This document shows positions 1-64,000 of a stretch of DNA of 64,000 nt, piece after piece. Under the pieces are notes generated by a model. That model did no database searches, was not told the DNA's origin, and saw only the letters and a list, made by a program, of their open reading frames with translations. Every line of letters begins with the position of its first letter. The stretch's first letter is position 1. The position numbers and the translations under genes were made by a program. Source of the DNA: an uncultured Sphingomonadaceae bacterium (GTDB lineage Bacteria > Pseudomonadota > Alphaproteobacteria > Sphingomonadales > Sphingomonadaceae); the NCBI GenBank assembly GCA_947493215.1, contig CANLQE010000001.1:1923404-1987403 (forward strand). Direction: 5' to 3'.

Positions 1-317
1 TAACCATTAGGCTTGTGGAAACGGTATAATTTGGCTGGTGAAGGCTCTGCGACGGGATTGCCATCGACGGTGATCCCGGTGAGGTTTTTCAGTAGCAAGG
101 ACGGATGATCTACGGTCACACCGTTTAGAGCGATCCGTTCTTCGCCAATCATCCGCTCAATTTCGCGGCGCGAGGCGACACCAGCGCGCGCCAGTAACTT
201 TGCAATGCGTTGCCCTTCGCGCACTTGCGCTTCAGGCGGCTTGGCGCTTGGCGGTTCTTGCTTTGCGCCGCGCGTAGGCTTGGCTTTATAAATTTTACCT
301 GATTCTTTATCGGTCAT
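1..317 (-). CDS. rluB: RluB-type 23S rRNA pseudouridine synthase, N-terminal part (cut by window edge)
   Basis: Partial gene: only the first ~105 residues lie in the window, and the catalytic domain lies beyond base 1. After a basic, Pro/Lys-rich lead of ~35 residues comes an S4 RNA-binding domain with the typical 'LLARAGVASRREIERMI' helix, then the linker ending in 'LYRFHKPNG', which in this family leads into the synthase domain. Family members isomerise a uridine in large ribosomal subunit RNA. The ATG at 315-317 is the first in-frame start. RluB and the related RluF/RsuA/RluE enzymes share this N-terminus, so the exact paralogue is an inference; RluB is the usual one in this order. Confidence 0.8.
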   Translation of the reverse strand, partial: MTDKESGKIYKAKPTRGAKQEPPSAKPPEAQVREGQRIAKLLARAGVASRREIERMIGEERIALNGVTVDHPSLLLKNLTGITVDGNPVAEPSPAKLYRFHKPNG

Positions 318-416
318 GGTTTTTCGCATGGCGGAAAAAAAACTTTGCTGCAATCTGTAACCGATTGGATGGGCGAAGCGAATGGCTGGATAGTTACTTA
401 ATCGGAAGGTGTCGTG

Positions 417-1202
417 ATGCGTCATATAATTTTGCCAGCAATGGTTGCTGCAACAGCATTTGCAGGCTTTATGGGTGCCCAAATCGCCCAGTCATCGAGC
501 GGCGCCTCCGCACAAGTAGCTACACCCGCGACAAATTTTGGTGATGAAACGGTTTCCCCTAATCCGATCGTCGTCGAACTCTTCACCAGTCAGGGATGCT
601 CATCCTGCCCCCCTGCAGATATGCTAGCTTCCCGGTTAGCCAAAGACAGCTCCTTGCTGGTGATTTCGCGGCCTGTTACTTATTGGGACCGCCTCGGTTG
701 GAAAGATACGCTGGCTCGGGAAGATAATACCCAGCTGCAGCGTACTTATGCCGGCAAAGGCAAGGCCGGTTCCGGCGTTTACACGCCGCAAATGATCGTC
801 AATGGCGGCGGCGGTGCTGTTGGATCGCGGGAAGGCGATGTCCGTTCTCTCGTGAGGCTAGCAAAAAATACAAATGGCCCGGTAATCGAAGCAGGCCGTG
901 ATGAGACCGGTTCCGTGATCGTAACTATTAGCGGCCAATCCCGCTATATGGCCGGCGTTTCGCTACTCGCGCTCAGCTCATCGGAAACGGTGCAGGTTGG
1001 CCGCGGGGAAAATGGCGGGCGTCGGTTACATTATACCAATGTGGTAAAAAGCGAGCGCAATCTTGGCAGCTGGGATGGCACATCGATGCGCATCACACTT
1101 TCCGGCAAGGATATGAATGTCGCTGGCGCCGATAAATATGCGATTATCGTCCAGCGCCCCGGTGCAGGCGCGATAGTTGGCGCCAAGCTGCTCGATATTT
1201 AA
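417..1202 (+). CDS. DUF1223 family thioredoxin-fold secreted protein
   Basis: 261-residue exported protein. Residues 1-33 form a signal-peptide-like segment. The mature part has a thioredoxin-like motif 'FTSQGCSSCPPAD' with Cys61 and Cys64 in a CxxC arrangement, which is the hallmark of the DUF1223 family. No biochemical role is established for this family; a periplasmic thiol or redox role is inferred from the fold. A GTG at 414 directly precedes the ATG at 417. I chose the ATG because 'ggaagg' at 404-409 is well spaced for it. It stands alone, followed by the ampG-like gene 75 bases downstream. Confidence 0.8.
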   Translation: MRHIILPAMVAATAFAGFMGAQIAQSSSGASAQVATPATNFGDETVSPNPIVVELFTSQGCSSCPPADMLASRLAKDSSLLVISRPVTYWDRLGWKDTLAREDNTQLQRTYAGKGKAGSGVYTPQMIVNGGGGAVGSREGDVRSLVRLAKNTNGPVIEAGRDETGSVIVTISGQSRYMAGVSLLALSSSETVQVGRGENGGRRLHYTNVVKSERNLGSWDGTSMRITLSGKDMNVAGADKYAIIVQRPGAGAIVGAKLLDI

Positions 1203-1277
1203 GCTATCCGCAAAAATCTGACTGGCATTCGAAGCGTTTGCCGCTAGTGTTTCCCTCAGTTTGAGGGAGAGTATGGC

Positions 1278-2969
1278 GTGAGTGAAACGGCCAAAGCAGA
1301 AGATAAACCGGGATTTAGAAAGTTAATTGCATCGTTGGGCCAAAGAAAGACCGGCATGATGTTCGTGTTCGGGTTTTCCGCCGGTTTGCCTTATTCTCTA
1401 TTGCTAGGCACACTCTACGCTTGGCTTTCTGACGCAAAAGTGGATCTTGAGACTATGGGGGTATTTTCTCTCATTGGTCTCGCATATGCGTTCAAATTCC
1501 TTTGGTCACCGGTAGTCGATCGCTTGAAAATTCCTGGTCTTCATAGACTGGGTCGCCGTAAAAGCTGGCTGATTCCGGCCCAGTTATTGCTCGGGGCTAT
1601 TCTTTTGACCCTGTCAGTTCTCAACCCTCAAACTTCTATAGGCTGGTTTTCTTTGCTCGCCGGAATGGGAGCCTTTGCTTCTGCGACACAGGATGTCGTG
1701 ATCGATGCGTGGCGTGTGGACGTCGCGGATGAAGTAGCAACATTGGATATGTTGTCGACAGTGTATCAATTAGGTTACCGAATTGCTGCGCTTGTGGGCG
1801 GGGCTTTGGCATTGTTTTTGGCCGATGCTTATAGCTGGCCGCTAGTCTACGCGCTTATGGGAGGAATCATGATAGTGATTTCTGTCGCGACCTTCTTTGC
1901 ACCGGATACCCTTGCCACAGACGGCCCCGATGGAGACAATGCCTTGCGCATGGCGGGTCAGCTCGACCCTAAAATTCGCGCTTATGGCTTGGCTATCGTA
2001 GGATTGTTATGGGGGTGGGCCCTTATCAGAGTCGGCGTATTCATGGTGCAGTCGCTAGGCTCTGATCCAGAATTGCGCCCCGACTCGGTTGCGTTTATTC
2101 AATTTAACGGGCCGCTAATTGTTATCGCTACGGTTATAATTCCTGCCATTATCGCGGCTGTTTTGGAATATTGGCGTCGCAACGGGAAGCATGTGCTGCA
2201 GGCTGATACGCAGCGCGAAACTACTTTTGATGCTGTATTGGATCACGGCTATCGAGCGTTAGTGCTGCCTCTAGCCGATATCATGGGGCGCCTTGGCTGG
2301 GCTGCGATTTTGGTGCTGGCACTGATCCTTTCCTACCGGATAACCGATAACATCTGGGGTAGTTTTGCTTATCCGTTTTATCTTGGTGAATTACAGTACA
2401 CGAAGAGCGAAGTAGCGGTGGCATCCAAATTTTTTGGTGTGGGTATGACTATGTTGGGGATTGCGCTTGGTGGAATATCCTTTGCTTATTTTGGTCGTAT
2501 GGCAACGTTGACTATTGGAGCAGCAACGGCGGCGGCCAGCAATTTATTGTACGCTAATCTCGCTGCAGGAGGTGCGGCAATTGCCACTTTTGCAAAGGTT
2601 ACAGGATTTACTTGGTTGGTAGGTCTGTTTGGCGCTGATGAACGGATGGCTAAACTCATGCTCGCTATAACTGGTGAAAATTTGGCAGGAGGCTTGGCCG
2701 GCGCCGCTTTTGTCGCTTATCTGTCATCGATCACGAGCAAACAGTATAGCGCCGTGCAATATGCACTATTATCGTCGTTGACCTTCTTGATTGGTACATT
2801 GGGGCGAGGTGCTCTTGGTGAAATGATTGAGCGAAATGGCTATTATCAGATATTTCTGTTCACTGCTGCACTTGGTGTTGCCGCCATTATTCTATGCTTG
2901 TTTGAGTGGGTTCGTACTAATCGTAACTCAGTGCAGGAAAAACATCCTAATCCGGCAGTTGCTGATTAG
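1278..2969 (+). CDS. ampG: AmpG-like MFS permease
   Basis: 563-residue inner-membrane transporter of the major facilitator superfamily. The N-terminal 'GFSAGLPYSLLLGTLYAWL' stretch, the short basic loop 'GRRKSW' and the 'ATQDVVIDAWRVD' segment match AmpG, the anhydro-muropeptide permease that brings peptidoglycan fragments (GlcNAc-anhydroMurNAc peptides) into the cytoplasm for recycling. E. coli AmpG is ~490 residues; this one has a longer central cytoplasmic loop (about residues 215-320). The start is GTG at 1278, behind a strong 'gagggagag' at 1263-1271; the ATG just upstream runs into a stop at once. The 3' end overlaps the end of convergent folC by 23 bases. Confidence 0.8.
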   Translation: MSETAKAEDKPGFRKLIASLGQRKTGMMFVFGFSAGLPYSLLLGTLYAWLSDAKVDLETMGVFSLIGLAYAFKFLWSPVVDRLKIPGLHRLGRRKSWLIPAQLLLGAILLTLSVLNPQTSIGWFSLLAGMGAFASATQDVVIDAWRVDVADEVATLDMLSTVYQLGYRIAALVGGALALFLADAYSWPLVYALMGGIMIVISVATFFAPDTLATDGPDGDNALRMAGQLDPKIRAYGLAIVGLLWGWALIRVGVFMVQSLGSDPELRPDSVAFIQFNGPLIVIATVIIPAIIAAVLEYWRRNGKHVLQADTQRETTFDAVLDHGYRALVLPLADIMGRLGWAAILVLALILSYRITDNIWGSFAYPFYLGELQYTKSEVAVASKFFGVGMTMLGIALGGISFAYFGRMATLTIGAATAAASNLLYANLAAGGAAIATFAKVTGFTWLVGLFGADERMAKLMLAITGENLAGGLAGAAFVAYLSSITSKQYSAVQYALLSSLTFLIGTLGRGALGEMIERNGYYQIFLFTAALGVAAIILCLFEWVRTNRNSVQEKHPNPAVAD

Positions 2970-4266
2970 CCTCCAACACGCCTCCCGCAAGATAGAGGGA
3001 GCCAGCAATTAAAACAGTTTCCGGTTGGTCCTGACCCAGCTGCTGAAGCGCTGCCGCAACATTGTCCGCTTTCCGGACATCCAGCCCGGGTCTTACAAAA
3101 GCACCAACATCATGATGCTCATGCCCGTCTACGGGAACGACTGTTATGCTAGCAAGATCGCCATCCAGCCAGTGGAGTAGCGATTCAGGGTCTTTGTTGG
3201 CGAGCATGCCGATGACCAGATGTATCTCGCTACGGCCCGAGTTCTGGAAGTAGTCGGCTAGCGCCTCGCCCGCATTGGAATTATGGCCGCCGTCGAGCCA
3301 GATTTCTGCCTCGGGCAACAACTCCGTTAACGGTCCGGGGTCTAGCCTTTGCAGGCGCGCAGGCCATTTGGCCCAGCCCATTGCCGCTCGGAATGCCGCT
3401 TCCGAAATCTGCACGGCATCCTGATGCCGCATCATGGCAATCGCAAGCGCGGCATTGTCTGCTTGATGCGCACCAGCCAGCGCTGGTAAGGGAAGGCTCA
3501 GCTGCCCCATTGCATCACGATAGTGAAGCTGCTTCTTATAGATAGCGGAATTCCAAGCATCACCGCGCGCTAACCATTGCGTGCCCTTGGTCTTTGCATG
3601 CTTATCTATAATGTTCATTATTGCTTCATCATACTGCTGAGTCACTAGGGGCACACCGGCCTTGGCAATGCCCGCCTTTTCCCAAGCAATGCGAACCATA
3701 GGATCATCCGGCGCACCATCTTCCGGCGAGAGCAAAAATGCCTCATGATCAATACCAAGGGCAGCTATCCCTGTCGCTACTGGCTTTGGCACTATGTTGG
3801 TTGCATCCAACCGGCCGCCCAAGCCGACCTCCAATATGCAGGCATCGGCCGGTGTTTCGGCAAAGGCAAGCATGGCTGCCGCCGTTGTCGCTTCAAAAAA
3901 GCTGGGATTGACATCCTCGTTGCAATCTAGGACGCGCGCCAGCAATTCGGCGAGATATTCGTCTTCGATCAAGGATCCCGCAAGCCTGATCCGTTCATTA
4001 AATCGCACCAGATGCGGACTGGAATAGACATGGGCTTTTAGGCCCTCTGCCTCAATCGCCGCCCGCAAAAAGGCGCAGGTCGAGCCTTTACCGTTGGTGC
4101 CGGCAACATGAAATACGGGCGGCAGTGTCAGATGCGGATTACCTAGGCGCTCCATGACAATGCTGATGCGCTCCAGCCCCAATACATCGCGTCCGGGGGA
4201 AAGCAACGAGAGCCGGTTGAGTTGTTCCTGTACCGCTGGGTGATCAGAGCGTGCGCCGTCTGCCAT
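2947..4266 (-). CDS. folC: Folylpolyglutamate synthase / dihydrofolate synthase
   Basis: 439 residues, the usual length for bifunctional FolC. It shows the Mur-ligase-like ATP-binding loop 'HVAGTNGKGST' near residue 55, and 'LEVGLGGRLDATN' and 'LDGGHNSNA' further on, all typical of the family. The enzyme adds glutamate to dihydropteroate and then extends the polyglutamate tail of folates in the cytoplasm. It is the last gene of the minus-strand lapA-pyrF-trpFBA-accD-folC run, separated from accD by 112 bases that contain a double hairpin (4276-4369). Its last codons overlap the convergent ampG-like gene. Confidence 0.93.
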   Translation of the reverse strand: MADGARSDHPAVQEQLNRLSLLSPGRDVLGLERISIVMERLGNPHLTLPPVFHVAGTNGKGSTCAFLRAAIEAEGLKAHVYSSPHLVRFNERIRLAGSLIEDEYLAELLARVLDCNEDVNPSFFEATTAAAMLAFAETPADACILEVGLGGRLDATNIVPKPVATGIAALGIDHEAFLLSPEDGAPDDPMVRIAWEKAGIAKAGVPLVTQQYDEAIMNIIDKHAKTKGTQWLARGDAWNSAIYKKQLHYRDAMGQLSLPLPALAGAHQADNAALAIAMMRHQDAVQISEAAFRAAMGWAKWPARLQRLDPGPLTELLPEAEIWLDGGHNSNAGEALADYFQNSGRSEIHLVIGMLANKDPESLLHWLDGDLASITVVPVDGHEHHDVGAFVRPGLDVRKADNVAAALQQLGQDQPETVLIAGSLYLAGGVLEANQQLPD

Positions 4267-4275
4267 GACTAAAAG

Positions 4276-4369
4276 CCCCTCCCTTTTAAGGGAGGGGTTG
4301 GGGTGGGTCGCGAGCAGAGCGAGCGCCTAGCGCTGCCCCACCCCCGGCCCCTCCCCTGAAGGGGAGGGG
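4276..4369. repeat. Paired G/C-rich hairpins between accD and folC
   Basis: Two near-identical perfect inverted repeats sit at the ends of this stretch. The first has 10-base arms at 4276-4285 and 4288-4297 with a 2-base loop. The second has 10-base arms at 4348-4357 and 4360-4369 with a 2-base loop. Just inside them, a GGGGTGGG block (around 4299-4307) and a CCCCACCCC block (around 4336-4344) are also complementary, so the whole 94 bases can fold as one nested structure. Read on the minus strand, the hairpin nearer folC is followed by CTTTTAG, weakly like a terminator. It resembles the REP/BIME or small palindromic elements seen scattered in sphingomonad genomes; its copy number elsewhere is unknown. 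Confidence 0.7.
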
Positions 4370-4378
4370 TGAAGGGGA

Positions 4379-5233
4379 TCATGCAGCGGTTTTCCAGGCC
4401 ATGAGATAGCCCATGACTTGGGCCAATTGGGCGCGCAACTCTTTACGGTGGACGACCATGTCGACCATGCCATGTTCGAGCAGATATTCCGCCGTCTGGA
4501 ATCCTTCGGGCAGCTTTTCCCGGATGGTATTTTCAATTACACGCTGTCCGGCGAAACCGATCATCGCGCCGGGTTCAGAAATCTGGACGTCGCCGAGCAT
4601 CGCATAGCTGGCGGTAACACCACCGGTCGTTGGATCGGTCAGGACAACGATAAAGGGCAGCCCGGCCTCTCTCAGCATGGAAATGGCCACGGTGGTTTTG
4701 GGCATCTGCATGAGCGACAAAATGCCCTCCTGCATCCGCGCGCCGCCAGCAGCAGTAAAAATAACATATGGGCATTGTTCATCTAACGCGCGGTTAGCTC
4801 CGTCGACAAAAGCCTGACCCACAGCTAGCCCCATCGAGCCGCCCATGAAGGCAAAATCCTGCACGCCGACCACGCAGGGGATACTGTCAATTGTGCCCGT
4901 GACGGTAATCAGCGCGTCCTGTTCCTCGGTTTTTGCGCGAGCGGCCTTCAGACGATCGCTATATTTTTTCTGGTCTTTAAATTTGAGCGGGTCTTCTTTT
5001 ACGGCCGTGAATGGAATTATCTTCCAGCTATTCTCATCCATGATTTGTTCAAAGCGGATCATCGGCCCAATGCGGCCATGATGCTCGCATTTCGGGCAAA
5101 TATGCATATTGTCCTCAAATTCCTTGAGGAACACCATGGCTTCGCATTTCTTGCATTTGTGCCAAAGGTTATCCGGCGTTTCCTTTTTGGTGATCGAGGC
5201 GATCTTGTTACGGACATTGCTAAGCCAAGACAT
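4379..5233 (-). CDS. accD: Acetyl-CoA carboxylase carboxyltransferase subunit beta
   Basis: 284 residues. An N-terminal zinc ribbon is formed by Cys27, Cys30, Cys46 and Cys49 ('CKKC...CPKC'), followed by the carboxyltransferase (crotonase-like) domain with '[10 protein letters not shown]' and '[16 protein letters not shown]'. With AccA it transfers the carboxyl group from biotin to acetyl-CoA to make malonyl-CoA, the first committed step of fatty-acid synthesis. It lies 19 bases downstream of trpA and is probably co-transcribed with it; a trpA-accD-folC order is common in alpha- and gammaproteobacteria. Confidence 0.95.
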
Positions 5234-5252
5234 GCGTCAATTCCCCAGATTT

Positions 5253-6041
5253 TTATCGTGCGCTTCTGATAGCATCAGAAAGTGATTTTACATAGGCTTT
5301 CACATGCGGTGGCGCATCAGCACCATGTTCTGCGATGATTTCGACAATGGCGGACCCGACGACGACACCGTCTGCAACGCGCCCGATATCGGCGGCCTGT
5401 TCGGGTGTGCGAACGCCGAAGCCTACGGCGACGGGAAGGTCCGTTCCAGCTTTCAAGCGGGATACTGCTTCTTGTATGCTGGCCTGTGCCGCCTGTTGCA
5501 GGCCGGTAATACCCGCGACGGATACATAATAAAGAAAGCCAGAGGCATTTTTCAATATGTCCGGCAAGCGCGCCGCGTCCGTCGTCGGTGTGGCGAGGCG
5601 GATAACGGCGACATCTTTGGCGCGCAAACTATCGCCCAAGCTATCATCTTCCTCAACCGGAATATCGACGCAGATCACGCCATCTACGCCCGCATCAATA
5701 CAAGCATCGGCGAACCAGTCGGCCCCGCGGATGGTCATCGGATTGGCATAGCCCATCAGGACAAGCGGAACCGTGGGATGGCGCTCGCGAAAGTCGGTAG
5801 CAATATTGAATAAATCAGCGGTTTTTGTACCAGCGCTGAGGCTGCGGATATTCGCGGCCTGAATGGCGGGGCCATCGGCCATTGGGTCGGTGAAGGGCAT
5901 GCCGAGTTCGATAATGTCTGCACCGCCTTCGACAAGCGCATCAAGGATGGCTCCGGTGTCAGCTGCGGTTGGGTCGCCGCCGGTGACGAAGGTGATGAGG
6001 GCAGCGCGGTCAGTGGGAAATGATGAAGAGAGACGGGTCAT
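5253..6041 (-). CDS. trpA: Tryptophan synthase alpha subunit
   Basis: 262 residues from the chosen start. It cleaves indole-3-glycerol phosphate to indole and glyceraldehyde 3-phosphate and passes indole to TrpB. The catalytic acid residues are Glu45 ('IIELGMPF') and Asp56 ('DPMADGPAIQ'), 11 residues apart as in E. coli Glu49/Asp60. The reading frame stays open for 25 more codons upstream, but the ATG at 6041 overlaps the stop of the small upstream membrane-protein gene as ATGA and begins with the family-typical MTRLS, so I take that as the start. Confidence 0.95.
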   Translation of the reverse strand: MTRLSSSFPTDRAALITFVTGGDPTAADTGAILDALVEGGADIIELGMPFTDPMADGPAIQAANIRSLSAGTKTADLFNIATDFRERHPTVPLVLMGYANPMTIRGADWFADACIDAGVDGVICVDIPVEEDDSLGDSLRAKDVAVIRLATPTTDAARLPDILKNASGFLYYVSVAGITGLQQAAQASIQEAVSRLKAGTDLPVAVGFGVRTPEQAADIGRVADGVVVGSAIVEIIAEHGADAPPHVKAYVKSLSDAIRSAR

Positions 6042-6256
6042 TTTTGGCCTCGCTTGTGGTCGCGAAGGATCCTCCAATTTTGGCGGCTCTGTTTGCTCCA
6101 CAGACCACTGATCCATAAGGTGAAAAAGATTATCACATCGGAAAGGGTGACGCTAATTTCACCGCGATAGAAAATACACATTGCAAGCCACATGGCCAAT
6201 AACACTGCCGGTATTGGCCAAGCCGCTATCATTGTATCAAATAGTTTGGGGATCAT
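6038..6256 (-). CDS. Small two-helix membrane protein inside the trp operon
   Basis: 72 residues, unknown family. It has two hydrophobic stretches (about residues 10-30 and 36-56) and a basic C-terminus (RDHKRGQK), so it is probably a small inner-membrane protein. It is a convincing gene because it fits exactly between trpB and trpA: its ATG overlaps the trpB stop as ATGA (6253-6256), and its stop overlaps the trpA ATG as ATGA (6038-6041). This is the pattern expected for translational coupling. I do not recognise the protein and assign no function. Confidence 0.7.
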
Positions 6257-7494
6257 ATCTCCGTCCCCAAGGCTTCAGCGACAGTGAAAATATCCTTGTC
6301 CCCGCGTCCGCAGAGATTGGCTAGAATAATCTGATCCTTGTCCATCTTCACGGCTTCGCGCGCAACCGCTGCGATAGCGTGAGAAGGTTCCAGCGCCGGA
6401 ATAATCCCCTCCGTACCGCAGAGCAGTTGGAACGCTTCCAGTGCTTCGGTGTCGGTCACGCTGTCATAACGCACCCGGCCGGATTCTTTGAGCCAGCTAT
6501 GTTCCGGGCCAATGCCGGGATAGTCGAGGCCCGCGCTGATCGAATGGGCTTCGTCAATCTGGCCGTCCTCGTCCTGCAATAAATATGTTTTGTTACCGTG
6601 CAAAATGCCTGGTTTGCCACCGGCAAGCGATGCGGCATGTTCTTTTTCCAGACCATGGCCCGCCGCTTCGATGCCGAGCATTTCTACATCAGGATCGTCA
6701 AGAAACGGATGGAACAGGCCAATAGCGTTAGATCCCCCGCCAATGGCTGCGACCAGCATATCGGGCAGGCGGCCGGTTCTCTCCAGCATCTGCTCGCGCG
6801 CTTCGCGGCCAATCACACTTTGGAAATCCCGAACCAGTTCGGGATAGGGATGGGGACCAGCGGCAGTGCCGATGATGTAGAATGTATCATGTACATTGGT
6901 TACCCAGTCGCGCAGCGCGTCGTTCATTGCGTCCTTCAGCGTCGCCGAGCCACTGGTCACTGGCACGACCTCTGCGCCCAGCAACCTCATCCGGAAAATA
7001 TTCGGCTTCTGCCGTTCAATATCGGTTGCGCCCATATAGATGACGCAGGGCAGGCCAAAGCGAGCGCAAACGGTCGCTGTTGCCACGCCGTGTTGTCCCG
7101 CGCCGGTTTCGGCGATAATCCGTTTCTTGCCCATGCGTTTGGCGAGCAAAATCTGGCCAATGCAATTGTTGATCTTATGCGCGCCGGTATGGTTCAGTTC
7201 ATCGCGCTTGAACCAGATTTGCGCACCTTTTCCTTCCGGTGCCTCTTTGCGAACGTGATCGGTCAGGCGTTCAGCAAAATAGAGCGGGCTAGGGCGTCCG
7301 ACATAATGTTCGAGTAAATCATCAAATTCTTCGGCAAAAGTCGGATCGGCCTGCGCCGCACGATAATGCTTTTCCAGGTCGAGGATCAGCGGCATCAAAG
7401 TCTCGGCCACATAGCGCCCGCCAAATTGACCAAAATGGCCGCGATCGTCGGGTTGATTGCGGAAGCTGTTCGAGAGTTTATCTTGTTTTGTCAT
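6253..7494 (-). CDS. trpB: Tryptophan synthase beta subunit
   Basis: 413 residues from the chosen start. This PLP enzyme condenses indole and serine to tryptophan. The PLP lysine is Lys107 in '[10 protein letters not shown]'; the phosphate-binding glycine run is '[10 protein letters not shown]'. The ATG at 7494 begins '[11 protein letters not shown]', close to the usual N-terminus. An ATG 14 codons upstream (7536) would extend it, with longer overlap into trpF. With the chosen start trpB overlaps the end of trpF by 17 bases, and its stop overlaps the next small gene by 4 bases. Confidence 0.95.
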
Positions 7495-8122
7495 ATGTGC
7501 GAACCGCTTGGCAAAAGGCAGCGATTCTGTCCACATCTTTGACGCCTGGTGCGGATTCTACGCCCGAGGAAACGTCAACAAGCGGCGCACCTGTCGCTTC
7601 TACGGCCTGCACCACATTTTCGGGATCTAAACCGCCAGCAAGGCCCCATGGCACTTGATGATTATGTCCCGCCAATACGGACCAGTCAAAGGTCGCGCCG
7701 GTGCCGCCGGGGAGCGCCTTGGCCGGGGCGTCGAACAGCAATCTATGAGCGGCACCTTCAAAGCGGCTGCTCTTCGCGAGAGTCGCATTATCCTTTACAC
7801 CCAGCGCTTTCCAGACTTCGATCTCGCTTTGATCGCGCACTAACTTGATCCATTCGGCTGTTTCGCTGCCATGAAACTGGATAACATCAGGGCGGACGAT
7901 GTTCACCGCTCGTCCGGTCAATTTGGGATCTGCGTTGACCAGCAGTAGTACCGTCTTTAGCGATTCTGGAACGGCTTCCCGAAGCGCAGCGGCTTGTTCC
8001 AGAGAAACATGACGTGGGCTTTTCTCGAAATGAACCAATCCGATATAGTCAGCTCCGGCTTGGGCGGCAGCTGCAATGCTGGCCTCATTGGACAGGCCAC
8101 ATATTTTGATTTGGGTTTTCAT
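7478..8122 (-). CDS. trpF: Phosphoribosylanthranilate isomerase
   Basis: 214 residues, the usual size. The TIM-barrel enzyme of tryptophan synthesis converts N-(5'-phosphoribosyl)anthranilate to the carboxyphenylamino-deoxyribulose phosphate. It starts with the hallmark '[12 protein letters not shown]', contains 'DVIQFHGSE' and ends with the phosphate-binding '[10 protein letters not shown]' and 'VDVSSGVE' motifs. It lies 8 bases after pyrF and overlaps trpB. The other trp genes (trpE, G, D, C) are not in this window, which is normal for Alphaproteobacteria, where the pathway is split over loci. Confidence 0.95.
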
Positions 8123-8130
8123 GAGGTTAG

Positions 8131-8805
8131 TTACAGTGTGGCTTCAATTGCCCGTGCCGCCGCATTAGGATTTTCCGCTGCGGTAATGGGACGCCCGATT
8201 ACCAAAACACTGGCCCCATCGTCGCGCGCTGCGCGGGGAGTTACTGTGCGCTTTTGGTCACCTGCTTTACCGTTGGCGGGGCGTAGGCCTGGCACGATAA
8301 AATAACCGTCCTTCCAAGCTTTATGAGCCGCGCTAACTTCATTGCCGGAACAAACAATGCCATCCAGACCGGCCTGAGCGGCGAGATCGGCCAATCGTTT
8401 AACTTGGTCATGCGGACTGCCATTATAACCGATAGTTCCCATGTCGCGTTCGTCCAAAGATGTCAGCAATGTTACGCCTACAACCTTTGTGTGGCTGCCT
8501 GCGGCTGCCTTGGCATCCTCCATCATCGCCCGACCACCGGAAGCGTGGATGGTGACGATAGCTGGCTGGAGAACATTAATTGCTTGCATAGCTTTCGCTA
8601 CAGTATTGGGAATGTCATGGAGTTTCAGATCTAGAAAAATTGGTAGCCCGATTTTCTGGATTTCATGAACCCCATGATGGCCATTGGCACAGAAAAATTC
8701 GAGACCGAGTTTCAGACCACCGACATGGCCTTTCACGGATTTGGCGATGGTGATTGCATCGTCCAGCACCGGTGTATCGAGCGCAACAAATATCGGGTTG
8801 CTCAT
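8131..8805 (-). CDS. pyrF: Orotidine 5'-phosphate decarboxylase
   Basis: 224 residues. It catalyses the last step of UMP synthesis, decarboxylation of OMP. The catalytic D-K-x-x-D array is visible as 'LDLKLHDIPNTV', and the phosphate-binding end as 'PGLRPANG' and 'VIGRPITAA'. The start overlaps the lapA stop by 4 bases (ATGA at 8802-8805), suggesting translational coupling. Confidence 0.95.
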   Translation of the reverse strand: MSNPIFVALDTPVLDDAITIAKSVKGHVGGLKLGLEFFCANGHHGVHEIQKIGLPIFLDLKLHDIPNTVAKAMQAINVLQPAIVTIHASGGRAMMEDAKAAAGSHTKVVGVTLLTSLDERDMGTIGYNGSPHDQVKRLADLAAQAGLDGIVCSGNEVSAAHKAWKDGYFIVPGLRPANGKAGDQKRTVTPRAARDDGASVLVIGRPITAAENPNAAARAIEATL

Positions 8806-9197
8806 GAGCCCGGAACCTTGTCGTCGTTTGAGGACGCGCTTGTGATGGACGAAACCGCTGGTGCCGGTTCGGCGATTTGATCTTTGTCGAGATCCATAGG
8901 TACCGCAGCTGGTTTAGCAGTCGATGCTGGTGTAAAAGATGCAGTGGGCGTCGGGGTCGGCCGTGCCGCCGCTTCCAACGTTTTGATCCGACGACTTAGC
9001 CGCCATTTGGATGCCCGATGTATCAGCCACAAAGGAACAAACCCCAACAAAAACGCTCCGATAACAAGAACGGGTAACTTGGTATCAATGCGGATTTCTT
9101 CCCAGATCAACACGGATGTTGGCGACCAGTTATTGACAGCAAACACCACCAATATGACTGCCAATATGACCCAGAAAAGCGTTTTAATAAACTGCAT
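8802..9197 (-). CDS. lapA: LapA-domain membrane protein
   Basis: 131 residues. Two transmembrane helices (about residues 4-20 and 40-62) with the sequence 'VFAVNNWSPTSVLIW' between them identify the LapA (DUF1049) family, known in enterobacteria as a partner of LapB in controlling LPS synthesis. The C-terminal half is a Thr/Pro/Ala-rich, probably unstructured cytoplasmic tail. It is the first gene of the lapA-pyrF-trpF run. In many relatives ihfB lies directly upstream; here purB is upstream instead, 90 bases away. Confidence 0.8.
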   Translation of the reverse strand: MQFIKTLFWVILAVILVVFAVNNWSPTSVLIWEEIRIDTKLPVLVIGAFLLGFVPLWLIHRASKWRLSRRIKTLEAAARPTPTPTASFTPASTAKPAAVPMDLDKDQIAEPAPAVSSITSASSNDDKVPGS

Positions 9198-9287
9198 TCG
9201 ACACCTTTATTTGCGTATTTTTATGCATATTACGCGTAAATACGATCAGTGACCAGAGCTGTTACCAATTTGGGTTAAACAAGAAAC

Positions 9288-10589
9288 TCAATCACCGAAA
9301 ACACGGGCAAAAATCGTATTGATATGTTTGAAATGATAGTCGAGGTTAAACCGCTCTTCGAGCTCTTCATGTGAGAGCTTAGCAGTCACATCAGGGTCCG
9401 CTTTCAGCAAATCAAGCAGCGCAATCTCGCCATCAGACTCCCAAACCTTCATCGCATTGCGTTGAACAATGCGGTAGCTGTCCTCGCGACTGATGCCCGA
9501 TTGGGTTAGTGCTAGCAGCACACGCTGCGAATGGACAAGTCCACCCATCCGATCGAGATTTTTCTGCATGCGTTCTGGGTAGATAAGCAGTTTTTCAATC
9601 ACGCCAGTTAGACGGGACAACGCAAAATCGAGAGTGATCGTGGCATCAGGGCCGATCATCCGTTCCACTGAACTGTGCGAGATATCCCGCTCATGCCAGA
9701 GAGCAACATTTTCCATTGCGGGCAGCGCATAGCTGCGAACCATGCGGGCGAGGCCCGTGAGATTCTCGGTCAGGATCGGGTTGCGCTTGTGCGGCATCGC
9801 GCTGGAGCCTTTCTGACCGGGAGAGAAATATTCTTCAGCCTCCAACACTTCGGTGCGCTGCAAGTGGCGAACCTCGACCGCCAGCCGTTCGACGGACGAA
9901 GCGATAACGGCCAGGGTGGCGAAATATTGGGCATGGCGATCGCGGGGAATTACCTGTGTCGAGACCGGCTCGATTTCGAGGCCCATTTTTTCTGCGACAT
10001 GCGCTTCGACTTTCGGGTCGATATTGGCGAATGTGCCGACTGCGCCGGATATCGCGCAGGTTGCGATTTCCTCGCGGGCTAAGACGAGTCGAGCGCGATT
10101 GCGTTTAAACTCGGCATAGGCTTGCGCCAGTTTCATGCCGAAGGTGACGGGTTCGCCGTGGATGCCATGGCTGCGACCGATCGTCGGTGTCATCTTGTGC
10201 TCATAAGCGCGGGTTTTGATCGCGGCGAGTAGCTTGTCCAAATCGTCGAGCAATATGTCTGTTGCGCGGGCGAGTTGGACTGCAACGCAGGTGTCGAGCA
10301 CATCGCTTGACGTCATGCCCTGATGCATGAAACGCGCTTCTTCACCAACATTTTCGGCGACATTGGTCAGGAAAGCGATGACATCATGCTTCACTTCGCG
10401 CTCGATCTCATCAATCCGCTCGACGTCAAATTTGCCTTTAGCCCAAATGGCTGCTGCTGCTTCTTTCGGAACAACACCCAATTCAGCCAAGGCATCAGTG
10501 GCATGCGCCTCAATCTCAAACCAGATCTGGAATTTGGATTCGGGTTCCCAAATGGCAACCATTTCGGGGCGAGAATAGCGAGGTACCAT
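9288..10589 (-). CDS. purB: Adenylosuccinate lyase
   Basis: 433 residues, typical of the short PurB type. It cleaves SAICAR and adenylosuccinate, releasing fumarate, in purine synthesis. The fumarase/aspartase superfamily signature is present as 'GSSAMPHKRNP', with 'MTSSDVLDT' and 'GRSHGIHGEPVTFG' as the other two conserved blocks. It starts at ATG 10589 and is transcribed away from pfk. It may be co-transcribed with the lapA operon. Confidence 0.95.
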   Translation of the reverse strand: MVPRYSRPEMVAIWEPESKFQIWFEIEAHATDALAELGVVPKEAAAAIWAKGKFDVERIDEIEREVKHDVIAFLTNVAENVGEEARFMHQGMTSSDVLDTCVAVQLARATDILLDDLDKLLAAIKTRAYEHKMTPTIGRSHGIHGEPVTFGMKLAQAYAEFKRNRARLVLAREEIATCAISGAVGTFANIDPKVEAHVAEKMGLEIEPVSTQVIPRDRHAQYFATLAVIASSVERLAVEVRHLQRTEVLEAEEYFSPGQKGSSAMPHKRNPILTENLTGLARMVRSYALPAMENVALWHERDISHSSVERMIGPDATITLDFALSRLTGVIEKLLIYPERMQKNLDRMGGLVHSQRVLLALTQSGISREDSYRIVQRNAMKVWESDGEIALLDLLKADPDVTAKLSHEELEERFNLDYHFKHINTIFARVFGD

Positions 10590-10710
10590 TTTTTCTTTCC
10601 TTGAATCTGTAAAAGCTGGTTTAATCTGGTCATAGCATGATCAGAGATTTGCCGACCCGCTAGCAGCTACATTATGAGTCGGCAACGGGTGGATCATTGG
10701 GGAGAAGAAT

Positions 10711-11811
10711 ATGCGTCTGGCAGTATTAACCGGCGGTGGTGATGTTCCGGGGCTTAATCCGTGTATCCGCTCGATCGCAATGTCGGCTTGGCAACGCGGC
10801 TGGGGTGTCATTGGTCTGCGGCGCGGCTGGGAAGGGGTGCTGGAGACCGATCCCACGGATCCATGGTCACTCGAAAATTGTGCCATGGTGCTCGATAAGG
10901 ATGCCGTGCGCGGTATTGACCGGCAAGGCGGAACTATATTGCACAGTTCCCGCTGCGACCCCCGAAACACCAGCGAAGGGGACCAGACACAAAAGGTCCT
11001 CGACATATTGGACGCGCTAAAGGTCGATGCGCTCATCACCATGGGCGGTGACGGTACGTTGCGGTTCTCTGCGCATCTGGCCAGTCTCGGTCGCAACGTC
11101 ATTTCGATACCCAAGACGATGGATAATGATGTTTTCGGTACGGACTATTGTATTGGCTTTTCAACCGCCGTCACGCGGTCGGTAGAGGCGATAAACGCAC
11201 TGCGGACAACAGTGGCAAGCCATGAACGGATCGCGGTGATTGAGCTTTTTGGGCGTCGGTCTGGGGAAACCGCTTTGTTATCCGGTTTCTTGTCGCAATC
11301 TGATCGCACTGTCATTGCAGAGGTGCCTGCCGATATGGACGTGCTGTTACCGCTATTGCTCGCAGACAAAGCGAATAATCCTGAAAGCTATGCGATTTGC
11401 TTGGTTTCGGAAGGTGCAAAACTGGCTGGCAGCGATACCGACGACGGTCAAATCAGCAAATCAAATACCAATCGCGTTGGTGTAAATATCGGCACACAAT
11501 TGGCACGAGAAATAGAAGCGCGGTCGCCAGAACGCACGATTGTTCAGGAGCTCGCCTATTTGATGCGTGCTGGTGAACCGGATGCGATGGACCGGATGGT
11601 CGGCTTTGCTTTCGGCGCGCTGGCCGTACAACTGATTGAGGAAGGCCGCACGTCCAACATGGTTTGCCTGACAGACGGCAACTATGGTGTCGTGCCTATC
11701 GGAACGTTGCTTGGTGGAACGAAGGGCGTAAACGTATCGGGTCTTTATGACGCGCGTGAATATCGGGCTAATCTCGTGCAGATAGAGGGCATGCCGATGT
11801 TTCTATATTAA
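10711..11811 (+). CDS. pfkA: 6-phosphofructokinase, group with Gly104/Lys124-type signature
   Basis: 366 residues. It phosphorylates fructose 6-phosphate in glycolysis. N-terminal 'LTGGGDVPGLN', then 'GGDGT' (residues 112-116) and 'PKTMDND' (134-140). In the PfkA family, the residue equal to E. coli Gly104 and the one equal to Gly124 decide the phosphoryl donor: Gly/Gly is ATP, Asp/Lys is pyrophosphate. This protein has Gly115 with Lys135, the mixed type known from ATP-dependent long or actinobacterial PFKs, so ATP is the more likely donor, but this is inference. The ATG at 10711 is preceded by 'ggggagaag'. Confidence 0.88.
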   Translation: MRLAVLTGGGDVPGLNPCIRSIAMSAWQRGWGVIGLRRGWEGVLETDPTDPWSLENCAMVLDKDAVRGIDRQGGTILHSSRCDPRNTSEGDQTQKVLDILDALKVDALITMGGDGTLRFSAHLASLGRNVISIPKTMDNDVFGTDYCIGFSTAVTRSVEAINALRTTVASHERIAVIELFGRRSGETALLSGFLSQSDRTVIAEVPADMDVLLPLLLADKANNPESYAICLVSEGAKLAGSDTDDGQISKSNTNRVGVNIGTQLAREIEARSPERTIVQELAYLMRAGEPDAMDRMVGFAFGALAVQLIEEGRTSNMVCLTDGNYGVVPIGTLLGGTKGVNVSGLYDAREYRANLVQIEGMPMFLY

Positions 11812-11875
11812 TTGTGCAGGGGCGGCTGTAACTTACATGTAGTTGCTACGAATAGGGTGATGAGGGGAACATGAA

Positions 11876-14038
11876 ATGACTATCGATCAAGCCATGCTGC
11901 AAGAAGAACGCTTGTCACCATTTTTGCGAGTCACGCTAAGGATATGGGTTAAGAGCTATCGATCAATCATTTCCCTGATCAGCCCAGTTTTTGATTTGCT
12001 CGTCCGGCTGTTGGTCGCGCAGGCAATATTCCGGTCGGGTGTGGTGAAACTGTCTGATTGGGATACGGCTTTAAGCCTTGCCCGGTTTGAGTATCCGGTT
12101 TCCTGGATGGCACCTGAAACGGCCGCACTAATTGGTGTGACAATAGAAATTGTTGCGCCGATATTGCTGCTATTTGGACTTTTCACTCGCGGAGCAGCGC
12201 TAGCGATATTGACGCTACTGGCGGTGAGTCAGATCGAATATATTCCGATTGACCTCAATCTTTGGTTGATCGCGATATTGGTTTGGTATGTCCTGCGCGG
12301 AGCAGGGGGTTTCTCCTTTGATCGCGCTGTGGCTGGCGGATTGGGCGGAAGTGCCTTACCATTTGCCCGGCCTGTCATGCGTTTTTTCAAGTTTTTGACT
12401 GATAAGGCAGCTCCCGCGTGGTTGCTTGTTATACGAATATGGTTGGCTGTTACTTTGCTCGCTGTCGCTGGCATGATCGCTATGGCGGGTCCGGAGATAC
12501 TTCTGCCTGTGAAAAGCTTTGTTGGCATCAGTCCTGCTTTGGCAATTGGTCTAGCGATCTTGCTGATTGCTGGATTCATCATTCCGATCACTGGCCTAGT
12601 GCTGATAATTGTCCTCAGCACATTGGCGGTGATGGGCTTGCATCCCGATTTGACGCTTTATCCGATGCTGCTTTTCGGATTGATGATCGTTTTTGGTGCA
12701 GGTTATCTGTCGATCGACAGGATGATTTTCGGCTGGCTGGAGTCGAATATTTTGTTCGATCGGAAATATGAAGATGTTCCAGATCATTGGCCTCATATTG
12801 TCGTTGTGGGCGCTGGATTTGGTGGATTGGCATGCGTGAACAAACTTAAGAATCTTCCGGTGCGGATAACGCTGATTGACCGGCACAATTATCATCTGTT
12901 CCAGCCGCTGCTCTATCAAATTGCAACGGCAGCATTGTCGCCAGCAGATGTGGCTACGCCGATTCGGGGATTGTTCCGCAATGATGGCAATGTTCGGGTA
13001 TTATTGGGTGAAGTGAGCAGCATCGACAGCATCCAGAAAACGCTAACCTATGGCCAGAACAGCCTAGATTACGATCATCTGGTGCTTGCGACAGGCGCTT
13101 CGCACAGCTATTTTGGCAAGGATGAATGGGCACCCTATGCTCCCGGCCTGAAAACCATCGAAGACGGTGTGTCCGTTCGCGGCCATGTACTCCGCGCTTT
13201 TGAACGGGCTGAGTCATCCAATGATCTGGAACGGGTTAAACGCCTGCTGACATTTGTCATTGTTGGCGCAGGACCGACCGGTGTCGAACTGGCTGGAGCT
13301 ATTGCTGAGCTTGCGCATCAGGGATTGAAAGATGAATTCAGTCGTATTGATCCCGCCCAAGCGCAAATCATTCTGGTGCAATCGGGCGACCGTATATTGC
13401 CCGCCTTTCCAGAAGACCTGTCCGCTCATGCAGCCGCCTCACTGAGCAATTTGGGTGTCGATATTCGGCTGAAATCACGCGTCACCGATATTGCTGCCGA
13501 CCGGGTGAAAATTGGCGAGGATATCGAGATCGCAACCGAGACGGTCCTATGGGCTGCGGGAGTTGTCGCTTCTCCGGCGGGTAAATGGCTCGAAGCCGAT
13601 ACGGATCGGGCAGGTCGCGTTGCAGTTGATGATCATATGCGGGTTTCCGGACATGCCAATGTCTTTGCCATTGGTGATACAGCGGGTAGCGATGCGTGGG
13701 ACGGCAATCCCGTTCCTGGCCTAGCTCCCGCGGCCAAACAGGCGGGTGCCTATGTGGCCAATTATATCCAGCAACAGCTTTTGGATGATAAACAGATAGC
13801 ACCGTTCAAATATAAGCATCAGGGCAGCCTTGCGACTATTGGCCGCAAAAGTGCTGTTGCTGATTTTGGTTTCATGAAATTGCATGGGGCCCTTGCCTGG
13901 TGGCTTTGGGGCGCAGTGCATGTTGGTTTTCTCTCCGGCATGCGGAATCGAATATCGGTGTTGGTGAACTGGATATGGTCCTATTTCACGCTGCAACTAG
14001 GTATTCGTCTCATCACTGGCAAGGATAGCGGCGCTTAG
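11876..14038 (+). CDS. DoxX-like membrane domain fused to type II NADH dehydrogenase
   Basis: 720 residues. The first ~295 hold two consecutive DoxX-like four-helix membrane modules (about 30-140 and 165-290). From about residue 305 a full NDH-2-type pyridine-nucleotide oxidoreductase follows: FAD site 'VVVGAGFGGLAC', then 'RHNYHLFQPLLYQIATA', the NAD-binding 'VIVGAGPTGVELAG' near residue 461, and 'VFAIGDTAG' for the FAD end. NDH-2 proteins pass electrons from NADH to quinone without pumping protons; the DoxX part (related to thiosulfate:quinone oxidoreductase subunits) could anchor it or bind quinone. Start ATG 11876 behind 'gagggg' at 11862-11867. Confidence 0.85.
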   Translation: MTIDQAMLQEERLSPFLRVTLRIWVKSYRSIISLISPVFDLLVRLLVAQAIFRSGVVKLSDWDTALSLARFEYPVSWMAPETAALIGVTIEIVAPILLLFGLFTRGAALAILTLLAVSQIEYIPIDLNLWLIAILVWYVLRGAGGFSFDRAVAGGLGGSALPFARPVMRFFKFLTDKAAPAWLLVIRIWLAVTLLAVAGMIAMAGPEILLPVKSFVGISPALAIGLAILLIAGFIIPITGLVLIIVLSTLAVMGLHPDLTLYPMLLFGLMIVFGAGYLSIDRMIFGWLESNILFDRKYEDVPDHWPHIVVVGAGFGGLACVNKLKNLPVRITLIDRHNYHLFQPLLYQIATAALSPADVATPIRGLFRNDGNVRVLLGEVSSIDSIQKTLTYGQNSLDYDHLVLATGASHSYFGKDEWAPYAPGLKTIEDGVSVRGHVLRAFERAESSNDLERVKRLLTFVIVGAGPTGVELAGAIAELAHQGLKDEFSRIDPAQAQIILVQSGDRILPAFPEDLSAHAAASLSNLGVDIRLKSRVTDIAADRVKIGEDIEIATETVLWAAGVVASPAGKWLEADTDRAGRVAVDDHMRVSGHANVFAIGDTAGSDAWDGNPVPGLAPAAKQAGAYVANYIQQQLLDDKQIAPFKYKHQGSLATIGRKSAVADFGFMKLHGALAWWLWGAVHVGFLSGMRNRISVLVNWIWSYFTLQLGIRLITGKDSGA

Positions 14039-14047
14039 ATCAAGCGT

Positions 14048-14776
14048 TCAAAGCAATCCTTGGGATCGGAAGGACGTGTGACCGTCCTTGCCGATGATGA
14101 TATGGTCATGAACCGCAATGCCGAGTTTGCGGCCAGCATCGCAAATATCTTTGGTAATGGTGATATCCTGACGGCTGGGGGTACTATCTCCGCTGGGATG
14201 ATTGTGTACCAGTATGATCGCTGCCGACCCCAGCTCCAATGCGCGTTTAATTACCTCGCGAGTATAGATGGCTGCCTGATCGATCGATCCTTCGCTTACC
14301 AGCTCATCGCGGATCAACCGGTTTTTGCTGTTGAGGTGGAGGACCCGCACACGTTCGTGCACCAAATGCGCCATATCCGCGCGGAGATAATCGAGCAGCG
14401 CTTGCCAACTGGTCAGGATTGGTTGTTCACGTACAGGTTCAGAAATCAGGCGCAGGGCGGCGACCTGAACGATTTTGATGGCCGCTGTACTTGTTTCGCC
14501 CATGCCCGAAACTTTCTTGATCGATTCCCCGTCGGCGGTCAGGAGGCCCGATAGACTTCCAAATGTATCGATCAGCTCTTTGGCGAGCGGTTTCATGTCC
14601 CGTCGCCGGATGGCGAGGGTGAGTAAAAATTCCACAAGTTCGTGATCCAAAAGCGCATTACCACCTCCGTCCAGTAGGCGTTCTCTTAAGCGACCACGAT
14701 GGCCTTCACCATGGTGGGCTTTGGAGTTTCGATTGGATTTCTTAGCATCGTCGAAATCAAGGTCCAAATCAGGCAT
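14048..14776 (-). CDS. radC: RadC family JAB-domain protein
   Basis: 242 residues. N-terminal helix-hairpin-helix part ('LSGLLTADGESIKKVSGMGE') and a C-terminal JAB/MPN domain with the metal-binding 'HNHPSGDSTPSRQD'. It was once thought to act in DNA repair; the actual role of RadC proteins is unclear. It ends tail to tail with the DoxX/NDH-2 gene, 9 bases apart. Confidence 0.92.
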   Translation of the reverse strand: MPDLDLDFDDAKKSNRNSKAHHGEGHRGRLRERLLDGGGNALLDHELVEFLLTLAIRRRDMKPLAKELIDTFGSLSGLLTADGESIKKVSGMGETSTAAIKIVQVAALRLISEPVREQPILTSWQALLDYLRADMAHLVHERVRVLHLNSKNRLIRDELVSEGSIDQAAIYTREVIKRALELGSAAIILVHNHPSGDSTPSRQDITITKDICDAGRKLGIAVHDHIIIGKDGHTSFRSQGLL

Positions 14777-14935
14777 TTCTGAACCATAACCAGTTTATTC
14801 GAAAATGGGATGAGAAAGCTCGTTAAAGCTATCAATTGGCCGAATATGTCCATTCCCGAATAAATAGCGTAAAAACTGTGCAGTCCATACACTTGTACAT
14901 TGCAACTTAAGCTAGACTTCTGCATTTCAGCTGGG

Positions 14936-17900
14936 ATGGAGGAAGAAATAGAACCAAGCCCTGAGGGCAGCCGACTACGGCCAAGACTATTTGTCTATGT
15001 GATATTTTTGCTATTGGTGGTCGGCTTTCTTATTCTTTGGTTCAGCCGGATCACTATTGCCGATAATTTTGTGCGGTCGGAGCTCGACAAGCTGGGCGTG
15101 GAAGCCAGTTACGAGATAGAGGATATTGGTTTTCGCAAGCAGATTATCCGCAATCTGGTTATCGGCGACCCCGGCAAACCCGATCTGACAGCGGATCTTG
15201 TTGAGATAGGAAACAGTCTGGGCACTGACGGTGCCGGAATAAACTGGGTCAAAGCGAGCAGCGTCAAAGCTTTTGGTCGGTTGAAGGATGGCAAGCTATC
15301 CTTCGGAGCGCTCGACAAATTTTCTGACCCGACGGATGATAGCCCTTTGGCGCTACCAGACATTTCGCTGACGGTAGAAAAGGCGCAACTGCGGATCGAC
15401 AGCGACCTTGGCCCGGTTGGGCTGGCTTTAAATGGTGCGGGCAATTTGCACGACGGTTTTGAAGGTGAATTGGCGGCGTTGAGCAAGCAGCTTTCTTTGG
15501 GAGGCTGTACCATCACTAATCCCAGCTATTTTGGTGAAATCGCTATTAAGAAACGCAAGCCGAATTTGAACGGACCATTGCGTTTGCCGGGTGTGAATTG
15601 TCCCGACCTTGATTTGACCGCAAAGGATATGGGCGTGCAGCTTGCGGTTGAGCTGGCGCAGGATTTTGCCAGTTGGTCCGGCGACGCTGATATTGCCGGT
15701 GGGCCGCTGCGTTATGCAGACTATAGCGTCAAAGAAATCAAATCGACCATTGCCTTTACTGGAGATGTAAAACGCAGCAGCGGTACCATTGCCATGACCG
15801 CCAATATTCTGAATTCTCCTTACGGTCAGGCTGATTTAGGCCGGATTAGTGGTCCCTTTCAACTCGGCTATGGCGACGATCCGATCACAGCGCGGTTTGA
15901 AGGAGAGCCGGAACTTAGGTCGGCACAGATTTCCCGGAAAATGCTGACGAAAATGACAGGGCTGGCGGCATCGGCCGATGGAACGCCTGTGGGACCGATT
16001 GTTCGCAAACTGTCTACGGCTATGCAAAGGGCTGGTCGCGCGCTTGATCTGTCCAGCTCCATTATGTTCGATACAGGCGCATCTGGAAGCAAATTGGCTA
16101 TCAGCGCTTTGCGGGCCCAATCTCGTTCGGGCGGCGAAATGAAGCTCGACGACCGGATATTGCTCACATTTGCGGGTGACGATGTCAGAATGCTCGCTGA
16201 AGGCGATCTGCTGCTCAACGGTGGCGGCTTTCCCGACGCCAGAATGGATCTAAAGGACGGCAGCCTTGCGAGCGGTTTCTCCGGTAGCCTACAAATGGCT
16301 GCTTATCAGGCAGGCACGGCGAAGCTTAATATTCCTAGCCTCAATTTTTCCCCCTCTAGCGACGGCGGTACGAGCATCGATGGTCGCGTCATACTTTCAG
16401 GCCCGGTGCCCGACGGGCAGATCATTGGGCTGCAAATACCGATTAAGGGTATTGTTGGCGGTCGCGGCGGATTTTCTCTATACCGTCAATGCGTTGATCT
16501 TCAATTTGCCAGCCTGCGGACGGCCTCATTCATTGCGGGTCCGACGCGCACGAAATTATGCCCTGAGAACAGCCAAGGTATAGTTTTTAGCAGTGGCTCG
16601 GGCGTCAATATCGCGGCCAAAGCGCCGTCATTTGATCTGAATGGCTCGGTTGGCGGGACGCCTCTTTCCCTGTCGAGCGGTCCGCTCGGCTTTGCGGTGG
16701 GCGAAGGCATGACGGCCCAAAATGTCTCGGTTCGCATGGGCACGGCAGACAGCATAACAAAATTCGACATGGCTTTGGTCAGTGCTGCATTTGGCCAGAT
16801 CATTACCGGCAAGGTCGCGGGCGGAGAGGGCCAGCTTGCCGATATTCCGCTATTGTTTGATGATGTGAATGGTGATTGGCGTTTTGTTGATCGGGCCTTT
16901 CTGGCGGACGCACAACTGCGGGTCCGGGATGAGAAACAAGTCGAACGCTATCGGCCTTTGATCAGTAATAACGTGCAACTAAAATTTGCAGATGGGTTAA
17001 TTACTGCAGATGGCCTTTTACGAGAACCAACCACCCAACGCGCAGTCGCCACCGTCACGATGCAGCATGTTTTGGATACAAGCATTGGCGAAGCCCTTAT
17101 TGATGTCTCGCGACTGAATTTTGATGACGAGCTTCAACCGGAATTGCTGACACCATTGACGCTTGGCGTGATAGCGAACGTCAAAGGCGCGGTAACCGGT
17201 ACCGGTAAAATTAACTGGGACGTACAAAGAGACGGTGTTCGCAGCACAGGCGTTTTCCGCACAGACTCTATCAACCTGGCTGCGGCTTTTGGCCCGGTCA
17301 CCGGTCTTTCTGGTGAGATTAAATTCTCGGATTTGCTCGGCCTTGAAACGGAGGCGGGCCAGTTGGTGCGCATGGCGGAGGTTAATCCCGGCGTTGCAGC
17401 ATTTAACGGACAGCTCTTCTACCGTCTGTTGCCGGACTATAAAATGGAGGTAGAGGGGGGGCAATGGCCATTTGCTGGCGGTATGCTCTATCTCGAACCG
17501 ACGATCCTCGATCTTGGGGAAGATGCGGAGAGAAGGCTGGAGTTTACCGTTGTCGGTGTCGATGCGGCACAGTTCTTGACTCAATTTGATTTCGAGAATT
17601 TGACGGCCACCGGCGTGTTCGACGGTAAGTTACCAATGGTCTTTGATCAGGATGGCGGTCGGATTGCTGGTGGTTATCTAGTCGCGCGGAAAGGTGGCGG
17701 ATCGCTCGCCTATATTGGCGAGTTGACCTATGAAGATATGGGAGCCTTCGCAAACTTCGCATTTAACGCCTTGAAATCCCTGCGATATGAGCAGTTAACC
17801 ATCGGTATGGACGGCTCCATTGACGGGGAAATCATCACCGAAGTTAAATTTTCCGGATTGCAGCAAGGTGACGACGCCAGCAAAAACTTCATTACCAAAC

Positions 17901-18121
17901 AACTGGCCAAGATTCCTCTTGAGTTTAACGTGCGCATCCAGGCACCTTTCATGCAGCTCATGAGCAGCGCAAAGGCCTTTTACGAGCCGGAAATACTGGT
18001 CGGTCAAAATTTACCTGCTCTTCTAAGGGCGCAGGAAGAGCGGGCTTTAGAGGCCGCCAAAGCTTTAAACGACAATTCTGAATCAACTGTTCAGCCACGG
18101 GAAAGCGATAATGAGCCATAA
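14936..18121 (+). CDS. ydbH: YdbH family intermembrane phospholipid transport protein
   Basis: 1061 residues from ATG 14936. One N-terminal membrane anchor (about residues 18-40) is followed by a long periplasmic beta-rich region ending in 'KLPMVFDQDGGRIAGGYLVARKGGG', typical of YdbH, an AsmA-like bridge protein. In E. coli YdbH acts with TamB and YhdP in moving phospholipid from inner to outer membrane, and YdbH partners with YnbE. The two following genes are the ynbE and ydbL counterparts, as in E. coli, which supports the call strongly. An in-frame TTG 12 codons upstream (14900) is less likely. Confidence 0.85.
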   Translation: MEEEIEPSPEGSRLRPRLFVYVIFLLLVVGFLILWFSRITIADNFVRSELDKLGVEASYEIEDIGFRKQIIRNLVIGDPGKPDLTADLVEIGNSLGTDGAGINWVKASSVKAFGRLKDGKLSFGALDKFSDPTDDSPLALPDISLTVEKAQLRIDSDLGPVGLALNGAGNLHDGFEGELAALSKQLSLGGCTITNPSYFGEIAIKKRKPNLNGPLRLPGVNCPDLDLTAKDMGVQLAVELAQDFASWSGDADIAGGPLRYADYSVKEIKSTIAFTGDVKRSSGTIAMTANILNSPYGQADLGRISGPFQLGYGDDPITARFEGEPELRSAQISRKMLTKMTGLAASADGTPVGPIVRKLSTAMQRAGRALDLSSSIMFDTGASGSKLAISALRAQSRSGGEMKLDDRILLTFAGDDVRMLAEGDLLLNGGGFPDARMDLKDGSLASGFSGSLQMAAYQAGTAKLNIPSLNFSPSSDGGTSIDGRVILSGPVPDGQIIGLQIPIKGIVGGRGGFSLYRQCVDLQFASLRTASFIAGPTRTKLCPENSQGIVFSSGSGVNIAAKAPSFDLNGSVGGTPLSLSSGPLGFAVGEGMTAQNVSVRMGTADSITKFDMALVSAAFGQIITGKVAGGEGQLADIPLLFDDVNGDWRFVDRAFLADAQLRVRDEKQVERYRPLISNNVQLKFADGLITADGLLREPTTQRAVATVTMQHVLDTSIGEALIDVSRLNFDDELQPELLTPLTLGVIANVKGAVTGTGKINWDVQRDGVRSTGVFRTDSINLAAAFGPVTGLSGEIKFSDLLGLETEAGQLVRMAEVNPGVAAFNGQLFYRLLPDYKMEVEGGQWPFAGGMLYLEPTILDLGEDAERRLEFTVVGVDAAQFLTQFDFENLTATGVFDGKLPMVFDQDGGRIAGGYLVARKGGGSLAYIGELTYEDMGAFANFAFNALKSLRYEQLTIGMDGSIDGEIITEVKFSGLQQGDDASKNFITKQLAKIPLEFNVRIQAPFMQLMSSAKAFYEPEILVGQNLPALLRAQEERALEAAKALNDNSESTVQPRESDNEP

Positions 18122-18365
18122 GATAAGTCAATTGACGGATCAGTCTGGAAATGCGATTCGTTCAATTATGAAGAATAGGAAGACAACCGGCCTGATATCG
18201 GGTGTCGCCTTGGGGCTAAGTGCCGTTCTGGCAGGATGTGTGCAGGTTTCTGCGCCCGATAAACCCATCGTGATCAACCTGAATATCAATATAAAACAAG
18301 AAGTCGTCTATCGGCTGGATGGTGACGCACAGGATTTGATTAACAGTGAAGCGGAGATTTTCTGA
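18111..18365 (+). CDS. ynbE: YnbE family lipoprotein
   Basis: 84 residues from ATG 18111. A lipobox 'LSAVLAGC' predicts cleavage and lipidation at the Cys, leaving a short mature lipoprotein containing 'KPIVINLNINIKQEV', the YnbE hallmark. In E. coli YnbE is an outer-membrane lipoprotein that stacks onto the end of YdbH. It overlaps ydbH by 11 bases, and 'ggaaag' lies upstream of this start. A second ATG at 18168 would give a 65-residue form with a normal-length signal peptide; I cannot decide between them. Confidence 0.85.
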   Translation: MSHKISQLTDQSGNAIRSIMKNRKTTGLISGVALGLSAVLAGCVQVSAPDKPIVINLNINIKQEVVYRLDGDAQDLINSEAEIF

Positions 18366-18760
18366 TGTTTGAGTTTATACGGAAAAATAAAGCGGTTGCC
18401 GTTCTTGGCGGATTGGCTTTGACCGCAATTGTCGCTACGCCCGTTATGGCGCAGCGCGATCCGGCTTATGCCGCGGCGCGCGCTTCTGGCGCAATTGGTG
18501 AAAAACCGGATGGCTATCTAGGCTATGTGGCAGCGCCATCTGGGTCGGTAAAAGCACTGGTCGAGGATCTGAACATTAAGCGTAAGGCGGCCTATACCCG
18601 CAAGGCGCAGGAAACCAATTCGACGGTGGAGCAATTTGCTTTTACCTCCGGTTGCAACCTTATTAAGCGTACGGTTCCTGGCGAAAAATACCAGGCGCCT
18701 GATGGTAGCTGGCAGACCCGGACATCGGCCGATCCCGTGCGTGATTCGCGCTGCCCGTAA
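18365..18760 (+). CDS. ydbL: YdbL family (DUF1318) periplasmic protein
   Basis: 131 residues. Signal peptide ends at 'TPVMA|Q' near residue 30. The mature part starts with 'RDPAYAAARASGAIGEKPDGYLGY' style sequence typical of YdbL/DUF1318, which is thought to moderate YdbH-YnbE. It shares one base with ynbE at 18365 and completes the ydbH-ynbE-ydbL operon; a clear terminator follows at 18789. Confidence 0.85.
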   Translation: MFEFIRKNKAVAVLGGLALTAIVATPVMAQRDPAYAAARASGAIGEKPDGYLGYVAAPSGSVKALVEDLNIKRKAAYTRKAQETNSTVEQFAFTSGCNLIKRTVPGEKYQAPDGSWQTRTSADPVRDSRCP

Positions 18761-18788
18761 CGCCGACATAAAGTAATATTTTGATATC

Positions 18789-18822
18789 GGGCGCGCTGAC
18801 AATGTCAGTGCGCCCTTTTTTG
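18789..18822 (+). terminator. Rho-independent terminator after ydbL
   Basis: Stem GGGCGC-g-CTGAC, loop AAT, GTCAG-t-GCGCCC (18789-18815) with a single internal mismatch, followed by six T's. It lies 28 bases after the ydbL stop and separates this operon from the ATP synthase genes. Confidence 0.9.
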
Positions 18823-18871
18823 TTTCAAATTGCCGATATTTAGATGAATTTTCTGCAGTGCAGCATCGCTG

Positions 18872-18900
18872 TTGACTTGGCGCACCCGCTTTTCTAAACG
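18872..18900 (+). promoter_or_regulatory. Candidate promoter for the F0 ATP synthase operon
   Basis: TTGACT at 18872-18877, a 17-base spacer, then TAAACG at 18895-18900. The -35 box is good and the -10 box weak. It sits between the ydbL terminator and atpI, which is where a promoter is needed. Confidence 0.35.
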
Positions 18901-18997
18901 GGCGCGGTTAGCGGGACTGCTCGCTGTCGTGGGTAGAACCAAGTAAATCGGCTTTTCCGCTGATTTTCGTTAGTTTTCTAAAGAATCACGGCAGAGA

Positions 18998-19312
18998 ATG
19001 GGCCCGGTAAATCTGATGGACGATGATGCTAAGATAGAGGCGCTAAAAAAGCGGATCGATCAGGCTAAGTCGGAAGAAGCAGTCAGATCAGGCAAAACCC
19101 AAAAAGGGGTCGATGATAATTATCGGCTCGGAAATCGGGTTTTGGCAGATTTGATTGCGGGCATTGGTGGCGGTGCATTGGTCGGCTGGGTGCTGGATCA
19201 TTTTATCGGGACTTCGCCTTGGCTTCTTCTGGTTTTCCTGTTTCTGGGGATTATCGTGGCGTTCAGGAATATTATTAAACTCTCAAACGAGAGCGCAAAG
19301 AAGCACAAATGA
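18998..19312 (+). CDS. atpI: ATP synthase-associated protein AtpI/AtpZ
   Basis: 104 residues. The N-terminal third is charged and cytoplasmic; two transmembrane helices follow (about 47-66 and 74-92) with the glycine-rich 'IAGIGGGALVGWVLDHFIGTSPW' signature shared by AtpI/AtpZ proteins. They help assemble the c-ring or carry Mg2+ for the ATP synthase. First gene of the F0 operon; a second in-frame ATG at 19016 is also possible. Confidence 0.85.
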   Translation: MGPVNLMDDDAKIEALKKRIDQAKSEEAVRSGKTQKGVDDNYRLGNRVLADLIAGIGGGALVGWVLDHFIGTSPWLLLVFLFLGIIVAFRNIIKLSNESAKKHK

Positions 19313-19348
19313 CATTTGCGCACCGTTTAGAAAACAGGGGTCCCTTGC

Positions 19349-20131
19349 GTGGCGACTGAAGAAGGTAAAATCGATCCAATGTACCAATTTGAGGTACAGA
19401 CGATTTTCGAGGGATTTTCGTTAGGCGGTCAGCAGATCGCTTTAACCAATAGTGCTGTGTGGATGATGGTTTCTGTCATCGCCCTATGGGCATTCATGCT
19501 GGGAGGTATGAAACGCGAGCTGGTGCCGGGCCGCTGGCAGATGATGGTGGAAGGTTTCACCGGCTTTATCGATAATATGATGGACGCGAATATCGGACCT
19601 GCGGGCCGGAAATACGCACCTTATGTGTTCTCGCTGTTCATGTTCATATTGTTCTCTAACGTGTTGGGCCTTTTGCCAGTCGGCGTTTTAGGGTTGCATC
19701 CCTTCACAGTAACCAGTCATTTGACGGTGACCGGCGTATTGGCGATCTTGAGCTTTTCAATTGTTCTGATTGTCGGCTTTGCCAAGCATAAGCTGCATTT
19801 TTTCTCTCTATTTATACCCGATGGAACGCCGCTGCCGATGATCCCGTTTATCTTCATCGTTGAGCTGTTGTCTTTCTTGGTTCGTCCTTTCAGCCTTGCC
19901 CTTCGGCTATTTGTAGCGATGACGGCGGGTCACATATTGCTGAAGGTTCTGGCGGGCTTTGTTATAAACAGTTCCAATGCGGGCGCCGGCTATGGTGTGC
20001 TTGTCGGAATTCCTAGTTTTGCGCTGATGATCGGCATTAGCGCTCTCGAATTGCTGGTGGCGGTTGTGCAAGCCTATGTGTTTGCATTGCTGACATCGCT
20101 TTACATCAATGATGCAGAGAACTTGCATTGA
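19349..20131 (+). CDS. atpB: ATP synthase F0 subunit a
   Basis: 260 residues with five or six transmembrane helices. The essential arginine that faces the c-ring lies in 'FSLALRLFVAMTAGH' in the C-terminal half. It forms the proton half-channels. Start GTG 19349 gives the family-typical 'xATEEGKIDPMYQFEVQ' N-terminus; an ATG 10 codons later would cut into it. Confidence 0.95.
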   Translation: MATEEGKIDPMYQFEVQTIFEGFSLGGQQIALTNSAVWMMVSVIALWAFMLGGMKRELVPGRWQMMVEGFTGFIDNMMDANIGPAGRKYAPYVFSLFMFILFSNVLGLLPVGVLGLHPFTVTSHLTVTGVLAILSFSIVLIVGFAKHKLHFFSLFIPDGTPLPMIPFIFIVELLSFLVRPFSLALRLFVAMTAGHILLKVLAGFVINSSNAGAGYGVLVGIPSFALMIGISALELLVAVVQAYVFALLTSLYINDAENLH

Positions 20132-20183
20132 TTTGACACAAGACTGAATTTCCAAACGATATTTTTGAACAGGAGTAACTATC

Positions 20184-20411
20184 ATGGACGCAGAAGCAGC
20201 AAAATTATTGGGTGCAGGCCTGGCAGCAATTGGTGCAGGCGTAGCAGCCGTAGGTGTGGGTAACGTATTCGGAAGCTTTTTGGAAAGCGCGCTGCGTAAT
20301 CCATCGGCAGCTGACGGCCAACAGGGCCGTTTGTTCATCGGCTTTGCCGCAGCCGAGCTTTTGGGTCTGCTGGCATTTGTTGTCGCAATGATCCTTATTT
20401 TCGTTGCCTAA
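20184..20411 (+). CDS. atpE: ATP synthase F0 subunit c
   Basis: 75 residues forming a two-helix hairpin. The polar loop is 'RNP' at 38-40 and the proton-carrying carboxylate is Glu58 in 'GFAAAELLGLL'. It is glutamate rather than the aspartate of E. coli, as normal for Alphaproteobacteria. The glycine pattern of the first helix (AGLAAIGAGVAAVGVG) packs the ring. SD 'aggag' lies before the ATG. Confidence 0.97.
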   Translation: MDAEAAKLLGAGLAAIGAGVAAVGVGNVFGSFLESALRNPSAADGQQGRLFIGFAAAELLGLLAFVVAMILIFVA

Positions 20412-20483
20412 TAACTGATGTGAAATGGGTGGGGCGGCTTTTGGGTCGCTCCGCTGTTTCAAAATATTGGAGCCTCTGGTTCA

Positions 20484-20978
20484 ATGCCACAAATTGATCA
20501 AATCGCCGCAACCTATGGATCTCAGATTTTTTGGCTTTTGCTGACTTTCGGGATTACATTTTTTGTCATCGGTTTAGGTATGTTTCCGAAAATTCAGGGC
20601 ACGGTTGATGCTCGGGACAAGCGGATTGCTGACGATCTGGAAGCGGCACGTACTGCCAATGTGACGGCGGATGAACTGGAAGAAAGCTATCGCGTCAAAA
20701 TGGAAAATGACCGTAGTGATGCACAGGCTCTGGTAGAAGCAAGTAAGGCGAAAGCTAACGCCGCTGCCGAGAAGCGCAAGGCCAAGTCTAATGCCGACAT
20801 TGCTGCAAAAGTAGCTGCGGCTGAAGCTGATATTAAGGCACGTGCCGGCGAGGCGTTGAAAGAGATTGAGACTGTCTCAGCCGAAGTCGCGCAAGACATG
20901 GTCGCCAAAATCTCGGGCGCGAAAGTGACCAAGGCAGCAGCCTTGAAAGAAACAAAGGCAGCATTGAAACATGGTTGA
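20484..20978 (+). CDS. atpF': ATP synthase F0 subunit b'
   Basis: 164 residues. One N-terminal membrane helix ('IFWLLLTFGITFFVIGLGMF') then a long Ala/Glu/Lys-rich coiled coil. In this order the first of two b-type genes after atpE encodes b', which pairs with b as the peripheral stalk. It overlaps atpF by 8 bases. Confidence 0.9.
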   Translation: MPQIDQIAATYGSQIFWLLLTFGITFFVIGLGMFPKIQGTVDARDKRIADDLEAARTANVTADELEESYRVKMENDRSDAQALVEASKAKANAAAEKRKAKSNADIAAKVAAAEADIKARAGEALKEIETVSAEVAQDMVAKISGAKVTKAAALKETKAALKHG

Positions 20979-21549
20979 TATGGTTCACCTCTCAGCGGCC
21001 GCCGCTGATATCGCAATGCTGGCCTCTGGCGCTGCAGATGAGCATGTTACACCCTCTGTATTCGGTGTTTTCAATGCGACTGTGTTTGTGTCTTTGTCGA
21101 TGCTGGTCGTTATTGGCTTGGTGCTCTGGAAGAAAGTACCTGCGGCGATCGGTGCATCGCTCGACAAGAAAATCGCTGATATTCGTGAACAACTGGACGA
21201 AGCCAAGAAGCTGCGTGAAGAATCAGAAGAATTGCGGGCGAAATATGAATCGCGTCTGCGGGCTGCCGATGATGAAGCCGCTGAGATATTGGCGCAGGCT
21301 GAGAAAGAGGCTGAGCTGGTCGTCGCTGACGCGAAGAAAGCTACAACTGACCTGATTGCTCGGCGCAAGAAAATGGCGGAAGATAAAATTTCCGCTGCCG
21401 AGCGTTCAGCCATTGCTGAAGTTCGTACAAAAGCAGCTGGCGCGGCAACAATCGCAGCGCAGAATTTGATTGCTGCCAAGCATGATGCGGCTGCGGACAA
21501 GGGTCTGATCGACCAAACGATCAGCGATTTGGGTAGCAAGCTTAACTAA
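20971..21549 (+). CDS. atpF: ATP synthase F0 subunit b
   Basis: 192 residues. Membrane helix at about residues 28-46 preceded by a short periplasmic lead, then an Ala/Glu/Lys-rich coiled coil ('REQLDEAKKLREESEELRAKYESRL'-type heptads). Forms the peripheral stalk with b'. Last gene of the F0 operon: the F1 genes (atpHAGDC) are absent from the window, as expected from the split ATP synthase loci of Alphaproteobacteria. ATG at 20980 is an alternative start. Confidence 0.92.
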   Translation: MVDMVHLSAAAADIAMLASGAADEHVTPSVFGVFNATVFVSLSMLVVIGLVLWKKVPAAIGASLDKKIADIREQLDEAKKLREESEELRAKYESRLRAADDEAAEILAQAEKEAELVVADAKKATTDLIARRKKMAEDKISAAERSAIAEVRTKAAGAATIAAQNLIAAKHDAAADKGLIDQTISDLGSKLN

Positions 21550-21613
21550 ATTATCGCTGCTTAGGAGATATTAGGCGCTGGTAATGATCAGCGCTGACGC
21601 TTAGATATGCGCT

Positions 21614-23530
21614 ATGTCTGGCCCACAATCTCCTGACCGTTTTAACGAAGATAGCGCAACCTATGCCGTTCGCGGCAATGAAACGCCTGACCTTGAAACA
21701 GGCATGGCAGCTATACGTGAAACATTGAACACATTGCCAACTCGGCCCGGCGTCTATCGGATGCAGGATAGCCGCGGCGATGTGCTTTATGTTGGCAAAG
21801 CGCGATCACTGAAAAACCGGGTCGGATCTTATGTCCAGATGAACCGGCTACCGCATCGTTTGTTGCGCATGGTTGCACAAACCCGGTCTATGACCATTGT
21901 GACCACAGGTAGTGAGGCAGAGGCGCTGCTGCTCGAAGCGCAGCTAATCAAGAAATTCCGGCCCGCATATAATGTGCTGCTGCGTGACGATAAGAGTTTC
22001 CCGTTCATCCTGTTACGCGAAGATCATGACTTTCCACGAATCCAGAAGCACCGCGGAGCGCAGAAAACCAAGGGCAAATATTTCGGACCCTTTGCGAGCG
22101 CTGGTTCCGTCAATCAAACACTCAACGCATTGCAAAAGCTATTCCTGCTCCGTTCCTGCACGGACAGCTTCTTCAACAACCGCTCGCGCCCTTGCTTGCT
22201 CTATCAAATCAAGCGCTGTTCGGCCCCTTGCGTGGATCGGATCACCAAAGACGAATATGCTGAATTGGTGGAAGATTCACGGAACTTTCTCTCCGGAAAA
22301 TCCACCGAGGTGCAGAAAAAGCTCGGTGCACAGATGGAAAAGGCAGCTGAGGAACTCGATTTCGAAATGGCCGCCCTCCACCGGGACCGATTAAAGGCTC
22401 TAACCTTCATTCAAGGCAATCAGGCGGTCAATGCAGCCGGTTTGCCAGATGCTGATATATTTGCTTTGGCGGCTAAAGGTTCGACCGTTTGCATACAAGC
22501 CTTTTTCATTCGCGGCGGCCAAAATTGGGGGCATCGCAGCTTCTTCCCCGCCCATACGACCAATGTTGAGATTGAAGAGGTATTCTCCAGCTTCTTGATG
22601 CAATTTTATGATCGGATGCCGCCGCCAAAGCTGGTGTTACTGGATCGCGAACTGCCGGATCAAGCCTTGCTGTCCGAGGCGCTGGGAACGCGTGCCGATT
22701 ATAAAGTGAGCGTGTCCAAGCCACAGCGTGGCGATCGCGTGAAGCTGCTGAAGCAAGCGAGTCGCAATGCAGAAGAGGCGCTTGATCGCCGCTTGGCGGA
22801 ATCCTCTACGCAAGCCAAAATCATGCGCGAGATGATGGATTTACTAGAATTGGAAGCGGTGCCAGATCGCATCGAAATTTACGATAACAGTCATATTCAA
22901 GGAACAAATATGGTTGGCGGTATGGTCGTTGCAGGGCCTGAGGGCTTTCGCAAAAACGCATATCGCAAGTTCAATATTAAAAACCCTGACACCGCCCCTG
23001 GCGATGATTTCGCGATGATGCGCGAAGTGTTGGAGCGGCGCTTTGCACGTGCCCAGAAAGAAGATCCCGATCGGGAAAAGGGCGAATGGCCTGACTTGGT
23101 GCTGATCGACGGCGGCAAAGGCCAGATGAGTGCCGCGAAAGATGCGCTAGCGGAAATTGGGGTGGAAGATGTCAATATGATCGGTGTCTCCAAAGGACCG
23201 GATCGTAATGCTGGGCGTGAGACATTCCACTTCATGGATGGCCGGGAACTGAATCTGCCGATTAACAGCCCTGTACTATTCTATCTCCAGCGTTTGCGCG
23301 ATGAGGCGCACCGGTTCGCTATCGGCGCCCATCGTCAGAAACGCGCCAAAACTGTCGGCCATAGCTCGCTCGATGATGTGCCCGGTATCGGTCCCGCCCG
23401 AAAAAAGGCAATGCTGCTGCATTTTGGAACAGCGCGAGCCGTCAAGAACGCATCGCTCGAAGACCTTCAGGGTGCTCCCGGGGTTTCCGCGACAGTGGCA
23501 CAAAAAGTGTACGACTATTTTCATGGCTGA
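21614..23530 (+). CDS. uvrC: Excinuclease ABC subunit C
   Basis: 638 residues. GIY-YIG nuclease domain at the N-terminus ('RPGVYRMQD...VLYVGKARSLKNRV', about 43-75) for the 3' cut, a UVR/UvrB-binding motif near residue 225-260, an RNase H-like domain for the 5' cut ('IEIYDNSHIQGT', 'DLVLIDGGKGQ'), and a C-terminal (HhH)2 ('LDDVPGIGPARKKAML'). Acts with UvrA and UvrB in nucleotide excision repair. The end overlaps recO by 8 bases. Confidence 0.96.
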   Translation: MSGPQSPDRFNEDSATYAVRGNETPDLETGMAAIRETLNTLPTRPGVYRMQDSRGDVLYVGKARSLKNRVGSYVQMNRLPHRLLRMVAQTRSMTIVTTGSEAEALLLEAQLIKKFRPAYNVLLRDDKSFPFILLREDHDFPRIQKHRGAQKTKGKYFGPFASAGSVNQTLNALQKLFLLRSCTDSFFNNRSRPCLLYQIKRCSAPCVDRITKDEYAELVEDSRNFLSGKSTEVQKKLGAQMEKAAEELDFEMAALHRDRLKALTFIQGNQAVNAAGLPDADIFALAAKGSTVCIQAFFIRGGQNWGHRSFFPAHTTNVEIEEVFSSFLMQFYDRMPPPKLVLLDRELPDQALLSEALGTRADYKVSVSKPQRGDRVKLLKQASRNAEEALDRRLAESSTQAKIMREMMDLLELEAVPDRIEIYDNSHIQGTNMVGGMVVAGPEGFRKNAYRKFNIKNPDTAPGDDFAMMREVLERRFARAQKEDPDREKGEWPDLVLIDGGKGQMSAAKDALAEIGVEDVNMIGVSKGPDRNAGRETFHFMDGRELNLPINSPVLFYLQRLRDEAHRFAIGAHRQKRAKTVGHSSLDDVPGIGPARKKAMLLHFGTARAVKNASLEDLQGAPGVSATVAQKVYDYFHG

Positions 23531-24257
23531 TCTGCGTACCTCTGCGATTATCTGCTCCGTCCGTCAGCATGGTGAGCATGGCGCTGTTGTGCGTTCTCTA
23601 ACACCGAGCAATGGATTGATGGCTGGCTATGTGCGCGGTGCTAGGTCTCGGACGATGCGACCTATATTGATCCCTTCCAATATTGTGCAGGCTGACTATC
23701 GCGCTCGGACGGAAGATCAGCTCGCTTCGATGACGGCTGAGTTGCAGGAAAGCAGGGGGGCTTATCTCGGCGAGCCTTTGGCTAGTTCGGCGTTGGATTG
23801 GGTGACCGCGCTGACCTCAGCAATATTGCCAGAAGAGCAAAGCTATCCGAGGCTTCATAGCGCTCTATCAGCTTTGCTGGACGCGATTTGTGGTGCGCCT
23901 TCTGCCAAGGGTTGGGTGGTGGCTTTGGTACGCTATGAATTGCTGCTTCTATCGGAATTGGGGTTTGGCCTATCGCTCGAGAAATGTGCTGTGACCGGCG
24001 GCACGGAGGACTTGGTCTTTATCAGCCCCAAAAGCGCGACAGCGGTGAGTAAGGGGGCAGGGCAGACTTACAAGGACAAGCTCCTTCCGCTACCGGCTTT
24101 TCTGAAAGAGCCGGACAGCCCCGAATGGGATGAAATTTTTGACGGTTTGAAAGTCACTGGTTTCTTCCTCAAGCGCCATTTTTTCGTGGATCGTCGCAAT
24201 GACGTCATGGCGGCACGCTCGGTTTTGGTGGATCGCCTAAAAAGGGTGGTTGCCTAA
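23523..24257 (+). CDS. recO: DNA repair protein RecO
   Basis: 244 residues from ATG 23523, which lies within the last codons of uvrC. N-terminal OB-fold begins 'AIICSVRQHGEHGAVVRSLTP' and 'GYVRGARSR', typical of RecO; the helical part contains 'RYELLLLSELGFGLSLEKCAVTGG'. RecO helps RecR load RecA onto SSB-coated DNA gaps. The zinc-binding Cys set of some RecO proteins is not complete here. The frame is open farther upstream inside uvrC, but that is not a real start. Confidence 0.93.
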   Translation: MADLRTSAIICSVRQHGEHGAVVRSLTPSNGLMAGYVRGARSRTMRPILIPSNIVQADYRARTEDQLASMTAELQESRGAYLGEPLASSALDWVTALTSAILPEEQSYPRLHSALSALLDAICGAPSAKGWVVALVRYELLLLSELGFGLSLEKCAVTGGTEDLVFISPKSATAVSKGAGQTYKDKLLPLPAFLKEPDSPEWDEIFDGLKVTGFFLKRHFFVDRRNDVMAARSVLVDRLKRVVA

Positions 24258-24304
24258 TCGCCATTAGCGCGGCAGGAATGCGCGCAAACTTCTAAGGAAA
24301 AATA

Positions 24305-25354
24305 ATGCATATTGCGGTGCTCGCCGGGGACGGCATTGGTCAGGAAATCATGGTGGAAGCCGTGCGCGTATTGGATGCGTTGAACTTGCCTGATTTGCGG
24401 TTGGATCATGCAGATGTGGGCGGTGTGGCGTATAAGAACCATGGTCATCCGCTGCCGCCCGCAACGCTGGATCTGGCCAAGACGGCGGATGCGGTTTTAT
24501 TTGGCGCAGTGGGTGATCCCGATTGTGACAATCTCGATCGTCATTTGCGCCCGGAACAGGCGGTACTTGGCCTGCGCAAGGAAATGCAGACATTTGCCAA
24601 TTTGCGGCCTGCGAAAGCCTTTGCTGGACTTGAAAATCTCTCGGCGCTGAAGCCTGACATCGCAGGGGCGATTGACCTGTTGATCTTGCGCGAATTAACC
24701 GGCGATATCTATTTTGGCGAGAAGGGCCAGCGGAAGACCGATGCCGGTTTGCGTGAAGGCTATGATGTCATGGCCTATGATGAGGAAGAAATTGCTCGCA
24801 TCGCGCACGTCGCTTTTAAGGCGGCTCAGAGTCGCCGGAAAAAGCTATGTTCGGTGGATAAGGCCAATGTATTGCAAACCTCCGTATTGTGGCGGGAAGT
24901 TGTGAATGAGGTCGCGTCCGACTATCCGGATGTTGAACTGAGTCATATGTATGTCGACAACGCTGCGATGCAACTGGTGCGTAATCCGGGGCAGTTTGAC
25001 GTGATGCTGACGGGTAATATTTTTGGCGATATTCTCTCCGACCAAGCCAGCATGTGTGTCGGGTCGATCGGTCTGCTTGCATCGGCATCCGTGGGTACCG
25101 GGACCAAGGGACTTTTTGAACCAATCCACGGCAGCGCGCCAGATATTGCAGGGCAGGGCATAGCCAATCCCTCGGCCATGATATTATCCGCTGCGATGAT
25201 GCTGCGGCATAGTTTTGGCATGGAGAGCGAAGCAGTTCGTATTGAGCAGGCCGTGGCAACGGTTCTGCAACAGGGCATATTGGGGCATGATCTTGGTGGT
25301 AGTGCCTCCACACAGGAAATTGGCGATGCTGTCGTCGCGCAGCTTGCCAGTTAA
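24305..25354 (+). CDS. leuB: 3-isopropylmalate dehydrogenase
   Basis: 349 residues. Oxidises and decarboxylates 3-isopropylmalate to 2-ketoisocaproate in leucine synthesis. N-terminal '[15 protein letters not shown]', substrate arginine/lysine motif '[12 protein letters not shown]', metal site '[16 protein letters not shown]', 'NIFGDILSD' and nucleotide loop '[17 protein letters not shown]' are all present. 'aaggaa' precedes the ATG. leuC and leuD are not adjacent. Confidence 0.96.
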
Positions 25355-25378
25355 GCGCTGATCGGCTTAGGAAAAGAT

Positions 25379-26587
25379 ATGAAAAGAGATACCGGCCAGA
25401 ATCGAGAGATTACGAAGAAGTGGCGTCCCGCGACAAAAGCCATTCGCAGCGGCACTATGCGCAGTGAGTTTGGCGAGACATCAGAGGCCCTGTTCCTGAC
25501 CTCTGGTTATACTTATGACTGCGCCGAGGATGCCGCCGCCCGTTTTAGCGGCGAGCAACCGGGCATGACTTATAGCCGCCTGCAAAACCCGACGGTGCAA
25601 ATGCTGGAAGAACGAATTGCGATAATGGAAGGCTCAGAGGCTTGCCGTGCCACGGCGTCCGGTATGGCGGCGATGACGGCGGCTTTGCTGTGCCAGTTGC
25701 AAGCGGGTGATCACGTGGTCGCAAGCCGCGCTCTGTTTGGTTCTTGTCGCTGGCTAACCGACACGCTGTTGCCGAAATTTGGAATCGAAACCACAGTTAT
25801 CGATGGTCGTGACATCGAAAATTGGGAGCAAGCGATTACGCCCAAGACCAAGGTGTTTTTCTTTGAAACACCAGCAAACCCGACCATGGACGTTATTGAT
25901 CTGCGTTCTGTTTGCGATCTGGCACGTGCGAAGGGTATTACGAGCGTTGTCGATAATGCTTTTGCCACCAATGTTCTGCAACGGCCGATGGAATTTGGTG
26001 CCGATGTGGTCGCCTATAGCGCGACAAAAATGATGGACGGGCAGGGGCGTGTGTTGGCCGGTGCTGTATGCGGTACAGAGGAGTTTATTGAGGAAACTTT
26101 ACTAGCCTTCACCCGCAACACGGGGCCCACGCTTAGCGCTTTCAATGCTTGGGTTGTATTGAAAGGACTCGAGACCCTTGACCTACGCATCCGCAAACAG
26201 AGCAATAATGCCATAGAAGTGGGCAAGTTTTTAGAGCAGCGGGTAGAGAAAATATTGTATCCGGGCCTGCCCAGTCATCCGCAACATAATCTGGCGATGA
26301 GCCAGATGGAAGCAGCTGGTCCGATCTTCTCCCTCTATGTCGGCGGAGGACGGAAACAAGCGCATGGACTGCTTAATGCATTGAATCTCATAGATATTTC
26401 AAATAATATTGGTGATAGTCGTTCGCTTATGTGTCATCCCGCATCAACCACTCATCATGGTCTGGGTGAAGAAGCGCGATTGGAAATTGGGATTACGGAG
26501 GACATGTTGCGGATCAACGTTGGGCTGGAAGACCCGGTCGATTTGATCGAAGATTTGGATCAAGCCCTTTCGTCCCAGGGTCTTTGA
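25379..26587 (+). CDS. metZ: O-succinylhomoserine sulfhydrylase
   Basis: 402 residues, Cys/Met-metabolism PLP family. Converts O-succinylhomoserine and sulfide to homocysteine in methionine synthesis. PLP lysine lies in 'AYSATKMMDGQGRVL'; 'TYSRLQNPTVQMLEERI' and 'FFETPANPTMD' are also typical. The N-terminal 'KWRPATKAIRSGTMRSEFGETSEALFLTSGY' pattern favours MetZ over MetB or MetY. It is 24 bases after leuB. Confidence 0.93.
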   Translation: MKRDTGQNREITKKWRPATKAIRSGTMRSEFGETSEALFLTSGYTYDCAEDAAARFSGEQPGMTYSRLQNPTVQMLEERIAIMEGSEACRATASGMAAMTAALLCQLQAGDHVVASRALFGSCRWLTDTLLPKFGIETTVIDGRDIENWEQAITPKTKVFFFETPANPTMDVIDLRSVCDLARAKGITSVVDNAFATNVLQRPMEFGADVVAYSATKMMDGQGRVLAGAVCGTEEFIEETLLAFTRNTGPTLSAFNAWVVLKGLETLDLRIRKQSNNAIEVGKFLEQRVEKILYPGLPSHPQHNLAMSQMEAAGPIFSLYVGGGRKQAHGLLNALNLIDISNNIGDSRSLMCHPASTTHHGLGEEARLEIGITEDMLRINVGLEDPVDLIEDLDQALSSQGL

Positions 26588-26599
26588 CGCTATCACATA

Positions 26600-27004
26600 A
26601 TGATGATGCAGGCGTTCTTCCCTTTTTCAGAAACCACCGACGGCGTGACCGTGCGCGTGTCCGTTACATTCCTGCCGGAACAATCCGACATTGATGGCCT
26701 TCGCTGGTTTTGGGCCTATCATATTCGCATTGAAAATGAGCGGGATAGCGCAGTTCAACTGCTGACCCGACATTGGCGAATTTCGGATGCGCGCGGTGGA
26801 TTGCACAAGGTCGATGGCGATGGCGTTATCGGCGAACAACCGATCATCCAACCGGGCAAGTCCCATGACTATGTTTCTGGCTGTCCGCTTAACACCCCTA
26901 GCGGTGCGATGGCCGGACATTTCGTGTTTGCCGGCGTGGAGCCAGATGCGTTTGAAGTCCGCATCCCGCATTTCCCTCTCACTGCACCCACTGTAGAGCA
27001 ATGA
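26600..27004 (+). CDS. apaG: ApaG family protein
   Basis: 134 residues, single fibronectin-III-like beta domain. Conserved 'FWAYHIRIEN', 'LLTRHWRISDA' and 'GEQPIIQPGKSHDYVSGCPLNTPSG' identify ApaG (CorD), whose role is uncertain (linked to Co2+/Mg2+ and diadenosine tetraphosphate levels in enterobacteria). Starts 12 bases after metZ and overlaps the LysR gene by 4 bases. Confidence 0.93.
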   Translation: MMMQAFFPFSETTDGVTVRVSVTFLPEQSDIDGLRWFWAYHIRIENERDSAVQLLTRHWRISDARGGLHKVDGDGVIGEQPIIQPGKSHDYVSGCPLNTPSGAMAGHFVFAGVEPDAFEVRIPHFPLTAPTVEQ

Positions 27005-27795
27005 AGCGCACTCATTTGCCGCTGAATGGGCTTCGTGTGCTCGATGCCGCAGCGCGACATCTCAGCTTTACGCGTGCGGCGGATGAACTGGCGGTGACGC
27101 CTGCCGCTGTTGGACAACAGATCAGGGCGCTGGAGGATATGCTGGGTGTTGTCATGTTCCGGCGCACACCGAAGGGATTGGAGCTAACGGATGAGGCCGC
27201 CGCTGGTCTGGACGCGCTGCGATCAGGCTTTCTCGAATTTGAAGATGCTGTCCGGGCGATGCAGGCCGGACAATCATCACATAAACTTACTATTGCTGCC
27301 CCTCGTGATTTGACCGCAAAATGGCTAAACGAAAAACTGGCACAATTCTCGACAAACAATCCAGACGTGAGCTTTGCCCTTGTCGCTTCAGAAGGCGGGG
27401 CGGACTTTACCGAAGCGAATCTGGATGTCGCAATCGGCCTGACGGATGGCCCCGGCGACAATGAAGGCGTTATCATTGGCAACACGATGTTCGTCAAAGT
27501 AGCCGCTCCGGGCGGCAAGGCTGGCCAGAAAATTGATTGGCCCGGTTGCCCGATTTCGGAAGGCGAAGAAACGTTGATGAGGGTGGCCGATGGCGGTTTA
27601 GCAATTGAAGCTGCAGCCAATGGTTTCGGCCACGCATGGGTTCCTAAAATGCTTGTTCAGCAAGACTTGCAGGAAGGTCGCGTGGAAGTCATCGGGGAAG
27701 ATAGCAAATCCTCGCGGGGCTACTGGCTGGTCGCGCCGTTACCGCAATGGCGGCAGAAAAAGGTCAAGGCTTTAGTCGCTGCATTGTCTGAATAA
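27001..27795 (+). CDS. LysR family transcriptional regulator
   Basis: 264 residues. N-terminal winged HTH 'LRVLDAAARHLSFTRAADELAVTPAAVGQQIRALE' is of the GcvA/AmpR sub-type. The effector domain is somewhat short (family ~295-300), with the last beta-strand pair reduced. ATG overlaps the apaG stop as ATGA, so it is co-translated with apaG and not divergent from a target gene as many LysR regulators are; its target is unknown. Confidence 0.88.
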   Translation: MKRTHLPLNGLRVLDAAARHLSFTRAADELAVTPAAVGQQIRALEDMLGVVMFRRTPKGLELTDEAAAGLDALRSGFLEFEDAVRAMQAGQSSHKLTIAAPRDLTAKWLNEKLAQFSTNNPDVSFALVASEGGADFTEANLDVAIGLTDGPGDNEGVIIGNTMFVKVAAPGGKAGQKIDWPGCPISEGEETLMRVADGGLAIEAAANGFGHAWVPKMLVQQDLQEGRVEVIGEDSKSSRGYWLVAPLPQWRQKKVKALVAALSE

Positions 27796-27815
27796 CCGGA
27801 ATGTAAATCCAAAAT

Positions 27816-31149
<3,334 letters not shown>

Positions 31150-31156
31150 TCAGACT

Positions 31157-31183
31157 GGCAAGAGGCTTATTGGGCCTCTTGCC
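31157..31183 (-). repeat. Perfect 10-base inverted repeat between gcrA and parE
   Basis: Arms GGCAAGAGGC (31157-31166) and GCCTCTTGCC (31174-31183) around a 7-base loop. It lies after the gcrA stop and before the parE start. There is no T-run on either side, so it is a weak terminator at best; it may instead be an operator or mRNA-stabilising hairpin. Confidence 0.55.
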
Positions 31184-31217
31184 AAATGGTCTGTAAAATA
31201 TTGCCTTATTGGCTGAT

Positions 31218-31892
31218 TTAGCGGACTCTTGGGCCGCCAAAAGGCAGTGGCGGAGGTGCGCGTCGTGCGCCGCGTGGCAACTGTGCCTGAAACGCCCGGC
31301 CGCAATGCTCAACACAATAAGGGAAGCCAGGATTAACCTCTTCGCCGCAGAAATGGAAATCGGGTTCGCCAGGATGATTCATCGGCCAGCGGCAAATTCT
31401 GTCATTCAAATCTAACAAGCTTGTCTTGTCCGCGATTTCCTCGCTAGGCTTTGCGGGAACCAAACGACGCGGCGGTGCCGGTGGTATCGGCGCTTGTTGA
31501 TCGCCTGGACCCTGACGCAAAAAGCCGCCTGGTCCAACGGAAACGATTTTCGGTCCGTCTGGTTTTGGCATTTTCGACTGTTGTGCAGCATGGGTGCGGG
31601 CAGCGGGCGTCGGCGGCGGCATTGCACGCCGCGCGACATGTTCTTCTTTCTGCTTTGGCTTTTTGGTTGCTTTAATCGCAGCCTTTTTGGGTTTTGCTGC
31701 CGGTTTCTCACCTTTCGCCGTCTTTGCTTTCGCTTTTACCGGGGAAGGCCGTGATTTTAAGCCAAGGCGATGGGCCTTGCCGATGACGGCATTTCGGCTA
31801 ACGCCACCAAGTTCTTCGGCGATCTGACTGGCTGTCAGGCCTTTTTCCCACATCTGTTTAAGATGATCAATACGTTCGTCAGTCCAAGCCAT
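31218..31892 (-). CDS. gcrA: GcrA cell-cycle regulator
   Basis: 224 residues from ATG 31892. The N-terminal DNA-binding part 'MAWTDERIDHLKQMWEKGL' and 'SQIAEELGGVSRNAVIGKAHRLGL' is the diagnostic GcrA sequence. The C-terminal sigma70-binding part ends with 'CRWPMNHPGEPDFHFCGEE' and 'YCVEHCGRAFQ'. GcrA works with sigma70 at CcrM-methylated promoters in Alphaproteobacteria. The linker (about residues 48-150) is long and very rich in Lys/Ala/Pro; typical GcrA is ~170 residues. The frame extends 11 codons upstream, but the chosen start is the family start. Confidence 0.95.
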   Translation of the reverse strand: MAWTDERIDHLKQMWEKGLTASQIAEELGGVSRNAVIGKAHRLGLKSRPSPVKAKAKTAKGEKPAAKPKKAAIKATKKPKQKEEHVARRAMPPPTPAARTHAAQQSKMPKPDGPKIVSVGPGGFLRQGPGDQQAPIPPAPPRRLVPAKPSEEIADKTSLLDLNDRICRWPMNHPGEPDFHFCGEEVNPGFPYCVEHCGRAFQAQLPRGARRAPPPLPFGGPRVR

Positions 31893-32017
31893 GCAAAATC
31901 CTAAACATTCTAATTTCGAACTCAATATAAGTCATATGACCAGATATTCAATCGGACATATTATGGTTGGCAAATATTGGTTGTGATTGCTCTCGGGAGC
32001 CGATAGGCGAAAAGCTT

Positions 32018-32875
32018 ATGTTAGACCAGCCCAAAAATAACACAGCAGATCAACCCGAGTTTATCGCGCAAACCTACGCAGAGCCTGGTGTAGCGGTTAT
32101 TCGAGGTGTCAACTGGGGTGGTTTTTTTGCGCTCTACTGGAAAGAAGTACGGCGCTTTTTCAAAGTACAACTTCAGACGGTGTGGGCCCCTTCGATTACC
32201 ACCCTACTATTTTTGGTGATCTTCACTGTAGCATTGGGCAGGGGCGACCGCACTGTTTTGGGCGTGCCATTCGCCGATTTTATCGCGCCTGGTCTGATTT
32301 GCATGGGTATGATCCAAAACGCGTTCGCCAATAGCAGCTTTGCTCTGTTGGTCGGAAAAATTCAAGGGACCATTGTGGACTACCTGATGCCACCGTTGTC
32401 CGTCGGAGAATTGTTAGCTGGCTTGGTTGGAGCATCTTTAACACGAGCGGCGCTGGTTGGTTTTGCCGTATGGTTGGCTATGGCGCTCTGGCCAGGGGTT
32501 GATGTCAGCGTTAATCATTGGTGGGCCGTGATCTGGTTCGGCTTCATGGGGTCAGCAATGCTGGCGCTTCTGGGAGTGCTGACTTCGATATGGGCTGAGA
32601 AATTCGACCATGCAGCGGCCGTCACTAATTTTGTCGTTGCTCCTGCGGCGCTGTTGTCCGGAACGTTCTATTCTATCGATAGGCTCTCCCCGACATTTCA
32701 GGCGATTAGTCATGCCAATCCGTTTTTCTATGCGATTTCCGGCTTCCGCTACGGATTTTTGGGGGAAGCTGATTCGCCCGTAATGGTGGGTTCTGCAGTC
32801 CTACTTGCCATCAACGTGGCGTTGACAGCATTATGTTATGCTCTGCTCAAAAAAGGCTGGAAGATTAAGTCCTAA
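32018..32875 (+). CDS. ABC-2 type transporter permease
   Basis: 285 residues, six transmembrane helices. It has the ABC-2 permease pattern: cytoplasmic 'FFALYWKEVRRFFKV' coupling start, 'FIAPGLICMGMIQNAFANSSFALLVGKIQGTIVDYLMPPLS', and 'PAALLSGTFYSIDRL'. Substrate unknown. No ATPase gene lies beside it. The ATG at 32018 has 'ggcgaaaag' before it; an upstream TTG (31967) is less likely. Confidence 0.85.
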   Translation: MLDQPKNNTADQPEFIAQTYAEPGVAVIRGVNWGGFFALYWKEVRRFFKVQLQTVWAPSITTLLFLVIFTVALGRGDRTVLGVPFADFIAPGLICMGMIQNAFANSSFALLVGKIQGTIVDYLMPPLSVGELLAGLVGASLTRAALVGFAVWLAMALWPGVDVSVNHWWAVIWFGFMGSAMLALLGVLTSIWAEKFDHAAAVTNFVVAPAALLSGTFYSIDRLSPTFQAISHANPFFYAISGFRYGFLGEADSPVMVGSAVLLAINVALTALCYALLKKGWKIKS

Positions 32876-32889
32876 CGTATCGAAGCGGA

Positions 32890-33270
32890 TCAATGCCGGT
32901 GAATTTGATGCAGCTGATATTTCCCACCATTCACAGCTTTAAACATTCGACCTACCTCGGGATGCGTCACAGGCTCGCCGCTGTTATCTTCTAGTAGGTT
33001 TTGTTGGCTGACATAAGCAACATAGCTGCTATCGGCATTTTCTGCCAAAAGATGATAAAATGGTTGATCCTTAGATGGCTGCAGATCTTTTGGAATGGCA
33101 TCATACCATTCATCACTATTAGCAAAAACCGGATCGATATCATAAATTACGCCGCGAAAATCAAATAGCCGATGTTTTACGACATCACCAATCGTGAAAT
33201 TGGCTTTCAACACCGATGGCGTATCCTTGGGAAGCGGATTAGTTGAAGCAAGATGTTTGGTTTGAACCAT
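32890..33270 (-). CDS. hspQ: HspQ / YccV-like hemimethylated-DNA-binding domain protein
   Basis: 126 residues. 'FTIGDVVKHRLFDFRGVIYDIDP' and 'QPFYHLLAEN...YVAYVSQQNL' define the YccV/HspQ fold, related to a heat-shock factor that modulates Lon in enterobacteria and to a hemimethylated DNA binder. The first ~20 residues are extra. Convergent with the ABC-2 permease gene, 14 bases apart. Confidence 0.88.
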   Translation of the reverse strand: MVQTKHLASTNPLPKDTPSVLKANFTIGDVVKHRLFDFRGVIYDIDPVFANSDEWYDAIPKDLQPSKDQPFYHLLAENADSSYVAYVSQQNLLEDNSGEPVTHPEVGRMFKAVNGGKYQLHQIHRH

Positions 33271-33431
33271 ATATGCAATTTAGTCAGTTACCCGACAGAT
33301 GCAAGCATTCGCCATTGTTTTGTCATCGCGGTTTCTCGCTTGGCAATCAGCAGTTCATAGTTTAAGCGCGCGGCACGTTCGACAGAGATGGCCGTCTGGG
33401 GCCATGGTTCCCGAGGCTATTGCCGAAGTGC

Positions 33432-33521
33432 GGAGAGGTGCCAGAGTGGTCGAATGGGGCGGTCTCGAAAACCGTTGTGCGAGCGATCGTACCCAGGGTT
33501 CGAATCCCTGTCTCTCCGCCA
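33432..33521 (+). tRNA. tRNA-Ser (CGA anticodon)
   Basis: 90-base cloverleaf with a long variable arm, as expected for a class II tRNA. Acceptor stem GGAGAGG pairs with TCTCTCC plus discriminator G, and the CCA is encoded (33519-33521). The anticodon loop CTCGAAA gives anticodon CGA (reads UCG codons). T-arm 'GGGTTCGAATCCC' is perfect. Confidence 0.95.
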
Positions 33522-33726
33522 AACCATAGGTGAATATTCAAAGATATTAGTTTCACTAGTTGGTATTCCATTCGGTTTAACAGATGCTTCAGGCTGCTCC
33601 ATATCTGGACATAGTGGCTAGTCAGGCAATCTAATAACCATTTTGTCCAATAAAGGCTGGGAAACACAGCGTTTTTTTGGCAGGATGGTTTTAGCCCGGA
33701 TGGGTGTAGATTATTTGAGGGATAAT

Positions 33727-35487
33727 ATGGCTGATCGAGATTCCCATTTGCAGGATGTACTTAAGGCACCTGAGGGGCCGCATATTGGTGCGCTATTTGA
33801 TTTCGATGGCACTATCATTGCCGGTTATTCTGCGACAGCCATGCTGTGGGAGAAGATTAAACGTCGGGAGATGACAGCTGAAGAGCTGGTTGAGACTGCC
33901 AATGTGATGGCCCAATATAGTATGGGCAGCATGGGTTTTTCTGGCCTGATGATGGCTGCATCCAAGTTCATGAAGGGCGTCACAGAAGATAGCTATTTCG
34001 AGTTTGGTGAAGAGCTTTATGAAAAGCATATTGCGCGGAAAGTTTATCCGGAATCCAGAGAACTCATCGAAGCGCATATGGCCAAGGGCCACACCGTTGC
34101 TATTGTATCTTCGGCGACCATCTATCAGATAGAGCCTACTGCGCGAGACCTGAATATCGAGCATGTATTGTGCTCGCAATATGAAGTTGAAAATGGTGAA
34201 TTTACGGGAAATATCATCCGCCCGTTATGTTTTGGTGAAGGTAAGGTTCTCGCCGCAGAAAAGCTAGCGAAAGAGCACAAGCTGGATCTAGCCAAAAGTT
34301 ATTTCTATTCGGATAGTGATGATGATCTTGAGCTGTTGGAACGGGTTGGCAAACCGCGGCCGCTTAATCCCAACGGTAAGTTGGCCGAAATTTCGAAGGA
34401 ACGCGGGTGGCCGTTACAAAAGTTTGACAGCCGTGGGCAGGGTAAACCGGTTGATTATTTGCGAACTATTTATGCAACGGGATCCCTGGTCACATCTTTT
34501 GTTGCCGGGCTGCCGATATGGGCACTGACCGGCTCACAACGCGAGGCAACCAATTTCTCGACGGGGCTTTTTGGCGATATCGCGACAGCTCTGACCGGAG
34601 TAGATTTGGATGTTTCCGGAGAAGAGAACCTGTGGGTCAACCGACCGTGTATTTTTGTCTTTAATCATCAGAGCAAGGCAGATGTTATGATCATGGCCAA
34701 GCTCGTTCGCAAGGACGTCGGGGGCATCGCCAAGAAAGAGGTTAAAGATACACCCGTTATTGGCAAGGTCATGGAAATGGCTGGGACTGTATTCGTCGAC
34801 CGTGCCGATGGCCGCAACGCCATCAAGGCAATGGAACCGCTGGTTGACGCGATCAAGATTGACGGCAAATCGATCTGTATTGCCCCAGAAGGTACGCGTA
34901 CTTTGTCACCTAAGGTAGGGCCTTTCAAGAAAGGTGCTTTTCATCTTGCGATGCAAGCTGGCGTGCCGATGGTGCCGATTGTGATTCACAATGCTGGCGA
35001 CGTGGCTCCTAAAAATGAATTTGTAATGCGACCAGCTACGGTGAAGGTAGATATCTTACCGCCAGTCGATACCAGCAAATGGAAGAAATCGACGCTGGAT
35101 GATCATGTCGCAGAGGTGCGGGCAATGTTCCTGAAGGCGTTGGGCCAAGAAGAGGACGATGTCGCGATTGCTGTAGCAGCGAAGACAAGACCTAACCGGA
35201 CAAAGCCTGTGGCGGTGAAGCAGACGACCCCTGCCAAAGTTTTGCGCGGCGGCAAGACAGCAGCGAAAGTGACGCCAGCAAAGGTAACGCCGCGGAAGAA
35301 AACTGTCGCGCGCAAAACCGCAGCGTCGGCGAAGGCCAGCCCCCGGTTAACGACCGCCAATAAAGCAGTGCCGAAACCGGTGGCACGCAAGGTGAGTGCG
35401 AAAAAGTCGATCGAAAAAAAGCCGCCAGCACAAAAGCCAGTGACTAAAAAGACAAGGGCTAAAAAACCGGCCGTGTCAAAAAAATAG
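33727..35487 (+). CDS. HAD-IB phosphatase fused to PlsC-type acyltransferase with basic histone-like tail
   Basis: 586 residues from ATG 33727 ('gaggga' just upstream). Residues ~20-235 are a HAD-IB phosphatase (motif I 'DFDGT' 25-29, motif II 'IVSSAT', motif III/IV 'YFYSDSDDDLELL'). Residues ~295-460 are an AGPAT/PlsC acyltransferase with His314-x4-Asp319 ('NHQSKAD') and 'PEGTR' 387-391. This is the architecture of mycobacterial PlsC (Rv2483c). Predicted role: acylating lysophosphatidate and dephosphorylating phosphatidate (or a precursor), giving diacylglycerol. The last ~100 residues are a Lys/Ala/Pro/Thr-rich tail like histone H1. First gene of the lipid cluster. Confidence 0.88.
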   Translation: MADRDSHLQDVLKAPEGPHIGALFDFDGTIIAGYSATAMLWEKIKRREMTAEELVETANVMAQYSMGSMGFSGLMMAASKFMKGVTEDSYFEFGEELYEKHIARKVYPESRELIEAHMAKGHTVAIVSSATIYQIEPTARDLNIEHVLCSQYEVENGEFTGNIIRPLCFGEGKVLAAEKLAKEHKLDLAKSYFYSDSDDDLELLERVGKPRPLNPNGKLAEISKERGWPLQKFDSRGQGKPVDYLRTIYATGSLVTSFVAGLPIWALTGSQREATNFSTGLFGDIATALTGVDLDVSGEENLWVNRPCIFVFNHQSKADVMIMAKLVRKDVGGIAKKEVKDTPVIGKVMEMAGTVFVDRADGRNAIKAMEPLVDAIKIDGKSICIAPEGTRTLSPKVGPFKKGAFHLAMQAGVPMVPIVIHNAGDVAPKNEFVMRPATVKVDILPPVDTSKWKKSTLDDHVAEVRAMFLKALGQEEDDVAIAVAAKTRPNRTKPVAVKQTTPAKVLRGGKTAAKVTPAKVTPRKKTVARKTAASAKASPRLTTANKAVPKPVARKVSAKKSIEKKPPAQKPVTKKTRAKKPAVSKK

Positions 35488-35496
35488 GGAGCGAGG

Positions 35497-37842
35497 ATGG
35501 ACGAGTCAAAGGCAATAGCAAAAGCGGTACCTCTGCTGACACAGGGGCCAAAGCTATTTGTCATTGATGCCCGTAATCGTGTTGAACGCCGCTATCTGCT
35601 GGACTGGCTACACACGTCGCTTGCCGAAGGCGGCCCCGGGCGCGAAATAAACTGGATCAGCCTGCCGATATCCGATGAACGTACGCGTTTACGACTGAAA
35701 GAGCTGAATCAAAAACTGGCTGCTGAACCGGATACTATGGTGATACCGGTGCGCATAGCTTGGCGGATTCCTAATTTTGAAAAGAGCCGAGCCCTTAAAA
35801 AACGTCATGCGCTATTTGGCGACCCCCGAACGCCGGGTAGTTTTCGGGCGCGAATGATTTTGCTCCGTAACAAACGGCGGGCGCATTGCTTGACGGGTCA
35901 ACCGGCGACAATCAGTGAACTGAGGCAACGCTTTGAACAACAAAATGCTGTTGAAGTTCAAGGCGACGATGGGCATGAATTTGCCGGATTTGTTGTGCGT
36001 CAAGCCGGTCTTGTGCTCGACATTGAAGAACGCGGTCTTCGTGGACGCCGTTACAAGGTGCCTCGCTTTGTTGCCGATGGCTTGCGCACGGATCCAAAAT
36101 TCCGGGCAGCGATGACCGAATTGGCAACCGATTTGGAAAAACCCGAGACGGCGCTGTACGACGAAGCCGGCAAATATATGAAAGAGTTGATCGCTCGGCC
36201 AAGTGCTTTTTTTATCGATATGAAGGCAAAACTCGACCGTTTCATGCTGTCGCAAGGCTATGAAGACGAAGTGGTTTTCAAAAAGAGCGAACTGGCCCGT
36301 TTGCGCAAAACAATGCGGGACCATCCGACATTGCTTTTGTTCACCCATAAAACCTATATTGATGGCGTTACACCGACTGACCTAGCGTATCAAAATGATT
36401 TGCCGATGGTGCATGTATTTGGTGGGATTAATCTGGATTTCTTCGGATTGGGTTTTGTTCTGCGCCGGGCAGGGACGATTTTCATTCGCCGCAGTTTTGA
36501 GAATAATCCTGTCTATAAGCTCGTTTTGCGGCACTACGTGAGTTATCTGCTGGAAAAACGTTTCCCCATGACCTGGGCATTTGAAGGAACTCGCTCGCGG
36601 TTGGGTAAGTTAATGCCGCCGCGCTACGGTTTGCTGAAATATGTCATGGACAGCGCCAATGTGAATGACATTGAGAATGTCCACATCATTCCGGTCGTTA
36701 CCAGTTTCGATCTGATTCGCGATGTAGAGGAATATGCCAGCGAGCAAACTGGACGAGTAAAAAAAGCCGAATCTCTGAGCTGGTTTATTGGCTATTTGCG
36801 CAGCTTGCGAGAACCAATGGGCAAGGTCTACGTGGATTTTGGTAAGCCAGTCGTTGTCAAAAAGGCGCCGGAGCCAGATGACCGGATTGGGCTGTCCAAA
36901 ATCGCATTTGAAGTAGCTGTGGAGGCTAATCGCGCGACGCCGTTGACGCTCACGGCGCTTATGTGCCTTAGTTTGTTGGGAACGGCCCCTCGTGCAATGA
37001 CCGCCGATGAATTGCGAGCGGTGATCAATTTCTTCGTTGAATGGGCGCAAGAAAGAAAAATCCGGTTCAGCGATGACTTGACCCAGCAAAATCTCGAAGG
37101 CATTCAAAAAGTTGTCGACACATTGGTCAACAGCGGTTTGTTTATGCGTTATGATCAAGGGTCAAGTACGGTTTACGCCATCCAGCCTGAAAAACATCCG
37201 CTCGCGAGCTATTATCGTAACTCGATCATTCATCATTTTCTCGACAAGGCTATTATCGAGCTGTCTCTGCTTAAGGCGCGTGAAGATAAGGATAAGATTG
37301 CAGCAGAGGTATTTTGGGCCGAAACGGATCGGCTGCGTGATTTGTTTAAATTCGAATTTTTCTATCCGCCCAAAGAAGAATATCGGGAAAACTTGAAAAC
37401 TGAATTGACCCGTGCTTGCCCGGATTGGGAGATGAAACTGGACAAGGGAGGGGTGTTGTTAAAGAGTCTCACCAATCGTTTCCAGCCATTGATCGGTCAT
37501 GCGGTATTCTTGCCATTCGTTGAATCCTACACGGTTGTGTTAGATATATTGTCACGGTTGGAGCCAGGCCAAGCAATTGATAAACAAAGCTGTGTCGAGG
37601 AAGCTTTGAAAGAGGGCCGCCAAGCCTATTTGCTCCGGCGCATTACCAGTGAAGCTTCGATCGGCAAAATCTTGTTTGAAAATGGCTTCAAAATGGCCGC
37701 CAGTCAGGACTTGACCGGAGAAACAACAGAAGAGACTATCGTGAAGCGCAAGGCATTGCTGCGCAAATTTCGTGCATTGTCACGACGAATGGAAAAATCG
37801 CGCCTTGAAGTGTTGAGCCTAGCCGATAAGATTTTTGATTAA
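35497..37842 (+). CDS. plsB: Glycerol-3-phosphate 1-O-acyltransferase (PlsB)
   Basis: 781 residues, the PlsB size class. The acyltransferase core shows His284-x4-Asp289 ('HKTYID'), 'GINLDFFGLGFVLRRAGTIFIRR' and 'TWAFEGTRSRLGKLMPPRYG' (residues ~359-375), matching E. coli PlsB blocks I-III. It puts the first acyl chain on glycerol-3-phosphate at the inner membrane. It begins 9 bases after the HAD-PlsC fusion gene. In M. tuberculosis plsB2 (Rv2482c) is also next to the HAD-PlsC gene. Confidence 0.9.
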   Translation: MDESKAIAKAVPLLTQGPKLFVIDARNRVERRYLLDWLHTSLAEGGPGREINWISLPISDERTRLRLKELNQKLAAEPDTMVIPVRIAWRIPNFEKSRALKKRHALFGDPRTPGSFRARMILLRNKRRAHCLTGQPATISELRQRFEQQNAVEVQGDDGHEFAGFVVRQAGLVLDIEERGLRGRRYKVPRFVADGLRTDPKFRAAMTELATDLEKPETALYDEAGKYMKELIARPSAFFIDMKAKLDRFMLSQGYEDEVVFKKSELARLRKTMRDHPTLLLFTHKTYIDGVTPTDLAYQNDLPMVHVFGGINLDFFGLGFVLRRAGTIFIRRSFENNPVYKLVLRHYVSYLLEKRFPMTWAFEGTRSRLGKLMPPRYGLLKYVMDSANVNDIENVHIIPVVTSFDLIRDVEEYASEQTGRVKKAESLSWFIGYLRSLREPMGKVYVDFGKPVVVKKAPEPDDRIGLSKIAFEVAVEANRATPLTLTALMCLSLLGTAPRAMTADELRAVINFFVEWAQERKIRFSDDLTQQNLEGIQKVVDTLVNSGLFMRYDQGSSTVYAIQPEKHPLASYYRNSIIHHFLDKAIIELSLLKAREDKDKIAAEVFWAETDRLRDLFKFEFFYPPKEEYRENLKTELTRACPDWEMKLDKGGVLLKSLTNRFQPLIGHAVFLPFVESYTVVLDILSRLEPGQAIDKQSCVEEALKEGRQAYLLRRITSEASIGKILFENGFKMAASQDLTGETTEETIVKRKALLRKFRALSRRMEKSRLEVLSLADKIFD

Positions 37843-37868
37843 AATTATTCGATTTAGAGGAGCCGCAT

Positions 37869-39413
37869 ATGTTGCATCAGCTTAGCGCCCAAGACGCCCA
37901 GTTCCTTTATATTCAAACCGCGGAAAACCTGACTCATGTCATGGCGGTCTATGTCTATGATCCTTCAACTGCACCCACCAAGAAGGTGCGCTTCAAAGAC
38001 ATTATCGAGCATGTCCGAAGCCGGTTGCACATCTCACCGGTATTCAAGCGAAAACTCTACCGCCTGCCATTTGATATCGATCATCCCTATTGGGTGGAGG
38101 ATCAGCATTTTGACATAGAAGCGCATATTTCCCACGGGAGATTGCCGGAACCGGGTGATTGGCGACAATTTTGCATCCATGTCGCGCGCCATTTCAGCAA
38201 GCCGATGGATATGAATAGGCCGCTTTGGGATATGTACGTGGTTGAAGGGCTCGACAGAGTCAAAGGCTACGGCAAGGGCAGTTACGCGATTTTGACGCGG
38301 GTTCATCATTCCGCGATTGATGGTGCATCGGCAGCATATTTTTTTACTGCTCTTGGTGACATGGACAATAAGGGCAATCCGTTGATAAAGGTTTCGCCGT
38401 CGGACTGGGACTATGGTGATGTGCCATCGTCTTCGGATGTCATGAATCGGGCTGTGTCGAGCAATTTGTCGTCACCCGTAAAGTTGGCCAACGCTGTATT
38501 GAAACTGACTCCTACCTTGTGGGATGCTGCACAGAAAAACATGGCTAGTGATGGGCAGGGTGGCGGCTTAACTGTTCCTGAAACCCGGTTTAACGGTAAT
38601 GTTTCACCACATAAGATGTTCGATGCAGTCAGTTTCGATTTGAACGAACTCAAAGCCATGCGCACCAAAGTGGAAGGTGCTACAATCAACGATGTTGTGC
38701 TGACTGTTTGCAGTGGTGCGCTCCGTAAATATCTAATGAAGCACAAGGAATTACCAAAAGAAACGCTAGTTGCGGTTGCTCCCGTTAATGCCCGGAAGCG
38801 GGACGGTCAGGAAAATACACCCGGAAACAAGATTACTGCCATGACGGTCAAACTCTGGACGAATATTGCCGACCCGCTGGAACGGTTGGAAGCTGTCCGC
38901 AATACTACGCGGGAGACGAAGGCAGCCAAATCCGGCCTGAGTGCGCGGATCATGACGGATCTCACACAGCATATCCCAGGTGCGACTATGGCTGGGGTTG
39001 CCAAAATTCTTACCAGTGAACGTTTCGCGCCAAAGATGAGCAATGTTTTCATTTCCAACGTGCCGGGGCCACAAGTGCCTATGTATATGAATGGAGCCCA
39101 ATTAACCCATCAATATGGCATGGCACCGCTGGGTAACGGAATGGGGCTGTTTATTGCGACGCCAAGCTACAATGGCACGATGTCCTTTGCGATTACCACC
39201 GACAGAAAGATAATGCCGGACATTGAATTTTTCCGGGAATGTATTCAAACTGCCTTTGCTCAGTTGCGCGATGCCAAGCCGGTCTTAGGCAAAGGCAAAA
39301 CAAAAGCAAAGGCCCCAGCAGCCCAAAAGGCTGCGCAACCTCAAGATGCATCGGTCATGTACCGGCGGGTATCCAAGACGCCAAGAAAAGCGCAGCAGCG
39401 CCAGAAGAAATAG
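37869..39413 (+). CDS. Wax ester synthase / diacylglycerol acyltransferase (WS/DGAT)
   Basis: 514 residues. Catalytic 'HHSAIDG' at 146-152 (HHxxxDG), 'VNARKRDG', 'NVFISNVPGP' and 'PLGNGMGLFIATPSYNGTMSFAIT' are the WS/DGAT motifs. The enzyme joins acyl-CoA to diacylglycerol or fatty alcohol, giving triacylglycerol or wax ester. The C-terminal ~40 residues (from 'KGKTKAKAP') are Lys/Ala/Gln-rich and basic, unusual for the family. 'gaggag' precedes the ATG. Next to plsB by 26 bases. Confidence 0.92.
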   Translation: MLHQLSAQDAQFLYIQTAENLTHVMAVYVYDPSTAPTKKVRFKDIIEHVRSRLHISPVFKRKLYRLPFDIDHPYWVEDQHFDIEAHISHGRLPEPGDWRQFCIHVARHFSKPMDMNRPLWDMYVVEGLDRVKGYGKGSYAILTRVHHSAIDGASAAYFFTALGDMDNKGNPLIKVSPSDWDYGDVPSSSDVMNRAVSSNLSSPVKLANAVLKLTPTLWDAAQKNMASDGQGGGLTVPETRFNGNVSPHKMFDAVSFDLNELKAMRTKVEGATINDVVLTVCSGALRKYLMKHKELPKETLVAVAPVNARKRDGQENTPGNKITAMTVKLWTNIADPLERLEAVRNTTRETKAAKSGLSARIMTDLTQHIPGATMAGVAKILTSERFAPKMSNVFISNVPGPQVPMYMNGAQLTHQYGMAPLGNGMGLFIATPSYNGTMSFAITTDRKIMPDIEFFRECIQTAFAQLRDAKPVLGKGKTKAKAPAAQKAAQPQDASVMYRRVSKTPRKAQQRQKK

Positions 39414-39498
39414 CAGTGGATAACTATGGGGGTTTCCCGTTAACGGGTGTCTTTCCCCAGCAAAGCGTGTAGTCGCGCTGAAAGTAAGCGAGTAAAAT

Positions 39499-40977
39499 AT
39501 GATTTTGAATACCACGTTGAAGATGGAAAAGGCGATGGCTCAGGCGGAAAACTATTCCGACTGGTCAGATGCCGCCGCAGCTCATGACCGGTCCACTGGA
39601 GTTGATGAGTGGAAAGCATCTGACGAGAGTAAGCATTTCGATAATGTTTCCATCCGTCGTCGCCTGAAGCGCCTGTCAAAACTCTGGAAAGCACAAGATA
39701 ATGCAGGGCTGCTTTATGCTCTGAATGAGGGCATCCATGGCAATATGGACGGTATGGGCAATGATCGCCTGCACCAGAAAGCTAGATTTGGCACCAAGCA
39801 ACTGATTCAAGATTATGTCGACGCGATCGTTAACTCGCTGGAGTATCTAGCTAGCGACAAGGTTGATGATATTTCCTTCGAAGAGAAGCTCGATTTCTTC
39901 CGTCGCGCTCAACATTGCTATGGCCGTTCGGCTTTCTTAATGAGTGGCTCAGGCGCCTTTCTCTATTTTCACATGGGTGTGGTGAAAGCCCTTTGGTCGG
40001 AAGGTCTTTTGCCGCACATCATGTCTGGATCTAGCGGTGGTTCGGTCGTCGGTGCGCTGGTTAGTACACATGTCGATGATGAAATTTCACCGTTTTTTGA
40101 ACCAGAGAATCTGGTAACCGAAGGTGCGGACGAAATTGTAGCGCAGACAGGCTTTGGAATATTGGGCGCGACCAAGCGACTAAAGATCGACGAAATACGC
40201 AGTCGTATTAGTAATATGATCCCAGATCTCACGTTTCAGGAAGCTTACGAACTGACCGGTCGACATCTAAACGTATCCATTGCACCAGCGGAAAAGCATC
40301 AGACATCAAGGCTGCTAAATGCTATAGCATCGCCCAACGTATATATCCGGGAAGCCGTTATGGCGTCCTGCGCGGTCCCTGGGGTATATCCACCCGTCAC
40401 ATTGGCGGCGAAAGACCATAAAGGTGAGCGTACGCCATATCTGCCTAATCGGAAATGGGTTGATGGCTCGGTCACACATGACCTGCCTGCAAAGCGCCTC
40501 GCGCGGCTCTATGGGGTCAATCACCATATTGTAAGCCAGGCTAACCCGCTGATCACCCCGTTTGCGACGGATGTAAAGCAACAGAAAACGGCGATATCCG
40601 CCATTAGAAATGCGACGACATCTACGATGAAGGCGTGGCTCAACGCGAATGTCCAGATCATGCAGAAGCCACTGTCTTACTTTCCACGACTCAACAGTAT
40701 GGCCAATATGACGCTGTCTGTGGTCAATCAGGATTATACTGGCGACATCAACATTATTCGGCCGACAATGTTCTGGAGTCCCGCTAAAATCCTTAGTGAC
40801 CTCTCCGTTGAGGAAATTGGTGAACTTGTTCAACTCGGTGAGCGGACGACGTGGCCGAAGATAGAAATGGTGCGCACGCAAACGAAAATTAGTCAAACGC
40901 TGGACCGGATATTGTTCGAATATGAAACCGAATTGGCGCATGATCATACGATTGCGATGAAGAGGAAAATCGCTTGA
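39499..40977 (+). CDS. DUF3336/patatin-like lipase (TGL3/4/5-like)
   Basis: 492 residues. A helical DUF3336 domain (about residues 15-135) precedes a patatin phospholipase domain. Oxyanion glycines are in 'MSGSGAFLYFHMG', the nucleophile is Ser179 in 'GSSGG' (177-181), and the dyad Asp322 is in 'WVDGSVTHDLP'. DUF3336 plus patatin is the layout of yeast lipid-droplet triacylglycerol lipases Tgl3/4/5, which fits a role in breaking down stored lipid. ATG 39523 or 39535 are alternative starts. It shares one base with the next gene. Confidence 0.88.
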   Translation: MILNTTLKMEKAMAQAENYSDWSDAAAAHDRSTGVDEWKASDESKHFDNVSIRRRLKRLSKLWKAQDNAGLLYALNEGIHGNMDGMGNDRLHQKARFGTKQLIQDYVDAIVNSLEYLASDKVDDISFEEKLDFFRRAQHCYGRSAFLMSGSGAFLYFHMGVVKALWSEGLLPHIMSGSSGGSVVGALVSTHVDDEISPFFEPENLVTEGADEIVAQTGFGILGATKRLKIDEIRSRISNMIPDLTFQEAYELTGRHLNVSIAPAEKHQTSRLLNAIASPNVYIREAVMASCAVPGVYPPVTLAAKDHKGERTPYLPNRKWVDGSVTHDLPAKRLARLYGVNHHIVSQANPLITPFATDVKQQKTAISAIRNATTSTMKAWLNANVQIMQKPLSYFPRLNSMANMTLSVVNQDYTGDINIIRPTMFWSPAKILSDLSVEEIGELVQLGERTTWPKIEMVRTQTKISQTLDRILFEYETELAHDHTIAMKRKIA

Positions 40978-41828
40978 TGCATCAAGAAGGGCAGTTGACC
41001 CTACCTACTACATCAGCGGCAGCTGGAGCTGCCCTTTATTGTCAAAGCTGGACTCCTGAGGCGCCCGCTAAAGCGGTTATTATCCTCGTTCATGGCTATG
41101 ATGAGCATAGTGGCCGTTATAAATATTTCGCAGAACATTGTGTCAAAAATGGCTTTGCCGTTCACACGCTTGATCATTGGGGGCACGGAAAATCCGATGG
41201 TGAAAATGGCTTCATTCCTGACTTCTCCGTCTATCATGATGGCTTGGATGCGTTGATTGAACAATTGCCGTCTGATGAAAAAACAATGCCGCTCATATTG
41301 GTAGGGCATAGCTTGGGCGGTCTAATCGGTGCGACCTATTTGCTTGAAAATCAGTCGCACTTTGCGGCTGCTGTCCTGTCTGGCCCCGCCATAAAGGCCA
41401 CGGAAGAGCCTTCCGGATTTATGAAGGGTTTGAGTAAGCTTCTTTCAAAGGTGGCCCCAAAAATGGGCGTTTTAGCTTTGGACGCTAGTGGCGTTAGTCG
41501 TGATCCAAAAGTAGTTGCAGATTATTTAGCCGACCCCCTGGTCTCGGGCACAAAGATCAGTGCCCGGTTGGCCGCTGAAATGATGGCTAATATGGAGCGA
41601 GTACAAAGTCAGGCGGCGAAAATCACGTTGCCGTTGTTGTTACTTCATGGCGAGCAAGATAGTCTTACCGCCCCCGAAGGATCCGTATTTTTGAACAAAC
41701 ATGCCGGCTCGATCCAAAAGCAGCTGAAAATTTATCCCGAATTGTTTCACGAGATTTTTAATGAGCCAGAAAAAGATACAGTGCTGACGGACATGACCGA
41801 CTGGCTTGAGAGTATCCTTGCGCTGTGA
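40977..41828 (+). CDS. Alpha/beta hydrolase, monoacylglycerol-lipase-like
   Basis: 283 residues from ATG 40977, whose A is the last base of the patatin-gene stop. 'VHGYDEHSGRYKYFAEHC' and 'LDHWGHGKSDG' are classic for the monoacylglycerol lipase/lysophospholipase group; the nucleophile is Ser112 in 'GHSLGG', with Asp in 'HGEQDSLTAPE' and His in 'LFHEIFNE'. Predicted to hydrolyse monoacylglycerol released by the preceding lipase. Confidence 0.87.
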   Translation: MHQEGQLTLPTTSAAAGAALYCQSWTPEAPAKAVIILVHGYDEHSGRYKYFAEHCVKNGFAVHTLDHWGHGKSDGENGFIPDFSVYHDGLDALIEQLPSDEKTMPLILVGHSLGGLIGATYLLENQSHFAAAVLSGPAIKATEEPSGFMKGLSKLLSKVAPKMGVLALDASGVSRDPKVVADYLADPLVSGTKISARLAAEMMANMERVQSQAAKITLPLLLLHGEQDSLTAPEGSVFLNKHAGSIQKQLKIYPELFHEIFNEPEKDTVLTDMTDWLESILAL

Positions 41829-41859
41829 TGACAACAAATGCGGATAAAGGGATTTCGCA

Positions 41860-42789
41860 ATGATGATCATATTATATATTTTGGGCGCGATAATCTTGGC
41901 TGCGTTGGTTGGATATTTTGTCTTTCCGAAAACTGTGTACGGGCTGATGACAGCCATGATCCGCCTGCGCGGAGGGATGCGGCTGAAGTCTATACAGGTT
42001 GGTGATGATATCTGGCCTTATCTGGAAGGTGGCCGCGGTGACGGCGTGCCCGTCGTTCTGTTGCATGGCTTTGGTGGAGACAAAGATAATTGGTCAATCT
42101 ATGCGCCCTATATTACCAAGCATCATCGCCTGATTGCGCCTGATCTGCCGGGTTTTGGTGAAAATGACAGGTCATTGAATCGCGACTATGACGTGCTAAC
42201 ACAGGCGCACCGGTTAAACGCCTTTCTGGATGCCATGAACATAACCAAATGCCATATTGGCGGTAACAGCATGGGTGGTTTCATCGCCTTGCAATTTGCC
42301 CTGGAATATCCCGACAAGATAGCGTCGCTCACTTTGTTCAATAACGCAGGCGTTGTTGGCCCGGATAAGAGTGAGTTGCAGATCGCCGCTGAGAAAGGCG
42401 AAAACGCTCTGGCGTTGAACAGTCTCGCTGATGTCGACCGGTTGATGGCTTTCGTGTCTTATGAACCGGTTCCCATGCCAAAAAACTTCAAAAAACTATT
42501 CTTTGCAGAGGCCCATGCCCACAAAGACGTTTTGGATAAAATATTTTGGCAAATTGCCGGTTCCGGTATCAATGATCCTCTTAATGATCGCTTGGGTGAA
42601 GTCGCAGCGCCGAGTCTGATTGTCTGGGGGCGTCATGACAAGCTGATCGATGTGAGCTGTGTTGCTGTGTTGGACGAGGGCATCAAGAATAGCGAAGCCG
42701 TCATATTGGAAGAAACCGGGCATGTACCGATGATCGAAAAACCCAAAGATACCGCGTCTTTCCATCTCGCATTTCTTGCAAAACACTGA
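41860..42789 (+). CDS. Membrane-anchored alpha/beta hydrolase
   Basis: 309 residues. An N-terminal transmembrane anchor (about 3-22) is followed by an alpha/beta hydrolase: oxyanion 'LLHGFGGDKDNW', Ser137 in 'GGNSMGG' (135-140), Asp in 'WGRHDKLIDV', His in 'EETGHVPMIEKP'. It resembles the LIP3-type lipases of Moraxella/Psychrobacter. 31 bases after the MGL-like gene, so probably in the same unit; substrate unknown. Confidence 0.82.
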   Translation: MMIILYILGAIILAALVGYFVFPKTVYGLMTAMIRLRGGMRLKSIQVGDDIWPYLEGGRGDGVPVVLLHGFGGDKDNWSIYAPYITKHHRLIAPDLPGFGENDRSLNRDYDVLTQAHRLNAFLDAMNITKCHIGGNSMGGFIALQFALEYPDKIASLTLFNNAGVVGPDKSELQIAAEKGENALALNSLADVDRLMAFVSYEPVPMPKNFKKLFFAEAHAHKDVLDKIFWQIAGSGINDPLNDRLGEVAAPSLIVWGRHDKLIDVSCVAVLDEGIKNSEAVILEETGHVPMIEKPKDTASFHLAFLAKH

Positions 42790-42859
42790 ATTTCCAGCCA
42801 GCTTGATAAGATAGAACTTCTCAAAAAGGGGAGTCGCGAGAAATATTGGGGAAAATAAG

Positions 42860-43861
42860 ATGAAATTGCGCGTTGGATTATTGGGTGGCGGTTCCTGGGG
42901 AACGACTGTGGCTTCCTTAGTTTCGCGCAATGCACCGATAAAAATATGGGCCAGAGACAGCGAGACCGTAGCCGACATTAACGACAACCATCGCAACAGC
43001 AAATATCTTCCTGATGCAATATTGCCGGAGGCGCTCAAGGCCACCAGTGATATTGGAGATGCTGTATCCGATGCCGATGTCTTGGTCATGGGTATCCCCT
43101 CGAGTAATTTCCGTAAAGTATTGGAAGAAGCACAGCCTTTTTTAAGACCATGGGTGCCGGTGATCAGCCTGACGAAGGGCTTGGAATTGTCTACCGGCAA
43201 GAGGATGACAGAAGTTATTGAAGATGTGTTACCGGGGCATCCAGTAGGTGTGTTGACTGGACCTAATTTGGCGCGGGAAATTATGGCGGGACAGGCGGCG
43301 GCTAGTGTAATTTCCATGGAAGACGAAATTATCGTCAAACAATTGCAGCAGCTATTCCATTCCGGACTGTTTCGCGTTTATACCAATACCGACCTGCTTG
43401 GATGCGAATTGGGTGGCGTCCTTAAAAATATCATAGCCATTGCAGTCGGCATGGGCGACGGATTGGGGGCAGGGGATAACACGCGCTCTGCGCTCATTAC
43501 TCGTGGTCTCGCGGAGATCACCCGCTTGGGTGTTGCGATGGGTGGGCGTCCTGAAACCTTTTCTGGCCTAACGGGAATGGGAGATATGATCGCGACCTGT
43601 ACAAGTCCGCTGAGTCGGAACCGTCATGTTGGCGTTGAACTCGGCAAGGGACGTAAGATTGATGAAATCATCGAAGAGATGCTGATGGTAGCAGAGGGTG
43701 TCAAAAGCGCCCCAACCGTGATGGCACTTGCCAAAAAATATAACGTGGCGATGCCCATTGCGGAGGATGTTTTCGAGGTCACGAAAGGCACCAGGTCAGC
43801 AACACGTGCTTATCGTGGTTTGATTAGTGCATCTGCTGGTTCTGAAGCCGACGCTGGGTGA
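42860..43861 (+). CDS. gpsA: Glycerol-3-phosphate dehydrogenase [NAD(P)+]
   Basis: 333 residues. N-terminal Rossmann 'LLGGGSWGTTVAS', 'SLTKGLELSTGKRM', 'LTGPNLAREIMAGQAAA' with the catalytic lysine region 'GGVLKNIIAIAVGM', and 'FSGLTGMGDMIATCTS' identify GpsA. It reduces dihydroxyacetone phosphate to glycerol-3-phosphate, the substrate of PlsB encoded upstream. It closes the lipid cluster. Confidence 0.94.
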   Translation: MKLRVGLLGGGSWGTTVASLVSRNAPIKIWARDSETVADINDNHRNSKYLPDAILPEALKATSDIGDAVSDADVLVMGIPSSNFRKVLEEAQPFLRPWVPVISLTKGLELSTGKRMTEVIEDVLPGHPVGVLTGPNLAREIMAGQAAASVISMEDEIIVKQLQQLFHSGLFRVYTNTDLLGCELGGVLKNIIAIAVGMGDGLGAGDNTRSALITRGLAEITRLGVAMGGRPETFSGLTGMGDMIATCTSPLSRNRHVGVELGKGRKIDEIIEEMLMVAEGVKSAPTVMALAKKYNVAMPIAEDVFEVTKGTRSATRAYRGLISASAGSEADAG

Positions 43862-43929
43862 GTAGTTGCAAAAGAAACAATAATTAAAGTGTCTCAAGGT
43901 TGGCCGATAATAGCAAGGTCAGCTTCCAG

Positions 43930-43967
43930 AAATATCGAAATATCGCTACTATTTTACGATATTTTAC
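43930..43967. promoter_or_regulatory. AAATATCG repeat cluster upstream of the rpfF-like gene
   Basis: AAATATCG occurs twice in direct tandem (43930-43937, 43938-43945) and once inverted as CGATATTT (43957-43964); the second and third copies form an inverted repeat 11 bases apart. ATTTTAC also occurs twice (43951-43957, 43961-43967). It lies in the 290-base AT-rich gap between gpsA and rpfF, about 190 bases before the rpfF start. A regulator site is an inference. Confidence 0.45.
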
Positions 43968-44151
43968 AAAGGGTTATTTACCATTAAGTCCTACCAAATA
44001 CAGGCATTTTTTTTGGTCCGTTAAGGATGTAATTTAAACTTTTTACTTTTGCTTGCTTCTTTTTGGGGCGTGCCATAAAAATATATCCCAAGCAGATCGG
44101 AAATTGTTACGTCACAGTATCGACGCAACCCCGATAATGTGGAGAGTATAT

Positions 44152-45105
44152 ATGGATTTACGAAGCCAAGCCGTAAATGATATCGAGGCCGATTTGGTTC
44201 TTGATGCGACGGATGAAATGATCACTCCACATGGTGGTTTTGGCCGAGATATATTCACACGAAAATTCAATGAAATAGATTTGCGGTTCGATAGGTCTGA
44301 TGAAATTTTCTGGTGCTATATGAACCAGAAGTCTCGTCCCAGCTATACTTATGAATTGGGTGACGAAATCCAATTGGTACAAGATTGGGTGCATGCAAAT
44401 TATGCGGTCGATGTGTCGCACAATATAGATCCCCTTCGCTATTTTGTTTGCGGATCACATACGCCGGGCATCTACAACCTCGGTGGTGATCTAAAACATT
44501 TTGCGGATTGCATCCGTCGCCGCGATTTGGGCGCTTTGAAAAAATACGCGCGGACCTGTGTTCACATGCAATATGCCAACAGTACCGGTTTTGGTGCTCC
44601 GATTATAACTATGGCTTTGGTGCAGGGCGATGCGCTCGGTGGTGGTTTCGAACATGCTTTGGCATTTGATATTCTGGTTGCCGAAAGAAGCGCAAGATTA
44701 GGCTTGCCCGAAATTCTCTTCAATTTGTTTCCCGGCATGGGTGCCTACAGCTATCTCAGACAACGCCTTGGCCGCAAAGAGACGGAACAGTTCATTCTGG
44801 AAGGAAAGCTGTTCACGGCAGAAGAACTTTATGAGATGGGCGTGGTCGATATTCTGGCTGAAGACGGTAAGGGCGAAGAAGCAATCATCGAATATACAAA
44901 GACAAATCGGAAGCGTTTCCATGCGGAACGCGCTGTTTATAAGGCAAGGCGTCTAGCCAATCCCGTGACGATAGACGAGTTGTTGGAGATCACCGAAATG
45001 TGGGCGGAAACAGCACTTCATCTGGAAGAGGCAGATGTGCGCAAAATGGAACGCTTGGCCATGGCGCAAGAACGCAGAATAGCTCGCTCGCTTCGAGCCG
45101 TTTGA
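44152..45105 (+). CDS. rpfF: RpfF-like DSF (cis-2-unsaturated fatty acid signal) synthase
   Basis: 317 residues, crotonase superfamily. Start ATG 44152 is set by a strong 'ggagag' at 44141-44146; the frame is open 33 codons further up (TTG 44053) without a good site. The core 'QGDALGGGFEHAL' and 'LGLPEILFNLFPGMGAYSYL' matches RpfF closely. Glu167 and Glu187 are 20 residues apart, the same spacing as the catalytic Glu141/Glu161 of Xanthomonas RpfF, which acts as both dehydratase and thioesterase on 3-hydroxyacyl-ACP. It faces the RpfC-like kinase gene tail to tail (9 bases), as in Xanthomonas. No rpfB-like ligase is nearby. Confidence 0.85.
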   Translation: MDLRSQAVNDIEADLVLDATDEMITPHGGFGRDIFTRKFNEIDLRFDRSDEIFWCYMNQKSRPSYTYELGDEIQLVQDWVHANYAVDVSHNIDPLRYFVCGSHTPGIYNLGGDLKHFADCIRRRDLGALKKYARTCVHMQYANSTGFGAPIITMALVQGDALGGGFEHALAFDILVAERSARLGLPEILFNLFPGMGAYSYLRQRLGRKETEQFILEGKLFTAEELYEMGVVDILAEDGKGEEAIIEYTKTNRKRFHAERAVYKARRLANPVTIDELLEITEMWAETALHLEEADVRKMERLAMAQERRIARSLRAV

Positions 45106-45114
45106 TAACCGTTT

Positions 45115-47694
45115 CTAACCGGCTGCACTATAACCGTCGTCCGTATTGCCATCATCGTATGTTTTTGGATTTTTGAAAAAGTTCGTAATCCGTGAAACTT
45201 CCTCCTCGGTACGTGCGAGATACTCAAAACGCCGTTTGGTAAACTCCGCTTCAGTGATCACCTCAAAGTGACCGCACATCTGTGCGAGTTTGGTCGCGCC
45301 AACATTGTTTGCACCGCTTTTGAAAGCATGGGCCTGAAAACGAAAATCTTCCACGTCGCCCTTCTCAACAGATTTACTGAAAGCAATCATGATATCTAAT
45401 GTGTCGTCGATATATGCATCGATGATGGATTGAACAAAGCTCTCGTCGCCGATGGATCGTAGATAGTCCATTTGTTTGACGTCAATTGGAGGGCTTGGAT
45501 CAGCCGCTGATCCTGATCCGATAGATTGAACGACATCAAACGGATCATCGCTAGCAGCGACCTTCGCTTCATCTGCATTAAGGAAATTGCCTGTCTGTTC
45601 TGCAACGGTGTCCAGTAACAAGCCGGCCTCGATAGGTTTAGTGAGGCGTAGGTCCATGCCTGCGTCCAAGCATTTTTTCTCTGTTTCCGCTGTAGAGTCC
45701 GCGGTTAGGCCGATAACTGGGGTATGATCGCGTGGCCCTTCGATCTGGCGCCAAAATTTACAGCATTCTATGCCACCAATATTCGGCATATTGACATCGA
45801 GAAATACGATGTCGAAAGTTTGTTTTTCAAGTTCATCCAGTGCTTTTTCGCCATCAGAGGCCACAACAACTCTATGACCAGCGTTGCTCAATATGGTTTC
45901 TAGGACCAATTGGTTGGTCCGATTATCATCGGCAACCAACACATTGAGCGAAACAGACTTACGGATAATTCTATTGGGATCATCCTCGAGCTCTTTGCCG
46001 ATGCGATTGAAAGAACAACCAATTTGAACAACACTTCGAATGGTGTCAAAGTCAGGTGATGCTGGCAATACCGATGCAAAAGCCGCGCGCAGCTTTATCT
46101 CGTCCAGGCTTTTGCTGCTATTTTTGGATAGCAATACAGGCGGCAAGTTGGCGTCTCGAAAATAGTTCCAGAAGACTGCATCATCTTTATGCTGTTCCGC
46201 TATTTCTTCATCTAACAAAGCCATGTCGTAAGAGGAAAGGGTGCGATGCTTGAGGATCGTCTCCGAACGGTCGTTTCTGGCACATTGAATATGTTCAATA
46301 TGGAGCTCTCCATCCTCTTCTCGACTGATAGTCGGGCCATTTAGACCAAATCCCAGCGACAATATTTTGTAGCTTTCTCCGCTTTTCAAGCTACCGCCCT
46401 CAACAACCGGATTAATCGGACAACTCAGAGTAAAGGTGCTGCCTTCTCCCACATTGCTTTCTAGAGAAATATCGCCGCCCATTTGTATTGCTAATTGTTG
46501 ACAGATGGCAAGGCCCAGTCCTGTGCCACCGAAATTGTCCACGATGCTATCATCGGCTTGCTGAAAAATACCAAATATTTTTTCGTGCGCTTCTGCCGGT
46601 ATTCCTGGTCCGGTGTCGGTTACGGAACACCATAGATGTGGAAGTTCTGCGTCATCATCTATTCCGCATTTCAACGTGACCGTTCCGGTCTCCGTGAATT
46701 TGACCGCGTTGCTAGTCAAATTAATCAAGATATTGCGGATGTAATCCAGCTGCCCAGCGATTCGCTGATCGCTAAGCGCTTCGGCTTGAAGATGAATTTT
46801 TAGACCCTTTTCAGTGGCCGCCAATTGCAAAATATCCCGTACATCGGTCAAGACGTCGACGATGCTGAACTCCTTCGGTTCTGGAAGTTCTTCTTGTGTA
46901 TCTGATTGAGCAAAAGTGAGGAGCTGATTGATCAGATGAAGCAGATGCTGCCCTGCTGATACACTGGTTCCTACCATTTGCTGTTGTGCTTCTGGTAATT
47001 TCATATCCAGCAAGTGCGTACCATATCCGATAATGGCATTGAGCGGTGTACGCAATTCATGGCTAATACTTGCCAGAAACAGGCTTTTCGCTTTATTTGC
47101 GTTTTCGGCCTCTTTTGTCGCCTTAGAAATTTTGATGATCAAAGTTGAGCAATAGGCTGGGACCACGACAAGGCCGACCAGAAGGCCGATTGATAGCGAC
47201 AAGTTGTGATGCCAATAAGGTACTGAATATACGGTCCAACCGAATGAGAATGTCCCTAATGCCGCCGCTACTGCTAGCCATTTGATACCAAAGCGGAAAC
47301 CATATCCCAATATCACCCATAGGTATAAAGGATAGAGGGCGGCAACAGCTCCACCGCCAATTTCGAACAAATAAGTCGAGACGCCAAAATCAACCACTAA
47401 GCCGGCAAGTCGTCTATTGTTGCTCGGTCCAGGTTTGAATCGATAGGCTATCAAAAGTGCAAGGCTACCGATCAGGTGAAGCTGAAACCCCAATATGAGA
47501 TCGGGAGCACCGTTGAGAAAATAGGTTACCGTTAGGGCGATGATGATCAAAACGAGTCGATTGATGATCATCTCACGCTCACGATCGCGACCGCGTTCGA
47601 CTATGTCGCCGCGGTGCGAGTGATGGTGATGATTTCGATGCTTGCTCTTGGCGCTATGTTTCGTATGACGTTTGCGCGGCGTGAAGGACAGCAT
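45115..47694 (-). CDS. rpfC: RpfC-like hybrid sensor histidine kinase (DSF receptor candidate)
   Basis: 859 residues. Basic, His-rich cytoplasmic N-terminus (1-41), about five transmembrane helices (43-190) including 'ILGYGFRFGIKWL' as in RpfC, HisKA with His212 ('SHELRTPLNAIIGYG'), HATPase ('NLTSNAVKFTE', 'FGGTGLGLAI'), a poorly conserved receiver-like stretch (about 443-560), a true receiver with Asp633 ('FLDVNMP'), and an HPt domain with His789 ('QAHAFKSGANNVGA'). In Xanthomonas RpfC binds DSF, phosphorylates its regulator through the HPt, and its receiver holds back RpfF. The gene starts 5 bases after the GGDEF-EAL gene ends. Confidence 0.85.
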   Translation of the reverse strand: MLSFTPRKRHTKHSAKSKHRNHHHHSHRGDIVERGRDREREMIINRLVLIIIALTVTYFLNGAPDLILGFQLHLIGSLALLIAYRFKPGPSNNRRLAGLVVDFGVSTYLFEIGGGAVAALYPLYLWVILGYGFRFGIKWLAVAAALGTFSFGWTVYSVPYWHHNLSLSIGLLVGLVVVPAYCSTLIIKISKATKEAENANKAKSLFLASISHELRTPLNAIIGYGTHLLDMKLPEAQQQMVGTSVSAGQHLLHLINQLLTFAQSDTQEELPEPKEFSIVDVLTDVRDILQLAATEKGLKIHLQAEALSDQRIAGQLDYIRNILINLTSNAVKFTETGTVTLKCGIDDDAELPHLWCSVTDTGPGIPAEAHEKIFGIFQQADDSIVDNFGGTGLGLAICQQLAIQMGGDISLESNVGEGSTFTLSCPINPVVEGGSLKSGESYKILSLGFGLNGPTISREEDGELHIEHIQCARNDRSETILKHRTLSSYDMALLDEEIAEQHKDDAVFWNYFRDANLPPVLLSKNSSKSLDEIKLRAAFASVLPASPDFDTIRSVVQIGCSFNRIGKELEDDPNRIIRKSVSLNVLVADDNRTNQLVLETILSNAGHRVVVASDGEKALDELEKQTFDIVFLDVNMPNIGGIECCKFWRQIEGPRDHTPVIGLTADSTAETEKKCLDAGMDLRLTKPIEAGLLLDTVAEQTGNFLNADEAKVAASDDPFDVVQSIGSGSAADPSPPIDVKQMDYLRSIGDESFVQSIIDAYIDDTLDIMIAFSKSVEKGDVEDFRFQAHAFKSGANNVGATKLAQMCGHFEVITEAEFTKRRFEYLARTEEEVSRITNFFKNPKTYDDGNTDDGYSAAG

Positions 47695-47699
47695 TGTAC

Positions 47700-49856
47700 C
47701 TATACTTTCGCCGGATTGATGGTTTTTTTCTGATGCGTTAAGAACAGCTTAGATAGGTTTTTGGCGTGCTGTGGACGGGCAATCTTAAAGCCTTGAATTT
47801 CGTCACAGCCAGAAGCTTGCAAGAGTTCAAGTTGGGCGTCATTTTCGACACCTTCCGCGATCACCCTCATGTCAAGCGCATGAGCAAGATGCGAGATCGT
47901 ACCGATGATCGCTCGATCAGCGGCAGAATGCTCAATCCTTGATATAAATGTACGATCGATTTTCAGACAGTTGGCTGGTAAATCTCTCAAATATTGTAGC
48001 GAGGAATAGCCGGTCCCGAAATCGTCTATTGAAATACCAACGCCGGCTTCGCGCAGTCGGATCAGCGACTGGCTAACATGATCATTATTATTGAGCAGCA
48101 ATTCTTCGGTAATTTCAACAACGATTTTTGAAGGATCAATCCCATTCAATTCGATATTCTTCAATACCTCGTCACAGACATTTTGATTTTGGAACTGGCG
48201 CGGCGAAATGTTGATCGCGACACGTGGAAGATCAACGCCTTCATCCGCTGATTGACGAATTTGCCGACATACCTCCGCGATGACCCATTTGCCGAGGGTA
48301 TCCATGATCCCCGTATCATCAGCAACCCGAATAAATTGTACGGGCAATAAACGTCCACGGGTGGGATGATCCCAACGGATCAACGCTTCCAATCCAACAT
48401 AGTCTAATGTCTTTGCATCAACAATCGGTTGATATTCTAAAGCGAATTGCTGCTGGCTCAGTGCATCACGTAATTCAATCTCTAAGGAAGCATCTGCCTG
48501 GGCGATCTGATTCATCCCTTCTGAGAAGAAACGATAACAATTACGGCCATTAGCCTTGGCGTCGTACATTGCCAGATCAGCCAGCCTCAACAATTCTTCA
48601 TACTCATTGCCATCGGCTGGAATCAGGCTGACGCCAATGCTAGCGCCGATGACCTGTTCAATCCCGCTAATGGAGTAAGGTTCGTTGATCGCTTTCAATA
48701 TTTTTGTGCAGCGAGAATTGATCGCATCAGGACCATCTACTTTACCCAGGATTATTGCAAATTCATCGCCGCCAATTCGCGCCGCAAAATCGTCCGGCCC
48801 AACGATCCCAACCAGCCGCTCCGCGACTTCTCGTAGCAAGGTGTCGCCGCTATGATGGCCGCGTGTATCATTGATGACCTTAAATCTATCAAGGTCCAGC
48901 AGTAACAGCGCTGCCTCTTGACCGCTCTTCTTACATGTCTCGATCGTCTTGCGGACTTTTTCAGCCAATAGGGCTCGGTTCGGTAGCCCGGTTAGCATAT
49001 CATGCAATGCCAAATGAGTCCGATGTTCTTCGGCAAATTTGCGGGCCGTAATATCAACAGCTGTGGTCAATACGCCGATAGTCTCTCCTTTGTGATTCAG
49101 AAGGGGAGATTTATTACAGTGGAAGATAAGCTCGACGCCATCGCTGGTGAATTTTTCTTCATAGTGTGGGATCGGTTGTTCCGATTTAATAACTATTTCG
49201 TTTCTGCGATAAGAATTTGTTGCCAGGTCGGGGCCTAGTATCTCGCCAAAGTCGTGACCGACCATTTCATCAGGGGTTTTATCAAAAAGTGCAGATTGAT
49301 AGGCGTTAGTGAACAAGCATCGGCCCGCACGATCTGTCGCATTGATCATGATCGGAATGGTGTCGATAATTTGCTCCAACATGCTCTTGTTGGCAGGCGC
49401 TCGGTTATCAGATATTTCCCCAAGCGATGCATGCTTCCGTTCTATTTCGGAGGCACGTTTCCTCAGATTATCGCTTTTTTCGCTCTTGGTGAGAAGCGAC
49501 ATAGCGCGCCGGCAAAATTCTACATGTGATACGGGGCTTTGCAAAAAGTCCGTTGCACCAGCATCTAGCGCGGATAGGCGGCATTCTCGATCCTGATGCG
49601 CAGTGATAACGATCGCTGGTACATCACCACATTTTGACATCTGGCGGACGTTTTTGATGAACTCGGCACCGTTCATTTTTGGCATCCGATAATCGACCAC
49701 CAGCAGTTCGGCGTTGTTATCGTGCAACCATTCCAGTGCTTCTAAGGGATCAGCAAATGTTACAGAGGAGTATTTCTCCCCCATCATAGTCACAAACTGG
49801 GCATAAATCCTCAGATTTGTGGGCCGGTCATCGACGATTAGAACACGCGTGGTCAT
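47700..49856 (-). CDS. REC-PAS-GGDEF-EAL cyclic-di-GMP regulator in the rpfC operon
   Basis: 718 residues from ATG 49856 ('MTTRVLIVDDR'). Receiver domain with phospho-acceptor Asp55 ('LLVVDYRMP'); PAS domain about 160-272; GGDEF at 362-366 ('ARIGGDEFAIIL'), with the upstream RxxD inhibitory site not preserved (GPDD); EAL at 490-492 ('GLEALIRWDH') with 'DDFGTGYSSLQYLRDLPANCLKIDR' downstream. Both catalytic signatures are intact, so it may make and break c-di-GMP. It takes the position held by the HD-GYP regulator RpfG in Xanthomonas. An ATG nine codons upstream (49883) is possible. Confidence 0.88.
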   Translation of the reverse strand: MTTRVLIVDDRPTNLRIYAQFVTMMGEKYSSVTFADPLEALEWLHDNNAELLVVDYRMPKMNGAEFIKNVRQMSKCGDVPAIVITAHQDRECRLSALDAGATDFLQSPVSHVEFCRRAMSLLTKSEKSDNLRKRASEIERKHASLGEISDNRAPANKSMLEQIIDTIPIMINATDRAGRCLFTNAYQSALFDKTPDEMVGHDFGEILGPDLATNSYRRNEIVIKSEQPIPHYEEKFTSDGVELIFHCNKSPLLNHKGETIGVLTTAVDITARKFAEEHRTHLALHDMLTGLPNRALLAEKVRKTIETCKKSGQEAALLLLDLDRFKVINDTRGHHSGDTLLREVAERLVGIVGPDDFAARIGGDEFAIILGKVDGPDAINSRCTKILKAINEPYSISGIEQVIGASIGVSLIPADGNEYEELLRLADLAMYDAKANGRNCYRFFSEGMNQIAQADASLEIELRDALSQQQFALEYQPIVDAKTLDYVGLEALIRWDHPTRGRLLPVQFIRVADDTGIMDTLGKWVIAEVCRQIRQSADEGVDLPRVAINISPRQFQNQNVCDEVLKNIELNGIDPSKIVVEITEELLLNNNDHVSQSLIRLREAGVGISIDDFGTGYSSLQYLRDLPANCLKIDRTFISRIEHSAADRAIIGTISHLAHALDMRVIAEGVENDAQLELLQASGCDEIQGFKIARPQHAKNLSKLFLTHQKKTINPAKV

Positions 49857-50226
49857 ATAGTGGCAATACGAGGCGATAATCAAAATAAGGTTAACGTCTC
49901 ATTGGTATTGTCTCCCGCCCATTTTTTTGTCTTCCCGATAGAAAAATAGACTAAAAACAAGATGTTATACCTTTGTCTCAATTGTGTTTTCGTAGCTTGA
50001 GCAGTTCACCCGAGCCATTGGTGCAGATATTGACTCAAAAATTTAGAAAGTTGACCATCTAAATAGATGTTTCAGCGGTATTTATCTCATGATCAAACCA
50101 TTTTGGTTTCGATGCTGCTTGCGGGGGCCGTTTTAATTTAGCAGTGCGAAGGAAAGCGAAGACAAGAATAATGATGTTCATCACCATCGAGGTGCGTGGT
50201 CACCTTTTACACATACGGGGGAAGCC
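49857..50226. promoter_or_regulatory. 370-base divergent intergenic region
   Basis: Gap between the GGDEF-EAL gene (minus) and a 193-residue protein gene (plus), so it should hold promoters for both. The only clear structure is an inverted repeat at 50091-50113 (AAACCA-ttt-TGGTTT core, extending by ATC/GAT outside with one mismatch). I see no gene and no confident promoter boxes. The start region of the plus-strand gene has 'gggggaag' at 50217-50224. Confidence 0.4.
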
Positions 50227-50808
50227 GTGGAATTCACCTATGCCGAGATTTTAGAAATCTTATCAAATAAGCACAAAATTTTGAGTGCAAAAAAAATTGC
50301 TTTTCGTGGACGATTACAACATTTTCAGCGGCTTGGCTTTCCAGCAGGGGCAAATACTGGAAAGGGTAAAGGGGTAGCATACTCCTGGCGCGAGCTGTTT
50401 TTGATCGGTCTGGCATTGGATTGCCTGGAAATCGGGTCGACACCCGATCGCAGTGTTAACGAGATTATCAAATTTGAAGATGTTTTCTTGTCAGCAGTGG
50501 CAAGCGTCGGGCTTGGCGATAATCAAGAGGATAGCCGAGAGTTCAAATGCTTTCTCATTGTCGAGTTATCGAACCTAATGTCCTTAAAGGAAGAGGAGGA
50601 TTGGAGTCAGATCGTAAAGCTGCTCTCGCACCATGACTTAATGCAAATCCTGTCCAGCGAGGGTTTGGATGCACATCGCTCGCCATATGCACTGCTTGAT
50701 CTTCGGCAGTTTTTGGCCGCTATTTTAGATGGCGTCTTTCACTGCGTTGAAGGTTCAAGGAAGATGATTGTGAGTGATTTCAAGACTTGGGCCAGAGCAC
50801 AATCTTAA
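50227..50808 (+). CDS. Uncharacterised protein with MerR-like HTH region
   Basis: 193 residues from GTG 50227, with 'gggggaag' just upstream. I do not recognise a named family. The N-terminal part 'GRLQHFQRLGFPAGANTGKGKGVAYSWRELFLIGLALDCLEIG' resembles winged HTH regions of MerR-type proteins found repeatedly in sphingomonads, which would make it a DNA-binding regulator. The C-terminal half is acidic and helical without motifs I know. It stands between the c-di-GMP operon and thyA, and could regulate either. Confidence 0.65.
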   Translation: MEFTYAEILEILSNKHKILSAKKIAFRGRLQHFQRLGFPAGANTGKGKGVAYSWRELFLIGLALDCLEIGSTPDRSVNEIIKFEDVFLSAVASVGLGDNQEDSREFKCFLIVELSNLMSLKEEEDWSQIVKLLSHHDLMQILSSEGLDAHRSPYALLDLRQFLAAILDGVFHCVEGSRKMIVSDFKTWARAQS

Positions 50809-50994
50809 CGCATCGAACGGTTTTCTGATCTGTCTTTAGATAAAATTTAATTGCATCTTTGAAAGTTTCTCAGCACCTCGCGGTTGGGAGAGAATGGCGC
50901 GCCCTGAATATACATTACCGTACAATAATTTGATCGGTTGAGCATAGCTGCACAGCGGTATAGCGTGATCAGCAATAGATATGGAGTGAGCTTT

Positions 50995-51927
50995 GTGATT
51001 CCCGGTCAGCATTATGAAAAACAATATCTTGATTTAATGCGCCATATATGGACGCAAGGCGATGAGCGAGTGGATCGTACCGGGGTAGGAACTAGAGCAG
51101 TTTTTGGCGCCACAATGCGTTTCGACCTAACGGAAAATGCCATCCCGCTCCTCACCACCAAGCGAGTATTTTGGAAAACGGCTACCCGGGAGATGTTATG
51201 GTTTTTGACGGGCGACACAAATATTCAGTCGCTGGTGGAGCAAAAGGTTCATATCTGGACGGATTGGCCCTTGGCAAAATATCGGACAGAAACAAGGGAC
51301 GATATCGATCGTGATGCCTTCGAGCAGCGGATAATTGAAGATGATGTTTTTGCCAAGAGATGGGGTGATTTGGGGCCTGTTTACGGAAAGCAATGGGTAA
51401 ACTGGCCTCGCTACACACCGGCAGGCGAAGGGCTTTATCGGTTAGAAGAAAAAGGCATTAACCAAATAAAGTTGTTGATTGATGGGCTAAAAAACAATCC
51501 TGGTTCCCGCCGTCATATTTTCACCGGATGGAACGTAGCTGAACTTGATCAGATGGCTCTGCCGCCCTGCCATAAGACATATCAGTTCTACGTATCGAAC
51601 GGCAAGCTGTCAGCCATATTGTATCAGCGCAGTTGTGACCTTGGGCTTGGTTTTGCATTTAATGTATTTTCGGCTGCTCTGTTGGTGCGTATGATAGCGC
51701 AGCAATGTGACCTTGAGCCGGGTGAACTGGTTTGGAATGGCGGGGATGTGCATCTGTACCTTAACCATGAAAAACTGGTCGAAGAGCAACTTTCCCGCTG
51801 TCCTACTGGAGCCCCGAAACTTAAAATAATACGGAAACCGGCTTCAATTTTTGACTATCAAATTACTGATTTTGAAGTGCAGGACTATGCTCCGCAATCT
51901 CATATTTCCGCGCCCGTGGCTGTTTAA
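50995..51927 (+). CDS. thyA: Thymidylate synthase
   Basis: 310 residues. Makes dTMP from dUMP with methylene-tetrahydrofolate. The catalytic Cys192 is in 'LPPCHKTYQFYV'; 'SRRHIFTGWN' and 'QRSCDLGLGFAFN' are the phosphate and folate sites. An insertion of ~45 residues (about 95-125) gives the Lactobacillus-like long form instead of the 264-residue E. coli form. Start GTG 50995 has GGAG at 50983-50986; the frame stays open another 19 codons upstream (TTG 50938) but without a good site. Confidence 0.93.
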   Translation: MIPGQHYEKQYLDLMRHIWTQGDERVDRTGVGTRAVFGATMRFDLTENAIPLLTTKRVFWKTATREMLWFLTGDTNIQSLVEQKVHIWTDWPLAKYRTETRDDIDRDAFEQRIIEDDVFAKRWGDLGPVYGKQWVNWPRYTPAGEGLYRLEEKGINQIKLLIDGLKNNPGSRRHIFTGWNVAELDQMALPPCHKTYQFYVSNGKLSAILYQRSCDLGLGFAFNVFSAALLVRMIAQQCDLEPGELVWNGGDVHLYLNHEKLVEEQLSRCPTGAPKLKIIRKPASIFDYQITDFEVQDYAPQSHISAPVAV

Positions 51928-52138
51928 TTTCCGCGGCAACTAACTCCCGAAATATTGTTGTGATTTAACATTCAATATCGCCTGCTGATAACTTTATTGC
52001 AGAGCGGCGATGTGATTTCGCGTTAATCTATGCTAATAACGATTTGTCAACGAGTCGCGTAACATCATGCAATTAGTAGTAAAGTTTGTCCCAAGAGTAG
52101 TTAGGATTAGTCCAAACAATTTTTAAGGGAGCTTTCAA

Positions 52139-55100
52139 ATGCAAATCCGTAAACCTAACCGTCTTTTACTGTTAAACGTATCAACATTGGCCTGTATCGC
52201 AGGATTGGTTGCGCCAGCCCAAGCGCAAACTACGTTTACCGCTGCCGAGGAATCGGCACAATCTCGACCCGTAATGGTCGAAGACGCTCCCAAGATTGTG
52301 ATCCGCGATGATCTTACTTTGGACGACCCACCACCCGTGGGCGTATTTGATAATACTGTTGATGTGACTGGCGTCGGGCAAATGACCGTCAGAGGTGATC
52401 AAGACAGTTTCGGTCTGGGGCTTTGCACTGGTACTTTGATCAATCCTCGCACTGTTATATTTGCAGCACACTGCGTAAACAGCAGGGCAGCCGAAGATTA
52501 TGGCTTCGCTTCGGGCGGTACGGCGATTGCCTTTGGCTTCAGTGCCGACAATCGTCCTGCCGTGCGCCGTTGGGTTGGATTTGATGATGGTGTTGCAAAC
52601 CAGACGGACGTCGATTTCAACATCTATAATGTTGAGCAGGTCTGGTATGATGAGCGCTCTATTCCCACTGGATTTTTGGAAGCGGATGTAGCGCTGGCTA
52701 CGCTTGATACTCATGCAGATGGTGTGCCGACATGGACCCTTCTTTTCTCTCCACTACGGGAAGAAACGCACGGTATCATTAACGGCTATGGGGCAAGAGG
52801 ACTAGGGCCCAATGGCTCCGATCTCGGTATCGATTTCCGCCGCCGTATTGCAGAAAACATGATCTCATCGGCGAGTTCACTAGACGATAGGAACAATTTT
52901 CTCTTCGGGCCCGGCGATCCAAACTTGCCGCAAACGCTGTATAATATAGACTTTGACAGTCCGGATGGTGAGGCGGTCTTTGATTCAGAAAATGGCCGTT
53001 TTGATTTCGACCTTTATGACGGTGCAGCGCTTCCCCGCGAAGGAACAACCGCTGGAGGAGATTCTGGTAGCGCTCTTGTGGCAGACGAACTGTTCGATAA
53101 ACCAGTTATTACATCGGTGCTATCGGGTGGCTCTCGTTTCTTTGGTAACGATGATACGGATCCACTCACATTCCAGCCGTTTTCGTCTTATGGAACACAA
53201 AGCTTCTACCAGCCGCTTTATTTGTTCTGGGATCAGATCGTAGCGAATAACAGCTATGTTTACGCCTCCAGTCGCGCTGGGACGCGTAACTGGTTAAATC
53301 CGCGTCATTGGCAACAGGATATAGATCCCAACTATGGCATTAGTGTTGATGGTGAACTCGTAAATGCACTACCTGGTTTTGAAGCACCGGGTGTCACTGG
53401 CGATACCCCCAAATTTGGCAATGTTTGCTTCCTTGATGACTGTCTGGATCTTTCAACGCTGAGCGTTGAATTTGATGAGGGAACGCCCAACAGCATCGCT
53501 ATCGAAGGAGGGCCTGGCAGTCGTAATTTTGTCCCGAATAATGTCGTGGCCGATCCGTCAACTGGCATTCGGGCTCGCTATTTTGAGGTTACTCTCGCTG
53601 CAAATGGTGCCACAAGATTGCGTGACGACGTGACCATCGATCGCCTCAATATTGAAGGCGCAGCGCGACTTGATATTCGCAGGCGCGGTAACCTAAAGGT
53701 CTGGGGCGATTATACGCAGACCGGCGGTTGGCTTGACCTTCGGGGTACACTTACGACAGGCGAAGCTTTCCTTGGAACGGGACTTCTAACTGGGACTGGC
53801 CTTTTCGATCCAACATTTCTAACCTCGGTCAATGGTTCGATAGCACCAGGCCGCGACTTCGGCGATACTGGTACACTGACGATTGCGGGCGATGTTATTC
53901 TCGCGTCCGGGACACTGTCGATTTTTGATGTTGGCCGGACTGGCAATGATAAATTGGCTGTTATTGGCGATGCGGATAATGAGGGCATTATCTCATTGGG
54001 CGGCACTGCGGCCGTGATCAATAAGTTCTGGCGGCAGAGTGCGCGCTTTGGCCAGACTTTTGAGATAATCACCGCGGAAGGTGGCGTCGAAAATACCTTT
54101 GACGAGGTCGTTGGGCGGATTGGGGTTCTGTATCCCGAGCTGATTTATGGTCCGGACAATGTCACTGCGCGCATGAGGGTGATCCGCTTTTCTGATTTCT
54201 TCAATAGCAATGGTGTGACGAACCCAATCTCATTGGCGTTTGGTAATGCATTGGATAGCGCCCGAGGAAGTTCTTACAATGACCTCTCCAACGTCTATGG
54301 GTTGATTGATGTTATGGAGGCTGGTGAATTGAACACTACCTTCCAAAGCCTATCGGCAGCGCAAGCTGGCCGAACAACAACGCTCGATCAACAACAGGGC
54401 TCTGCAATGCGTAATCTTGTGTCGGATCGTCTGTCACTTCTTGGCGCTAAACAAGGCGTGAAGGGCAAGATCAAAATTATCGGTGCGCCCGGTGTTTTGA
54501 ACAGTCGTAAGCTTACCAATAGCTCGGCCTCACAGCTCAGCTTTGCTGGAAACTATCAATCTTCAAACTGGAATGCCGTTCAATTGCCCGAGAATATGAG
54601 TGGGTTTATGTCTGCTGGATATAATCAATCCACATTGGCATTTGGGGGTAACGGCACGGATGACCGGCAAGGAAGTTGGCACATAGCGATGGGGCTGGAG
54701 TTTGGCCTCAATGACCGTACAACTTTTGGTACAGCCTTTGGCTATGCTGATGGTGCCCAGCAGGTCGGCGGAAGTCTAGCGAATGTGGAGACTAATCAAG
54801 CATCGGTTTATGGCAACTATCGCCTCGGCGGCAATTTTTATGTCGGTGGGCAAGCGTCAATGTCCCATTCTCGCATTGGCTCTGATAGCAGGGTTAGCGG
54901 TGGAACAGCGCTTAGTAACCTGAGTACGAACTCATTGACCTTCGCGAGTGAGATTGAAGCTGGTTACAATATAGATATGGATGGTTTACTGCTGACGCCA
55001 CGCGCTAGCATTGGCTATTCGTCCTATAGCGTTGATGGCTTCCGCGATAGTGCCGGTAGCCTAGCAATGGCTGTTGATGAGATTAGCCGTTCTGGCCTAG

Positions 55101-55420
55101 AAGCAAAAGTCGGTTTGAAAATATCCGGCAGCACAAATATGGGTTACGCCTCAGCATGGTCTTTCCAACCGGAAATGAAGCTGGATTATGTGAACCGGAT
55201 TTCGGGTAATGATACGAACTTTCAGGTGCGGTTCCTAGACGCAGAAAGCCTTGCGCTTGCGTTGCCAATTGGATTGCAGGACGCGTCTTATGGTGAGGTG
55301 AAGGGCGGGTTTAGCTTTACCAATGGACCACTGAGTTTTGGCGCAGCGGTGGAAAGCCGAATAGGTCAGCAAATCTATCGTGACGATCGAGCGGTCGTGA
55401 ATATGGCCATTCGTTTCTGA
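52139..55420 (+). CDS. Trypsin-like serine protease autotransporter
   Basis: 1093 residues. Signal peptide ends at 'APAQAQ' (residue 30). A trypsin-fold protease has His111 ('AAHCVN'), Asp183 ('ADVALATLD') and Ser309 ('GGDSGS'). A beta-helix-like passenger (about 390-720) follows, with 'RGNLKVWGDYTQTGGWLDLRG'-style strands. The last ~270 residues form the autotransporter beta-barrel, ending in Phe ('VNMAIRF'). Predicted to be exported by Sec and displayed or released at the cell surface; substrate unknown. A 211-base AT-rich upstream gap is likely the promoter, and a strong terminator follows. Confidence 0.88.
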   Translation: MQIRKPNRLLLLNVSTLACIAGLVAPAQAQTTFTAAEESAQSRPVMVEDAPKIVIRDDLTLDDPPPVGVFDNTVDVTGVGQMTVRGDQDSFGLGLCTGTLINPRTVIFAAHCVNSRAAEDYGFASGGTAIAFGFSADNRPAVRRWVGFDDGVANQTDVDFNIYNVEQVWYDERSIPTGFLEADVALATLDTHADGVPTWTLLFSPLREETHGIINGYGARGLGPNGSDLGIDFRRRIAENMISSASSLDDRNNFLFGPGDPNLPQTLYNIDFDSPDGEAVFDSENGRFDFDLYDGAALPREGTTAGGDSGSALVADELFDKPVITSVLSGGSRFFGNDDTDPLTFQPFSSYGTQSFYQPLYLFWDQIVANNSYVYASSRAGTRNWLNPRHWQQDIDPNYGISVDGELVNALPGFEAPGVTGDTPKFGNVCFLDDCLDLSTLSVEFDEGTPNSIAIEGGPGSRNFVPNNVVADPSTGIRARYFEVTLAANGATRLRDDVTIDRLNIEGAARLDIRRRGNLKVWGDYTQTGGWLDLRGTLTTGEAFLGTGLLTGTGLFDPTFLTSVNGSIAPGRDFGDTGTLTIAGDVILASGTLSIFDVGRTGNDKLAVIGDADNEGIISLGGTAAVINKFWRQSARFGQTFEIITAEGGVENTFDEVVGRIGVLYPELIYGPDNVTARMRVIRFSDFFNSNGVTNPISLAFGNALDSARGSSYNDLSNVYGLIDVMEAGELNTTFQSLSAAQAGRTTTLDQQQGSAMRNLVSDRLSLLGAKQGVKGKIKIIGAPGVLNSRKLTNSSASQLSFAGNYQSSNWNAVQLPENMSGFMSAGYNQSTLAFGGNGTDDRQGSWHIAMGLEFGLNDRTTFGTAFGYADGAQQVGGSLANVETNQASVYGNYRLGGNFYVGGQASMSHSRIGSDSRVSGGTALSNLSTNSLTFASEIEAGYNIDMDGLLLTPRASIGYSSYSVDGFRDSAGSLAMAVDEISRSGLEAKVGLKISGSTNMGYASAWSFQPEMKLDYVNRISGNDTNFQVRFLDAESLALALPIGLQDASYGEVKGGFSFTNGPLSFGAAVESRIGQQIYRDDRAVVNMAIRF

Positions 55421-55446
55421 ATGTAGATATTTTCTGAGATAAAGTT

Positions 55447-55481
55447 AAAAAGGGGGAGCAGATGTCTGCTCCCCCTTTTTA
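55447..55481 (+). terminator. Rho-independent terminator after the autotransporter gene
   Basis: GGGGGAGCAGA (55452-55462), loop TG, TCTGCTCCCCC (55465-55475), followed by five T's and preceded by A's, so it can work in both directions. It starts 27 bases after the stop codon. Confidence 0.93.
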
Positions 55482-55504
55482 TTAGGATGCATAGGACAGC
55501 CATG

Positions 55505-55533
55505 TTGACCTTTTTGGTAAAGTGAAATAATAT
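55505..55533 (+). promoter_or_regulatory. Near-consensus sigma70-type promoter for the bkd operon
   Basis: TTGACC at 55505-55510, a 17-base spacer and TAATAT at 55528-55533, about 60 bases upstream of the E1alpha start and just after the preceding terminator. Confidence 0.65.
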
Positions 55534-55591
55534 AACAACCAATTGAAATAAATATTGTGCCGTAATAATATGGCGAAACTGGAGATTTTGG

Positions 55592-56866
55592 ATGGCTGAC
55601 GAAAATAGCAAAACCAACTTGCCGCCATTGTCCCTGCACGTACCTGAACCGAAGTATCGTCCGGGCGATCCGGTTGATTATAGTGATGTCGATATTCCCA
55701 AGGCAGGCGACCAATCGCGCCCCGATGTTAACAGCGATCCAGCGACTATGCGCGACATGGTCTATGACATGGTTCGGGTTTTGGATGATGACTATAAAGC
55801 TGTCGGGCCTTGGGATCCAAAACTGCCTGATGATACGCTGCTGAAAATGCTCAAGACTATGGCGCAAGTGAGGGCCTTTGATGACCGGCTTCACCGGATG
55901 CAGCGGCAAGGTAAGACCAGCTTCTATATGAAGTGCACCGGCGAAGAGGCGACGTCTGTAGCGGCTGCCATGGCCCTGCATAGCGACGACATGTGTTTTC
56001 CCAGCTATCGCCAGCAGGGTATATTGTTTGTACGCGGCTATCCCATGGTGGATATGATCAATCAGATTTTCTCGAACCGAGAAGACAAGCTGAAAGGGCG
56101 GCAGCTTCCAATCATGTACTGTTCGCGCGAGCTTGGCTTTTTCTCCATCTCTGGCAATCTGGCAACCCAATATCCGCAGGCAGTGGGTTGGGCGATGGCC
56201 AGTGCGGCCAAAGGTGACACCCGGATCGCAGCAACTTGGTGTGGGGAGGGATCTACAGCAGAGGGCGACTTCCACAGCGCGATGACTTTCGCGACTGTCT
56301 ATAACGCACCCATCATTATGAATGTCGTGAATAATCAATGGGCGATCTCGTCTTTCTCTGGTTTCGCCGGAGGAGAAAGAACCACATTCGCAGCGCGAGC
56401 TGCGGGCTATGGCATAGCTGGGATACGAGTTGATGGAAATGATCCGTTGGCCGTCTATGCTGCAACCCAATGGGCGGCTGAGCGGGCGCGAACCAATAAT
56501 GGTCCGACACTGATAGAGCATTTTACCTATCGTGCAGAGGCACACAGTACTTCCGATGATCCCGGCGCTTATCGTAGTGCGCAAGAACGGGAAGAATGGC
56601 CGTTGGGTGATCCTATTACGCGACTGAAGCGGCATCTGATTCATCGCGGTGTGTGGAGCAAGGAGCAACATGAAGTGCTCGACAAAGAATGTATCGAGGC
56701 GGTGAAGATAGCGACCAAGGAAGCTGAGAAAAATGGCATTTTGGGGCACGGTCTGCACCAGCCTTTCGAAACAATGTTTCAGGATGTCTTCGAGGAAATG
56801 CCATGGCACCTCAAAGAGCAGAGCGAGCAAGCCAACAAAGAACGGGAAATCAAATGGCCGTCATGA
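55592..56866 (+). CDS. bkdA: Branched-chain 2-oxoacid dehydrogenase E1 alpha subunit
   Basis: 424 residues. Thiamin diphosphate enzyme part of the complex that oxidatively decarboxylates 2-oxoisovalerate, 2-oxoisocaproate and related acids from Val, Leu and Ile. The ThDP-binding block is 'WCGEGSTAEGDFHSAMTFATVYNAPIIMNVVNNQWAIS', and the regulatory loop 'TYRAEAHSTSDDPGAYR' is typical of branched-chain rather than pyruvate E1alpha. Behind a near-consensus promoter; overlaps the E1beta gene by 13 bases. Confidence 0.93.
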   Translation: MADENSKTNLPPLSLHVPEPKYRPGDPVDYSDVDIPKAGDQSRPDVNSDPATMRDMVYDMVRVLDDDYKAVGPWDPKLPDDTLLKMLKTMAQVRAFDDRLHRMQRQGKTSFYMKCTGEEATSVAAAMALHSDDMCFPSYRQQGILFVRGYPMVDMINQIFSNREDKLKGRQLPIMYCSRELGFFSISGNLATQYPQAVGWAMASAAKGDTRIAATWCGEGSTAEGDFHSAMTFATVYNAPIIMNVVNNQWAISSFSGFAGGERTTFAARAAGYGIAGIRVDGNDPLAVYAATQWAAERARTNNGPTLIEHFTYRAEAHSTSDDPGAYRSAQEREEWPLGDPITRLKRHLIHRGVWSKEQHEVLDKECIEAVKIATKEAEKNGILGHGLHQPFETMFQDVFEEMPWHLKEQSEQANKEREIKWPS

Positions 56867-57876
56867 ACATGATTGATGCCATTAATAGTGGCTTGGACAA
56901 TATGATGGCGCGTGATGAAGATGTCGTCGTCTTAGGCGAAGATGTCGGCTATTTCGGTGGGGTTTTTAGAGCAACCGCTGGCCTTCAGGAGAAGCATGGC
57001 AAGACGCGTTGCTTTGACACGCCGATTAGCGAATGTGGTATCATCGGCGTGGCGGTTGGCATGGCGGCCTATGGTATGCGGCCCGTGCCTGAGATCCAAT
57101 TTGCCGATTATATCTATCCGGGTCTGGATCAGTTGGTGTCGGAAGCGGCGCGTTTGCGCTATCGGTCGGCTGCGGAGTTTACTAGCGCTATCACGGTGCG
57201 GTCTCCCTTCGGCGGGGGCATCTTTGGCGGTCAGACACATAGTCAGTCGCCTGAAAGCATGTTCACGCATGTTTGCGGTTTGAAAACGGTGATCCCGTCT
57301 ACGCCTTATGATGCCAAGGGCCTTTTGATCTCAGCGATTGAAGATAATGATCCGGTGATGTTCTTTGAACCCAAGCGGATATATAATGGACCGTTCAGCG
57401 GCTATTATGACAAACCGGTAGAGCCCTGGTCGAAGTTTGAAGCCTCCGAAGTCCCTGAGGACTATTATAAGATACCGCTCGGTAAGGCGAATATCGTGCG
57501 CGCTGGCGAAGCGGTCACCATTTTGACGTACGGAACGATGGTGCATGTCGCCAAAGCGGTGGTAGAAGAACATGGCGTGGATGCCGAAGTGATCGATTTA
57601 CGAACGCTGGTGCCGTTGGACATTGAGACGATCGAAGAGTCGGTCAAGAAGACCGGTCGCTGCTTGATCATTCATGAGGCAACCCGGACGAGTGGTTTTG
57701 GTGCTGAGCTTTCGGCTTTGGTTCAGGAGCGGTGCTTCTATCATCTCGAAGCGCCGATTGAGCGGGTCACCGGATTTGATACGCCTTACCCTCATTCGCT
57801 GGAATGGGCTTACTTCCCAGGGCCGGTTCGGATTGGTGAGGCTTTAGATAAGATAGTCGGGGAGCTGACATCATGA
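56854..57876 (+). CDS. bkdB: Branched-chain 2-oxoacid dehydrogenase E1 beta subunit
   Basis: 340 residues from ATG 56854 ('cgggaaatcaa' upstream). Transketolase-like pyrimidine domain with 'VVVLGEDVGYFGGVFRAT' and 'DTPISECGIIGVAVGMAAYG', followed by the C-terminal domain 'LRTLVPLDIETI'. Partners with E1alpha. The frame is open 17 codons farther upstream inside the E1alpha gene. Confidence 0.93.
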   Translation: MAVMNMIDAINSGLDNMMARDEDVVVLGEDVGYFGGVFRATAGLQEKHGKTRCFDTPISECGIIGVAVGMAAYGMRPVPEIQFADYIYPGLDQLVSEAARLRYRSAAEFTSAITVRSPFGGGIFGGQTHSQSPESMFTHVCGLKTVIPSTPYDAKGLLISAIEDNDPVMFFEPKRIYNGPFSGYYDKPVEPWSKFEASEVPEDYYKIPLGKANIVRAGEAVTILTYGTMVHVAKAVVEEHGVDAEVIDLRTLVPLDIETIEESVKKTGRCLIIHEATRTSGFGAELSALVQERCFYHLEAPIERVTGFDTPYPHSLEWAYFPGPVRIGEALDKIVGELTS

Positions 57877-59183
57877 GCATATACACTTTCAACCTGCCAG
57901 ACATTGGCGAAGGCATTGCCGAGGCAGAGATTGTCGCATGGCATGTGAAGGTTGGTGATCGGGTCGAGGAAGATGATCAGATTGCTGATATGATGACCGA
58001 CAAAGCGACTGTTGAAATGGAAGCGCCAGTGACCGGAACGGTGATTGCTGTTGCGGGTGAAGAGGGTGACATTATCGCGATCGGATCTATGCTGGTACAG
58101 ATAGAGTCTGAAGGTGACGAAAGCGCCGTGGAAAGCGAAAAGTCAGAGGCTGGTACAACCACTGTTGAGAGCGATAATGACGTCGTGACGTCGGTCCAAG
58201 ATACTGATATAAAAGAAGATAATGCGGTATCCTCGGCCTCTCCCGTTCCTCCGCCGAAAACGCTCGAAGTTGACGTTGTAACCCCCGAAACTGACGTCAT
58301 GGCAGCAGAAAATGCGCCATCGACGAAGGTTCTCGCCACCCCCGCCGTGCGTAAGCGCGCTGCCGACCTGGGTGTCGATCTGGGCCTTGTGAAAGCCCAG
58401 GGCGAGCATATTCGCCACAGCGATCTCGATACCTATCTCAGCTATGGCAGCGGGCAGGGCTATCGACCCTCGGGCGCCTCCGAGAAGCGTGATGACGAGA
58501 CGATCAAGGTCATCGGTATGCGCCGTAAGATCGCTCAGAACATGGCAGAATCAAAACGCCATATTCCGCATTTTTCTTATGTCGATGAGATCGATATGAC
58601 GGCTGTGGAAGACATGCGCGCGGACCTCAATGCCAATCGCGGCGACCGTCCAAAGATCACCATGTTGCCTTTGATGATCGTTGCGATCTGCAAATCATTG
58701 CCGCAATATCCGATGCTAAACGCGACCTATGACGACGAGGCAGGCCTTGTGACGCGTCATGGCGCTGTCCACCTGGGCATGGCCACACAGACCGATCAAG
58801 GTCTTATGGTGCCTGTTATACGGGACGCACAGGACAAGAATATATGGCAATTGGCTGCTGATATTGGCCGTTTATCGGCTGCTGCGCGCGATGGCAGTGC
58901 AAAACCGGAGGAATTGTCCGGATCTACGCTGACATTGACGTCTCTGGGGCCTTTGGGCGGCATAGCGACGACGCCGGTTATTCAGCGCCCTCAGGTCGCG
59001 ATTATCGGGCCTAATAAGATCGTCGAGCGCCCCATGATCATTGACGGCGAGATTCAGGCGCGCAAGCTCATGAATCTGTCGATCTCGTGTGATCACAGGG
59101 TCGTGGACGGCTATGATGCCGCCAGTTATGTGCAAGCGCTCAAGCATTTGCTTGAGACACCTGTATTGTTGTTCGCTGATTGA
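57873..59183 (+). CDS. bkdC: Branched-chain 2-oxoacid dehydrogenase E2 (dihydrolipoyl acyltransferase)
   Basis: 436 residues. One lipoyl domain with Lys44 ('MTDKATVEM'), an acidic, Ser/Val-rich linker (about 75-150), a peripheral subunit-binding domain ('LATPAVRKRAADLGVDL', about 150-185), and a catalytic domain ending with 'CDHRVVDGYDAA'. Accepts the acyl group from E1 and passes it to CoA. Overlaps the E1beta stop by 4 bases. The E3 (lipoamide dehydrogenase) gene is not in this window. Confidence 0.94.
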   Translation: MSIYTFNLPDIGEGIAEAEIVAWHVKVGDRVEEDDQIADMMTDKATVEMEAPVTGTVIAVAGEEGDIIAIGSMLVQIESEGDESAVESEKSEAGTTTVESDNDVVTSVQDTDIKEDNAVSSASPVPPPKTLEVDVVTPETDVMAAENAPSTKVLATPAVRKRAADLGVDLGLVKAQGEHIRHSDLDTYLSYGSGQGYRPSGASEKRDDETIKVIGMRRKIAQNMAESKRHIPHFSYVDEIDMTAVEDMRADLNANRGDRPKITMLPLMIVAICKSLPQYPMLNATYDDEAGLVTRHGAVHLGMATQTDQGLMVPVIRDAQDKNIWQLAADIGRLSAAARDGSAKPEELSGSTLTLTSLGPLGGIATTPVIQRPQVAIIGPNKIVERPMIIDGEIQARKLMNLSISCDHRVVDGYDAASYVQALKHLLETPVLLFAD

Positions 59184-59344
59184 TCCCAAGGTCTTGGACT
59201 CCAAGGCTTTGAACCATAGCGCGGCACGCTCAGTAAAGCTGTCACCCCCCAAAGGTTCCGGCCCTGCTAAGACTTGGTGCTGATCCGATCAGCTTGATTA
59301 TTCGCGCGCCTGAAAGGCAGCGAACTTGCGACACAGCTAACGCC

Positions 59345-62300
59345 CTAGAACCCCAAATTCCCGAGTGTTTGCTGGTCAAATTTCAGGCGGAAGGTGATGA
59401 AGGGCCCATCTCTGGTATAGCGGCTTTCTTCAAAGTCGCGGTCTTCAAAACCCACCACATTATAGCCGAGCGAGATATAGCCATTTTTAAACGGCGTGAT
59501 CCCGACACTCGGTCCCCCGCTATAGGCAATCGTATCAAAATCCGTACCTATTCGCGCAGTCGCCTGTCCGCCGATATCAATGGTGTCGGAAAGATCGAAC
59601 TTGACGTCCGCTCCGATCACATTGCTCCAGCCTTCGACATCATCTTCACCAAATTTATCGAAAACATAGCGGCTTCCCCAAAAGAAACTATATTCTCCGG
59701 CTTCGGTAAAGATGCCATCATCCGCGTCAATCGGCGTATAATTGACACTTAAACTATTGATAATTCTACGGGAAGTAACGTCCCCGTTGACAAGAAGTGG
59801 CGCGCCGCCAATCGGTCCGGAGGTGCCGGCGACAGCATTGCGGACTTTGTCTTCCCGAAACTCCAGTTTTTCCAGCCAGGACCACTGGCTATCTGCCGGG
59901 CGATACGCCCAGCTGGCTTCCGCCTCGATCACTTGCGTGCTGGTGCCGGTTTCATCTTCCGCGTGGAAGATGCTGCCCAGCGCGCCTAAAGAACTGCCTT
60001 CGCCGATTTGTTTCAATACAGCAGACGTAAAGCCATAACGCTCACTCAAGTCCCCATCGCGATATTCGGCGCGGGATACCCAGCTCCAGTCATCGTTTCT
60101 GAAGGTTGCGCCAGCGGTGACCGCCACGAAATCTTCCGTCAACGAGCCATCATTGCCAAGGAAACCACCCGAAGCGACCGGTTGTTGATCATTAATCACA
60201 TCGCTGCGGTCAAAACCCCCCAAGGTTTCGTTGCCGTCCAGTGAGAAATCAATCGTCCACTTGTCGTCGAGCGGAATGCTTTGCGTCAGGCCATAAGCCG
60301 CAAAGGTGCGCGGGCCAAATTCGGTGATTTCCTGTTGATTGGCGCTGACAACGGCGCGGGCGCCGTCCCATGGAGCCACGTCAACACCAATACGCGCCGT
60401 GCGCGCATCAATATTCTCGCCATCGGCAATTTCATAGGTGCCGACGATCTTAATATCATTGGTGATCGCATAGCGCGCGGTAAAGCTGTGGCGCGCAGGG
60501 AAGTCTATGCTCTCATCCTGTCCGCCCAATGCGAATTCGGTTTGCGCGTCCAATTCCAACTTGCCATCAAATAATTTCTGCGTTGCACCGAGACGCGCCA
60601 AAGTAGAGCGATTGACGCTGCCGTCGGATAATCTGTCCTCGGCATGGACCACGCCAGCGCGCAACGCTGTATTTTCGCTGCGATATTCGAGTTCCGCTGT
60701 TCCAGAACGCCGCCGCGCATTGGTGGTCAGGAAATTCTCCTGGTAACCGCCAGCAGCCAATGACAATTTATCACTGAGCCGGACCCGCGTATCGATACCG
60801 AATTTACGTGTACCGCTTTCCGCAGCGTTCAGCTGACCGAGGCCAAAACCAGCGGATTGCTGGCGAACATAGGCGAGCACGTCGAATTTTGAACCATGAT
60901 GTTCGGCCTCAACCAACCATGCGACCGCGCTGTCAGACCCGCGCGGTTCGCCGTTCAGCACATCGGCGGTTTTATCTTCGCTATCGCTGGAAGCGACTTC
61001 TGCGCGGAATTCGGTCTTCAGATTAGGGCGATAGCGGACATCCACGCCCAACAGGTCGCTTTTCACGCTTTCATTCTCATCATGAATGGCGGTTGCGCCG
61101 ATTTTGAATTTTTGATCTTTCGACTGATAGGTCAAACGGCCACCGGCGTTCAGATCGCGGCCGCCGACGCCCAATACTTCATATTCAGCGATGATGAACT
61201 GCGGATCAAGACCGCTGCTGCGGCTGAGAATAGGTTCGCGGAAATGCAATGTACCAGCGAGATAATCGATATCATAATCGATATGACGCGTTAGTTCTTT
61301 GCGCTCGACAATCCGATCAGAGCGCAGACGATCACGGGTTTCCAGCGTGATCCGCTCGCTATTTGCGATAATGTCACGGGTCGAGAGAGCATAAGGACCG
61401 GAAAGGCCGTTGCCCTGAATTTCTTCGCGGCGAAAACGATTGGCGGCGTCGGCACCAAAGGCGAGAGCGCTGACTTGATCATTGCGATATTCCGCTTTCA
61501 CGCCGTTGAATGCGCGTTGATAGCGGGCGAGCTCAGGCTCATTAATGCCGGTCTCATAGTCGCCAAATAGCGCGTAAAACTGGGGACGTTCCAGTTTCAG
61601 GTATAGACGGCGTACGGATGCCGCGTCGTAACGTTGCTCGGAACGATCAGCATAAACCGTGTAATAGCGGCGCGGATCGATAATTCCGGCAAAGCGGGTC
61701 TCGTCTTCTTCCTTGTCCGTGTCATAGGACAGCGTCATCAACCATTTTCCCGTGACACGGCCTTTTGCGTAAAGAGCGACACGGCCGTCCAGATTGATAT
61801 TATCATCATCCTCGGTCAAATCTTCCAGACGCTCGTCGAGGGTGTTGAAACCCACGGTTCCTGCGGCAAAACCAACAACCGTCCATGGACGATTGCCCGG
61901 ATCAAGCCATGTTTCGATACGCTGTTCGCGGGATACTTCACCATCGCGAAACGGGAAAGTGACGCTGACCGAGCCTGAAGCGGTTGTCGGTGCTAATTCG
62001 ATGTAAGCAATGCCTTCGTCGCCTTCTACGCGCCACACAGGGGCACCGCGTTCGAGACCGGACAGCTGGTTCGCCTGTTGTGCATCCACTTCAATGGCGG
62101 GCGCATAAGGGGCAGGGACGCTGAAATCACCGGTTGCACCGTGATGGGCCGGTTTGCCGTCCCGATCGGTCAGACGCACAGCCAAAACAGGACGTGTTAC
62201 GCCGTCAGCGACCAATATCGAGCGATCTTTCAGCAATTCCGCGTTGAGCGGGCTGGCAGAATAATGGACGTCGCGGGTCAATTCTTCGACCAGCTTCCCA

Positions 62301-64000
62301 TTTTTGTTCAAAACCCGGGCCACAAGCGTGTTTTTACGGGATTTGATATCCAGACCGCGCCACAAGCTGACTTGAACCGAACCGGTTGCGCTTTTTTCCT
62401 TACCGTCAAACGACAGCGGGTTCACCGCTTCGCCGTTTAGGGTGAGTTCAACCCGTTGGCCCTTGCCGTGCTTAACAGCAACCCGCAGCGACTTAACGCG
62501 AGGGTTATAGCCGGTTTCCGGGAAAACCCATCCAATGCCGGGTGCTTGTCCAGCAAGCCAGTTACGCTCGGCGCCGGCAGCCTCTGGATCCGAGAGGATT
62601 TCAGGTTTTTGATAGGTTTCAATAGCTTGTACTTCCCGTGCAGCCACTTTGTGACCGCGGAAATCTGCGCGTTTCAGAGCGCCGCCACGGCCTTCAACAA
62701 AGCGAGAAATGTCGCTGCCGGCCGCGCGGGTGTTCTGCGCGCAGTTAATCGGGGCCATATCCGCCGGGAAAGTCGATGGATCGACCTGTACAACGTGCAA
62801 GCCGGGCTTAATGCCTTCAAAATGATAGCGGCCGTCGTCGTCGGTAATGGTGTAGGTTCCGTCCTGCAGCATGACCCGAATGCCACCAATTCCGTTGGCT
62901 TCACGCGGATCGACGCTGCATCCGCCGTCGGTAATGCGGCCAATAATCGTAAATCTTTCGGAAATGCCGTCGCGCTCGATGCGGACGGGCGCACTGGTGA
63001 CGAGGCTTTGCGCGCCGCGATCGTCGCGGGCCTGGGCCGTGTTAATCGCATCGCCGGGCTGAGCGTCCTGACGGACTTCAGCCAAATAGGTCAGTAATCC
63101 GCTGCCCGCAGCGGGCAGAGCGGGGACGGTGACAGAGAAATTCTGTCCGTTGGGCTGCACAACAGGCGTTACGAGAGTACCATTATAGCGAACAGTATCA
63201 ATGCGCAGGCGCATCGCGTTCGGCAATTGGTCCTCAATCGTAATCGCACCGGTGGTGCGCAGGGGATCGCTATTCTGGACGGTAACCCGATATTGAATAG
63301 CATCACCCGGCACGGCAATCGCGGTGGATGCCTCTTTGGTGATGGTTATCGGAACGCCGGGCCGGTCCAGCGGAACATCGACGCGCACTGGGGCCGGGTC
63401 ACTCAGCGTTATGATACCGCCGTAGGAACCGTCCACGATTGTGAATGGCAGTCCGTCAGTGCGCTGAAAGCCTGCTAACGACTCCGGTGTTGCCGTCGAC
63501 GGCGCTGTATAGGGCGCTGGGGGCTCTATCAGCAGCCGATATTGCCCCGGACGGGCAAAGGGGAAGCGATAGAAGCCTTCGGTGAAATTATACACATTGC
63601 CGCCGCTGTCCGTTACAGATCCGCCGGAAATCACTGTGCTGGGGAACACAGAAACGCCGTCATCACCGAAAACTTCTGCTGGCAGGCCCGTGGCAACGTC
63701 TATGAGCGTTACCCGTGTACCATCAACAGGGGCGCCATCGCCGCTGTCAAAGGTTTCACCAAAGGGATCGATCAAAATCCCTATTTCGACTGTGCCAATG
63801 GCACTACCGCTGACTTCATCAATACCGACGTTGAGCTGATCGCCAGGCTGCACGGACAGGACGCAATCGCCCTGAACCGGCGCAGGCGGTATCGCTGCGG
63901 TATTGATCATGCCAACGAAACGGCCGCTATTTGCTTCAGTTTCGACGATATTGATCGTCTCACGGTCGCCAGATGGCGTGGTGAGGACAATATCGAAACT
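59345..64000 (-). CDS. Giant DUF11/SdrD-B-like outer-membrane protein, C-terminal part
   Basis: Partial: the frame stays open to the right edge of the window, so the N-terminus is missing and more than 1550 residues are seen. Near the visible start are Ig-like repeats, including a DUF11 domain ('ITITKEASTAIAVPGDAIQYRVTVQNSDP') and an SdrD-B-like carboxypeptidase-regulatory fold ('RITDGGCSVDPREANGIGGIRVMLQDGTYTITDDDGRYHFEGIKPG' region). The rest is beta-rich and resembles an outer-membrane barrel, ending in aromatic Phe ('LGNLGF'). Likely a surface or adhesion-type protein; function unknown. It runs convergent with the bkd operon. Confidence 0.75.
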   Translation of the reverse strand, partial: SFDIVLTTPSGDRETINIVETEANSGRFVGMINTAAIPPAPVQGDCVLSVQPGDQLNVGIDEVSGSAIGTVEIGILIDPFGETFDSGDGAPVDGTRVTLIDVATGLPAEVFGDDGVSVFPSTVISGGSVTDSGGNVYNFTEGFYRFPFARPGQYRLLIEPPAPYTAPSTATPESLAGFQRTDGLPFTIVDGSYGGIITLSDPAPVRVDVPLDRPGVPITITKEASTAIAVPGDAIQYRVTVQNSDPLRTTGAITIEDQLPNAMRLRIDTVRYNGTLVTPVVQPNGQNFSVTVPALPAAGSGLLTYLAEVRQDAQPGDAINTAQARDDRGAQSLVTSAPVRIERDGISERFTIIGRITDGGCSVDPREANGIGGIRVMLQDGTYTITDDDGRYHFEGIKPGLHVVQVDPSTFPADMAPINCAQNTRAAGSDISRFVEGRGGALKRADFRGHKVAAREVQAIETYQKPEILSDPEAAGAERNWLAGQAPGIGWVFPETGYNPRVKSLRVAVKHGKGQRVELTLNGEAVNPLSFDGKEKSATGSVQVSLWRGLDIKSRKNTLVARVLNKNGKLVEELTRDVHYSASPLNAELLKDRSILVADGVTRPVLAVRLTDRDGKPAHHGATGDFSVPAPYAPAIEVDAQQANQLSGLERGAPVWRVEGDEGIAYIELAPTTASGSVSVTFPFRDGEVSREQRIETWLDPGNRPWTVVGFAAGTVGFNTLDERLEDLTEDDDNINLDGRVALYAKGRVTGKWLMTLSYDTDKEEDETRFAGIIDPRRYYTVYADRSEQRYDAASVRRLYLKLERPQFYALFGDYETGINEPELARYQRAFNGVKAEYRNDQVSALAFGADAANRFRREEIQGNGLSGPYALSTRDIIANSERITLETRDRLRSDRIVERKELTRHIDYDIDYLAGTLHFREPILSRSSGLDPQFIIAEYEVLGVGGRDLNAGGRLTYQSKDQKFKIGATAIHDENESVKSDLLGVDVRYRPNLKTEFRAEVASSDSEDKTADVLNGEPRGSDSAVAWLVEAEHHGSKFDVLAYVRQQSAGFGLGQLNAAESGTRKFGIDTRVRLSDKLSLAAGGYQENFLTTNARRRSGTAELEYRSENTALRAGVVHAEDRLSDGSVNRSTLARLGATQKLFDGKLELDAQTEFALGGQDESIDFPARHSFTARYAITNDIKIVGTYEIADGENIDARTARIGVDVAPWDGARAVVSANQQEITEFGPRTFAAYGLTQSIPLDDKWTIDFSLDGNETLGGFDRSDVINDQQPVASGGFLGNDGSLTEDFVAVTAGATFRNDDWSWVSRAEYRDGDLSERYGFTSAVLKQIGEGSSLGALGSIFHAEDETGTSTQVIEAEASWAYRPADSQWSWLEKLEFREDKVRNAVAGTSGPIGGAPLLVNGDVTSRRIINSLSVNYTPIDADDGIFTEAGEYSFFWGSRYVFDKFGEDDVEGWSNVIGADVKFDLSDTIDIGGQATARIGTDFDTIAYSGGPSVGITPFKNGYISLGYNVVGFEDRDFEESRYTRDGPFITFRLKFDQQTLGNLGF

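What the first reader, a model, noticed from the sequence alone, without database searches (positions are those of the whole stretch)
47700..49856. RpfG replaced by a REC-PAS-GGDEF-EAL protein: a hybrid of the two known DSF pathways
In Xanthomonas the RpfC partner RpfG is REC-HD-GYP and degrades c-di-GMP. In Burkholderia the receptor RpfR is PAS-GGDEF-EAL and binds the signal directly. Here the gene at the RpfG position has a receiver (Asp55) that could take phosphate from the RpfC-like HPt, plus a PAS-GGDEF-EAL body of RpfR layout with both enzymatic signatures intact and no inhibitory RxxD site. This suggests that one protein may integrate phosphorelay and ligand input. I know of no described system with this combination.
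Basis: partly seen in the sequence, partly recalled or inferred. Interest (0 to 1): 0.88.

Follow-up and report, generated by a model that had tools for sequence, protein, structure and literature searches.

The report
Alphaproteobacterial Rpf locus with swapped output
In many alphaproteobacteria the fatty-acid quorum-sensing (Rpf/DSF) locus pairs its sensor kinase not with the classical RpfG enzyme but with an unusual receiver fused to a PAS domain and a c-di-GMP-making and -degrading output, a conserved variant that the papers searched here do not describe.

Summary
In detail: an RpfF-like crotonase (44053-45105 +) is convergent with an operon of a REC-PAS-GGDEF-EAL regulator (47700-49856 -) and an RpfC-like kinase (45115-47694 -).

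It is not a one-off. Of the 80 named loci best matching the crotonase, 40 carry the triad. Of 289 alphaproteobacterial genomes, 18 showed the REC-PAS module: 3 with GGDEF-EAL, 15 with a histidine kinase behind it. So RpfC's partner here is a REC-PAS module with exchangeable outputs. No REC-HD-GYP gene was found in the window's genome.

The receiver is of RpfG descent, but all 73 distinct REC-PAS receivers collected have Ser or Thr for the near-universal active-site Lys.

The "RpfR hybrid" half is weak: no RpfF-interaction domain, an unspecific PAS, and a GGDEF-EAL body not shown to be RpfR's. REC-PAS-GGDEF-EAL itself is known (CfcR).

Verdict: a new variant of the Rpf/DSF two-component system, most likely a phosphorelay-controlled c-di-GMP enzyme. 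Signal, phosphotransfer and direction of c-di-GMP change are inferred; the window kinase departs from the Xanthomonas DSF site (Ser18 is Arg).

The parts
44053..45105 (+). RpfF-like crotonase (putative DSF synthase), convergent with the kinase; TTG start as called, real start may lie further in
   Evidence: ECH_1 E 1.4e-19; best PDB hits RpfF-type 7zq7 1e-55, 3m6m 5.6e-51, 6dgn/5fus about 1e-47 against 3e-14 for the next crotonase; both catalytic Glu (E200, E220) kept
45115..47694 (-). RpfC-like hybrid kinase, multi-TM sensor-HisKA-HATPase-REC-HPt, 859 aa
47557..47592 (-). juxtamembrane motif GRDREREMIINR, at the place of the DSF-binding residues of Xanthomonas RpfC (D17 and E19 kept, S18 is R, Q22 is M)
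47134..47556 (-). membrane sensor region of the kinase (5 hydrophobic segments by a simple scale; 5 or 6 in most kin shown)
   Evidence: homology to RpfC-type sensors; hydropathy
46414..47091 (-). HisKA and HATPase of the kinase
45604..45942 (-). receiver of the kinase
   Evidence: Asp kept in 45 of 45
45262..45423 (-). HPt of the kinase
   Evidence: E 1.3e-4, just under the curated cut-off; over it; His kept in 45 of 45
47700..49856 (-). REC-PAS-GGDEF-EAL response regulator, 718 aa, upstream gene of the pair
49515..49844 (-). receiver of RpfG descent
   Evidence: Response_reg E 9.3e-22; tree
49692..49694 (-). Asp55, putative phosphoacceptor
   Evidence: 47 of 47
49536..49538 (-). Ser107 at the place of the canonical receiver Lys
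   Evidence: S 45, T 2 of 47; RpfG receivers K 7, R 3 of 10; wider count
49038..49364 (-). PAS_4 domain
   Evidence: E 4.9e-11; model pLDDT 81.8, PAS fold
48540..49010 (-). GGDEF domain, motif intact, I-site GPDD
47772..48476 (-). EAL domain, catalytic residues intact

Best explanation
This is an alphaproteobacterial form of the Rpf/DSF cell-cell signalling locus in which RpfG has been replaced at its output. An RpfF-type crotonase makes a cis-2-type fatty acid. The multi-TM kinase senses it and passes phosphate His-Asp-His to Asp55 of the REC-PAS-GGDEF-EAL protein, whose GGDEF and EAL domains then change c-di-GMP, most likely net hydrolysis as with RpfG. The receiver descends from the RpfG receiver but has Ser instead of the phosphate-contacting Lys; a basic residue two places after the phospho-Asp (55 of 59) may stand in for it. 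The PAS relays the receiver's state to the catalytic domains and may add a ligand input. Shown: genes, order, conservation, active-site residues, receiver descent, no other REC-HD-GYP gene found. Inferred: signal identity, phosphotransfer, direction of c-di-GMP change, role of the PAS and of Ser107.
For: Triad in 40 of 80 named loci and in 3 of the 5 other order-sample genomes that have the regulator. Regulator and kinase on the same strand in 45 of 45 pairs, with a 4-bp overlap in 12; in 2 of the 45 other genes lie between. Of the 26 next-nearest receivers fetched in a 299-genome search, 19 belong to REC-HD-GYP proteins; REC-PAS receivers form one clade of 59, support 99/98, beside RpfG receivers (midpoint root). 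REC-HD-GYP found elsewhere in 3 of 38 genomes with the variant, with both positive controls detected (up to 44 candidates scored per genome, all 34 in the window's own). HisKA His, kinase REC Asp and HPt His 45 of 45. D9, D10, D55, T85 47 of 47. Crotonase best matches solved RpfFs, catalytic Glu pair 44 of 44 in triad loci. The kinases keep the juxtamembrane site where Xanthomonas RpfC binds DSF: E19 45/45, D17 35/45, S/T18 26/45, R15 27/45 (residues from PMC5391125, passages). Kinase and regulator domain distances correlate 0.59-0.78 over 44 loci.
Against: In the window's own kinase Ser18 is Arg and Gln22 is Met; in Xanthomonas every change of Ser18 but Thr lowered the response (PMC5391125, passages), so the signal may not be DSF. 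Two relatives (L080, L081) have no crotonase in the stretch and a kinase cut to a stub plus REC-HPt, yet keep the regulator, so it has a use without DSF. The receiver lacks the canonical Lys. The distance correlation is no higher for HPt-REC (0.73) than for HPt-EAL (0.76). Two other HPt genes exist in the genome. Both GGDEF and EAL look active, so the direction is open; CfcR, of the same architecture, is a cyclase. The crotonase scores 218 against a curated RpfF cut-off of 550, though RpfFs at two of three classical rpfFCG loci tested also fail it (236 and 370; one passes with 580).
Confidence: 0.72

Rival explanations
1. Dual-input integrator: the PAS binds the fatty-acid signal inside the cell, as in RpfR, and the receiver takes phosphate from RpfC.
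Against: Arg187, which contacts the carboxylate in the Cronobacter structure, is absent in 36 of 36; N202 is Thr in 21 of 36 and Asn in 6. 6dgg ranks 31st in structure and 20th in sequence among PAS domains. The PAS is less conserved than the receiver (0.44 against 0.55 mean identity).
Confidence: 0.18
2. The regulator is an orphan c-di-GMP enzyme driven by other HPt proteins or by the PAS alone, and sits beside the Rpf genes by history.
For: Kept in L080 and L081 without crotonase and without the sensor-kinase core; two further HPt genes in the genome; Lys lost in the receiver.
Against: Those two genomes keep REC-HPt beside the regulator; 4-bp overlaps and same-strand neighbourhood with the kinase; His and Asp relay residues invariant in 45 of 45 kinases.
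Confidence: 0.12
3. The kinase senses a signal other than DSF, or a DSF-family acid of different head-group contacts, in the sphingomonad lineage; the rest of the pathway works as in the best explanation.
For: Window motif GRDREREM against RPDSEHEM or RPDTEHEM in many kin; Arg at position 18 in 8 of 45 kinases, Gly in 10.
Against: The crotonase keeps its catalytic residues and stays linked; Glu19 and the multi-TM sensor are kept.
Confidence: 0.3

Closest known systems
RpfF-RpfC-RpfG of Xanthomonas (and Leptospirillum)
   Same: Crotonase synthase, multi-TM hybrid kinase with REC and HPt, adjacent response regulator with a receiver of the same descent, convergent synthase gene (in Xanthomonas), c-di-GMP output
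   Different: Output is PAS-GGDEF-EAL, not HD-GYP; receiver has Ser for Lys; the kinase motif mostly has Met for Gln22
RpfF-RpfR of Burkholderia and Cronobacter
   Same: PAS-GGDEF-EAL order near an RpfF gene
   Different: No RpfF-interaction domain; no Arg187; a kinase stands between; GGDEF-EAL body not shown to be of RpfR descent (E. coli PdeR only)
CfcR (Rup4959) of Pseudomonas putida
   Same: REC-PAS-GGDEF-EAL response regulator needing its receiver Asp and a hybrid kinase (CfcA) for activity (PMC4951495, passages)
   Different: Orphan gene whose kinase is encoded elsewhere; no RpfF or RpfC named in the passages seen; acts as a diguanylate cyclase; sequence not compared here
Alphaproteobacterial REC-PAS-histidine kinase partners of RpfC-like kinases (found here, not described in the papers seen)
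   Same: Same REC-PAS module, same Ser-for-Lys receiver, same locus
   Different: Output is a second histidine kinase

Membership tests
Rpf/DSF two-component system (RpfF-RpfC-RpfG) | RpfF-type crotonase with both catalytic Glu | tested here: met
   the strict NCBIfam cut-off of 550 bits is not reached (218), nor by RpfFs of two of three classical rpfFCG loci tested (236, 370; the third 580)
Rpf/DSF two-component system (RpfF-RpfC-RpfG) | RpfC: multi-TM sensor, HisKA, HATPase, REC, HPt | tested here: met
Rpf/DSF two-component system (RpfF-RpfC-RpfG) | DSF-binding residues R15, D17, S/T18, E19, Q22 of RpfC | tested here: not met
   window keeps D17 and E19 only; many kin keep R15, D17, S/T18, E19
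Rpf/DSF two-component system (RpfF-RpfC-RpfG) | RpfG: REC-HD-GYP output | tested here: not met
   output is PAS-GGDEF-EAL; no REC-HD-GYP found in the genome
Rpf/DSF two-component system (RpfF-RpfC-RpfG) | receiver of RpfG descent | tested here: met
   but Lys replaced by Ser
Rpf/DSF two-component system (RpfF-RpfC-RpfG) | production of and response to a DSF-family fatty acid | not testable with these tools
   needs chemistry and genetics
RpfR | N-terminal RpfF-interaction domain | tested here: not met
   the N-terminus is a receiver
RpfR | PAS pocket S169, N172, Y183, R187, N202 | tested here: not met
   window S, R, Y, F, N; R187 in 0 of 36; the E. coli homologue PdeR also lacks R187
RpfR | GGDEF-EAL body of common descent with RpfR | tested here: inconclusive
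   only E. coli PdeR at hand, on a long branch; it groups with a non-Rpf protein (95), though its nearest rows by path are REC-PAS-GGDEF-EAL bodies
CfcR-type response regulators | REC-PAS-GGDEF-EAL driven by a hybrid kinase | tested here: inconclusive
   architecture met; homology to CfcR not tested

The most novel reading that the evidence does not exclude
Alphaproteobacteria run Rpf signalling through a distinct receiver class. A REC-PAS module, whose phosphate-contacting Lys has been replaced by Ser or Thr in every member seen (with a basic residue two places after the phospho-Asp as a possible stand-in), takes the place of RpfG. It carries exchangeable outputs, either c-di-GMP turnover or a second histidine kinase, with the PAS as a second, intracellular input.
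Probability: 0.35. Interest if true: 0.8.

Novelty: new variant of a known kind. Interest (0 to 1): 0.66.

Why it matters
A review describes two core DSF pathways, RpfC-RpfG and RpfR (PMC4504480, passages). A third, kept across alphaproteobacterial families with cultured members (Ancylobacter, Methylopila, Novosphingopyxis), would extend fatty-acid quorum sensing to a class for which the searches here found no account of it. It would also show how one sensor kinase keeps its receiver while the output domain is exchanged between HD-GYP, GGDEF-EAL and histidine kinase. The consistent Ser-for-Lys change gives a sharp, testable question about how a receiver switches without its Lys.

Tried and rejected

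Limits and mends of my own counts. The exact-motif count undercounts because of its search frame; one search replaces it. One search's pattern required E or A at position 19; one search dropped that condition and gave the same counts for the 45 kinases. One search counted some genes twice (overlapping fetched loci), used a start filter that missed some, and had a mis-set Asp column; one search recounted with one row per distinct receiver: REC followed by such a PAS S 71, T 2 of 73; other receivers K 188, S 4, R 3, A 2, and Y, P, L one each, of 200; 7 rows left out for a gap or no Asp. Of the 4 other Ser rows, L180 and L184 are REC-PAS proteins by the map, L230 is a REC-kinase at another crotonase-RpfC locus, L164 lies in a kinase. 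The genome searches score only some first-look candidates per genome (4, 8, 14, 9, up to 44), so absences there are not proof. The 80 named loci are the best of 535 matches to the window's crotonase and so overstate the GGDEF-EAL form; the class sample is the fairer count. Their titles include Burkholderiales, Terriglobia, Leptospirillum and Mycobacterium records besides alphaproteobacteria. Five fetched loci that repeat named genomes (L083, L085, L133, L134, L155) were dropped before the counts. One search was given 37 of the 40 named triad loci (L182, L185, L210 left out).

Literature: ten searches in open-licence PubMed Central papers listed no account of this variant that I could see; most listed papers were seen as title and start of abstract only. 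Subscription papers and preprints were not searched, and the Ser-for-Lys receiver was not searched at all. Papers seen as passages only: PMC8357829, PMC4504480, PMC9040811, PMC10226988, PMC6361424, PMC5391125, PMC4951495.

Full report
What is there. The window's 47700-49883 minus ORF encodes REC-PAS-GGDEF-EAL. The ATG at 49856 gives 718 aa, the length of the closest homologues (L168, L169). Five bases downstream lies an 859-aa hybrid kinase with a multi-TM sensor, HisKA, HATPase, REC and HPt; convergent to it lies a crotonase. The crotonase's best solved relatives are RpfF-type proteins (7zq7 1e-55, 3m6m 5.6e-51, 6dgn and 5fus about 1e-47) against 3e-14 for the next crotonase, and it keeps the Glu pair. 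It fails the strict RpfF model (218 against 550 bits), but so do the RpfFs of two of three classical rpfFCG loci tested (236 and 370; the third has 580). The finding is confirmed.

How widespread. In 246 genomes of the order the full-length regulator was seen in 6: the window's genome and 5 of one other genus (four candidates scored per genome). Three of those five keep the whole triad. Two (L080, L081) have no crotonase in the stretch fetched and a kinase reduced to a stub plus REC-HPt, yet keep the regulator. In the named genome collection, the 80 loci best matching the window's crotonase include 40 with crotonase, RpfC-like kinase and REC-PAS-GGDEF-EAL: Ancylobacter, Methylopila, Stappia, Pseudovibrio, Microvirga, Rhizobium sp., Gluconacetobacter, Roseomonas and others. 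Three carry REC-HD-GYP. Regulator and kinase are on the same strand in 45 of 45 pairs, with a 4-bp overlap in 12 and other genes between them in 2 (L176, L185). A fairer sample, 289 genomes over the class, shows REC-PAS at E 1e-30 or better in 18. Of the 18 stretches fetched around the other 17 genomes' matches, 2 are REC-PAS-GGDEF-EAL and 16 REC-PAS or REC-PAS-PAS with a histidine kinase; 16 of 18 lie beside an RpfC-like kinase (one cut by the contig end) and 12 of 18 near a crotonase. With the window that makes 3 genomes with GGDEF-EAL and 15 with kinase output. Hence the RpfC partner in alphaproteobacteria is a REC-PAS module with exchangeable outputs.

Descent. In 299 genomes of the phylum, the three receivers nearest to the window's belong to REC-PAS-GGDEF-EAL proteins; of the next 26 fetched, 19 are REC-HD-GYP and 7 have an output my models did not recognise. 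In a tree of 115 receivers the 59 REC-PAS receivers form one clade (99/98), with RpfG receivers nearest (few columns, midpoint root). A quick REC plus PAS tree puts 46 of 49 GGDEF-EAL forms in one clade (support 100) and three apart, with kinase forms around them. No REC-HD-GYP gene was found in the window's genome; among 38 genomes with the variant, 3 have one elsewhere (L205, L211, L218), and two control genomes were correctly detected.

The receiver. D9, D10, D55 and T85 are invariant in 47 of 47, but the Lys of the canonical active site (CheY Lys109, a recalled numbering) is Ser in 45 and Thr in 2. It is Ser in 6 of 6 REC-PAS-kinase and 6 of 6 other REC-PAS receivers, whereas RpfG receivers beside RpfC have K 7, R 3 of 10, and the 46 further receivers compared all have K. 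Over all fetched loci, counting each distinct receiver once, REC followed by such a PAS has S 71, T 2 of 73; other receivers have K in 188 of 200. These REC-PAS proteins were collected by likeness to this locus, so the count describes this group, not all REC-PAS proteins. A basic residue at Asp+2 is found in 55 of 59 REC-PAS receivers and 8 of 10 RpfG receivers; among the 46 others R 3 appears in the letters listed. That it replaces the Lys is my inference.

The PAS and the enzyme. All seven EAL residues checked are intact in 47 of 47, the GGDEF string in 42 of 47, the RxxD site in 21 of 47. The PAS model (pLDDT 81.8) is a normal PAS fold. RpfR's BDSF-binding residues (PMC6361424, passages) align to S, R, Y, F, N in the window; the Arg is absent in 36 of 36, but also in E. 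coli PdeR, itself an RpfR homologue. The E. coli PdeR body groups with a non-Rpf protein on a long branch, although by path length its nearest rows are REC-PAS-GGDEF-EAL bodies. So RpfR-like ligand sensing is possible but unsupported.

The kinase. Relay residues are invariant in 45 of 45. Xanthomonas RpfC binds DSF through R15, D17, S18 (T tolerated), E19 and Q22 beside the first TM helix (PMC5391125, passages). The kinases of this group keep the site in place: E19 45 of 45, D17 35, S or T18 26, R15 27, while Q22 is Met in 30. The window's lineage departs from it (GRDREREM), so its signal may differ.

Mechanism and novelty. The most likely reading is RpfF-made fatty acid, RpfC-type sensing, four-step phosphorelay to Asp55, and change of c-di-GMP, probably hydrolysis. 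Steps after the gene content are inferred. REC-PAS-GGDEF-EAL as such is known in CfcR, where Asp65 and the hybrid kinase CfcA are needed and the output is cyclase activity (PMC4951495, passages). The combination at an Rpf locus was not seen in ten literature searches. I rate it a new variant of a known kind.

Noticed in passing
L083 4019-5911, L084 7820-9886 (also long crotonases in L085, L086): Putative DSF synthase fused to a C-terminal haem-oxygenase-like iron redox domain (PF14518, E 3e-21 and 2e-19; the L085 and L086 extensions were not scanned) in other Sphingomonadales families; possibly a second step acting on the fatty acid.
   Followed up: partly
L080 5784-8995, L081 5928-9037: Two related genomes show no crotonase and no sensor-kinase core but keep REC-HPt and the REC-PAS-GGDEF-EAL gene side by side.
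   Followed up: partly
L285-L302 (class sample), L191, L209, L217, L225: RpfC-like kinases paired with REC-PAS-histidine kinase: a response regulator whose output is another kinase, more common than the GGDEF-EAL form in the class sample. In L183 the REC-PAS and a PAS-HWE kinase are separate genes.
   Followed up: partly
L094, L098, L101, L108, L111, L112, L215, L227, L231, L235, L236, L241, L244: Crotonase convergent with a GGDEF-EAL protein and no RpfC-like kinase (map); the four N-termini looked at (L094, L098, L101, L111) are hydrophobic. Perhaps another DSF circuit.
   Followed up: no
L176 11686-13678, L185: Inquilinus-type loci carry two extra sensor-kinase genes between kinase and regulator; the L185 contig is titled Mycobacterium sp. 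KBS0706 but has the Inquilinus-like locus, probably a mislabelled record.
   Followed up: no
L141 7260-9992, L165 6588-9320: RpfC with two tandem sensor regions, twelve hydrophobic segments.
   Followed up: no
L162 7036-8130: RpfC-like sensor region fused directly to a GGDEF domain (364 aa).
   Followed up: no
window 39499-43861: Patatin-like phospholipase, two alpha/beta hydrolases and a gpsA-like gene (named from the sequence, not searched) lie upstream of the crotonase; a possible fatty-acid supply.
   Followed up: no
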